Positions 1 through 34,125 of a stretch of 34,125 nt of DNA are shown here, piece by piece. Each line of letters begins with the position of its first letter. Positions within the stretch are counted from its first letter, which is position 1. A program made the position numbers and the translations under genes. Below the pieces are notes generated by a model. That model was given only the letters and a program-made list of their open reading frames with translations, ran no database searches and was not told the DNA's origin. The DNA is from an uncultured Saprospiraceae bacterium (GTDB lineage: Bacteria; Bacteroidota; Bacteroidia; Chitinophagales; Saprospiraceae), in contig CALJVI010000055.1 of assembly GCA_937974575.1 (NCBI GenBank), positions 1 to 34,125 on the forward strand. Direction: 5' to 3'.

Positions 1-2
1 CA

Positions 3-827
3 ACCGAGAAGCGATTGCTAGCTCTTAAAGCTCAATCTCCTCTTTTGGAAGTGCAAAATCTATGTTCATACTACCCTTTAAAGAAGAACTTTTTTGGGAA
101 AACAACAGATCAGTTTAAAGCGGTAGAAAATGTAAGTTTTAATATTTACCCTGGCGAAACCTTAGGTTTAGTTGGAGAATCTGGTTGTGGTAAGTCCACC
201 CTTGGCAGGACAATCATCAAGCTCAAGGAGGCATATTCTGGCAGTATAAGCTATGAAGGGAATGATGTCCTACGATGCCCTAAAAAGGAACTAAAAGCTC
301 TTCGTAAGAAGATGCAAATTATTTTTCAGGATCCATATTCATCGCTCAATCCACGGATGCAAATTGGAAGGGCGATCATGGAACCCATGGAGGTGCATCA
401 TTTATATGCTAATGACAAAGAGCGAAAAGAAAGAGCCATTTACCTACTCGAAAAGGTAGCGCTTGGTGCAGAACATTTTCAAAGATATCCGCATCAGTTT
501 TCTGGAGGGCAAAGACAACGTATATGCATTGCTCGTGCTTTGGCCGTCGAACCAGATTTTATAATTTGTGATGAATCGGTTTCGGCATTAGATGTTTCAG
601 TACAAGCCTCTGTCATCAACTTGCTCAAGGATTTACAGGAGGAGCTTAATCTCACGTATTTGTTTATCAGCCACGATCTATCCGTGGTACAGTATATTAG
701 TGATAGAATTTTGGTTATGCAACAGGGCCAAATAGTTGAAAAAGGTTCAGCAAATGATATCTTTACGAATGCCCAAAACACTTATACACAAAAGTTAATA
801 GATGCGATACCAGTGCTTCCTTATTGA
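3..827 (+). CDS. Oligopeptide/dipeptide-type ABC transporter ATP-binding protein, C-terminal part (5' end outside window)
   Basis: ATPase that powers uptake or export of peptides or similar solutes through an inner-membrane permease. The reading frame is open to the window edge. The first start-like codon is a TTG at 15, so the true start probably lies upstream. Counting from that TTG, I see Walker A GESGCGKST (54-62), Q-loop Q105, the signature FSGGQ (162-166), Walker B FIICDE (182-187) and the H-loop His220. The end (QNTYTQKLIDAIP) looks like the beginning of the oligopeptide/dipeptide C-terminal extension. The family resemblance is to DppF/OppF/GsiA. In Bacteroidota the DppD-like and DppF-like domains are often fused into one chain of about 550-600 residues, so this may be the second half of such a tandem protein (inference). 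No permease genes follow it. Confidence 0.88.
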   Translation, partial: TEKRLLALKAQSPLLEVQNLCSYYPLKKNFFGKTTDQFKAVENVSFNIYPGETLGLVGESGCGKSTLGRTIIKLKEAYSGSISYEGNDVLRCPKKELKALRKKMQIIFQDPYSSLNPRMQIGRAIMEPMEVHHLYANDKERKERAIYLLEKVALGAEHFQRYPHQFSGGQRQRICIARALAVEPDFIICDESVSALDVSVQASVINLLKDLQEELNLTYLFISHDLSVVQYISDRILVMQQGQIVEKGSANDIFTNAQNTYTQKLIDAIPVLPY

Positions 828-884
828 GGTAATTAGAGTATCCTTATTTTGTAAATTATTATTTAAACAATTGATTTTTTATTT

Positions 885-1709
885 ATGGATAGTGTTAAGA
901 TAGAAGAGTACATCAGCAAATTTACAGACTGGGCAGTTGTATTTGTACCTAAGTTATTGATGGCCGTTTTAATTGTAATCGTAGGTCTTTTTTTGGTGAA
1001 GCGTATTAGCAAAGTCATTGCTATGACCTTTAAAAAAGCTAATCTCGGAATTGAAGTCGCGGGTTTTCTTACTTCTTTATTAGATATTTTATTGAAAGCA
1101 ATTGTCTTTATATTTGCTGCAAGTATTATTGGTTTTGAGGTGTCTACTTTATTAGGCGTTTTTGCAGCGGCGGGTTTCGCTGTTGGCTTAGCATTGCAGG
1201 GGTTTCTAGGGAATTTTGCTTCAGGTTTGACTATACTCTTTTTTAAGCCATACCGTGTAGGAGACTGGGTAAAAGTTTCAGATCATTTTGGTAAAGTAAA
1301 TGATATTCAGATTTTCAATACCACCTTGGAAACGCCTAACGACAAAACATTGATTATACCAAACGGGCAAGTGACAGATAATATCATTACTAATTTTTCT
1401 ACCAAAGGAAATATACGGCTTGAGTTGGCTGTGACGATGCCCTATGAAGAAAGCTTTCCAAAGGTAAAAAAGGTGATACAAGGAGCATTAGACAGTTGTT
1501 CGATTATACTCAGCGAGCCTGGAGCGCAAATTGGGATCGAAGCATATGATAGTCATAGTATAGTCGTAGCTGTGCGCCCTTATATTCATCCAGACGAATA
1601 CTGGAATGCAACCTTTGAAGTGTATAGTGCAATCAAAAAAGCGTTTAGTGAGAATGATATTAAAGCAGCTTATTCCGAAGGGGTTGAGCTAGGCAAGATA
1701 GGCGTGTAA
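885..1709 (+). CDS. Small-conductance mechanosensitive channel, MscS family
   Basis: Inner-membrane channel that opens under membrane tension and releases solutes during hypo-osmotic shock. The 274 residues match the length of minimal MscS proteins (E. coli MscS has 286). Hydrophobic segments lie at about 19-41 and 63-85. The pore helix at about 90-121 is rich in Gly and Ala (AAAGFAVGLALQGFLGNF), the MscS hallmark. It is followed by the beta-domain motif KPYRVGDWVKV (121-131) and by TLIIPNGQV (155-163), a conserved MscS signature. The ATG at 885 is the only good start. The gene sits 57 bases after the ABC gene, and an intergenic repeat element begins 4 bases after its stop. Subfamily beyond plain MscS cannot be decided by eye. 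Confidence 0.93.
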   Translation: MDSVKIEEYISKFTDWAVVFVPKLLMAVLIVIVGLFLVKRISKVIAMTFKKANLGIEVAGFLTSLLDILLKAIVFIFAASIIGFEVSTLLGVFAAAGFAVGLALQGFLGNFASGLTILFFKPYRVGDWVKVSDHFGKVNDIQIFNTTLETPNDKTLIIPNGQVTDNIITNFSTKGNIRLELAVTMPYEESFPKVKKVIQGALDSCSIILSEPGAQIGIEAYDSHSIVVAVRPYIHPDEYWNATFEVYSAIKKAFSENDIKAAYSEGVELGKIGV

Positions 1710-1713
1710 AAGA

Positions 1714-1840
1714 GGTTTGGGCGTGCCCCAGACTTTCCGCTTTTAAGAGCGGTAAGCCTGCGTCCTGTGTTCCATGGCTCCGCTCCGCTGCGGTCTTTTT
1801 TGAAAATAAAAAAAGACTAAACCATTCCACCCAGTCACGC
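1714..1840 (+). repeat. Degenerate Bacteroidota-type intergenic repeat element, copy A
   Basis: GC-rich block in an AT-rich intergenic region. It opens with GGTTTGGGCGTGCCCC and closes with CCATTCCACCCAGTCACGC, the same kinds of ends as copies C and E on this strand and copies B and D on the other. It holds a small hairpin (CCGCT 1737-1741 with AGCGG 1748-1752) and a GGCTCCGCTCCGCTGCGGTC tract. It fills nearly the whole gap between the MscS gene and the XdhC gene. Element boundaries are judged by eye. Confidence 0.6.
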
Positions 1841-1861
1841 GGGATATTGCACAGGTTATAA

Positions 1862-2992
1862 ATGGACCACTATCAATTTATTAATTCTCAGATCTTGAAA
1901 GAAATTAGACAAATAATTGAGGTTTACGACGGTATCGATTTTACTAAAGAAAAAGTAGCTTTAGCATCAGTTGTAAATGTAGAGGAGTCTTCCTACAGAC
2001 GCATAGGTGCACGTATGTTGGTGCGAAGTAATGGTCAGTGGATAGGAGGAATCAGTGGAGGCTGTCTAGAAGGTGACGCTTTAAAAAGATCTCAGTATGC
2101 TATCTATGAAAATTCGCCCAGTAAGGTAGTATATGATACTATGGAGGATGATCAAAATCAAATTGGAGTAGGTCTAGGATGCAATGGCAGAATAGAAGTA
2201 ATATTTACACCCATTGACCATCTAAATTCAAATAACGAAATTGAGGTTCTGAGATCAATCGTTAGTCAAGATACCTCTTCAGTTATTATTAAAGCTATTG
2301 AAGTAGATGATCAGGATCTATTGGGTAAGTTACAATTGGCTAATCCGCAAGTAAATTCGGATGAGTTTGGTTTTAGCAAAAAAATAATTAACGAGGAAGT
2401 CGCGCAAGTCTTACAATCTGGAAGATCAAGTATCCAAAGCTGGACGGATGCAAAAGGGAATACTTTAAGACTATTATTTGAATTGATAAGACCCGAGATC
2501 CATTTGATTATTGTAGGTGATAATTATGATGTAACCGCATTAGTTGGTTTGAGCTCAGAATTGGGTTGGGATATCTCAGTAGTAGGAGACGTAAAAAAAC
2601 TAAGTAAACAGGTAGTCAAGCAAGTTCAAAGAGTAGTTCCATTGATGCAAGCTGATAGCATAAAAGTGCATAATTGCACCGCCGTGGTACTTTTATCCCA
2701 TGACTATAATAAAGATAAAAGTGTACTCCCTTTATTTCTAGAAAAGAAAGTTCCTTATTTAGGCATGTTGGGTCCTAAAAAACGTATGCTAAAAATGCAA
2801 GAAGATTTGGGGACTTACAATCTGGCTAAGATACCCATCTTTTTTAGCCCGGTCGGTCTTGAGATTGGTGCTGAATCTCCAAGTGAAATAGCACTTTCTA
2901 TTGCTGCAGAGATTGTAGCTGTATTTAGAGGCAAAAAAGGAACACCATTGCGGGATAAAGTAGGGAGTATCCACCCTAGAACCATGCATTGA
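1862..2992 (+). CDS. XdhC/CoxI family protein
   Basis: XdhC proteins bind molybdenum cofactor and help sulfurate it and insert it into xanthine dehydrogenase-type enzymes in the cytoplasm. The 376 residues show both expected halves. The N-terminal XdhC/CoxI domain carries GISGGCLEGD (63-72) and GVGLGCNGRIEVI (102-114). The C-terminal Rossmann-like domain starts at HLIIVGDNYDV (214-224) and continues with VVLLSHDYNKD (275-285), GMLGPKKRM (301-309) and PVGLEIGAESPSEIALSIAA (330-349). The usual nucleotide-binding GxGxxG is replaced here by GDNYDV, so dinucleotide binding is doubtful. The ATG at 1862 follows an A/T-rich stretch without a Shine-Dalgarno sequence. No molybdenum hydroxylase subunits are nearby, so its client enzyme is encoded elsewhere or is unknown. 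Confidence 0.9.
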   Translation: MDHYQFINSQILKEIRQIIEVYDGIDFTKEKVALASVVNVEESSYRRIGARMLVRSNGQWIGGISGGCLEGDALKRSQYAIYENSPSKVVYDTMEDDQNQIGVGLGCNGRIEVIFTPIDHLNSNNEIEVLRSIVSQDTSSVIIKAIEVDDQDLLGKLQLANPQVNSDEFGFSKKIINEEVAQVLQSGRSSIQSWTDAKGNTLRLLFELIRPEIHLIIVGDNYDVTALVGLSSELGWDISVVGDVKKLSKQVVKQVQRVVPLMQADSIKVHNCTAVVLLSHDYNKDKSVLPLFLEKKVPYLGMLGPKKRMLKMQEDLGTYNLAKIPIFFSPVGLEIGAESPSEIALSIAAEIVAVFRGKKGTPLRDKVGSIHPRTMH

Positions 2993-3064
2993 TTTTATTT
3001 GTTTTAGTTATTATAGGAGTATTGTGCAAAAGGTAATAGTACATTAAATCCAATTGTACTTTTA

Positions 3065-3142
3065 ATGAAAAACATGCTTATTGTATGCTTAATCCTTAAC
3101 TTGCACTTACATTCTGCCTGCTCGGTTTATAAAATAGCTTAA
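3065..3142 (+). CDS. Possible 25-residue lipoprotein-like small protein
   Basis: A 25-codon ATG ORF (TAA stop) ends 10 bases before the start of the DUF6428 gene. The predicted peptide begins MKN, has a hydrophobic stretch MLIVCLILNLHL, and reaches a lipobox-like LHSAC with the Cys near residue 19. Only about six residues follow. This resembles the layout of entericidin-like lipopeptides, but no sequence relationship can be claimed. It could equally be a chance ORF or a short upstream ORF that affects translation of the next gene. There is no Shine-Dalgarno sequence, which is normal for this phylum. Confidence 0.25.
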   Translation: MKNMLIVCLILNLHLHSACSVYKIA

Positions 3143-3152
3143 ATTTAATAAT

Positions 3153-3620
3153 ATGACAATCGAAGAAATTAAAGGAATACTATCAAAATCAAAAGAAATA
3201 TCATTCAAGCTTCCAAATGGAGAAATGGTGCCAGCCCATTTTCATGTGACTGAAGTAGGAAAGATTGAAAAGAATTTTATTGATTGTGGAGGCACTATGC
3301 GACATGAGCTTATCGCTAATTTCCAATTATGGAATGCTAATGATTATGACCATAGATTGCATCCCGAAAAGTTGTTTGATATCATAAAGTTATCTCAAGA
3401 TAAGCTCGAAATAGGAGACCTTCCTATAGAAGTAGAATATCAAGGTGCAACTATTGGCAAATACGGTTTGGATTACAATGGAGAATCATTTGTACTCACT
3501 ACGAAGATGACGGACTGTTTAGCAAAAGATGGCTGTCTTGTGCCAGATGAGAAGATGAAAGTAGATCTCTCTTCATTGACTGTAGGAGGATCCTGTACGC
3601 CTGGTTCTGGATGTTGCTAA
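3153..3620 (+). CDS. DUF6428 family protein (Cys-rich tail)
   Basis: Small cytoplasmic protein (155 residues) that I recognise as the Bacteroidota family DUF6428, usually found beside arsenic resistance genes. No biochemical role is known to me. Visible hallmarks are LPNGEMVPAHFHVTEVG (20-36), IDCGGTMRHE (43-52), NFQLWNANDYDHRLHPEKL (56-74), EVEYQGATIGKYGLDYNG (93-110) and a C-terminal CTPGSGCC (148-155). Cysteines at 45, 122, 128, 148, 154 and 155, with His29 and His31, suggest binding of a soft metal or metalloid (inference). Here it has no arsR, arsenate reductase or arsenite exporter next to it. It is followed 54 bases later by an EamA transporter. Confidence 0.75.
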   Translation: MTIEEIKGILSKSKEISFKLPNGEMVPAHFHVTEVGKIEKNFIDCGGTMRHELIANFQLWNANDYDHRLHPEKLFDIIKLSQDKLEIGDLPIEVEYQGATIGKYGLDYNGESFVLTTKMTDCLAKDGCLVPDEKMKVDLSSLTVGGSCTPGSGCC

Positions 3621-3674
3621 ATCTGCATTCAGGAATAGAGTTTCTTTACATGGATATCCTTAAGCGAGAAGCAA

Positions 3675-4553
3675 TTGAAGGACAATAAATTACAGTACTT
3701 TCTACTTTTCAATTTTGCCATGATATGCATCAGTACATCAGGGGTGTTGGGCAGTAATCTTACTTTGTTTCCGCCTCTAAGTATTTGGTTTAGATGTTTA
3801 TTTGCGGCTATTCTATTAGGTATCTATTGCAAATTTCAAGGCCTCAATTTTCAGTTGATAAAAGGTAAAAGTACCAGAACGGTATTTATCAATGGAGTAC
3901 TAATGACCCTGCATTGGGTAGCTTACTTTTTTGCACTGACTTATACGAATGTTGCTATTTCAATGCTAGCAGTATTTACGTATCCGATGATGACCACTCT
4001 AATGGAGCCCTTATTTTTTAAGCTTCAACTACAATCCCGATCTATACTGCTGTCCTTTCTTATTCTTATAGGAGTATTCTTTTTACTTCCAAGTTTTGAC
4101 ATGGCCAATAGTGATACGAAGGGTTTAGTATTTGGGATATTATCTGGCTTCTTTTATGCATTAAGAAACATTCTTTCAAAAGGAGAAATAGACTCTTATA
4201 ATGGTTCTATACTTATGTTTTATCAGTGTGTCATAGCGGTACTCATTCTCATTCCAGTTTTCTTTTTTACTCAACCTTCATTTGATATAGTGGTAGAAGA
4301 ATTGCCATATCTTATTGGATTGGGATTGATAACTACTGCTATAGGTCACACGATGTTTCTCAATAGCTTTGGCCACTTTAATATAAGCACTGCTAGTATT
4401 ATGAGTAGCCTACAGCCAGTATATGGAATCATTCTAGCGATTATATTCCTGAGTGAAATTCCCAGTTGGCGTAGTGTACTTGGCGGTGCCATCATTATGA
4501 TCTGTGTTATGATGGAGAGTTTAGCCTCGCTGAAGACTAAGTCGATAGCTTGA
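3675..4553 (+). CDS. EamA/DMT-superfamily transporter
   Basis: Inner-membrane permease of the drug/metabolite transporter superfamily (RhaT/EamA type); the substrate cannot be told from sequence. The 292 residues form about ten hydrophobic segments in two EamA repeats, roughly residues 5-138 and 150-285. The second repeat ends with SIMSSLQPVYGIILAIIFLSE, typical of the family (split here: SIMSSLQPVYG, then IILAIIFLSE). The start is uncertain: the TTG at 3675 keeps the first membrane helix intact, whereas the first ATG (3720) would cut into it, so TTG is preferred. An in-frame stop lies at 3636. A stand-alone gene between the DUF6428 and aminotransferase genes. Confidence 0.88.
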   Translation: MKDNKLQYFLLFNFAMICISTSGVLGSNLTLFPPLSIWFRCLFAAILLGIYCKFQGLNFQLIKGKSTRTVFINGVLMTLHWVAYFFALTYTNVAISMLAVFTYPMMTTLMEPLFFKLQLQSRSILLSFLILIGVFFLLPSFDMANSDTKGLVFGILSGFFYALRNILSKGEIDSYNGSILMFYQCVIAVLILIPVFFFTQPSFDIVVEELPYLIGLGLITTAIGHTMFLNSFGHFNISTASIMSSLQPVYGIILAIIFLSEIPSWRSVLGGAIIMICVMMESLASLKTKSIA

Positions 4554-4621
4554 TTTATTGCTTGGTATAAGAATTTGTAAATTGAAATATTATTATTACA
4601 TTATTTCTAAATTCAAAGCCA

Positions 4622-5785
4622 ATGAATCTTACTTGTCAAAAGCATTTATTTCAACTTTCGGATGATGGTCATTATCTAAACTGTGCATACAAGGCACCTC
4701 TATTAAGAAGCTCGGAATACGCTGCTATCGAAGCTCTTGAAAGAGGTAGGAATCCCAATAGGATAACCACCAAGGACTTTTTTGATCAAAGCGAATTAGT
4801 CAGACAAGAGTTTGGACTAATTATCAATTCCCCAGCTAAGAATATTGCAATTATTTCTTCTACATCATATGGTTTTGCTAGTCTGTTATTAAATGTGAAA
4901 GGCAAACCAAATGGCAATGCAATTACTATTGGAGATGAGTTTCCAAGCGGATACTTTGCACTTAAGAAATGGTGTTTAAGCGAAGATCAAGAATTCACTG
5001 TAGTAGCGTCAAATCCTAATCTTTCTCAGCAAGGCAAAGACTGGAACGAGCGTTTATTAGCTGCAATCAACGATTCGACATCTGTAGTGCTTATGTCAAG
5101 TATCCATTGGTCAACAGGGCTAAAATATGATCTAGAAGCAATTGGGGCAAAGTGTAGGGCGGTAGGAGCTAAGTTTCTTATAGATGGTGCACAAACGATA
5201 GGTGCTTTACCCTTGGATGTGAAACAATGCAATATTGATGGATTGGTATGTGCTTCTTATAAATGTTTATTTGGTGCTTACTCTATGTGCCTCATGTATG
5301 TGCATGAGGATTTCTTTGATGGCATACCTTTGGAAGAGGCTTGGATGAATAGGGAAGCTGCCCAAGACTTCAGTAGGCTATCAGAGTATAATGATAATTA
5401 TCAAGAAGGAGCATTCAGATATAACGTTGGTCAAACTTCAAACTTCATTCTTACACCACTAGTACTATCTTCACTAAAGCAAATAAACAGTTGGGGGGTA
5501 TCAAATATTCAATCATATTGTAAAGATTTGGCACTTCCATTTATGCATGAAATGAAATCTAAAGGTTTTACTTTTGAAGAAGAGCCATACTTGTGTTATC
5601 ATCTCTTTAGTATTAAAATTGGAGATTCAAGAGTAGCACAAATGACAGCGCTGTTGAAAGAAAGAAAATTGCATATTTCAATTAGAGGGGAGTATCTGCG
5701 AATTTCATTGAATGTGTTTAATGATGCGAGTGATCTTGAAGTTCTTGCAGATTCACTAATACAAATGACCGCTCAAAAAGTATAA
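4622..5785 (+). CDS. Class-V aminotransferase (PLP-dependent, NifS/kynureninase-like fold)
   Basis: PLP enzyme of fold type I, 387 residues, cytoplasmic. The cofactor aspartate lies in IDGAQTIGALPLDV (187-200) and the Schiff-base lysine is most likely Lys214 in CASYKCLFGAYSMCLMYV. Other family marks are TSYGFASLL (81-89), GDEFPSGY (104-111), SSIHWSTG (159-166) and RGEYLRISLNVFND near the end, where the Arg would hold the substrate carboxylate. It does not show the mobile-loop Cys signature of housekeeping cysteine desulfurases, so another role (amino-group transfer, elimination or a selenocysteine-lyase-like reaction) is possible. The DUF1569 gene follows 25 bases later and may be co-transcribed. 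Confidence 0.85.
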   Translation: MNLTCQKHLFQLSDDGHYLNCAYKAPLLRSSEYAAIEALERGRNPNRITTKDFFDQSELVRQEFGLIINSPAKNIAIISSTSYGFASLLLNVKGKPNGNAITIGDEFPSGYFALKKWCLSEDQEFTVVASNPNLSQQGKDWNERLLAAINDSTSVVLMSSIHWSTGLKYDLEAIGAKCRAVGAKFLIDGAQTIGALPLDVKQCNIDGLVCASYKCLFGAYSMCLMYVHEDFFDGIPLEEAWMNREAAQDFSRLSEYNDNYQEGAFRYNVGQTSNFILTPLVLSSLKQINSWGVSNIQSYCKDLALPFMHEMKSKGFTFEEEPYLCYHLFSIKIGDSRVAQMTALLKERKLHISIRGEYLRISLNVFNDASDLEVLADSLIQMTAQKV

Positions 5786-5810
5786 CAACAATCAAAATCA
5801 ATCACCTATT

Positions 5811-6263
5811 ATGAAGAATCTATTTGATAAAACGGATGTAGAAACTACTTTAGAAAGAATAGAAAACCTTACTCCGCAGACAAAGCCACAATGGGGTAAG
5901 ATGTCAGTAGCGCAGATGCTTGCCCATATCAATGTAGCGTATGATATGGCTTTTACTGATAAGTATCCAAAAGCCAATGGCTTTTCAAGATTCATGCTAA
6001 AGCTTTTTGTGAAAAAGGCAGTAGTAGGCCCAAAACCATATCCAAAAAATGGGAGAACAGCACCTCAATTTATTATTTCTGATCAGAGGGATTTTGACCA
6101 AGAAAAATCAAAGCTCCTTACTTATATGAAGAAAGCACAAGAGCTTGGTGCTGCTCACTTCGAGCAGAAAGAATCCAACTCTTTTGGACCCTTGACTAGC
6201 CAAGAATGGAACGTAATGTTCGCTAAGCATCTAGATCATCATTTGACCCAATTTGGAGTCTAG
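5811..6263 (+). CDS. DUF1569 family protein (DinB-like four-helix bundle)
   Basis: 150-residue cytoplasmic protein of the DinB/YfiT-like superfamily, small helical bundles that often bind a metal through three histidines. Matching positions are MSVAQMLAHINVAYDMA (31-47, His39) and the C-terminal HLDHHLTQFGV (140-150, His140, His143 and His144). QFIISDQRDFDQEKSKL around the middle is also typical of DUF1569. Substrate and function are unknown; thiol-dependent transferase activity is only a superfamily analogy. It ends 2 bases from the stop of the convergent symporter gene. Confidence 0.8.
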   Translation: MKNLFDKTDVETTLERIENLTPQTKPQWGKMSVAQMLAHINVAYDMAFTDKYPKANGFSRFMLKLFVKKAVVGPKPYPKNGRTAPQFIISDQRDFDQEKSKLLTYMKKAQELGAAHFEQKESNSFGPLTSQEWNVMFAKHLDHHLTQFGV

Positions 6264-6265
6264 AT

Positions 6266-7948
6266 TTATCTAAATATAAAATACGTTGTCAAAACAAGTA
6301 AAGTGATGGCAATACCGACTGTCTTAGCATGTTTCCAAGGCGTGATATCTATTTCGTCTGTCACTACAGGTACATATTGATCTTCCGTTTTTACAGGGCT
6401 CATAGCTCTAAAAACAAACATGATGGCCATATTGACTACAAAGAGGATACCCATGATATGCAAAAAGTGCGGATATGCAGCAGCTTTTATTAGATCCAGT
6501 TCTTTGGCGTCTGTGATTCCACTTGCCTGTGCGGCTTCAAGTGCAGCGTTAGTGAAGTGTGGACTCAGTACTAGTAAACTGAATAAGTACATGATAACAC
6601 CTCCTATGAGTACCACTTTAGCACCTATAGCTGGTACTTTTTTGGAGAATGTACCCACTAATACCACTGCTAATATTGGAACACTTAAACTACCAAGTGC
6701 TTGTTGTATATAGGAAAATAAACCATCCGGTGCTTTTGCAATTAAAGGTGCAATGGTCATCCCGATTACTGCCAAGACCAGCCCAAAATACTTTCCTGCC
6801 TTTACGGTTTGTTTTTCTGTAGCATCTTTCTTAAAAAATTGCTTGTACAAATCAAACCCAAAAAGAGTCGCACTACTATTGAGCAGACTGTTGAAAGAAC
6901 TCAAAACTGCTCCAAATAGCACTGCAGCAAAAAATCCTAGAAATGCACCAGGCAATACTTTTCGTACCAGCTCAGGGTAGGCTTGATCTGCATTTGTCAA
7001 GTCTCCCTCAAATACGTGCCAAGCTATGATACCTGGAAGTACCACTATGATAGGGATTAAAAATTTTACGAAAGCTGCTAGTATTACTCCTTTCTGTCCT
7101 TCGGCTAAACTTCTAGCACCAAAAACTCTTTGGAGTATGGATTGATTGGTTCCCCAATAATACATCTGAGCGATCATCATTCCCGTAAATATAGTTCCAA
7201 ATGGAATGGAAGAACTTGGTCCTCCTATTACGTTAAATTTTTCTGGATTTGCATTCCATAGGGTGCTCATTCCCTGACTCACGCTACCATCACCGATCAA
7301 ACTTAGTCCATAGTACGGAATCAAAAGTCCACCTATAAGTAGTCCGATTGCATTGACCAAATCAGAAACAGCAACTGCCTTTAGTCCTCCAAAAATGGCA
7401 TAAATGATACCGATTATACCTATGGACCAAACACATATCCTAATCACGGTATCCTGAGACTTACCCAGTAATGTAGGAAGGTCAAACATGGTTGAAAACG
7501 CTATGGAACCAGAGTATAGTATGGTAGGCAAAAGTACTATCCCAAAAGCAATCAAGAAAAGGATTGACAATATAGCTTTGGTGTTTTGATCAAATCTTCC
7601 CTTTATAAATTCAGGGATGGTCGTAATACCCGATCGCATATATTTGGGCAAAAGAAATATGGCTGTGACTACCATAGCAATTGCAGCCAGTGTTTCCCAA
7701 GCCATGACCAACACGCCTTCTGAAAAGGATTGACCGTTAAGACCCACAATTTGCTCTGCTGAAAGATTCGTCAATAGCAAAGATCCTGCTATTGTAATAG
7801 CTCCAAGGCTTCTGCCTCCAAGAAAGTATCCATCTGCAGAACTTTCATCTGTACCCCGTGTAGCAAAAAATGCAACAGCAGCAACCAATAAAGTAAAGCC
7901 CAAAAAGGAGACAATTGCCAAAATATCCATATGTATGTAGTTTTTCAT
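6266..7948 (-). CDS. Solute:sodium symporter (SSS family, YidK/SglT-like)
   Basis: Inner-membrane Na+-coupled permease, probably for a sugar or related organic solute. The 560 residues have about 14 hydrophobic segments. Family marks are YFLGGRSLGAITIAGSLLLT near the N-terminus, then NLSAEQIVGLNGQSF, GGLKAVAVSDLVNAIGL, YWGTNQSILQRVFGARSLAE and VLFGAVLSSFNSLLNSSATL. From memory these align closely with E. coli YidK and with the sugar-binding regions of Vibrio SglT. The ATG at 7948 is used; the Met at residue 7 is an alternative. A lone gene, convergent with the DUF1569 gene; its upstream region contains repeat copy B. The TIM-barrel lipoprotein gene about 2 kb away might act on a related sugar, but nothing shows this. 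Confidence 0.9.
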   Translation of the reverse strand: MKNYIHMDILAIVSFLGFTLLVAAVAFFATRGTDESSADGYFLGGRSLGAITIAGSLLLTNLSAEQIVGLNGQSFSEGVLVMAWETLAAIAMVVTAIFLLPKYMRSGITTIPEFIKGRFDQNTKAILSILFLIAFGIVLLPTILYSGSIAFSTMFDLPTLLGKSQDTVIRICVWSIGIIGIIYAIFGGLKAVAVSDLVNAIGLLIGGLLIPYYGLSLIGDGSVSQGMSTLWNANPEKFNVIGGPSSSIPFGTIFTGMMIAQMYYWGTNQSILQRVFGARSLAEGQKGVILAAFVKFLIPIIVVLPGIIAWHVFEGDLTNADQAYPELVRKVLPGAFLGFFAAVLFGAVLSSFNSLLNSSATLFGFDLYKQFFKKDATEKQTVKAGKYFGLVLAVIGMTIAPLIAKAPDGLFSYIQQALGSLSVPILAVVLVGTFSKKVPAIGAKVVLIGGVIMYLFSLLVLSPHFTNAALEAAQASGITDAKELDLIKAAAYPHFLHIMGILFVVNMAIMFVFRAMSPVKTEDQYVPVVTDEIDITPWKHAKTVGIAITLLVLTTYFIFR

Positions 7949-8090
7949 TTTCGAGGTGAATATTTAACCTTCAAGCAAATAGAGTCACCTTTTGCATAAA
8001 GATAAATAATGCTATGTAATTCTATAATTTATATTGCTGTTTCACCATTATCTTTCTTGAGAAGACCTTATTCTCTGGGTCAAGATCTAT

Positions 8091-8217
8091 GCGCCAGGGG
8101 TAGTAGCTAGCCCACAATTTTCTGTGGGAGTCCTTTAGGACCGAGTGAACAACGAGTAGCGGATGACCCGACCCTGCGGGCTGGGCCTGAAGTGTAGGCA
8201 AGGGGGACGCCCAAATT
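8091..8217 (-). repeat. Degenerate Bacteroidota-type intergenic repeat element, copy B
   Basis: Read on the minus strand it opens TTTGGGCGTCCCCC, carries the core GGTCGGGTCATCCGCTACT (8155-8173), includes a small hairpin around the paired CCCACA/TGTGGG, and closes with CTACTACCCCTGGCGC. This is the least degenerate copy in the window; the core is shared with copies C and E. It is much richer in GC than its flanks. Translated, it gives a PAGSGHPLLVVHS-like peptide of the sort that appears as a spurious hypothetical protein in annotations of this phylum. Confidence 0.7.
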
Positions 8218-8271
8218 AAAAACATTAGGACATACTTCCTGATAACAAGCACCGATGTGATAAATAAAAAT

Positions 8272-8279
8272 TAACTTTG
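8272..8279 (+). promoter_or_regulatory. Candidate -7 promoter box for rluF
   Basis: TAACTTTG matches the Bacteroidota housekeeping -7 consensus TAnnTTTG exactly and lies 26 bases before the rluF ATG. No TTTG/TTG -33 box is found at the expected 19-21 base spacing, so the call is tentative. Confidence 0.35.
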
Positions 8280-8305
8280 AGCAAAATAATAAATGGTCGC
8301 TTCGA

Positions 8306-9070
8306 ATGGATAAGTCAAATGAAAATTCTGTTAGCCTTAATAAATTTATAGCTGCTACTGGGCGATGCTCACGCAGAGAGGCCGATGTGTTGATCAAAGA
8401 AGGCAAGGTCACGCTCAATGGTGTAGTTGCTGATCCTGGCAATAGAGTTTTTGATGGTGATGAAGTTTTGATCAATGGGGAAGCATTGCAAAGTAAGCCG
8501 AGGCCCGTATATATTATTTTCAATAAACCGAGAGGCATAGTCTGTACCACTGAAAAAAGAGAAAGAAATAATATCATTGACTATATCAATTATCACGAGC
8601 GTTTATTTCCGATCGGACGTTTAGATAAGCCCTCGGAGGGATTGATATTTTTGACAAATGATGGTGATATTGTCAACAAAATTTTACGTGCCGGCAATAA
8701 GCATGAGAAGGAGTACATCGTCAGTGTGAAACAACCGGTTACTCAGAAATTTATCCGAGAAATGTCAAATGGTATACCAATCCTTGGGACCGTAACTAAA
8801 AGATGTGTCGTAGAACAAATTAATAAATTCACTTTTAGAATCATTTTAGTCCAAGGATTGAATCGTCAAATCAGACGTATGTGTGAATACCTAAATTACG
8901 ATGTCATTGCACTTTCGAGAGTGAGAATTATGAACATCAAATTGGGCAATTTGCCAACTGGTCAATGGCGAGAATTCAGTAAGGTAGAGCTTGAGATACT
9001 GCAAGCGTCTGTCCAGGATTCTTCAAAAGTTTCTGCCGCAGAAACTAAGTTCCATAAGAAAGGGGACTAA
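8306..9070 (+). CDS. rluF: 23S rRNA pseudouridine synthase RluF (RsuA/RluB/E/F family)
   Basis: Isomerises a uridine of 23S rRNA (U2604 in E. coli numbering) to pseudouridine during ribosome maturation. The 254 residues show an S4 RNA-binding domain (about 10-58: LNKFIAATGRCSRREAD, then KVTLNG) followed by the catalytic domain with GRLDKPSEGLIFLTNDGD (104-121). Asp107 is the expected catalytic residue. The long match to E. coli RluF as I remember it (VNKILRAGN.HEKEY, GVPILGTVTKRC.V, LVQGLNRQIRRMCEYL) supports RluF rather than RluB or RluE. The ATG at 8306 leaves the S4 domain complete. Its stop overlaps the stop region of the convergent TIM-barrel gene by four bases. Confidence 0.93.
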   Translation: MDKSNENSVSLNKFIAATGRCSRREADVLIKEGKVTLNGVVADPGNRVFDGDEVLINGEALQSKPRPVYIIFNKPRGIVCTTEKRERNNIIDYINYHERLFPIGRLDKPSEGLIFLTNDGDIVNKILRAGNKHEKEYIVSVKQPVTQKFIREMSNGIPILGTVTKRCVVEQINKFTFRIILVQGLNRQIRRMCEYLNYDVIALSRVRIMNIKLGNLPTGQWREFSKVELEILQASVQDSSKVSAAETKFHKKGD

Positions 9071-10035
9071 ACATTATAGCGTTGTAAAAGAGCTTTTGTT
9101 TTTTGAATTCCACTGACCTCATCCAGCTCTTCACCCTCATATTCAATACCTATATACCCTTTGTAATCAGCAGCTTTCACAATGCTTAGCATCTTTTTAT
9201 AGTCGGTATTTATCTCTTCGCCTTTCGCATCAAAGTCGTGCGATTTGGCACTTATTCCCATGGCAAAAGGCATCATTTCTGCGGTTCCTTTATATCGATC
9301 ATATTCATTGATACAATCTCCGCTCCACCTCTGTCCACCCTCACGCTCTATGCAAAAATTTCCAAAATCGGGTAGGGTACCTACATTGTCCAAGTTGACT
9401 TGCTGCATGATTTTGGATAGCCACTTTCCGTCCGAAGAGTAGCTTCCATGATTCTCAACTATGACATTGATACCGAATGGTTGTGCATATTGTCCTAGTG
9501 CCCCTAGAGCGTCTATCGCAGCGGCTTGCACATCCTCATAGCTTCCTTCTCCAAATGCATTGACGCGTATCGAGTGGCAGCCCAATGTCTTTGCAGCTTC
9601 CACCCATTTGTAGTGATTGATGACTGCTTTTTTACGTTCTGTCTCGTCAGTGTTTCCCAAATCACCTTCTCCATCTATCATGATCAAAAGTTGTTTTACA
9701 CCATGGTCATTCGCTTGTTGGTTAAGAGCTTTGAGATATTCTTTATCGGTTCCTTTATCAAAGAATTGACTTACATATTCTACAGCATCGATATCAAAAT
9801 TCTTTTTTGTGAAGGCTGCAAATTCCAAATTCGTAAGTTTTTCTGCTTGCAACATTTTGTGCAGAGACCATTGCGCTAAGGATATAGAGAACCACGATTT
9901 ATCTTCAACAATTGGAATGTTTTTTTGATCTGAGTTTGGTGTACTACACGCGCCCAGTCCAAGCATATACAGGCCAGCACCCAACTTTGAACTTTGCTGC
10001 ATGAACATTCTACGAGATGATTTTTTTGATGGCAT
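9067..10035 (-). CDS. Sugar-phosphate isomerase/epimerase-like TIM-barrel protein with Tat/lipoprotein signal
   Basis: 322-residue exported protein of the xylose-isomerase-like TIM-barrel superfamily (AP-endonuclease 2 fold; hydroxypyruvate isomerase and inosose relatives). The N-terminus SSRRMFMQQSSKLGAGLY has a twin-arginine pair (8-9) and runs to a lipobox-like LGLGAC with Cys30, so it is probably Tat-exported and lipid-anchored. Metal and substrate residues are suggested by INVIVENHGSYSSDG (Glu and His), LPDFGNFC, KSHDFD and YIGIEYEGEEL, the usual positions of the barrel's metal site. The reaction and substrate are unknown. Such Tat-tagged isomerases are common in Bacteroidota and Planctomycetes sugar-degradation loci, but no such locus is obvious here apart from the symporter. 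Confidence 0.87.
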   Translation of the reverse strand: MPSKKSSRRMFMQQSSKLGAGLYMLGLGACSTPNSDQKNIPIVEDKSWFSISLAQWSLHKMLQAEKLTNLEFAAFTKKNFDIDAVEYVSQFFDKGTDKEYLKALNQQANDHGVKQLLIMIDGEGDLGNTDETERKKAVINHYKWVEAAKTLGCHSIRVNAFGEGSYEDVQAAAIDALGALGQYAQPFGINVIVENHGSYSSDGKWLSKIMQQVNLDNVGTLPDFGNFCIEREGGQRWSGDCINEYDRYKGTAEMMPFAMGISAKSHDFDAKGEEINTDYKKMLSIVKAADYKGYIGIEYEGEELDEVSGIQKTKALLQRYNV

Positions 10036-10540
10036 AGGTTTTATTTTGGAGATTCAAGTTACAAAATATTTACTAGTTGTAATTTATATTGTGTAGGTAA
10101 ATTAGGTTTGGGCGAGACCCAGGCGCAGGATGAGTTGTGGTTTGACCGTATGAGTGGTGTAAGCGCCTCGGTCGCGTCATCCGCTTGTATTTAGCTGCCC
10201 AGAGGAGGGTTTAGTCTACTGCCTGCGCTGTCTTATCAGCCAGCGCAGGCAGGACTGCACACCTCCTCTGGTCAGCACATATCGCTTCTACCGCTCTCGC
10301 AAAAAAAGATCTTTATCGACTTATAGCCACTGTTCATTTGATTGTAGTTTATTCATTATTTTTGACTCATTCCTAAGGCTTAAGTATAGCACTATTCTAA
10401 TACATTTACAGTTGATATAATGCGACCTATACATTAAAATTAACTTTATATATAGTATAGAATCAAGTACTGGATTTAGAGCCCTAAAATAGCTATTTTG
10501 CAAAACTGAATTTTAGCACCTAGACTCAACTTTTTTACAT
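10036..10540. other. Divergent intergenic region (TIM-barrel gene / CRTAC1 gene)
   Basis: 505 bases with no supported gene. Repeat copy C with nested hairpins covers 10105-10300. The rest (10301-10540) is AT-rich leader sequence before the large lipoprotein gene. It contains a TAGCTATTTTG stretch (10490-10500) that only loosely resembles a -7 box. A 60-residue minus-strand ORF at 10321-10503 has no signal peptide, motif or context in its favour. Confidence 0.65.
10105..10300 (+). repeat. Intergenic repeat element, copy C, with nested perfect inverted repeats
   Basis: Opens GGTTTGGGCGAGACCC, carries the core GGTCGCGTCATCCGCT (10170-10185) shared with copies B and E, and closes CGCTTCTACCGCTCTCGC. 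Inside is a strong nested hairpin. The outer stem is CCAGAGGAGG (10199-10208) with CCTCCTCTGG (10262-10271). The inner stem is AGTC/GACT stacked on CTGCCTGCGCTG (10219-10230) with CAGCGCAGGCAG (10241-10252), around a ten-base loop. It lies between divergent genes, so it cannot be a terminator for either of them. Confidence 0.68.
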
Positions 10541-13500
10541 ATGTACTGCTTGAACAAATCCTCAATTCTCTTTGTATTTGCTTTTTGTTTGGTATTTTTC
10601 GCATGCAGCGAAAACACCAAGAAGCACAAATCGTCTAAGCCTGCCAAGATAGGTGCCACGCTTTTCAATCAAATACCAGCACATGAATCTGGCGTTTATT
10701 TCAAGAATCCAAATTCAGAGTCCCAAACAAATAATCTGTTTACCAATAACCTAGTCTATGGAGGTGGCGGTGTTGCAGCTGGTGATTTGAATGATGATGG
10801 ATTACCTGATCTTATTTTTATTTCTAACGAAGGTTTGCCAGGTATATACCTCAATGAAGGTGACTTCAAATTTAAATCAGCTATTGCTGGTACAGGGATT
10901 ACTAAGACCAATGGTTGGCAAGGTGGAGTATCCATCATAGACATCAATCTCGATGGAAAGATGGATATTTATATCAACAGAGGTGGTACACATGTAAGAG
11001 CTGAAGCGGATAGAAGAAATCTTTTGTATATCAATCAGGGTGATATGAAATTCGTTGAAAAGGCTAAAGAGTATGGCTTGGATGATCCTGGAGTTAGTGT
11101 GACTACCGTCTTTTTTGATTATGATTTGGATGGTGATCTAGATGCATATACAGTCAACTACTTACCTGGTATGCAACGTATCGGATATGACGTCTTGCAA
11201 AAGAGAAGAAACAACCCTGAGCCAGAGGTGATCCCTCATTTTTCAGATCATTTATACAAAAATGAAAATGGTAAATTTATAGACGTTACAGTTGCATCGG
11301 GCATAAAGAACTTTGGTTGTGGACTAGGAGTTGCTGTTGGCGATTTGAATCAAGATGGATATCCCGATCTCTATGTTACGAACGATTTAGAGGTTGATGA
11401 TTTTTACTTCGTAAACAATGGAGATGGAACATTCACAGAATCTTTGAAAAGTAAATTTCCGCATGTTTCCTATTATGCCATGGGTGTAGATGTAGGGGAT
11501 ATCAATAACGATGGATTATTGGATGTTTATGAAGTAGAGATGTTGCCGAAGGATAGAAAACGTGCTTTGACGAATATGTCCTCTATGGATCCAGGTAGAT
11601 TTGATGACCTTATCAAATACGGGATGCAAGCCCAGTATATGAGAAATTGTTTGCACTTGAATAGAGGCAATGGTCACTTTAGTGAAGTCGCTCAGTTGGG
11701 TGGCATTGCTAAGACAGATTGGAGTTGGGGAACACTTCTGAAAGATCTAGATGATGATGGATACAAAGATATTATCGTAACCAATGGTATACCTAGAGAT
11801 ATGAAAAATCGAGATTTTCAAAAGAAAGCCAATGAAATATATCAAGCTTCAGAAGGTGTTCCGGCTATTGAAGCCATCAGTAGTAATGCGCCTAGTGTCA
11901 AGATAAAGAATGTGGCTTACAAGAACATGAAGGGCTTGAAATTTAAGAACAAAACTGTTGATTGGGGATTACATCAAAAGGGCTTTTCTAATGGTTTGGT
12001 TTCTGTAGATTTAGATCAAGACGGCGACTTGGATCTAGTAATGAATAATATTGATGACTATCCATTTATTTATCAGAATACTGCTAGTGATAGAGGAGTC
12101 CATGCATTAAATATAGTATTGAATGGACCTGCAAAAAACCCGCAAGGAATAGGCGCCAAGATTACTATTCTTACTGAACAGGGTAAGCAATACCAAGAGA
12201 TGTATAATATCAGAGGCTTTCAATCTTGTAGCGAGCCTGTTGTACATTTTGGTTTGGGAGAGCTCGATAAAGTATCGGAATTGAAAGTAGAGTGGCCAGG
12301 AAATAAAATACAAACTATACAAAATATTGATGTGACTGATAGGTTGGTCCTGAATTATAAAGATGCTAAAAGTACTAAGCAAAATGAAGTGGTAAGTACT
12401 TTAGTCCAAAAAGACAAATCTTCAGGAATTAACTACAGACACAAAGAACAAATTTATAATGATTACGATAAGGAATTATTACTTCCTCATAAGATGTCTC
12501 AAAACGGGCCTTTCCTATCCAAAGCTGATGTGAATAAGGATGGCTTAGAAGATTTCTTTATTGGAGGTGCTAAAGATCAAGCAGGTATAATCTACTTGCA
12601 AAAAGCGAATAATAAATTCACTAAGACGCTTAATCCTGTATTTACAACTGATAAAAAGTATGAGGACATGGGTAGTGTATTCTTCGATGCGGATCAAGAC
12701 GGCGATTTAGATTTATATGTTGTCAGTGGATCCAATGAATTTGAATCCAATAAAAAAATGTATCAAGATCGACTGTATCTTAATGATGGTGCAGGGATGT
12801 TTACCAAATCTAATGGCCTTCCTAAGATCACCTCAAGTGGTTCAAAAGTAAGCGCTGCAGATTTTGACAAGGATGGCGATCTAGATTTATTTGTAGGTGG
12901 GAGAGTAGTCCCACAAGCATATCCTAACAATCCTAAAAGCTATCTCTTGGTCAATCAAAATGGAAAGTTTGTTGACAAGACGAAGATGCTGGCAGATGAA
13001 TTGAGTACTTATGGTATGATCACCGATGCTGCATGGGTAGACATAGACCAAGACGATGATTTGGATTTACTAACGGTAGGAGAGTGGTCCCCTATTACAC
13101 TCTGGGAAAACACTAATGGCAAACTAAAAAGTAAGGCACTAGCTGATACAGATGGATGGTGGAGCAGTATTTCTCCTGCTGATCTAGACCAAGATGGTGA
13201 TATAGATTTTGTAGTGGGTAATATCGGTCTTAACCACAAATTTAGTGCTAGTGATGAAAAACCATTGCACATATACTGCGACGATTTTGATAACACAGGA
13301 ACTAATGATATTGTATTGGCTTATCACACCGAAGACAATTTGTTTCCTGTAAGAGGTAGAGATTGTAGTAGTGAACAGATGCCTTTCATAAAAGATAAAT
13401 TTCCCACCTTCGATGCATTTAGTAATGCTTCGCTTACTGATATCTATGGAGAAAAACTCGACAAGGCTCTTCATAAGAAAGCCAAGATGTTCAACTCCAT

Positions 13501-13867
13501 TATTCTAAGAAACAATAATGGTGAATTCAGTATTGAATCCTTACCCTTGGAAGCACAGCTATCTAGCATTAATCAAACTGTAATGCTAGATGTAGATGGT
13601 GACAATATTCTAGACCTTTTGGTTGTGGGTAATATGTATCAAACCGAGGCTGAAACAAGTCGTGCAGATGCGAGTATAGGATTGTTGATGAAAGGCGCAT
13701 CCTCAGGCTCATATGAGTCTATAGCAGTATCAAATTCAGGTTTCTTTGCACCTGAAGACGCAAAAGATATGATCGCCTTACAAAATGGTTCTGGATATAC
13801 TATTGTTGTTTCTAACAACAATAGTGATCTTGATATATTTCAAGTAAATGCCAAGCCAATTCAGTAG
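10541..13867 (+). CDS. CRTAC1-family VCBS/FG-GAP repeat lipoprotein with ASPIC/UnbV domain
   Basis: Large exported lipoprotein (1108 residues). The signal peptide SSILFVFAFCLVFFAC ends at Cys22 and is followed by SEN, giving an envelope-anchored, probably surface-exposed protein. It carries about a dozen Ca2+-binding FG-GAP/VCBS blades with DxDxDGxxD loops, such as GDLNDDGLPDL, IDINLDGKMDI, FDYDLDGDLDA, GDLNQDGYPDL, KDLDDDGYKDI, VDLDQDGDLDL, FDADQDGDLDL, ADFDKDGDLDL and ADLDQDGDIDF. An ASPIC/UnbV domain occupies about 518-608 (GIGAKITI, RGFQSCSEPVVHFGLG). This suggests two beta-propellers, one on each side of that domain. Such proteins are frequent in Bacteroidota and are thought to bind ligands or mediate adhesion; no catalytic residues are evident. 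A single-gene unit, convergent with the MBL-fold gene. Confidence 0.9.
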   Translation: MYCLNKSSILFVFAFCLVFFACSENTKKHKSSKPAKIGATLFNQIPAHESGVYFKNPNSESQTNNLFTNNLVYGGGGVAAGDLNDDGLPDLIFISNEGLPGIYLNEGDFKFKSAIAGTGITKTNGWQGGVSIIDINLDGKMDIYINRGGTHVRAEADRRNLLYINQGDMKFVEKAKEYGLDDPGVSVTTVFFDYDLDGDLDAYTVNYLPGMQRIGYDVLQKRRNNPEPEVIPHFSDHLYKNENGKFIDVTVASGIKNFGCGLGVAVGDLNQDGYPDLYVTNDLEVDDFYFVNNGDGTFTESLKSKFPHVSYYAMGVDVGDINNDGLLDVYEVEMLPKDRKRALTNMSSMDPGRFDDLIKYGMQAQYMRNCLHLNRGNGHFSEVAQLGGIAKTDWSWGTLLKDLDDDGYKDIIVTNGIPRDMKNRDFQKKANEIYQASEGVPAIEAISSNAPSVKIKNVAYKNMKGLKFKNKTVDWGLHQKGFSNGLVSVDLDQDGDLDLVMNNIDDYPFIYQNTASDRGVHALNIVLNGPAKNPQGIGAKITILTEQGKQYQEMYNIRGFQSCSEPVVHFGLGELDKVSELKVEWPGNKIQTIQNIDVTDRLVLNYKDAKSTKQNEVVSTLVQKDKSSGINYRHKEQIYNDYDKELLLPHKMSQNGPFLSKADVNKDGLEDFFIGGAKDQAGIIYLQKANNKFTKTLNPVFTTDKKYEDMGSVFFDADQDGDLDLYVVSGSNEFESNKKMYQDRLYLNDGAGMFTKSNGLPKITSSGSKVSAADFDKDGDLDLFVGGRVVPQAYPNNPKSYLLVNQNGKFVDKTKMLADELSTYGMITDAAWVDIDQDDDLDLLTVGEWSPITLWENTNGKLKSKALADTDGWWSSISPADLDQDGDIDFVVGNIGLNHKFSASDEKPLHIYCDDFDNTGTNDIVLAYHTEDNLFPVRGRDCSSEQMPFIKDKFPTFDAFSNASLTDIYGEKLDKALHKKAKMFNSIILRNNNGEFSIESLPLEAQLSSINQTVMLDVDGDNILDLLVVGNMYQTEAETSRADASIGLLMKGASSGSYESIAVSNSGFFAPEDAKDMIALQNGSGYTIVVSNNNSDLDIFQVNAKPIQ

Positions 13868-13912
13868 TTGGCAATGTAAGTGCTGTACTAATACGACAAT
13901 GGATATGAAAAA

Positions 13913-14794
13913 TTAGGAAAATTTCTTCGAGTAATACCGATACAGACCATTGATACTTATCCAGGTAGGATTTGCAATAGCATATAGGGAAACCAGTTCA
14001 GGCTCATTGGAAATAGATAAAATTCTGGTTTCTATCCATTCTTCGAAAGTGGAAATAGCTTGCTTTACTAAAGGTTTGGTTTTATATAATTCAGATACAA
14101 ATTTGTCCCAAATAATAATTTCTTGTTTTAGCGCTTCGAGATGTTCCTTCGCATTATCAAATTCACCAAAATGCGCAATAAAGATTTTTTCAGGATTTTC
14201 ATCTAGGAGAATGTCCAAGCTTTCTATCCAGTTATCTAAGTGTATATCTGGAGGCGGGCATGGCGGCATAGCAGGCCCATTAGCTATACGTACACCAGCT
14301 ACATCACCACACACAATGCCTTCATGAGTTACCCATGCGGTATGATGTACTGCGTGCCCTGGCGTGTGTAGAGATTTTATAATTTTTCCACCAATAGTAA
14401 CTTCCTGATTATGTTCTATAGATGTCAACTGTTTTTCTGGAATAGGCTCAAATTTGCCCCATAATAGGTCCATTTGCCCCCCATATATCTTAGATGCCGA
14501 GGCTACCAATTTTGTAGGATCGATAAGATGAGCAAGCCCCTTTGGATGTACATATATCTGAGCCCCTTTGGCTGCGAAATGCCAAGCTGCGCCGGCATGG
14601 TCTAGATGTATGTGCGTCAAGAAAACATGCTTAATATCATTGGAAGTGTAACCTGCATCAGCCAAGCCTTTTTCCAAATACTTTATGCAACTATATGGGC
14701 CTGTTTCAAAAAGAACGGGACCATCGTTTGTTTCGTATAGATACACCGCAATTGAATTTGGAGTATCCATGAAGTTTAAGTCTATTAATTTCAT
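13913..14794 (-). CDS. Metallo-beta-lactamase-fold hydrolase
   Basis: 293-residue cytoplasmic MBL-fold protein with a dinuclear metal site. It shows THIHLDHAG (60-68; His61, His63, Asp65, His66), the third His in HTPGHAVHH (143-151, His147) and the bridging Asp in CGDVAG (162-167). FIAHFGEFD supplies the distal His. Glyoxalase-II-like and thioesterase-like members share this layout; the substrate cannot be read from sequence. It starts 7 bases after the fmt stop and is likely in the same transcript. It has a hydrophilic C-terminal helical extension of about 60 residues after the core. Confidence 0.87.
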   Translation of the reverse strand: MKLIDLNFMDTPNSIAVYLYETNDGPVLFETGPYSCIKYLEKGLADAGYTSNDIKHVFLTHIHLDHAGAAWHFAAKGAQIYVHPKGLAHLIDPTKLVASASKIYGGQMDLLWGKFEPIPEKQLTSIEHNQEVTIGGKIIKSLHTPGHAVHHTAWVTHEGIVCGDVAGVRIANGPAMPPCPPPDIHLDNWIESLDILLDENPEKIFIAHFGEFDNAKEHLEALKQEIIIWDKFVSELYKTKPLVKQAISTFEEWIETRILSISNEPELVSLYAIANPTWISINGLYRYYSKKFS

Positions 14795-14801
14795 GCTTTT
14801 C

Positions 14802-15743
14802 TTAGGGATTGCTAGTATTTAAGTTTTGAATCGTATAGCCATTGAGAAAGCTAGCTACGTCCATTTTCTTTTTGCCTTGAAGTTTGATTTCTTTGAGCTC
14901 AATATATCCGTCCCGAGTCGTTATTCTAAGCATCTTTTTTTGATCAGTCTCAATTTCACCCGGTGGTTTATTATGATTTGTGATCAATGCGTGAGCTTTG
15001 TAGATATCAAATTGCTTTCCATCTAATCTAGTCCAAGCAGCAGGATATGGACTGAGACCCCGAATGAAATTAAAAACCATATAGCAGGGTTGATCAAAGT
15101 TGATCTCGCAGGTATCGTGGAATATCTTAGGTGCTTTGGAAACAAGCGACTCGTCTTGTGGTGAGAACGATATCTCATCATTGGCCACTAGATGAACAGT
15201 TTCTAAAATAACTTCAGCAGCTAGCATCATCATTTTATCATGCACATCACCGGCATTATCCATGGCTTCGATAGCTAATGGTCTCTGTATCACGATATCC
15301 CCAGTATCTATGGCATGTTTTAGTTTAAATGAAGTAACGCCTGTTTCTAGATCTCCATTAATAACAGCCCAGTTGATTGGAGCAGCTCCTCTGTATTTTG
15401 GTAGGAGAGATCCATGTAGATTGAAGGTGCCTAATGGTGGCATATTCCAAACTACTTCTGGTAGCATTCTAAAAGCGACCACTATCTGTAAATCAGCTTT
15501 TAAGTTTTTCAACTCCTCAATAAATTCAGGTGATTTAAGATTTTTCGGCTGTAGGATGTTCAGATCTTGAGATTGCGCGTACTTTTTTACGGCAGATTCG
15601 ATCAATTTTTTTCCACCTCGACCTCCTTTTTTGTCGGTAGAGGTTATTACTCCAACTACCTCATGCTCAGACTGATGGATAGCAGAAAGGCTATGCACTG
15701 CGAACTCAGGAGTCCCCATAAATACAATCCTCAATTTCTTCAT
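14802..15743 (-). CDS. fmt: Methionyl-tRNA formyltransferase
   Basis: Transfers a formyl group from 10-formyl-tetrahydrofolate to initiator Met-tRNA. With the ATG at 15743 the protein has 313 residues, the usual Fmt length, and begins MKKLRIVFMGTPEFAVHSL, the family's N-terminal Rossmann start. An ATG 28 codons further upstream would add an unrelated basic leader and is rejected. Catalytic residues are visible: Asn108 and His110 in FNLHGSLLPKYRGAAPINWA, and Asp147 in HAIDTGDIV. A C-terminal OB-like domain follows from about residue 205. It is divergent from the OmpA gene and is followed at 7 bases by the MBL-fold gene. Confidence 0.96.
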   Translation of the reverse strand: MKKLRIVFMGTPEFAVHSLSAIHQSEHEVVGVITSTDKKGGRGGKKLIESAVKKYAQSQDLNILQPKNLKSPEFIEELKNLKADLQIVVAFRMLPEVVWNMPPLGTFNLHGSLLPKYRGAAPINWAVINGDLETGVTSFKLKHAIDTGDIVIQRPLAIEAMDNAGDVHDKMMMLAAEVILETVHLVANDEISFSPQDESLVSKAPKIFHDTCEINFDQPCYMVFNFIRGLSPYPAAWTRLDGKQFDIYKAHALITNHNKPPGEIETDQKKMLRITTRDGYIELKEIKLQGKKKMDVASFLNGYTIQNLNTSNP

Positions 15744-15981
15744 TTGTAATATTTTTGCTGCAAAATAAACGAAAAGGGTACTTATTCTAGGTGTTTTAGG
15801 AAAACGACTTCGAAAAATGCGATACATTTTTCATAATCTGCTGATTTTGATTAAATGACATTGAGCTTAAATATAAATAATAATCATACGATAGTTATTG
15901 GGAATATTGTATTTTTACTTTGTTAAGCGGTTTGATACCCTATTTAGGATTACTTAGATCACTTTTAAATCGAGTACTATA

Positions 15982-17733
15982 ATGATTAGATTTTGCAGTT
16001 TACTTCTTTTTATTTTGATAAGTCAGTTTGCTTTTGGGCAAATGACAACCATAGAAGGTTATATTTTTGAAAGTAACAATCGTGGATATCTAAATTTAGT
16101 AGTAGTAGAAATCACAGAGAAAGGAGGTTCCTTTAAAACAAAGGCCGCTACTAATATAGAAGGTTTCTTCACTTGTGAAGTGCCAAAAGGTAAAGAGTTT
16201 ACGCTTGTAGCTACCAAAGATGTGTTTGACTACAAGGAACTTGAATTTTCTACGAAAAAAGACAAAGAATACCTTAAAGTAGAATTGCAAAGATCTCCAG
16301 GCTATCTATTTGAGGTAACAATGGCTGAAAAGTATGTGGAGGGAAAAGAGGAGATAGATGCCATTACAGATGCATGGATAGAGATCTACAACAATACTGC
16401 GGATACCTCAGTGCTTTCTTTAAAAGGACATCCAAACCATACTTTTAGCCACACCTTTGAGCAAGGCAATCACTACACTGTAATGATTCGTAAGGAGGGC
16501 TATTTTACTAAAAGACTGGAAGCTTTTGTGAATGTAGATGGATGTATCATGTGTTTTGAAGGCATAGATGAAATACAGCCCGGTCAACCAGGAATAGCAG
16601 ATAATCTTACTGCTGGTCATCTCATGGGTACCCTAGTAGCCAATGTAGAGCTAGAAGAAATAAGGGTAGGAGAAGCTATTACAATAGAAAACATTTACTA
16701 CGATTTGGGTAAATCTGATATCAGAGATGATGCTACCAAAGCACTTGATAATCTAATTCATGTACTTAAGAATAATCCACAGTTGATGGTAGAATTAGGT
16801 TCTCATACAGACTCTCAGGGCAATGATCAAAGTAATTTTACATTATCCTCTCAGCGTGCTCAAGCTGCAGTTGATTACATAATAGACAATAGCAATGTCA
16901 GAAAGGGTAGGATACAGGCTAGAGGATACGGTGAAACTGACCTAGTCAATGGATGTAAAAACGGGGTTAAGTGCAGTGACCGTAAACATCAGCAGAATCG
17001 AAGAACAGAACTTAAAATAGTTGGAATAGCGGACTATGATCCATTTGCAGATAAGTCTTTGATAGATATTATTCGAGAAGAGAAGTTTGAAGAGACTTTG
17101 GCTGAAATTCAGAATCAGGATGTTGTTCAATTTGAAAGTGGGGCCATACCAGAAGAGGTACTTGCTCAGGCAGAGGGAAGAGTACTTACTACTCCAAATC
17201 TTTCGACTCCACCACCTGCTCCTAGATCAACTACTCCGAATCAGCCTATAGCTTCATCCCAACCGAGCGCACCGTCTCAAAACATGGCAAATACAACAGC
17301 ACAGCGAAATGTGCCAAGCTCGATGCCAAGTAATCCTGCTGTTGCTCATAGTGATGTCGCACCAGTAGGCGAAAACGAGCCTGAGTTTGATTTGAATATT
17401 AATACAGATTCGCCAGCTGCAACAATGAGTGTTACAGAAGGAGAATTTGAACTCATGTCATCAAAGGAATATGCATTACCTCAAGAAGTTTCTTCTGAAT
17501 ATTCAGGTTTCTTGGTTGAATTTTTGAGATCGAAAAACCAACTCCCTGTGTCACATCTAATTTTCCAAAAGCATGGAAATATAAAAACGGATGTTCTGGG
17601 GGACGGATCTATTAGTTATATGATGGGAGATTTTAAGAATAAGGCAGATGCAGAAAAGTTTTTACGTCATATTATAGCTCCACAATATACTAAAGCGAAA
17701 GTTATTGTATATCAAAAAGGTAGCCGTTCATAA
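15982..17733 (+). CDS. OmpA-family outer-membrane/periplasmic protein with C-terminal SPOR-like domain
   Basis: Envelope protein of 583 residues, probably tying the outer membrane to peptidoglycan. In order it shows: a Sec signal peptide (1-19, SLLLFILISQFAFG); a carboxypeptidase-regulatory-like beta domain (about 23-98); a further beta-rich region; an OmpA-C peptidoglycan-binding domain (about 236-348) with NIYYDLGKSDIRDDA, LGSHTDSQGND, LSSQRAQAAVDYI and RGYGETDLVNGC; a Pro/Ser/Asn/Gln-rich low-complexity linker (about 400-445); and a C-terminal segment (about 505-583) whose pattern FLVEF...HGNIKTDVL.DGSISYMMGDFKNKADAEKFLR looks like a SPOR domain. SPOR domains bind denuded glycan strands. 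The lipase-like gene follows after 11 bases. Confidence 0.88.
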   Translation: MIRFCSLLLFILISQFAFGQMTTIEGYIFESNNRGYLNLVVVEITEKGGSFKTKAATNIEGFFTCEVPKGKEFTLVATKDVFDYKELEFSTKKDKEYLKVELQRSPGYLFEVTMAEKYVEGKEEIDAITDAWIEIYNNTADTSVLSLKGHPNHTFSHTFEQGNHYTVMIRKEGYFTKRLEAFVNVDGCIMCFEGIDEIQPGQPGIADNLTAGHLMGTLVANVELEEIRVGEAITIENIYYDLGKSDIRDDATKALDNLIHVLKNNPQLMVELGSHTDSQGNDQSNFTLSSQRAQAAVDYIIDNSNVRKGRIQARGYGETDLVNGCKNGVKCSDRKHQQNRRTELKIVGIADYDPFADKSLIDIIREEKFEETLAEIQNQDVVQFESGAIPEEVLAQAEGRVLTTPNLSTPPPAPRSTTPNQPIASSQPSAPSQNMANTTAQRNVPSSMPSNPAVAHSDVAPVGENEPEFDLNINTDSPAATMSVTEGEFELMSSKEYALPQEVSSEYSGFLVEFLRSKNQLPVSHLIFQKHGNIKTDVLGDGSISYMMGDFKNKADAEKFLRHIIAPQYTKAKVIVYQKGSRS

Positions 17734-17744
17734 TCATTACTCAA

Positions 17745-18572
17745 GTGAAACAATTCACCTTACAATCCAAAGATCAGCTGAAGCTTCATGCCGTAAAGTG
17801 GCTTGTAGATCAAGCAAAACTTAATATAGTTCTTGTCCATGGCTTGGGTGAACATTGTGCGAGATATGCACATGTAGCTAAATTTTTCAACTCAAAGGCG
17901 GCGAATGTCTTTGCTCTAGATCTAAGAGGGCACGGTCTATCAGAGGGTAAAAGAGGATGTGGTCCAGATTTGAATTCATTCCTAGATGATATAGATGCTT
18001 TGGTAACAGAAATGAAATTAGAGGCGCCAGATCTTCCATGGATGATGTATGCCCACAGTATGGGAGGAAATCTTAGTTTGAATTATGTACTGAGAAGAAA
18101 GCCTGACTGTATGGCCCTTGTTGCTACTAGCCCATGGATAAGCTTAGAAAATGATCCTAGCAATGCACTTGTTATGATTGCAAATCTGATGAACAAGCTA
18201 GGAGGCTTTACCAAGAGTAATGATATAGACCCGACTTATATCTCTACAGATAGTATAGAGGTCGAAAAATACAAATCAGACCCATTGGTTCATGGTAGAA
18301 TTTCAAGTAAGGCAGGCATGGCTTTATATGATGCAGGTCAGTTTCTTTTTAATTACAAAGATGAAATGCCTATTCCTACACTTGTTGTGCATGCTAAAAA
18401 AGATAAACTAACCTTAGCTTCAGGAAGCGAGCAGTTTGCGAATAACAATAAAGAATCTGTGACACTGCGTCTTTGGGATGAAGTTTACCATGAAATGCAT
18501 AATGACGTTAAAAGAGATGAGCTTTTTGACTATGTGTGGAATTGGATCCATAATCAAAAAAAGATGGTTTAA
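17745..18572 (+). CDS. Alpha/beta hydrolase, monoacylglycerol-lipase-like (Hydrolase_4)
   Basis: 275-residue serine hydrolase without signal peptide. It carries the oxyanion-side LVHGLGEHCARY (30-41), LDLRGHGLSEGKRG (58-71), and the nucleophile elbow AHSMGGN (103-109) with Ser105. The acid Asp220 lies in VVHAKKDKLT and the base is His249 in EVYHEMHND. This is the pattern of monoglyceride lipases and lysophospholipases. The start is GTG at 17745; no in-frame ATG precedes the conserved core. It lies 11 bases after the OmpA-SPOR gene, so the two are probably co-transcribed, perhaps sharing an envelope role (inference). Confidence 0.88.
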   Translation: MKQFTLQSKDQLKLHAVKWLVDQAKLNIVLVHGLGEHCARYAHVAKFFNSKAANVFALDLRGHGLSEGKRGCGPDLNSFLDDIDALVTEMKLEAPDLPWMMYAHSMGGNLSLNYVLRRKPDCMALVATSPWISLENDPSNALVMIANLMNKLGGFTKSNDIDPTYISTDSIEVEKYKSDPLVHGRISSKAGMALYDAGQFLFNYKDEMPIPTLVVHAKKDKLTLASGSEQFANNNKESVTLRLWDEVYHEMHNDVKRDELFDYVWNWIHNQKKMV

Positions 18573-18697
18573 AGTTATGAGAATAGGAGTCTGAACTCTA
18601 TATTAGCATAACCAATCAACCAAATTTCAGTAATTTCTTCCTATGACACTATAATTTTGCCGGATATGTCTATGCAATAGACACAAAAAACTATTAT

Positions 18698-18793
18698 ATG
18701 TTAGTCTTAATTATTGCTATTTTCTGCTTTATAGTGGGCGGAGGTACTGTTTTTTTTACAAATTTTATTAGAAGTAATAGAAGAAGATTTTAG
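18698..18793 (+). CDS. Possible 31-residue single-span membrane protein
   Basis: An ATG ORF of 31 codons ends one base before the stop codon of the convergent accC gene. The peptide starts MLVLIIAIFCFIVGGGTVFF, one uninterrupted hydrophobic helix of about 20 residues, and ends in a basic tail (RSNRRRF). This is the organisation of many bacterial small membrane proteins (N-out/C-in by the positive-inside rule). No homology is claimed. It follows the lipase-like gene by 125 bases. A chance ORF cannot be excluded, though a clean helix plus basic tail is unusual for random AT-rich sequence. Confidence 0.35.
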   Translation: MLVLIIAIFCFIVGGGTVFFTNFIRSNRRRF

Positions 18794-18794
18794 T

Positions 18795-20267
18795 CTATTT
18801 TCTATTCACAAACCAATCCTCATTTAGGACCTCAGGCACTTTAAGCTGCTTTTTTGATTGTTCAAATATTTGAGCAGCTATTTTAGCGACCAGATCAAAT
18901 TCCTTCTTGTCTTTTTTTAGATTTTTACCAGGTTTATAATATTTCCCTACAAAATGGGTATCGAATTTTCCTGATGTAAAGGATTTATGGCCCATAACAA
19001 ATGCTCCAAAATCTAAAGTCGTCTCTATTCCTTCTATTTTATAATTTGCAATAGCTTCGATCATAAGCGCTATAGCTGCTTTCCGATCTTTGGCATAGAC
19101 TGCTAGCTTGGCAATCATTGGATCATAGTGTATTGGTATTGTCATCCCTTCTTGGTAGGCATCATCTACTCTAACATTCGGAAGATTCGGCTTAGTATAA
19201 GTGGTAAGCGTGCCAATACTTGGTAAGAAGTTATTCTTTGGATCCTCTGCATAAACCCTTAGTTCAATTGCATGTCCTTCAATAGCTAAGTCCTCTTGTT
19301 TGAAAGCTAATTTTTTACCTCTAGCAACTAGAATTTGTTGCTCAACTAAATCTATTCCCGTAATTAGCTCCGTCACAGGGTGTTCTACTTGAAGCCTTGT
19401 ATTCATTTCAAGAAAGTAAAATTTCTTGTTTTCGTCTAAAAGGAATTCTACTGTACCCGCACCTTCATACTTACAAGCCTTGGCAACTCTTACTGCAGCT
19501 GCACCCATTTCGTTTCTAAGCTCTTCGTCAAGTACAGCCGAAGGAGCTTCCTCAATAACTTTTTGATGTCTTCTTTGAATACTGCACTCTCTTTCGAAAA
19601 GGTGAACGACATTACCATGCGAATCTGCGAGTACTTGAATCTCAATATGTCGAGGTGAGCCAACATACTTTTCAATAAATACAGAACCATCACCAAAAGC
19701 GGAGACCGCTTCACTGACCGCTCTATCCATCTGTTCTACAAACTCTTTTTCTTCTTCTACGATACGCATACCTTTTCCACCACCACCTGCTGAGGCCTTT
19801 ATGAGAATCGGGTATCCAATTTTCTTTGCTATTTTTTTTGCTTCCTTGATATCCGTGATGGCATGATCTACTCCGGGCACCATAGGAATATCATATTTCT
19901 TTACAGCGTCCTTAGCGTCCAACTTAGAGCCCATGATATTGATAGCGTAGGGGGAAGGGCCTATGAATTTTATTCCTGCCTTTGTAACTGCTTTTGCGAA
20001 TTTTGCATTTTCACTCAAAAAACCATATCCAGGATGTATTCCATCGACATTCAAATCTTTACAGACTTGAATAATCTTCTTTTGATTGAGATAAGATTCT
20101 GAAGATGGAGCAGGTCCTACACACACTGCTTCGTCTGCAAAATAAACGTGGGGAGTGTCTCTATCTGCCTCAGAGAAAATGGCTACTGTTTTAATACCCA
20201 TCTTTTTTGCTGATCTCATAACACGGAGCGCAATTTCACCTCTATTTGCAACTAATATTTTCTTCAT
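18795..20267 (-). CDS. accC: Acetyl-/propionyl-CoA carboxylase, biotin carboxylase subunit
   Basis: ATP-dependent carboxylation of the biotin carried by BCCP, the first half-reaction of acyl-CoA carboxylases. The 490 residues show the N-terminal fold KKILVANRGEIALRVMRSA, the ATP-grasp glycine loop KASAGGGGKGMR, RECSIQRRHQKVIEEAPS and the catalytic FLEMNTRLQVEHPVTE. The core ends near residue 444, close to E. coli AccC (449). A 46-residue Lys-rich extension follows, commonly seen in Bacteroidota enzymes. No biotin carrier (accB) or carboxyltransferase gene lies next to it, so the partner subunits are encoded elsewhere. Whether acetyl- or propionyl-CoA is the substrate cannot be decided. An intrinsic terminator separates it from the gene upstream. 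Confidence 0.93.
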   Translation of the reverse strand: MKKILVANRGEIALRVMRSAKKMGIKTVAIFSEADRDTPHVYFADEAVCVGPAPSSESYLNQKKIIQVCKDLNVDGIHPGYGFLSENAKFAKAVTKAGIKFIGPSPYAINIMGSKLDAKDAVKKYDIPMVPGVDHAITDIKEAKKIAKKIGYPILIKASAGGGGKGMRIVEEEKEFVEQMDRAVSEAVSAFGDGSVFIEKYVGSPRHIEIQVLADSHGNVVHLFERECSIQRRHQKVIEEAPSAVLDEELRNEMGAAAVRVAKACKYEGAGTVEFLLDENKKFYFLEMNTRLQVEHPVTELITGIDLVEQQILVARGKKLAFKQEDLAIEGHAIELRVYAEDPKNNFLPSIGTLTTYTKPNLPNVRVDDAYQEGMTIPIHYDPMIAKLAVYAKDRKAAIALMIEAIANYKIEGIETTLDFGAFVMGHKSFTSGKFDTHFVGKYYKPGKNLKKDKKEFDLVAKIAAQIFEQSKKQLKVPEVLNEDWFVNRK

Positions 20268-20305
20268 TCTATATTGAAATTTTACAGATTCAATATTACG
20301 AAAAA

Positions 20306-20333
20306 AAGGTGACCTCTATTAAGAAGTCACCTT
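20306..20333 (-). terminator. Intrinsic terminator after the 408-residue lipoprotein gene
   Basis: A 12-base-pair stem with one mismatch (AAGGTGACCTCT 20306-20317, AGAAGTCACCTT 20322-20333) and a four-base loop. On the minus strand it runs straight into a seven-T tract (complement of 20301-20307). It begins 26 bases after the stop codon of the lipoprotein gene at 20359 and ends 34 bases before the accC ATG. Confidence 0.82.
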
Positions 20334-20358
20334 GATATTACTCGAATTTTTAAAATAT

Positions 20359-21585
20359 CTATCTAAAGACGTAGCTGTCCTGTCTTCTAACTGTTTTAGC
20401 TATTTTGCCCTTAAGCTCTGCAGCGGCATCCATGACCAGATCGCTATCTGAAGGAAAGCGAACTGGACCTCCTCCAATTCTGTTACATACAGCCCCCTGC
20501 AAGGCTCTACGATCGCCAATATAGGTAGAAGCTATGTTCTCAAAGTCTATTGTTGCTGAGCAATTTTCAGCGTTTAGCAGCTGCTTTGTTGTAGCATCAT
20601 AGAAGCTAACTCTTGCTTGCACAAACGCCGACTTTGTTTGATAGATGTCAATAACATCTGCAAAAACGGTGTAAGGTACTTGTATATCTTTATATACTAT
20701 TCTTGTCTGATATACTGTATCGCCAGTTGCTGTTAATCTATCGGCAGCAAATCTTTCTTCTTGTCTAATCTTTTCTTTTCTAAACAATTCTTTTTGCACA
20801 GAATACGCTTCCTCTCTTATTCTTTCAGGGCTTACATCTATGTCTGAAATATCTACGATAACCTTATAATCAATATCTGCAGGAGCATTGTGTCCTCTAT
20901 AGTAAACTGTCCAAAACTCATTTAATTTGCGCTCATTAAAAGAAAGCAGTTCATTTTCAAATCCGTTTGGAATAATAGCATAGGAACTATTTCTCATTTC
21001 TAGGATCACCTTATCTATACCCAACTCATAAGATCTTTCCAAGAGACTGTTATTCTTCTTAAAGTCATCAAAGTAATTTTTTACTTTATTGAATTTCTTA
21101 TTTGCAGATCTAGCAGCGATTTTATCTCCTGCCTCTGCTTTTGCCATCAATTTGTTTCCTTGTACGTAATAGTAGTCCGCAGCCTTCTTTCTAGACGCTA
21201 TTTCTAGTGGGACTATTTTTACGAACCTAAAGTCAGCTTTGTATCCAGTCTTTGAAGCCACTAATGGCAAGTAAGGCTCTATAAGTTCTTGCCTATCTTT
21301 TATGTTGTTATGCAATTCATTGATCTTTACCCAATTTATAGATTGACCATCTGCCCTTAGCGCATTGATTTGGTTCATGTCTCTTTTGGTAATTTTTCTA
21401 AATGCTTCTTCCACAACAACAATGTCTTTTTCACGCTTCTTTTTCTTCTTACGTAGGTTTTTGATGGCTGTATATACAGCTTCATCATAATCGCCTTCTT
21501 GTAATAAGTTAGATGGTGTGTTGCAGTTGAACATCAACAATGCGAGTAGTAAACTCAGCCCGGATAATAATTTTGACTTTTTCAT
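20359..21585 (-). CDS. Uncharacterised lipoprotein, 408 residues
   Basis: Exported lipoprotein of unknown function. The signal peptide SKLLSGLSLLLALLMFNC ends at a Cys near residue 21, followed by NTPSNLL. The start of the mature chain (LLQEGDYDEAVYTAIKNL, then a KKKKKREK basic run) reads like one TPR-like helical hairpin. The middle (about 60-180) is charged and helical. The C-terminal half (about 235-400) has more beta character, including VVDISDIDVSPERIREEAYS, IQVPYTVFADVIDIYQT and NAENCSATIDFENIAS. I do not recognise a named family. It has its own terminator and about 317 bases of upstream sequence, so it appears monocistronic. Confidence 0.82.
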   Translation of the reverse strand: MKKSKLLSGLSLLLALLMFNCNTPSNLLQEGDYDEAVYTAIKNLRKKKKKREKDIVVVEEAFRKITKRDMNQINALRADGQSINWVKINELHNNIKDRQELIEPYLPLVASKTGYKADFRFVKIVPLEIASRKKAADYYYVQGNKLMAKAEAGDKIAARSANKKFNKVKNYFDDFKKNNSLLERSYELGIDKVILEMRNSSYAIIPNGFENELLSFNERKLNEFWTVYYRGHNAPADIDYKVIVDISDIDVSPERIREEAYSVQKELFRKEKIRQEERFAADRLTATGDTVYQTRIVYKDIQVPYTVFADVIDIYQTKSAFVQARVSFYDATTKQLLNAENCSATIDFENIASTYIGDRRALQGAVCNRIGGGPVRFPSDSDLVMDAAAELKGKIAKTVRRQDSYVFR

Positions 21586-21902
21586 AATCTAACTTTTTAG
21601 GTTGTCTAAATGGTTTTAATAAAGAACCGAAGAATAGAAGTGATTTAGTGCTAAGGCCAGGTTAAACTAATTGCTCATAATGTTAATATGTATTATTAAG
21701 TATTAAGAAATTGTTACGAAAGCAATAAACAGCATTAATTCCTCCTTAATTGGGTTGACTTTTACCATTTAAGTTAGAATATGGTCCATTGATTTTTCAA
21801 TGCATAGACTCCCTATTTTATAACAAAATGGTCTGTGATGAATTGCAATAAAAAAGGCGTTACACAAAATATGTGTAACGCCTTTCTATGAATAGAAATG
21901 TG
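21586..21902. other. Intergenic region upstream of the 408-residue lipoprotein gene
   Basis: 317 bases without a supported gene. The only clear structure is the intrinsic terminator at 21853-21885 belonging to the barrel-protein gene. The remainder is AT-rich; a promoter for the lipoprotein gene is expected here but no convincing -7/-33 pair was found. Confidence 0.65.
21853..21885 (-). terminator. Intrinsic terminator after the outer-membrane barrel gene
   Basis: A perfect 14-base-pair stem, AAAGGCGTTACACA (21853-21866) with TGTGTAACGCCTTT (21872-21885), around a five-base loop. On the minus strand it is followed by a T-rich tract (complement of 21847-21855). It lies 17 bases beyond the stop of the gene at 21903. 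Confidence 0.88.
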
Positions 21903-22472
21903 CTAGAATCTATATCCTAGTGCTGCTCTTCCGAAACCGGTTATATCGGACTCGGAAAAAATTCCAAAAGACCCAAAGCGACTGTCACTAATGTTTTTTA
22001 TAAATGATCTTCCTAGGCCTAAGCCCAATTCAAATACAATTCCTGAAATGCCAACCCATTTAAATCCTGCATTAAATCCTGCATTAAAACGGAATAACTT
22101 AAATCCTTGATCAATGCCATTGATAGTTCTTTCATAAGTTACTGATCTACTTTCTGGGCCAAAATATATCCCAGTATACCACCCATCTGCACCATCTTCA
22201 GAGTTGAAATAATATTTACCATTTAGCCTTACTCTATAGCCAGATTGCTTGTTAGGATTATTGAATCTTGTACTAAATACAGATTGGCCAAAATTTGCTC
22301 CTAAAGTCAATTCTACAGAAATTTCATTTGATATAACATAATCAGCATAAATATTAGGACTGCTTAACAATAATCCGATAGGAGAAGTTTTTATTTCAAT
22401 CTGTGCAGAAGCATGGTTAGGACATAAACTGAAAAACAATATTAAACTAATTAACAAGGATCTGGCTACCAT
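21903..22472 (-). CDS. Small outer-membrane beta-barrel protein (DUF3575/porin-like)
   Basis: 189-residue exported protein. The signal peptide MVARSLLISLILFFSLCPNH reaches ASAQ at about residue 24. The mature chain has alternating hydrophobic and polar strands (GYRVRLNGKYYF, GWYTGIYFGPESR, GIVFELGLGLGRSFI) and ends in a terminal Phe (RAALGYRF), the signal for BAM-mediated barrel insertion. About eight strands can be drawn. The opening IEIKTSPIGLLLSSPNIYAD resembles DUF3575-type barrels. A short in-frame duplication gives FNAGFNAGF (two 12-base repeats at about 22063-22091). Ligand unknown. Confidence 0.8.
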   Translation of the reverse strand: MVARSLLISLILFFSLCPNHASAQIEIKTSPIGLLLSSPNIYADYVISNEISVELTLGANFGQSVFSTRFNNPNKQSGYRVRLNGKYYFNSEDGADGWYTGIYFGPESRSVTYERTINGIDQGFKLFRFNAGFNAGFKWVGISGIVFELGLGLGRSFIKNISDSRFGSFGIFSESDITGFGRAALGYRF

Positions 22473-22494
22473 AATTTTTGTTTTATTTTGAAAG

Positions 22495-22526
22495 TTAAGT
22501 TAAAATAAATTTATGGAATCAACAAA
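22495..22526 (-). promoter_or_regulatory. Candidate Bacteroidota promoter for the barrel-protein gene
   Basis: On the minus strand a TTTG -33 element (22523-22526) is followed after 20 bases by TAACTTAA (22495-22502), 6 of 8 to the -7 consensus TAnnTTTG. Spacing is ideal; the -7 box is imperfect. Transcription would start about 15 bases before the ATG at 22472. Confidence 0.35.
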
Positions 22527-22591
22527 CTACAATGCAATCATGTCCTAGGGTATAAATGCTTATTTATATGCTAAGAAAACTATACTCATAT

Positions 22592-23839
22592 TTAAGAAGC
22601 CTTTTCTTCGATTACAGCTACTAGATTAAGTATAGTGTCTACTGCCAAATGCATATCTTTTACAGAGATCCATTCTCTTACGGAATGTATACCTTGCATT
22701 CCTGTGAATAGGTTAGGGCAAGGTAAACCCATAAAAGACAATCTACTTCCATCAGTACCTCCTCTAATACTGGTTTTTTTGACTTCAAGCCCCGTTCTTC
22801 TAATTGCCTCTTCAGCATACTCCATAATGAACGGCTTTGTATCCAATACCTCCTTCATGTTTCTATACTGCTCCTTTATTTCTACTTCTGCTTTTGAGTT
22901 AGGGTAAGACTTCATGACTTGGTCTACGGTATCTCTTAGCAATTGTCTTTTTTCTTCAAGCAGAGGGTTTGTGAAGTCCCGAAGAATAAACTTTATTGTA
23001 GCTCTTTCTAGCACTCCTTCTAGAGCCATAGGGTGTATAAAACCTTGCTTGCCAGAGGTTGTCTCAGGAGACAGTTTATCTTTGGGTAGGCTGCTGATAA
23101 TTTCAGATGCAATTTTCATTGCATTCTCCATTTTACCTTTAGCATAACCTGGATGAGCGGATCTACCGGTGATGGTAACAACTGCACCATCCGCAGAGAA
23201 GGTTTCATCCTCAACGCTGCCAGGAACACCTCCATCTAAAGTGAAGCCAAAGTCTGCGCCCAGTTTTTTAATATCTACAAAATCTACTCCTCGTCCAACT
23301 TCTTCATCAGGCGTAAACAGTATTCTTATATTTCCGTGTTTTATGTTTTGGTTGTTGACCAATTGGTAAGCAGCATCCATGATTTCAGCTACACCAGATT
23401 TGTCATCGGCACCTAGCAATGTATCTCCAGAAGTGGTAATAATTTCTTCGCCTATTTGATTATTGAGATGAGGAAAATCGCTTGGTTTGATAGTAGCTTC
23501 TGCGTTGAGTGGCAATGGTATATCCTGACCCTGATAATTGGTATGTACCAACGGCTTGACATCTGTACCACTACAATCTGGTGCAGTATCTACGTGAGAA
23601 CAAAAACATACGACAGGAATGTTGCTTTTATCACTGTTGGAAGGAATAGTCGCATAGACATATCCATACTCATCCATGTGTGCATCTTCAATACCCATGT
23701 CAAGCAATTCTTCTACTAATATTTTAGAAAGATTTTTTTGCTTTTCTGTGGTCGGAAATATATCCGCACTGGCATTAGGGTCTGATTGAGTATCTATTTG
23801 AACGTATCTTAAAAATCGTTCTTTTACAGTATAATTCAT
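22592..23839 (-). CDS. pepT: Peptidase T (tripeptide aminopeptidase, M20B)
   Basis: Cytoplasmic zinc aminopeptidase that releases N-terminal residues from tripeptides. The 415 residues match the family length and metal sites: CSHVDTAPD (80-88; His82, Asp84), LLGADDKSGVAEIM (141-154; Asp145 bridging), the catalytic/metal Glu pair in FTPDEEVGRG (175-184; Glu179-Glu180), LDGGVPG (201-207; Asp202), and GGTDGSRLSFMGLPCPNLF, then GMQGIHSVREW near the end for the last His. It lies 11 bases downstream of the GH1 gene and is probably read from the same transcript. The two have no obvious metabolic link. Confidence 0.95.
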   Translation of the reverse strand: MNYTVKERFLRYVQIDTQSDPNASADIFPTTEKQKNLSKILVEELLDMGIEDAHMDEYGYVYATIPSNSDKSNIPVVCFCSHVDTAPDCSGTDVKPLVHTNYQGQDIPLPLNAEATIKPSDFPHLNNQIGEEIITTSGDTLLGADDKSGVAEIMDAAYQLVNNQNIKHGNIRILFTPDEEVGRGVDFVDIKKLGADFGFTLDGGVPGSVEDETFSADGAVVTITGRSAHPGYAKGKMENAMKIASEIISSLPKDKLSPETTSGKQGFIHPMALEGVLERATIKFILRDFTNPLLEEKRQLLRDTVDQVMKSYPNSKAEVEIKEQYRNMKEVLDTKPFIMEYAEEAIRRTGLEVKKTSIRGGTDGSRLSFMGLPCPNLFTGMQGIHSVREWISVKDMHLAVDTILNLVAVIEEKAS

Positions 23840-23850
23840 CGTACTTAGTT

Positions 23851-25239
23851 TTAAATGTCTTTGAGTGAATTGCTCTTAATAGTTTCGCTGTAGAAGTGAG
23901 CAGAAGCCTTAGGTGTGCGGACTTGTGTTTTGAAATCTACATGTATTATTCCGAATCGCTTCTCATAGCCTGATGCCCATTCAAAGTTGTCAAATAATGA
24001 CCACGCGAAGTAGCCCCTCAAGTCTACGCCAGATGCAATAGCTTCATGACAGCCTTTGAGGTAGGATTGAAAGAAGTGTACCCTTTCTTTATCATCTACA
24101 ACACCATCCTCTATTTGGTCATCATAAGCACATCCATTTTCAGTGATATATATCGGTGGATTATCATATCGTTTACTGATCCATTGGAGAAGATTTTTGC
24201 AGCCCCATGGCACTACGGCCCACTTCATAGAAGTGAGTGACCAGTCGGGGTCGGTACTCAAGGCCACTTCTTGATCTTCAGATAAGCCGCCATTTCCATA
24301 TACATCTGAGCTGATGTCTTGACCTGTTGCGTCAGCTGCAAACATGGTGGTGTAATGGTTAAGTCCAAAAAAATCAGAAGAGCCTAGTAGTAATGCTCGG
24401 GTCTCCTCATCTATAGGAGGTAGTCTGTCTCCTAGTCGAGATTTCATGCTTTCTGGATAATCTCCTTTGTATATAGGATCTGCAAACCAGGATAGAAAAA
24501 AGTCTAGTGCACGTGCGGCTGCTTCTTTATCTTCTGGTTTATCTGTCTTGGGTTCTCTCCAGTCACAATTGTTGGTGATACCAATTTGACCTTGCTGATT
24601 GGATTGAAATTTTTCCCTATATTTTTTTACCGCTTTACCATGTGCTAGGAGTATGTTGTGTCCAGCAAGGTAGGGCTCAGAATTGGAGATACGACCAGGC
24701 GCAAATACTCCTTGACCATACCCAAGGATTGATATTACCCAAGCTTCATTGATGGTAATCCAATGCTTTACACGATCGCCAAAATGCTCAAAACAACATT
24801 CTGCATAATCTGCAAATAGGTCTGAAATATTTTTACCCAACCAGCCATCTTCTTCAAATTGTAAAGCTAGAGGCAAGTCCCAATGATATAGCGTCACCCA
24901 AGGTGTGATGTCATGCTCTAGTAAACAGTCAATCAATTGATTGTAAAAATCAATGCCCGCTTGATTTAAGGAATCTTTTCGACCATTTGGGAAGATTCTT
25001 GGCCAGGATATTGAAAATCGATAAGCTTGTATGCCTAATTGTTTCATCAATTTGACATCTTGTCTGAATAAGTGATAATGATCACAAGCGATATTACCGT
25101 TCTCGTTGTTAGCCACTTTGCCTGGTATTTCGCAAAAAGCATCCCAAATAGATGGTCCTTTGCCATCAGTCAAATGCGCTCCTTCTATTTGATAGGCGGA
25201 TGTAGCTGCGCCCCATATAAAGTTTTCTGGAAATGTCAT
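23851..25239 (-). CDS. Beta-glucosidase/beta-glycosidase, glycoside hydrolase family 1
   Basis: Retaining beta-glycosidase of 462 residues without signal peptide, so probably hydrolysing imported disaccharides such as cellobiose in the cytoplasm. GH1 marks are FIWGAATSAYQIEG (7-20), YRFSISWPRIFP (73-84), the acid/base Glu165 in TINEAW (162-167), NHYTTMF (294-300) and the nucleophile Glu367 in YITENGC (364-370). FAWSLFDNFEWASGYEKRFG is the aglycone and glycone-site segment, with the Glu-Trp pair contacting the sugar. The length is typical of bacterial BglB-type enzymes. It is the first gene of a probable two-gene unit with pepT, and repeat copy D lies just upstream. Confidence 0.94.
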   Translation of the reverse strand: MTFPENFIWGAATSAYQIEGAHLTDGKGPSIWDAFCEIPGKVANNENGNIACDHYHLFRQDVKLMKQLGIQAYRFSISWPRIFPNGRKDSLNQAGIDFYNQLIDCLLEHDITPWVTLYHWDLPLALQFEEDGWLGKNISDLFADYAECCFEHFGDRVKHWITINEAWVISILGYGQGVFAPGRISNSEPYLAGHNILLAHGKAVKKYREKFQSNQQGQIGITNNCDWREPKTDKPEDKEAAARALDFFLSWFADPIYKGDYPESMKSRLGDRLPPIDEETRALLLGSSDFFGLNHYTTMFAADATGQDISSDVYGNGGLSEDQEVALSTDPDWSLTSMKWAVVPWGCKNLLQWISKRYDNPPIYITENGCAYDDQIEDGVVDDKERVHFFQSYLKGCHEAIASGVDLRGYFAWSLFDNFEWASGYEKRFGIIHVDFKTQVRTPKASAHFYSETIKSNSLKDI

Positions 25240-25301
25240 GGCACAAAAATAAGAATTGAGTCCAAATACCTACTACATTAGTCAAAATCTTTGCATGAAG
25301 G

Positions 25302-25432
25302 ATGGTAAGGGCTGTCTCGATAGAGACAGGTGCGCAGCACGGAAGCGACAGCGGACCCCTGCACAGCCTGACTGCTACCTGCTGAGCAGAGCCTTGCAGT
25401 CTAGCAGGCAGGTAGGAGGCATGCCCAAAACC
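25302..25432 (-). repeat. Degenerate intergenic repeat element, copy D
   Basis: Read on the minus strand it opens GGTTTTGGGCATGCCTCC and closes with AGCCCTTACC. It is the most diverged copy and lacks the GGTCGxGTCATCC core, having GGGGTCCGCTGTCGCTTCC instead. It contains a perfect hairpin CTGTCTC-GATA-GAGACAG (25312-25329) and a second inverted repeat CTACCTGC (25375-25382) with GCAGGTAG (25408-25415). It lies between the divergent GH1 and OsmC genes. Confidence 0.55.
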
Positions 25433-25460
25433 TAAACATAAAAATTATTATATTGACCAA

Positions 25461-25928
25461 ATGAAGAAGCATCTATATAAAACTAAAATTGTCTGGACTG
25501 GAAACTTAGGTGTTGGAACAGAGCACTATACAGCGTACCAGAGAGATTTAGAAATACATATATCAGGTAAGGAGAAAATATTAGGATCTTCGGATCCTGC
25601 ATTTCTAGGGGACGAAAAGCGGCATAACCCTGAGGATTTATTTTTGTCTTCTATATCTTCTTGTCACGCGCTTTGGTATCTTCATCTTTGTAGTTCGGCA
25701 AAAATAATTGTAAAGTCATATATAGATTATGCAACTGGAGAAATGGAAGAAGATAAGTCTGGAAGTGGTTCTTTTCAGAAAGTGATTCTTTGCCCAGAAG
25801 TGATTATCGCCAAGGTAGAAAATATAGATAAAGCAATGTTGCTGCATCATGAGGCGAACAAAATGTGCTTTATTGCGAACAGTCTCAACTTCAAAATAGA
25901 GCACCGTCCGCATATTTCAATATCCTAA
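25461..25928 (+). CDS. OsmC/Ohr family peroxidase-like protein
   Basis: 155-residue cytoplasmic protein of the OsmC family, thiol peroxidases acting on organic hydroperoxides or related reactive species. The conserved NPEDLFLSSISSCHALWYLH (56-75) holds Cys68, the peroxidatic position. The second Cys, Cys136, lies in EANKMCFIANSL (131-142). The N-terminal beta sheet KIVWTGNLGVGT is also typical. The arrangement is closer to YhfA/OsmC-like members than to Ohr, judging by eye. Single gene, about 87 bases before the GMC dehydrogenase gene; possible co-transcription is unproven. Confidence 0.88.
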   Translation: MKKHLYKTKIVWTGNLGVGTEHYTAYQRDLEIHISGKEKILGSSDPAFLGDEKRHNPEDLFLSSISSCHALWYLHLCSSAKIIVKSYIDYATGEMEEDKSGSGSFQKVILCPEVIIAKVENIDKAMLLHHEANKMCFIANSLNFKIEHRPHISIS

Positions 25929-26015
25929 AATAGTCATTAAAATAGCATATGTTTTTTAGCTAATAGTTTTAGATTGAAGTTTTCAAATGTTACTTTAGCT
26001 TTTAAATATACTTAA

Positions 26016-27731
26016 ATGCAAATAAAAGAAACGCCCAAAGAATACGATGCCATCATAGTAGGGTCTGGTGCTGGTGGTGGTATGTCTGCCAATATACTAG
26101 CCAATGCAGGAATGAAAGTAGCAGTAGTAGAGGCTGGCTCTTTCTTTGATCCCAAAGACCCAGAAACGATGACTCAAATGAAATGGCCCTGGGAATCGCC
26201 ACGCAGAGGTGCAAGTACTAAGCGGGCTTTTGGAGATTTTGATATGTCGTGGGGCGATTGGAAAGTAGAAGGTGAGCCTTATACCAATAAAGAAGGTACA
26301 GATTTTAGGTGGTGGCGCGCAAGAATGCTAGGGGGGCGTACCAATCATTGGGGGCGTATTTCCCTGCGATTCGGTCCAAAAGATTTTAAGCATAAGGATG
26401 TAGATGGATTAGGCGAAAACTGGCCTATCACTTATGATGAGGTCAAACCCTACTATGATCGATTGGACAAAATGATAGGGGTATTTGGTACCAATGAGGG
26501 GCTAGCCAATGATCCCGATGGTTATTTTTTACCTCCTCCCAAGCCGAGATTACATGACCTATATTATATAAAAGGAGCAAGAAAATCAGGTGTGCCTGTG
26601 ATTCCAGCTCGGCTGTCTATTCTGACCAAACGGATCAATAAAGAGAGAGGCGTTTGTTTCTATTGTGGTCAGTGCAATCGGTCTTGTAGTGCCTATGCAG
26701 ATTTTTCTTCTGGCTCTTGTTTGATTTTTCCAGCTCAAAAGAGTGGTCAACTGGATCTATATACGGACTGTATGGTCAAAAATATAACGACCAATGAGGA
26801 AGGTCTAGCTACTGGAGTGTCCTATATCGACAAGAAGGATATGGGTGAATATCAACTCAAAGCTAGGGTAGTTGTGTTGGGAGCGTCGGCCTGTAGCTCT
26901 GCTCGAATCTTACTAAACTCCAAGTCCAAGCAACATCCAAATGGTCTAGGCAATAGCAGTGATATTGTCGGCAGATACCTGCATGATTCTACGGGTTCTG
27001 GACTGACCGCTTTTGTGCCGGCCTTGATGGATCGCAAGGTATATAATGAAGATGGAGTAGGAGGTATGCATGTCTATAGTCCTTGGTGGGGCGACAATAG
27101 TAAGCTCAATTTTCCTCGTGGATATCACATAGAAGTCTGGGGCGGATTAGGTATGCCTGCTTATGGTTTTGGATTTGACACAGAGTCCATCAACAAATAT
27201 ATTGGCAAGCAGGTAGGTGGATATGGTGATAAATTGCGGGACGATGTAAAACGTTTTTATGGATCCATAGTCGGACTGGCTGGTCGTGGAGAATCCATAG
27301 CACACTATGACAATCGCTGCGAACTGGATGAAAATGTAGTGGATAGATTCGGTATTCCTGTATTGCAATTTAACTACAAATGGTCAGATTATGAGCGTAA
27401 TCAAGCCAAGCATATGGTCGATTCCTTTGAGGAAATATTGACTAACATGGGTGGTATTGTCATGGGGGACAAACCCGGAAAAGATAAAGATTATGGACTA
27501 CTCAACCCGGGGCAGATAATTCATGAAGTAGGAACCACGCGTATGGGTAATGATCCTAAAAAATCAGTGACAAATAAGTATCAACAATTGCATGATGCTA
27601 AGAATGTTTTTATCGTCGATGCAGGACCTTTTACCTCGCAGGCCGATAAAAATTGTACCTGGACGATCATGGCCTTGAGTATGCGTGCTTCAGAGTATAT
27701 TGTAGATCAATTCAAAAAGCAAAATATCTAA
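26016..27731 (+). CDS. GMC-family FAD oxidoreductase with cysteine cluster (sugar/alcohol dehydrogenase catalytic subunit)
   Basis: 571-residue flavoprotein. The FAD-binding GSGAGGG lies at 16-22 with the ribose-binding Glu39 in VVEAGS. RARMLGGRTNHWGRISLRF (101-119) is the GMC loop. The C-terminal HEVGTTRMG (about residue 502) supplies the catalytic-base His. NVFIVDAGPFTSQADKNCTW closes the FAD domain. A cluster Cys214, Cys217, Cys220, Cys224, Cys235 is present. The spacing C-x5-C-x3-C of 214/220/224 equals that of the [3Fe-4S] ligands I remember for FAD-glucose dehydrogenase alpha subunits. No signal peptide, as in that family, where the gamma subunit carries the Tat signal. The next gene overlaps its stop codon (TAATG). 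Substrate unknown: sugar, sugar alcohol or polyol. Confidence 0.9.
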   Translation: MQIKETPKEYDAIIVGSGAGGGMSANILANAGMKVAVVEAGSFFDPKDPETMTQMKWPWESPRRGASTKRAFGDFDMSWGDWKVEGEPYTNKEGTDFRWWRARMLGGRTNHWGRISLRFGPKDFKHKDVDGLGENWPITYDEVKPYYDRLDKMIGVFGTNEGLANDPDGYFLPPPKPRLHDLYYIKGARKSGVPVIPARLSILTKRINKERGVCFYCGQCNRSCSAYADFSSGSCLIFPAQKSGQLDLYTDCMVKNITTNEEGLATGVSYIDKKDMGEYQLKARVVVLGASACSSARILLNSKSKQHPNGLGNSSDIVGRYLHDSTGSGLTAFVPALMDRKVYNEDGVGGMHVYSPWWGDNSKLNFPRGYHIEVWGGLGMPAYGFGFDTESINKYIGKQVGGYGDKLRDDVKRFYGSIVGLAGRGESIAHYDNRCELDENVVDRFGIPVLQFNYKWSDYERNQAKHMVDSFEEILTNMGGIVMGDKPGKDKDYGLLNPGQIIHEVGTTRMGNDPKKSVTNKYQQLHDAKNVFIVDAGPFTSQADKNCTWTIMALSMRASEYIVDQFKKQNI

Positions 27732-28450
27732 TGGATAGAAGAGAAACTATAAAATCCTTACTGGTAGGATCAGTTTTGGGCGGTGTCGCACTGACGGCGC
27801 AGTCTTGTCGTACTGACGAAGTAGCTCCGATAGTAGAAGCACTCCAAAAACCAAAATATGGACGGACTCCAAGTGAGCAACTGCATGACCAAAAGATACA
27901 AGATGCTCCTTCTTTTTTTTCTGCTGCAGAGCTGAATACTATCGCTATTCTATGTGATATTATTCTACCTTCTTCTGGCGAGTTTGGTAGTGCTGTAGAT
28001 GCTGAAGTGCCTGCATTCATTGAGTTTATCGTCAAAGACTTGCCTATGCATCAGTTGCCTATACAGGGTGGTTTGATGTGGCTCAACGGTGAATGCAATA
28101 AACGTTTTCAGCTGCCATTTGCAGAAGCTAACAAAACTCAACAGCTCGAAATAATAGATCAAATAGCTTACCCTGATCCAGAAAAAAATACACCACAACT
28201 GGAGCCTGGAAGAACCTTTTTCACGCGTATGCGCAACCTAACTTTGACAGGATACTACACTTCTCAAATCGGGATAAAGGCGCTGGGCTATGTCGGTAAT
28301 CGCCCCAATATGTGGGATGGTGTACCCCAAGATGTATTAGATAAACATGGCCTTGCATATGAGAAAGAATGGCTGGATAAGTGTATCAATCATGAGACTC
28401 GTGATCAAGTAGCAGAGTGGGATGAAAATGGAAATTTGTTAAATAATTAG
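27731..28450 (+). CDS. Gluconate 2-dehydrogenase subunit 3 family protein (gamma-type Tat partner)
   Basis: 239-residue small subunit that pairs with GMC dehydrogenases, acting as chaperone and Tat hitch-hiker carrier. The start is the ATG at 27731, which overlaps the TAA of the dehydrogenase by one base; a longer reading from 27653 would run through the coding end of that gene and is rejected. The N-terminus MDRRETIKSLLVGSVLGGVA has twin arginines (3-4) and a hydrophobic stretch ending at TAQSC (Cys26), so it may also be lipidated. The family segment LNTIAILCDIILPSSGEFGS follows, then VPAFIEFIVKDLP. No cytochrome c subunit gene is adjacent, so the electron acceptor is unknown. Confidence 0.9.
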   Translation: MDRRETIKSLLVGSVLGGVALTAQSCRTDEVAPIVEALQKPKYGRTPSEQLHDQKIQDAPSFFSAAELNTIAILCDIILPSSGEFGSAVDAEVPAFIEFIVKDLPMHQLPIQGGLMWLNGECNKRFQLPFAEANKTQQLEIIDQIAYPDPEKNTPQLEPGRTFFTRMRNLTLTGYYTSQIGIKALGYVGNRPNMWDGVPQDVLDKHGLAYEKEWLDKCINHETRDQVAEWDENGNLLNN

Positions 28451-28476
28451 TTGTTGTTTCTTAGTGAATTTTGATA

Positions 28477-28663
28477 GGGCGTGCCCCTGATTCTCGCCTG
28501 AAAAAAGGCGCTCATCAGGGTCGAGTCATCCACTACTATTCTCTGCGCTCTCATGCTACATCCAATATAGCTGAGTTTGTCTATCCTCGTACCTCGGCTA
28601 GCCTGCATCAGCTATTTGTATGTTAGCATTCTTGCTTGTTCATACCGTTCCTACCTCTCACGC
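28477..28663 (+). repeat. Degenerate intergenic repeat element, copy E
   Basis: Opens GGGCGTGCCCC and closes CCGTTCCTACCTCTCACGC, with the core GGTCGAGTCATCCACTACT (28519-28537) close to that of copy B. Hairpins: CGCCT (28495-28499) with AGGCG (28505-28509), enclosed by CTGAT (28487-28491) and ATCAG (28514-28518); and AGCTGA (28569-28574) with TCAGCT (28608-28613). It lies between the convergent ends of the gamma-subunit and DUF2490 genes. Confidence 0.65.
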
Positions 28664-28727
28664 ATTGGAGATGTAATAAATAGAGTTTCATGGAAAAAAT
28701 GAAAATGGAATTGCTTTACTTGGCCAG

Positions 28728-29516
28728 CTAATCTATACCAGGGGTATGCTTATCTGGAAATAGATCAGAAAAATCAAATCGATATTTGATGGCTAAATCA
28801 ATGATATTATTTATCTCTTTTACAGAGTATACCTTGTCATGTTTGATATGACGACGGTAGCCAGCCTCGACTGTAATAAGGTCGTTTAATTTATATCCTC
28901 CGACTAGCTTAAATATGTTTCCACTAATATTAAGTATTTTGAATCCACTATTCATTCTCAGAAAGAGTTCGTAAAAACCTGCTGCGTAAATCTTTGTTTT
29001 TCCATTTTCTTTCAAGACAGGATATTTAAAAGTAGCTCTATATCTAAGTCTATTGCTAAACTTTGTTCCGTCGATATAGGCTTTTTGGTTGCTATCTTCA
29101 GGTACAATCATAATGCCTGAGAACCGATGCTCCAATCTAAATCTATTTATCAATCTTAATTCGTCAAACTCGTTTGTAAAACCCAGTTCTGTAAAAATAT
29201 CGTTTCTTGGAATAGAGATGTGATTTTTGGGTTGGTCATGTTCGAAATTCCTAGAATAAGTATAACCAAATCCTGCGACGAACAACTCGTCTATCTTATA
29301 GAGACCTCTAGCCCGGATGATAATTTTTTGCCATTGGCTGAGAATATCATATCGACGAAGACTAATTTGTGAATTGACATAAAATCGATCATTAAGATCC
29401 ATTTTTGCTTTAATAGACCACCATGTATTGAAATGCCTCTCTTCATCTATCTGCGCAGTAGCACAAATGCTAAACGACATTAGTATGACAACTGTCAATA
29501 GATGTAATCCTTTCAT
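28728..29516 (-). CDS. DUF2490 family outer-membrane beta-barrel protein
   Basis: 262 residues when started at the ATG at 29516, which places the signal peptide (MKGLHLLTVVILMSFSICA, then TAQ) at the N-terminus. An ATG 11 codons upstream would prepend a polar stretch and is less likely. The mature chain has repeated amphipathic strands (FYVNSQISLRRYDILS, FVAGFGYTYSRNF, LINRFRLEHRF, NRLRYRATFKYPV, KIYAAGFYELFLRM), characteristic of DUF2490 barrels. It ends in a hydrophilic tail rather than a terminal aromatic. Function unknown. Single gene, upstream region of 229 bases shared with divergent holA. Confidence 0.83.
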   Translation of the reverse strand: MKGLHLLTVVILMSFSICATAQIDEERHFNTWWSIKAKMDLNDRFYVNSQISLRRYDILSQWQKIIIRARGLYKIDELFVAGFGYTYSRNFEHDQPKNHISIPRNDIFTELGFTNEFDELRLINRFRLEHRFSGIMIVPEDSNQKAYIDGTKFSNRLRYRATFKYPVLKENGKTKIYAAGFYELFLRMNSGFKILNISGNIFKLVGGYKLNDLITVEAGYRRHIKHDKVYSVKEINNIIDLAIKYRFDFSDLFPDKHTPGID

Positions 29517-29745
29517 GGGTAGTTTGTAATTATTCTCGTGATAATTCAACCAAATTTCAAACCAAAAATTAACATAAGTAACTATATGTCAATGTGTTGA
29601 GATCTGTACAAAATTAGATAGCAACTGTTTATAGATGGTATATATTAATATTTAAAAGTTTTTTTTGGTATTTATATGCATCCATTTTGTATGTGTAAAG
29701 TACTTGCAAAAGCTATGGTTAGCTTAAGTTTTTCTATTTTTGAGT

Positions 29746-30783
29746 ATGCAAATCAAGACTGACATTTTTAAGCATATTAAGAATAAGAAATTTAAGCCTG
29801 TATATCTCTTACAAGGAGACGAGGACTACAATCTTGATATCATAGCGCAAGAATTTGAAGATAAGCTGCTTTCGGAAAGTGAAAAGTCGTTTAACCAAAC
29901 GATTTGGTATGGCAAAGATGCTACTGCAACACAGGTAATAGATTCGTGTATGCGTTATCCTATGATGGCACCGTATCAATTGATCATGCTGAAAGAGGCG
30001 CAGGATATGAAAGGGATAAATGACTTAGTCGGTTATTTGAAAAACCCAGTTCCATCCACTGTGTTTGTAATCATATTCAAACATGGCCGTCTGGATATGA
30101 GAAAAGCTTTGGGTAAGGCTATAAAGGAAAAGGGTGAAATATTCGAATCCAAACGCCTCTACGACAATGAGATTCCAAAGTGGATTACTGGTTTTGTGCA
30201 AGATAGAGGCTATAGTATAGCAGATAGAAACGCAATGTTGGTAGCCAATCATCTTGGTGCGGATCTATCCAAAATATCTAATGAGCTGACTAAGTTGTTT
30301 ATACTTTTACCTAAAGGAACTGAAATTGATGACAAGTTTATAGAGAAACATATAGGCATCAGCAAGCATTTTAATGTCTTTGAATTACAAGATGCTGTTG
30401 CAGGAAGAGATCTACACAAAGCCCAACAGATAGTGCATTACTTTGTAAATAATCCGAAGAAAAACCCAGCTGTAGTGGTGATTAATGGCTTGTATGGATT
30501 TTTCTCAAAGTTATATCTAGCTATTTCATACGCTAAAAAGAACGATATGGATCTTGCTCAATCACTTGGCTATTCTCCAAGAAACGAATACGCAGCGAGA
30601 TTTTTTGTGCGTAACTTTCGACAAGCATTAAAAACTTATTCTAGAATGGAGATTGAAGATTGTTTGATTACTTTATCTACATATGACCTTCGTTCTAAGG
30701 GTGTGGATAATGTAAACACAGATTCTGGTCAATTACTTAGAGAATTGATCTACAAACTAATGTCTTCAAAAGTACTTGTTTAG
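29746..30783 (+). CDS. holA: DNA polymerase III, delta subunit
   Basis: Clamp-loader subunit that opens the sliding clamp during replication. The ATG at 29746 gives 345 residues, the normal HolA length; a TTG two codons earlier is less likely. The N-terminal KKFKPVYLLQGDEDYNLD is the family's opening motif. FNQTIWYGKDATATQVIDSC, MMAPYQLIMLKEAQDM, then GADLSKISNELTKLFILLPK and HFNVFELQDAVAGRDLHKAQ (domain III) follow. The C-terminal helical collar domain ends with LLRELIYKLM. It lies upstream of the trp leader; a 20-base palindrome follows its stop. Confidence 0.93.
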   Translation: MQIKTDIFKHIKNKKFKPVYLLQGDEDYNLDIIAQEFEDKLLSESEKSFNQTIWYGKDATATQVIDSCMRYPMMAPYQLIMLKEAQDMKGINDLVGYLKNPVPSTVFVIIFKHGRLDMRKALGKAIKEKGEIFESKRLYDNEIPKWITGFVQDRGYSIADRNAMLVANHLGADLSKISNELTKLFILLPKGTEIDDKFIEKHIGISKHFNVFELQDAVAGRDLHKAQQIVHYFVNNPKKNPAVVVINGLYGFFSKLYLAISYAKKNDMDLAQSLGYSPRNEYAARFFVRNFRQALKTYSRMEIEDCLITLSTYDLRSKGVDNVNTDSGQLLRELIYKLMSSKVLV

Positions 30784-30796
30784 CTTTTTATCCTAG

Positions 30797-30816
30797 TTAG
30801 GAATATTTATTCCTAA
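30797..30816. repeat. Perfect 20-base palindrome between holA and the trp leader
   Basis: TTAGGAATA (30797-30805) and TATTCCTAA (30808-30816) around TT. It starts 13 bases after the holA stop and lies about 50 bases before the leader peptide start. No T-tract follows, so it is not a standard intrinsic terminator. It could be an operator site or an RNA hairpin at the end of the holA transcript. Confidence 0.5.
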
Positions 30817-30868
30817 TTAACCGTCATTAAACTTGCTTTCCTTTTTAAAATAGACTTAATTTGTTGAT

Positions 30869-30934
30869 ATGAATATTTCAATATTAAATATTAATACTTG
30901 TTGGTGGCACTTATCTACTCGGAATCCCGAATAG
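30869..30934 (+). CDS. trpL: Trp operon leader peptide (21 residues, tandem Trp codons)
   Basis: A 21-codon ATG ORF ending in TAG. It begins MNISILNINT and continues CWWHLSTRNPE, with two adjacent TGG codons at 30902-30907, codons 12 and 13. Trp is the rarest residue, so a pair in so short an ORF directly before trpE and its terminator is strong evidence of a stalling peptide. An in-frame stop lies at 30857, so this ATG is the only start. Its last codons form the 1:2 hairpin, so a ribosome at the Trp codons masks segment 1 and one at the stop masks segment 2. The start lacks a Shine-Dalgarno sequence, as usual here. Confidence 0.82.
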   Translation: MNISILNINTCWWHLSTRNPE

Positions 30935-30982
30935 TTAGGCTATCGTTTTTGTGTTATATGAAAAAGGCTTATCGTTATTCGG
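30915..30982 (+). promoter_or_regulatory. Trp attenuator: 1:2 hairpin and 2:3 antiterminator segments
   Basis: Segment 1 (30915-30922, CTACTCGG) pairs with segment 2 (30927-30934, CCGAATAG) with one mismatch and a four-base loop. Segment 2 can instead pair with segment 3: 30927-30935 with 30974-30982 (CCGAATA/TATTCGG plus two G-U pairs). This is extended by AGGCT (30937-30941) with GGCTT (30966-30970) and by TTTTT (30946-30950) with AAAAA (30961-30965). That fold uses up the 5' arm of the terminator. Pairings were drawn by hand; free energies were not computed. Confidence 0.72.
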
Positions 30983-30995
30983 TAAGCCTTTTTTT
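30961..30995 (+). terminator. Trp attenuator terminator (3:4 hairpin)
   Basis: Stem AAAAAGGCTTATC (30961-30973) with GGTAAGCCTTTTT (30981-30993), including one G-U pair, loop of seven bases, running into T's through 30995. It stands between the leader peptide stop (30934) and the trpE ATG (31026), so it must be bypassed for the operon to be read. This is the expected place of an attenuator, not of an end-of-gene terminator. Confidence 0.88.
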
Positions 30996-31025
30996 ATTGC
31001 ACGGTATTTGCAAAACTTATGAAAC

Positions 31026-32441
31026 ATGACTTTTTCCAAAGAAATCAATCCTAGATTGATTAAAACTTTTACCACCACCGTTATGGGTGATACCCATACC
31101 CCTGTCTCTGTATTCCTTAAGTTAAGAGACAAGCATAAGTCTATTCTTATGCTCGAAGCCAATGATTTTACGAGTAAGGAGGACTGCAAGTCATATATCG
31201 CACTAGATATTCTAGATGAATTTATCGTAAAAGATGGATTTATCCACCTGTATGAAAATGGCACTTGCACCAAAAAAGAAGCGATTAAGGCTAGAAATCA
31301 AGTAGTAGATGCATTACAAAATTTTATTTCTTCTCATAAATCTACCGAGGACCAAGTTTTTAATGGCTGCTTCGGACATACCAATTTTGAAGCTATTGAA
31401 TTTTTTGAAGACATAAAGCTAGATAACACAAAAGAAACAGTCGATATCCCTGTGATACGATACTCTACCTTCAGATATATATTGGAGTTTGATCATTTCA
31501 AGGATGTGATACGCATCATCGAAAATTGTAATTTAGGTGAAGAGTCAAACATCACTACTATTATTTCTCAGATGAATAATCCAGTGTTTGAATCATTTGA
31601 TTTTGAATTGGAAGGGGAGACTACGAGCAATATGCAAGATGATGACTTTAGAAAAATGGTAAGAGTAGGGAAGAAACATTGTCAGCTGGGTGATGTCTTT
31701 CAAATAGTGATGTCGCGAAGATTTAATCAGGGTTTTGCTGGGGATGAATTTAATGTTTATCGCGTATTGCGAAGCTTAAATCCTTCGCCCTATTTATTTT
31801 ATTTTGATTACGGAGCCTACCGTTTATTCGGGTCTTCTCCTGAATCTCAATTGGTAATTAATAATGGCTTGGCCAGTTTAAATCCTATAGCTGGAACTTT
31901 CAAGCGAGCAGGATTAAGTAAGGAGCAGGATGCAGCAAAGGCTTTGGAGTTGAGTAATGATCCCAAAGAGAATGCTGAGCATATCATGCTGGTAGATTTG
32001 GCAAGAAATGATTTGAGTAGGCATTGTAAAGACGTTAGAATTAAGAATTTAAAAGACATACATTTCTTTTCCCATGTTATACATTTGGTATCAAGAGTAG
32101 AAGGGGATATGGTGAATAAACATGAACCCATCCAAATATTCGGTGATACTTTTCCTGCTGGGACTCTCTCGGGTGCACCAAAGCATCGTGCAATGCAGAT
32201 CATTGACGAAGTAGAACCGACGGGACGCTCCTTTTATGGAGGCGCCATTGGGTATATTGATTTCAAAGGGAATATGAACCAAGCCATACTTATCAGATCA
32301 TTTTTGAGTAAAGACAATTGTTTGCATTTTCAAGCTGGAGCGGGCATTGTAATCGACAGTGATGAAGAGAAAGAGTTACAAGAAATTAATAATAAATTGG
32401 ACGCTTTACATGCTGCCATCAAAAAAGCAACTACAATATGA
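31026..32441 (+). CDS. trpE: Anthranilate synthase component I
   Basis: Converts chorismate to anthranilate with ammonia from TrpG; first committed step of tryptophan synthesis. The 471 residues show the N-terminal regulatory region (HTPVSVFLKLRDK, ILMLEANDF 40-48) and the chorismate-binding domain: NPSPYLFYFDYGAYRLFGSS, then PESQL; NPIAGTFKRAG; HIMLVDLARNDLSRHC; FPAGTLSGAPKHRAMQIIDE and GRSFYGGAIGYIDFKGNMNQ. In the Trp-binding 'LLES' position the sequence reads LMLEAND, with Ala45 where Ser is usual. The ATG at 31026 is used; an ATG at 31019 is out of frame and soon stops. ATGA overlap with trpG. Confidence 0.95.
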   Translation: MTFSKEINPRLIKTFTTTVMGDTHTPVSVFLKLRDKHKSILMLEANDFTSKEDCKSYIALDILDEFIVKDGFIHLYENGTCTKKEAIKARNQVVDALQNFISSHKSTEDQVFNGCFGHTNFEAIEFFEDIKLDNTKETVDIPVIRYSTFRYILEFDHFKDVIRIIENCNLGEESNITTIISQMNNPVFESFDFELEGETTSNMQDDDFRKMVRVGKKHCQLGDVFQIVMSRRFNQGFAGDEFNVYRVLRSLNPSPYLFYFDYGAYRLFGSSPESQLVINNGLASLNPIAGTFKRAGLSKEQDAAKALELSNDPKENAEHIMLVDLARNDLSRHCKDVRIKNLKDIHFFSHVIHLVSRVEGDMVNKHEPIQIFGDTFPAGTLSGAPKHRAMQIIDEVEPTGRSFYGGAIGYIDFKGNMNQAILIRSFLSKDNCLHFQAGAGIVIDSDEEKELQEINNKLDALHAAIKKATTI

Positions 32442-33058
32442 ACAAGATACTATTGCTTGATAATTACGACTCCTTTACTTACAACCTAGTGCAATATCTG
32501 GAAGAATTATGTGGTAGTAAAATCACGGTCAAGCGGAATGATAAAATAACTTTGGAGGAAGTAGACAATTATGATACTATCGTATTGTCTCCTGGCCCTG
32601 GTCTACCTCATGAGGCAGGATTGATGCCTGCTATACTAGAAGAATATAAAAACTCAAAAAGAATTCTTGGTGTTTGTCTTGGCCATCAAGCTATCATTGA
32701 ATCCTTTGGTGGCCGTATTAAAAATTTGACAAAAGTATATCATGGTGTAGCCACTTCGATTTTCAAAACTGAAAATAAGGGTGTTCTTTTTGAAGGAATT
32801 GAAGATGAATTTATGGCAGGGCGTTATCATTCGTGGAGTGGAGTGGTGGATGAAATGCCTGCCGATCTATTGATTACGGGACTGGATGTACAAGGAGAGA
32901 TTATGGCAATTCAGCATAGAACATTACCAATATATGGAGTACAATTTCATCCTGAGTCTATTATGACAGCGGTAGGAAAAAAAATGTTAGCCAATTTTCT
33001 AGAAATTCCTTATGTGATTTCGCAAAAGGACTATGCACTTGAAAACGCCAGTAACTAA
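32438..33058 (+). CDS. trpG: Anthranilate synthase component II (glutamine amidotransferase)
   Basis: Class-I glutamine amidotransferase that feeds ammonia to TrpE. The 206 residues carry DNYDSFTYNLVQYLEE (8-23), the oxyanion SPGPGLP (51-57), the nucleophile Cys80 in GVCLGHQAI (78-86), and the His171/Glu173 pair in GVQFHPESIMT (167-177). The ATG overlaps the trpE stop as ATGA, implying translational coupling and a balanced TrpE:TrpG ratio. RYHSW (129-133) is the family's conserved loop. Its TAA shares one base with the ATG of trpD. A role shared with p-aminobenzoate synthesis, seen in some bacteria, is possible, but the operon context favours tryptophan. Confidence 0.96.
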   Translation: MNKILLLDNYDSFTYNLVQYLEELCGSKITVKRNDKITLEEVDNYDTIVLSPGPGLPHEAGLMPAILEEYKNSKRILGVCLGHQAIIESFGGRIKNLTKVYHGVATSIFKTENKGVLFEGIEDEFMAGRYHSWSGVVDEMPADLLITGLDVQGEIMAIQHRTLPIYGVQFHPESIMTAVGKKMLANFLEIPYVISQKDYALENASN

Positions 33059-34044
33059 TGAAAGATTTACTTAATTATATGTATAGTCACGGTAAGCTTA
33101 GTTATGCTCAGGCAAAAGAGGTGTTGCTAGAAATTACCGAGGAGAAATATGACCCAATGCAAGTGTCGTCATTTTTAACTGTTTTTAATATGCGACCTAT
33201 AATTGCGGAAGAATTAGATGGCTTCAGAGCAGCCCTAATGGAAAAGTGCATAAGGGTAAATTTAGAAAATGTCGATTGTCTAGACATAGTAGGTACCGGG
33301 GGAGACAGCAAAGATACTTTTAATATATCAACCCTCTCAGCAGTTGTAATGGCTGGGGCTGGAGTAAAAGTAGCGAAGCATGGTAATAATTCCGTTTCTT
33401 CCAAATGTGGATCCAGTAATGTGCTAAAGTATTTGGGATACACATTTTCAAAAGATGAAGATGACATTAAAAGACATATTGATAAGCATAATCTTTGCTT
33501 TTTTCATGCCCCATATTTTCATCCTGTAATGAAGTCTGTGGTTCCTATTAGAAAGGCGTTAAAAGTAAAAACATTCTTTAATATGCTTGGACCTCTAGTG
33601 AATCCAGCACAGCCAACTTATAGTTTCTTAGGGGTATACAATAGCTCCATTGGTAGACTGTATCAAACTATACTCAAAAAGCAAAATAGAAAATTTGCAG
33701 TTGTCTATAATCTTGATGGTTATGATGAAATCAGTTTGACGGATCATTTTAGTATTCGTACACAAACAACCACGACTACCATAGGCCCAGAAGACTTACT
33801 ACTGCCTAAATACAAGGCTTCTGATTTATGGGGTGGGGATAGTATCGCAGATAGTGCTAAGATATTTATGAATGTACTGAATAATACCTCTACGACTGCT
33901 CAAAAAGATGTCGTACTGGCTAATGCCGGATTTGGAATACAGATGTATAAAGGAAACATAAATTTGCAAGAAGCTATTGATATCGCTAGAGAATCCATTG
34001 AAAGCGGAAGTGCATTGACTAATTTTAAAAACCTAGTAAACTGA
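33058..34044 (+). CDS. trpD: Anthranilate phosphoribosyltransferase
   Basis: Joins anthranilate to PRPP, the second step after chorismate. 328 residues. The PRPP-binding GTGGDSKDTFNIST lies at 79-92, followed by KHGNNSVSSKCGSSNVL (107-123), the anthranilate/PRPP loop. FNMLGPLVNPA is also diagnostic. Stop-start overlap of one base with trpG (TAATG) suggests coupled translation. A two-base gap precedes the trpC ATG. The chain is slightly shorter than the E. coli enzyme domain and is not fused to trpG as it is there. Confidence 0.96.
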   Translation: MKDLLNYMYSHGKLSYAQAKEVLLEITEEKYDPMQVSSFLTVFNMRPIIAEELDGFRAALMEKCIRVNLENVDCLDIVGTGGDSKDTFNISTLSAVVMAGAGVKVAKHGNNSVSSKCGSSNVLKYLGYTFSKDEDDIKRHIDKHNLCFFHAPYFHPVMKSVVPIRKALKVKTFFNMLGPLVNPAQPTYSFLGVYNSSIGRLYQTILKKQNRKFAVVYNLDGYDEISLTDHFSIRTQTTTTTIGPEDLLLPKYKASDLWGGDSIADSAKIFMNVLNNTSTTAQKDVVLANAGFGIQMYKGNINLQEAIDIARESIESGSALTNFKNLVN

Positions 34045-34046
34045 TT

Positions 34047-34125
34047 ATGAATATATTAGAAAAAATAGTCCTGCATAAACAAAAAGAAGTCTCTATTCGA
34101 CAAAAAGATCGATCTTTATCAATAC
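34047..34125 (+). CDS. trpC: Indole-3-glycerol phosphate synthase, N-terminal fragment (cut by window end)
   Basis: Starts two bases after the trpD stop. The 26 visible residues, MNILEKIVLHKQKEVSIRQK and on, match the N-terminal helix of TrpC (ILxKIVxxKxxEV). Identification rests on this motif plus position in the trp operon. The rest lies outside the window. Confidence 0.85.
   Translation, partial: MNILEKIVLHKQKEVSIRQKDRSLSI

Follow-up and report, generated by a model that had tools for sequence, protein, structure and literature searches.

The trp leader of Escherichia coli combines tandem Trp codons and mutually exclusive 1:2, 2:3 and 3:4 pairings with a terminator situated before trpE. 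Computational surveys of attenuation by the Lyubetsky/Seliverstov group reportedly may include trp operons of Bacteroidetes. Within this phylum, the accessible text of several studies describes related elements: the Rfam family RF01692, Bacteroid-trp (Bacteroidete tryptophan peptide leader RNA), goes back to Weinberg et al. 2010 (PMC2864571), a 2019 paper places Bacteroid-trp ahead of the trp operon of Flavobacterium psychrophilum (PMC6414381), and a transcriptome of that species is said to give 'strong clues' of leader-peptide attenuation at amino-acid biosynthesis operons (PMC9723704). Given RF01692 and these reports from F. psychrophilum, the attenuator class is already known in Bacteroidota and the phylum context is not new. 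A direct search for literature on leader-peptide attenuation in Saprospiraceae or Bacteroidota recovered no paper, and the available portion of PMC8305728 contains nothing on Bacteroidota attenuators; leader genes in general are treated, as far as its accessible part goes, in PMC4833913. Outside the phylum, the available text on trpL (rnTrpL) of Sinorhizobium meliloti describes an attenuator RNA that starts with the leader ATG and thus has a leaderless leader peptide (PMC7298713).

Here we analyze the region upstream of trpE in a contig of an uncultured Saprospiraceae bacterium; the window is the whole stretch of 34,125 nucleotides that was analyzed. On the combined grounds of sequence, folding and comparison, we conclude with high confidence that a ribosome-dependent transcription attenuator controls trpEGD at this locus. 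The aspects most worth following are its extension of the class beyond the current Rfam model and a predicted leaderless start of the leader peptide.

Architecture of the trpE upstream region

The attenuator is placed between a gene for a DNA polymerase III delta subunit-like protein, which ends at 30783, and trpE, which is followed by trpG and trpD:

31026-32441, forward strand: trpE, anthranilate synthase component I (Pfam PF00425, PF04715)
32438-33058, forward strand: trpG, glutamine amidotransferase (Pfam PF00117), overlapping trpE by 4 nt
33058-34044, forward strand: trpD, anthranilate phosphoribosyltransferase (Pfam PF00591, PF02885)

A family search of the same genome (G000, ~90% complete) did not find the HisG and IlvD families; their absence beside trpEGD points to possible amino-acid auxotrophies or to missing contigs. 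The parts of the attenuator are as follows:

30869-30934, forward strand: leader peptide ORF MNISILNINTCWWHLSTRNPE*, 21 codons plus TAG, with a predicted transcription start at the ATG or within 1 nt of it
30902-30907, forward strand: tandem Trp (sensor) codons TGG TGG, from sequence and folding
30892-30956, forward strand: protector (segment 1:2), pairing 30892-30897/30951-30956, 30902-30908/30939-30945 and 30910-30911/30937-30938, with a tip hairpin at 30915-30934
30927-30941, forward strand: segment 2, the 5' strand of the antiterminator, holding the leader stop codon at 30932-30934
30966-30982, forward strand: segment 3, the 3' strand of the antiterminator, overlapping the 5' arm, the loop and the first 3'-arm bases of the terminator
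30960-30996, forward strand: intrinsic terminator, a 15-bp stem (30960-30974/30980-30994) followed by the end of a T-run, from folding and covariation

A short ORF with consecutive Trp codons hence stands upstream of the trp operon, with a single possible start among ATG, GTG and TTG and no other in-frame start, and by both sequence and folding an intrinsic terminator is located between this ORF and the first structural gene. The pattern ATG-N6-30-TGGTGG by itself is useless as a signature, with 769 matches in the same genome as against 520 for the reversed pattern. In the protector the Trp codons (30902-30908) are themselves paired, with 30939-30945, while the alternative 2:3 pairing joins 30927-30934 with 30975-30982 and 30936-30941 with 30966-30971. 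A generic scan reported no terminator in this region, probably because the stem takes in some of the T run.

These elements largely recapitulate a preliminary description made from the sequence, which had proposed a 21-codon ORF with tandem TGG codons at 30902-30907, a terminator at 30961-30995 and a competing 2:3 pairing of 30927-30950 with 30961-30982: the ORF holds as proposed, the terminator is recovered as a 15-bp stem (30960-30974/30980-30994) running into T residues, and the 2:3 pairing falls within the proposed spans. Its 1:2 hairpin at 30915-30934 survived in part, being present in the minimum-energy fold (30915-30917/30932-30934 and 30919-30922/30927-30930) only as the tip of the longer protector. 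This tip hairpin displays no covariation among the relatives, and was accordingly dropped as a conserved 1:2 element.

Distribution of the leader across Bacteroidota

Loci were collected from 60 related genomes, 59 of which yielded matches and from which the best 30 were fetched (full-length trpE matches in G023, G009, G055 and G053 lie outside this set), and from a single scan of named genomes, from which the best 80 of 594 stretches were taken. This gave 110 trpE loci, reduced to 109 by dropping L032, with its 26 nt of upstream sequence. The three best hits among the named genomes belong to Saprospiraceae. Among these best 30 and best 80 of 594 matches, a leader ORF with a run of Trp codons and a terminator precede trpE at 96/109 Bacteroidota loci, as against 0/1090 dinucleotide shuffles; L028 and L051 are a duplicate pair, both positive, leaving 95 distinct positives. 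The leader detection rule itself demands a Trp run, which all 95 leaders accordingly hold; among these matches 70 of the 95 have WWW, and the window has two Trp codons. In several species a single intervening codon separates Trp codons (WHW, WLW, WRWW, WSWRW), and this whole-codon spacing argues for in-frame reading of the leader.

The 13 misses fall into distinct situations. L021 and L058 possess a WWW leader with no called terminator, and L005, L071 and L096 have no complete leader plus terminator (L005 offers only 158 nt of upstream sequence, and L096 only a terminator). At the remaining eight (L045, L069, L101, L102, L104, L105, L106 and L110) a terminator is found in front of the gene that precedes trpE, a frame of ~400 codons, and a Trp-run ORF was recognized before that gene in L045, L102, L104 and L110. 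The ~400-codon gene is a PALP (trpB-like) gene in both loci checked, L106 and L104, and in the former, from Bacteroides fragilis, Rfam finds Bacteroid-trp ahead of it. The terminator in these eight loci, L104 and L106 included, is found ~1.2-1.4 kb before trpE. Its position ahead of the preceding gene suggests that the element stays at the front of the operon.

These observations bear on the reading of the hairpin as a mere terminator of the DNA polymerase III delta gene that ends at 30783, with the short ORF being fortuitous. The hairpin does indeed lie between that gene and trpE; however, predicted promoter elements (see below) and the Trp-rich ORF intervene between the upstream gene and the hairpin, the layout recurs at 96/109 of the trpE loci among the matches listed, the 2:3 pairing covaries, and in the eight loci above the terminator is instead ahead of the gene preceding trpE (PALP in the two checked). 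We therefore regard a role as terminator of the upstream gene as most improbable.

Several further observations emerged from the same survey. L068, L078 and L082 have probable tandem attenuators, reaching up to ~390 nt before trpE, in which a leader with IWLPWWG or IWLWWG and its terminator come first, followed by a WWW or WSWRW leader before trpE. Upstream of ilvD, an Ile/Val-rich leader-like ORF followed by a terminator is present in 4/8 loci (L120, L122, L123 and L125), e.g. MNYVINIIPSSIIIVIRT in L122 and MNNKQLSVILSIIISVVNIY in L125; these are likely attenuators of branched-chain genes in members of the same family and order. In many relatives the core shared by terminator and antiterminator, segment 3 (GGCTTGTCG...CGGCAAGCC), retains its primary sequence across distant genera, and such conservation, seemingly beyond the needs of pairing, may reflect the double constraint of the 2:3 and 3:4 pairings.

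Simulated ribosome stalling

The region 30869-31030 folds with a z of -4.42, and 0/200 shuffles are equally stable. The nascent RNA of the window was folded to 30982, i.e. before most of the 3' arm of the terminator, with the highest antiterminator pair probability as readout. This probability is 0.99 with the ribosome at either the first or the second Trp codon, 0.02 without a ribosome and 0.01 when it occupies the stop codon. As predicted in the preliminary description, a simulated stall at the Trp codons flips the fold. In the full-length RNA of the window the terminator wins in all four ribosome settings, implying that the decision must fall during transcription.

Comparable behavior is seen in the 95 distinct loci among the matches listed, where the antiterminator probability exceeds 0.5 in 88 with a stalled ribosome, 40 with none and 35 with one on the stop codon, the figures for the closest set among these matches (n=30) being 29, 9 and 8, respectively. 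The median expected number of antiterminator pairs over the 95 loci is 12.8 stalled, 2.1 without ribosome and 0.7 at the stop; L018, which gives zero antiterminator in all three states, probably owing to a misplaced loop boundary, was kept in these counts. Stalling exceeds the stop position by >3 expected pairs in 86/95 of these matches, and the state without ribosome by the same measure in 61/95 (not so in 34/95), indicating that the untranslated default is less uniform. When segment 2 was shuffled, the 16.4 expected stalled antiterminator pairs of the window were reached in 3/200 cases, and among the matches listed 88/95 loci lie above their own shuffle mean and 49/95 above all ten of their shuffles. 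Computationally, therefore, the region contains an antiterminator that excludes the terminator and is favored by a stall at the Trp codons.

Switches that directly bind tryptophan, tRNA or a protein (riboswitch, T-box or TRAP-like) likewise use terminators and antiterminators upstream of trp genes, as is generally known, and could in principle produce such an arrangement in place of a translating ribosome. As against this, none of the Rfam families scores at or above its cut-off in the window, a T-box is absent from the low-threshold matches to the leader region, and in-frame Trp codons recur beside the switch; direct binding is accordingly judged very unlikely.

Covariation and swap tests

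Alignment A2 comprises 29 of 30 relatives; L027 was omitted by choice, because of the long distance between its terminator and the start of the match, and L005 and L021 are absent because no leader plus terminator was called in them. Across these 29 relatives, 13/15 terminator pairs show two-sided changes and 91.7% of the cells are paired, values matched by 0/500 shuffles. The antiterminator pairing was written down from the window alone, and it too displays a covariation score (0.308 versus 0.239 in shuffles), a number of two-sided cells (29 versus 12.5) and a paired percentage (72.5% versus 68.0%) that are each reached by 0/500 shuffles, and in all three of these measures it surpasses every slid version of itself. 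The number of antiterminator pairs with a two-sided change, 6/13, is not above shuffles (260/500 reach it) and falls below the 8-10 seen in slid versions, and the variety of pair types over the 29 relatives is not above chance; much of the second helix is not conserved by column, and several pairs, most of them in this helix, fail in 9-18 of the 29 rows. The preliminary description had also called for conserved Trp runs and compensatory changes in related genomes: the layout is kept at 96/109 loci among the matches listed, and both terminator and antiterminator covary.

An alignment-free test, in which strands were swapped between species, agrees with the predicted 2:3 and leader:linker pairings. 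Own 2:3 duplexes have a mean of -15.5 kcal/mol compared with -11.5 for swapped ones, the lowest of 20000 permutation means being -12.58, and the leader:linker stem has -7.6 as against -5.9 when swapped, beyond all 20000 permutations. Taken by itself, the window has a 2:3 duplex surpassed by 5/94 swaps and an unremarkable leader:linker stem, with 46/94 swaps doing better. Sequence, folding and comparison together establish the parts of the element, their conservation, their mutual exclusivity and their order.

Predicted promoter and initiation of the leader peptide

Two putative promoter elements precede the leader ORF:

30833-30835, forward strand: predicted -33 element, the TTG in ACTTG, with a 20-nt spacer to the -7 box
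30856-30863, forward strand: predicted sigma-A -7 box TTAATTTG, matching 5/6 key positions of TAHHTTTG and ending 5 nt before the ATG

In the accessible text of published maps, 4-5 nt separate the -7 box TAHHTTTG of F. johnsoniae from the start site (PMC6847099), and start sites of B. thetaiotaomicron show a purine preference (PMC7366714). The spacing predicts a start at 30868 or, if the purine preference applies, on the A of the ATG at 30869. L002, a 75%-identical relative, keeps both the -33/-7 and the -7/ATG spacings, and by eye the 20-nt spacer between TTG and box is seen in the sequences of L002 and L003. A generic sigma-70 scan, which is not informative for this phylum, gave one sigma-70-like site versus a shuffle mean of 2.1. 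No Shine-Dalgarno site was seen by eye before the leader ATG in the sequence of the window. From the promoter elements, the leader peptide of the window is predicted to be leaderless, with the 5' end of the RNA at or near its ATG.

Within 60 nt upstream of the ATG in the 95 leaders among the matches listed, perfect -7 boxes number 58 on the sense strand and 1 on the other, and 39 occurrences of TTG at 18-21-nt spacers are found in the 54 leaders whose box is perfect, a set from which the window is absent on account of its imperfect box. With the gap measured from the ATG nearest the Trp run to the box nearest that ATG, 21/54 of these leaders (17/45 by lineage) have gaps of 4-10 nt, corresponding to a predicted 5' UTR of ~0-6 nt, and gaps of 11-40 nt are commoner (31/54). 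A control of 81 ordinary genes contained 9 perfect boxes, 2 of them at gaps <=10 nt, too few to judge. For the phylum at large, the accessible parts of the published maps give 3.7% of 5' UTRs <10 nt in B. thetaiotaomicron (PMC7366714), 5.5% leaderless in F. psychrophilum (PMC9723704) and 13% of leaders not over 10 nt in F. johnsoniae (PMC6847099).

Alternatively, the attenuator might operate as described from a transcription start further upstream, with an ordinary 5' UTR of ~10-30 nt. Consistent with this, a second 5-of-6 box, TAAACTTG, occurs 33 nt before the ATG of the window, L003 and L004 of the same genus have 5-of-6 boxes with gaps of 17-18 nt, and the 11-40-nt gaps prevail among the perfect-box leaders. 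Given the second box and the gaps in L003 and L004, the leaderless start stays a prediction. However, TAAACTTG overlaps the ACTTG which, in L001, L002 and L003, is separated from the -7 box by 20 nt, L003 has no second box match at the position of TAAACTTG, and the ORF of the window has no other in-frame start. On balance, an upstream start is a serious but less probable option, to which we would give roughly one chance in three. As for the wider claim that the Trp attenuators of many Bacteroidota, the window included, are leaderless or nearly so, with the leader AUG forming the 5' end of the transcript, we consider the chances to be about even.

A model for attenuation of trpEGD

The following course of events, from the start of transcription through translation and in vivo termination to the response to Trp, is inferred. 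With no Shine-Dalgarno site to guide it, a ribosome would begin at the leader ATG, which probably coincides with the 5' end of the transcript or lies very close to it. When little Trp-tRNA is available, it would stall at the two Trp codons and open the protector, and the segment 2 thereby freed would pair with segment 3, blocking the terminator and allowing transcription of trpE. With enough Trp, the ribosome would reach the stop codon inside segment 2 and cover that segment, so that the terminator forms, and when no ribosome is present the protector would hold segment 2, with the same outcome.

The proposal of a classical leader-peptide attenuator ahead of trpE is therefore well supported: Trp runs, terminator and antiterminator recur, the latter two covary, and stalling flips the fold. 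It had further been suggested that the same logic operates without Shine-Dalgarno initiation; here attenuation stands as the best reading, and the suggestion is sharpened to the leaderless start predicted from sequence. If the attenuator works as inferred, the ribosome and RNA polymerase would have to be coupled on these leaders, and this in a phylum where initiation does not depend on Shine-Dalgarno sites. If the leader is indeed leaderless, the sensing ribosome would load on a terminal AUG once this leaves RNA polymerase, and such coupling would arise in a phylum where, in the accessible parts of the published maps, ~4-13% of mRNAs have such short 5' ends.

Relationship to known leader RNAs

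In a low-threshold scan the window gives a full-length match to RF01692 of 31.6 bits, below the cut-off of 49, and this is the best match in its own genome; a second, weaker match (L112, G000:C162:1656-1732, 22.9 bits) is present in the same genome. At E<=10, 7/14 unrelated control genomes also match, 1 of them over the cut-off, such that the 31.6-bit score alone proves little. The model passes 16/17 loci from Flavobacteriia, Bacteroides fragilis and one unclassified genome, 0/31 of the closest loci among the matches listed (seven give weaker matches at E<=10) and 0/20 other loci, which we take from their genus names to be of Cytophagales, Chitinophagales and Sphingobacteriales, with two Prolixibacteraceae and one unclassified. 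Like RF01692, the window lies upstream of a trp operon in Bacteroidota and has a Trp leader ORF, a pairing between the early part of the leader ORF and the linker, and a segment 3 of the AAAAAGGCUUGUC or GGCUUGUC type, which reads GGCUUAUC in the window. The RF01692 model differs in that its consensus ends in the 5' arm of the terminator, and it consequently lacks both the terminator and the antiterminator pairing. On our reading the window carries a divergent relative of Bacteroid-trp with the same mode of action, rather than a formal member of RF01692. This widens a known class of regulatory RNA to Saprospiraceae and to the sampled Cytophagales, Chitinophagales and Sphingobacteriales, lineages in which the model passed 0/51 of the scanned loci among the matches listed, and supplies a mechanistic model with the terminator and antiterminator pairing that are absent from the Rfam model.

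The amino-acid leaders of F. psychrophilum, in the available text, share the phylum with the window but belong to Flavobacteriia. With the E. coli trp leader (RF00513) the window shares tandem Trp codons, exclusive 1:2, 2:3 and 3:4 pairings and a terminator upstream of trpE. The RF00513 model finds no match up to E 10 in 30700-31100 of the window, and a weak one in the relative L008 (23.3 bits, cut-off 41). Unlike the E. coli leader, the window has no Shine-Dalgarno site by eye, its stop codon lies in segment 2 and its Trp codons are paired in the protector. In its predicted leaderless start, the window resembles trpL of S. meliloti, which is alphaproteobacterial and for which, in the accessible text, the 5' end is reported, whereas here it is predicted.
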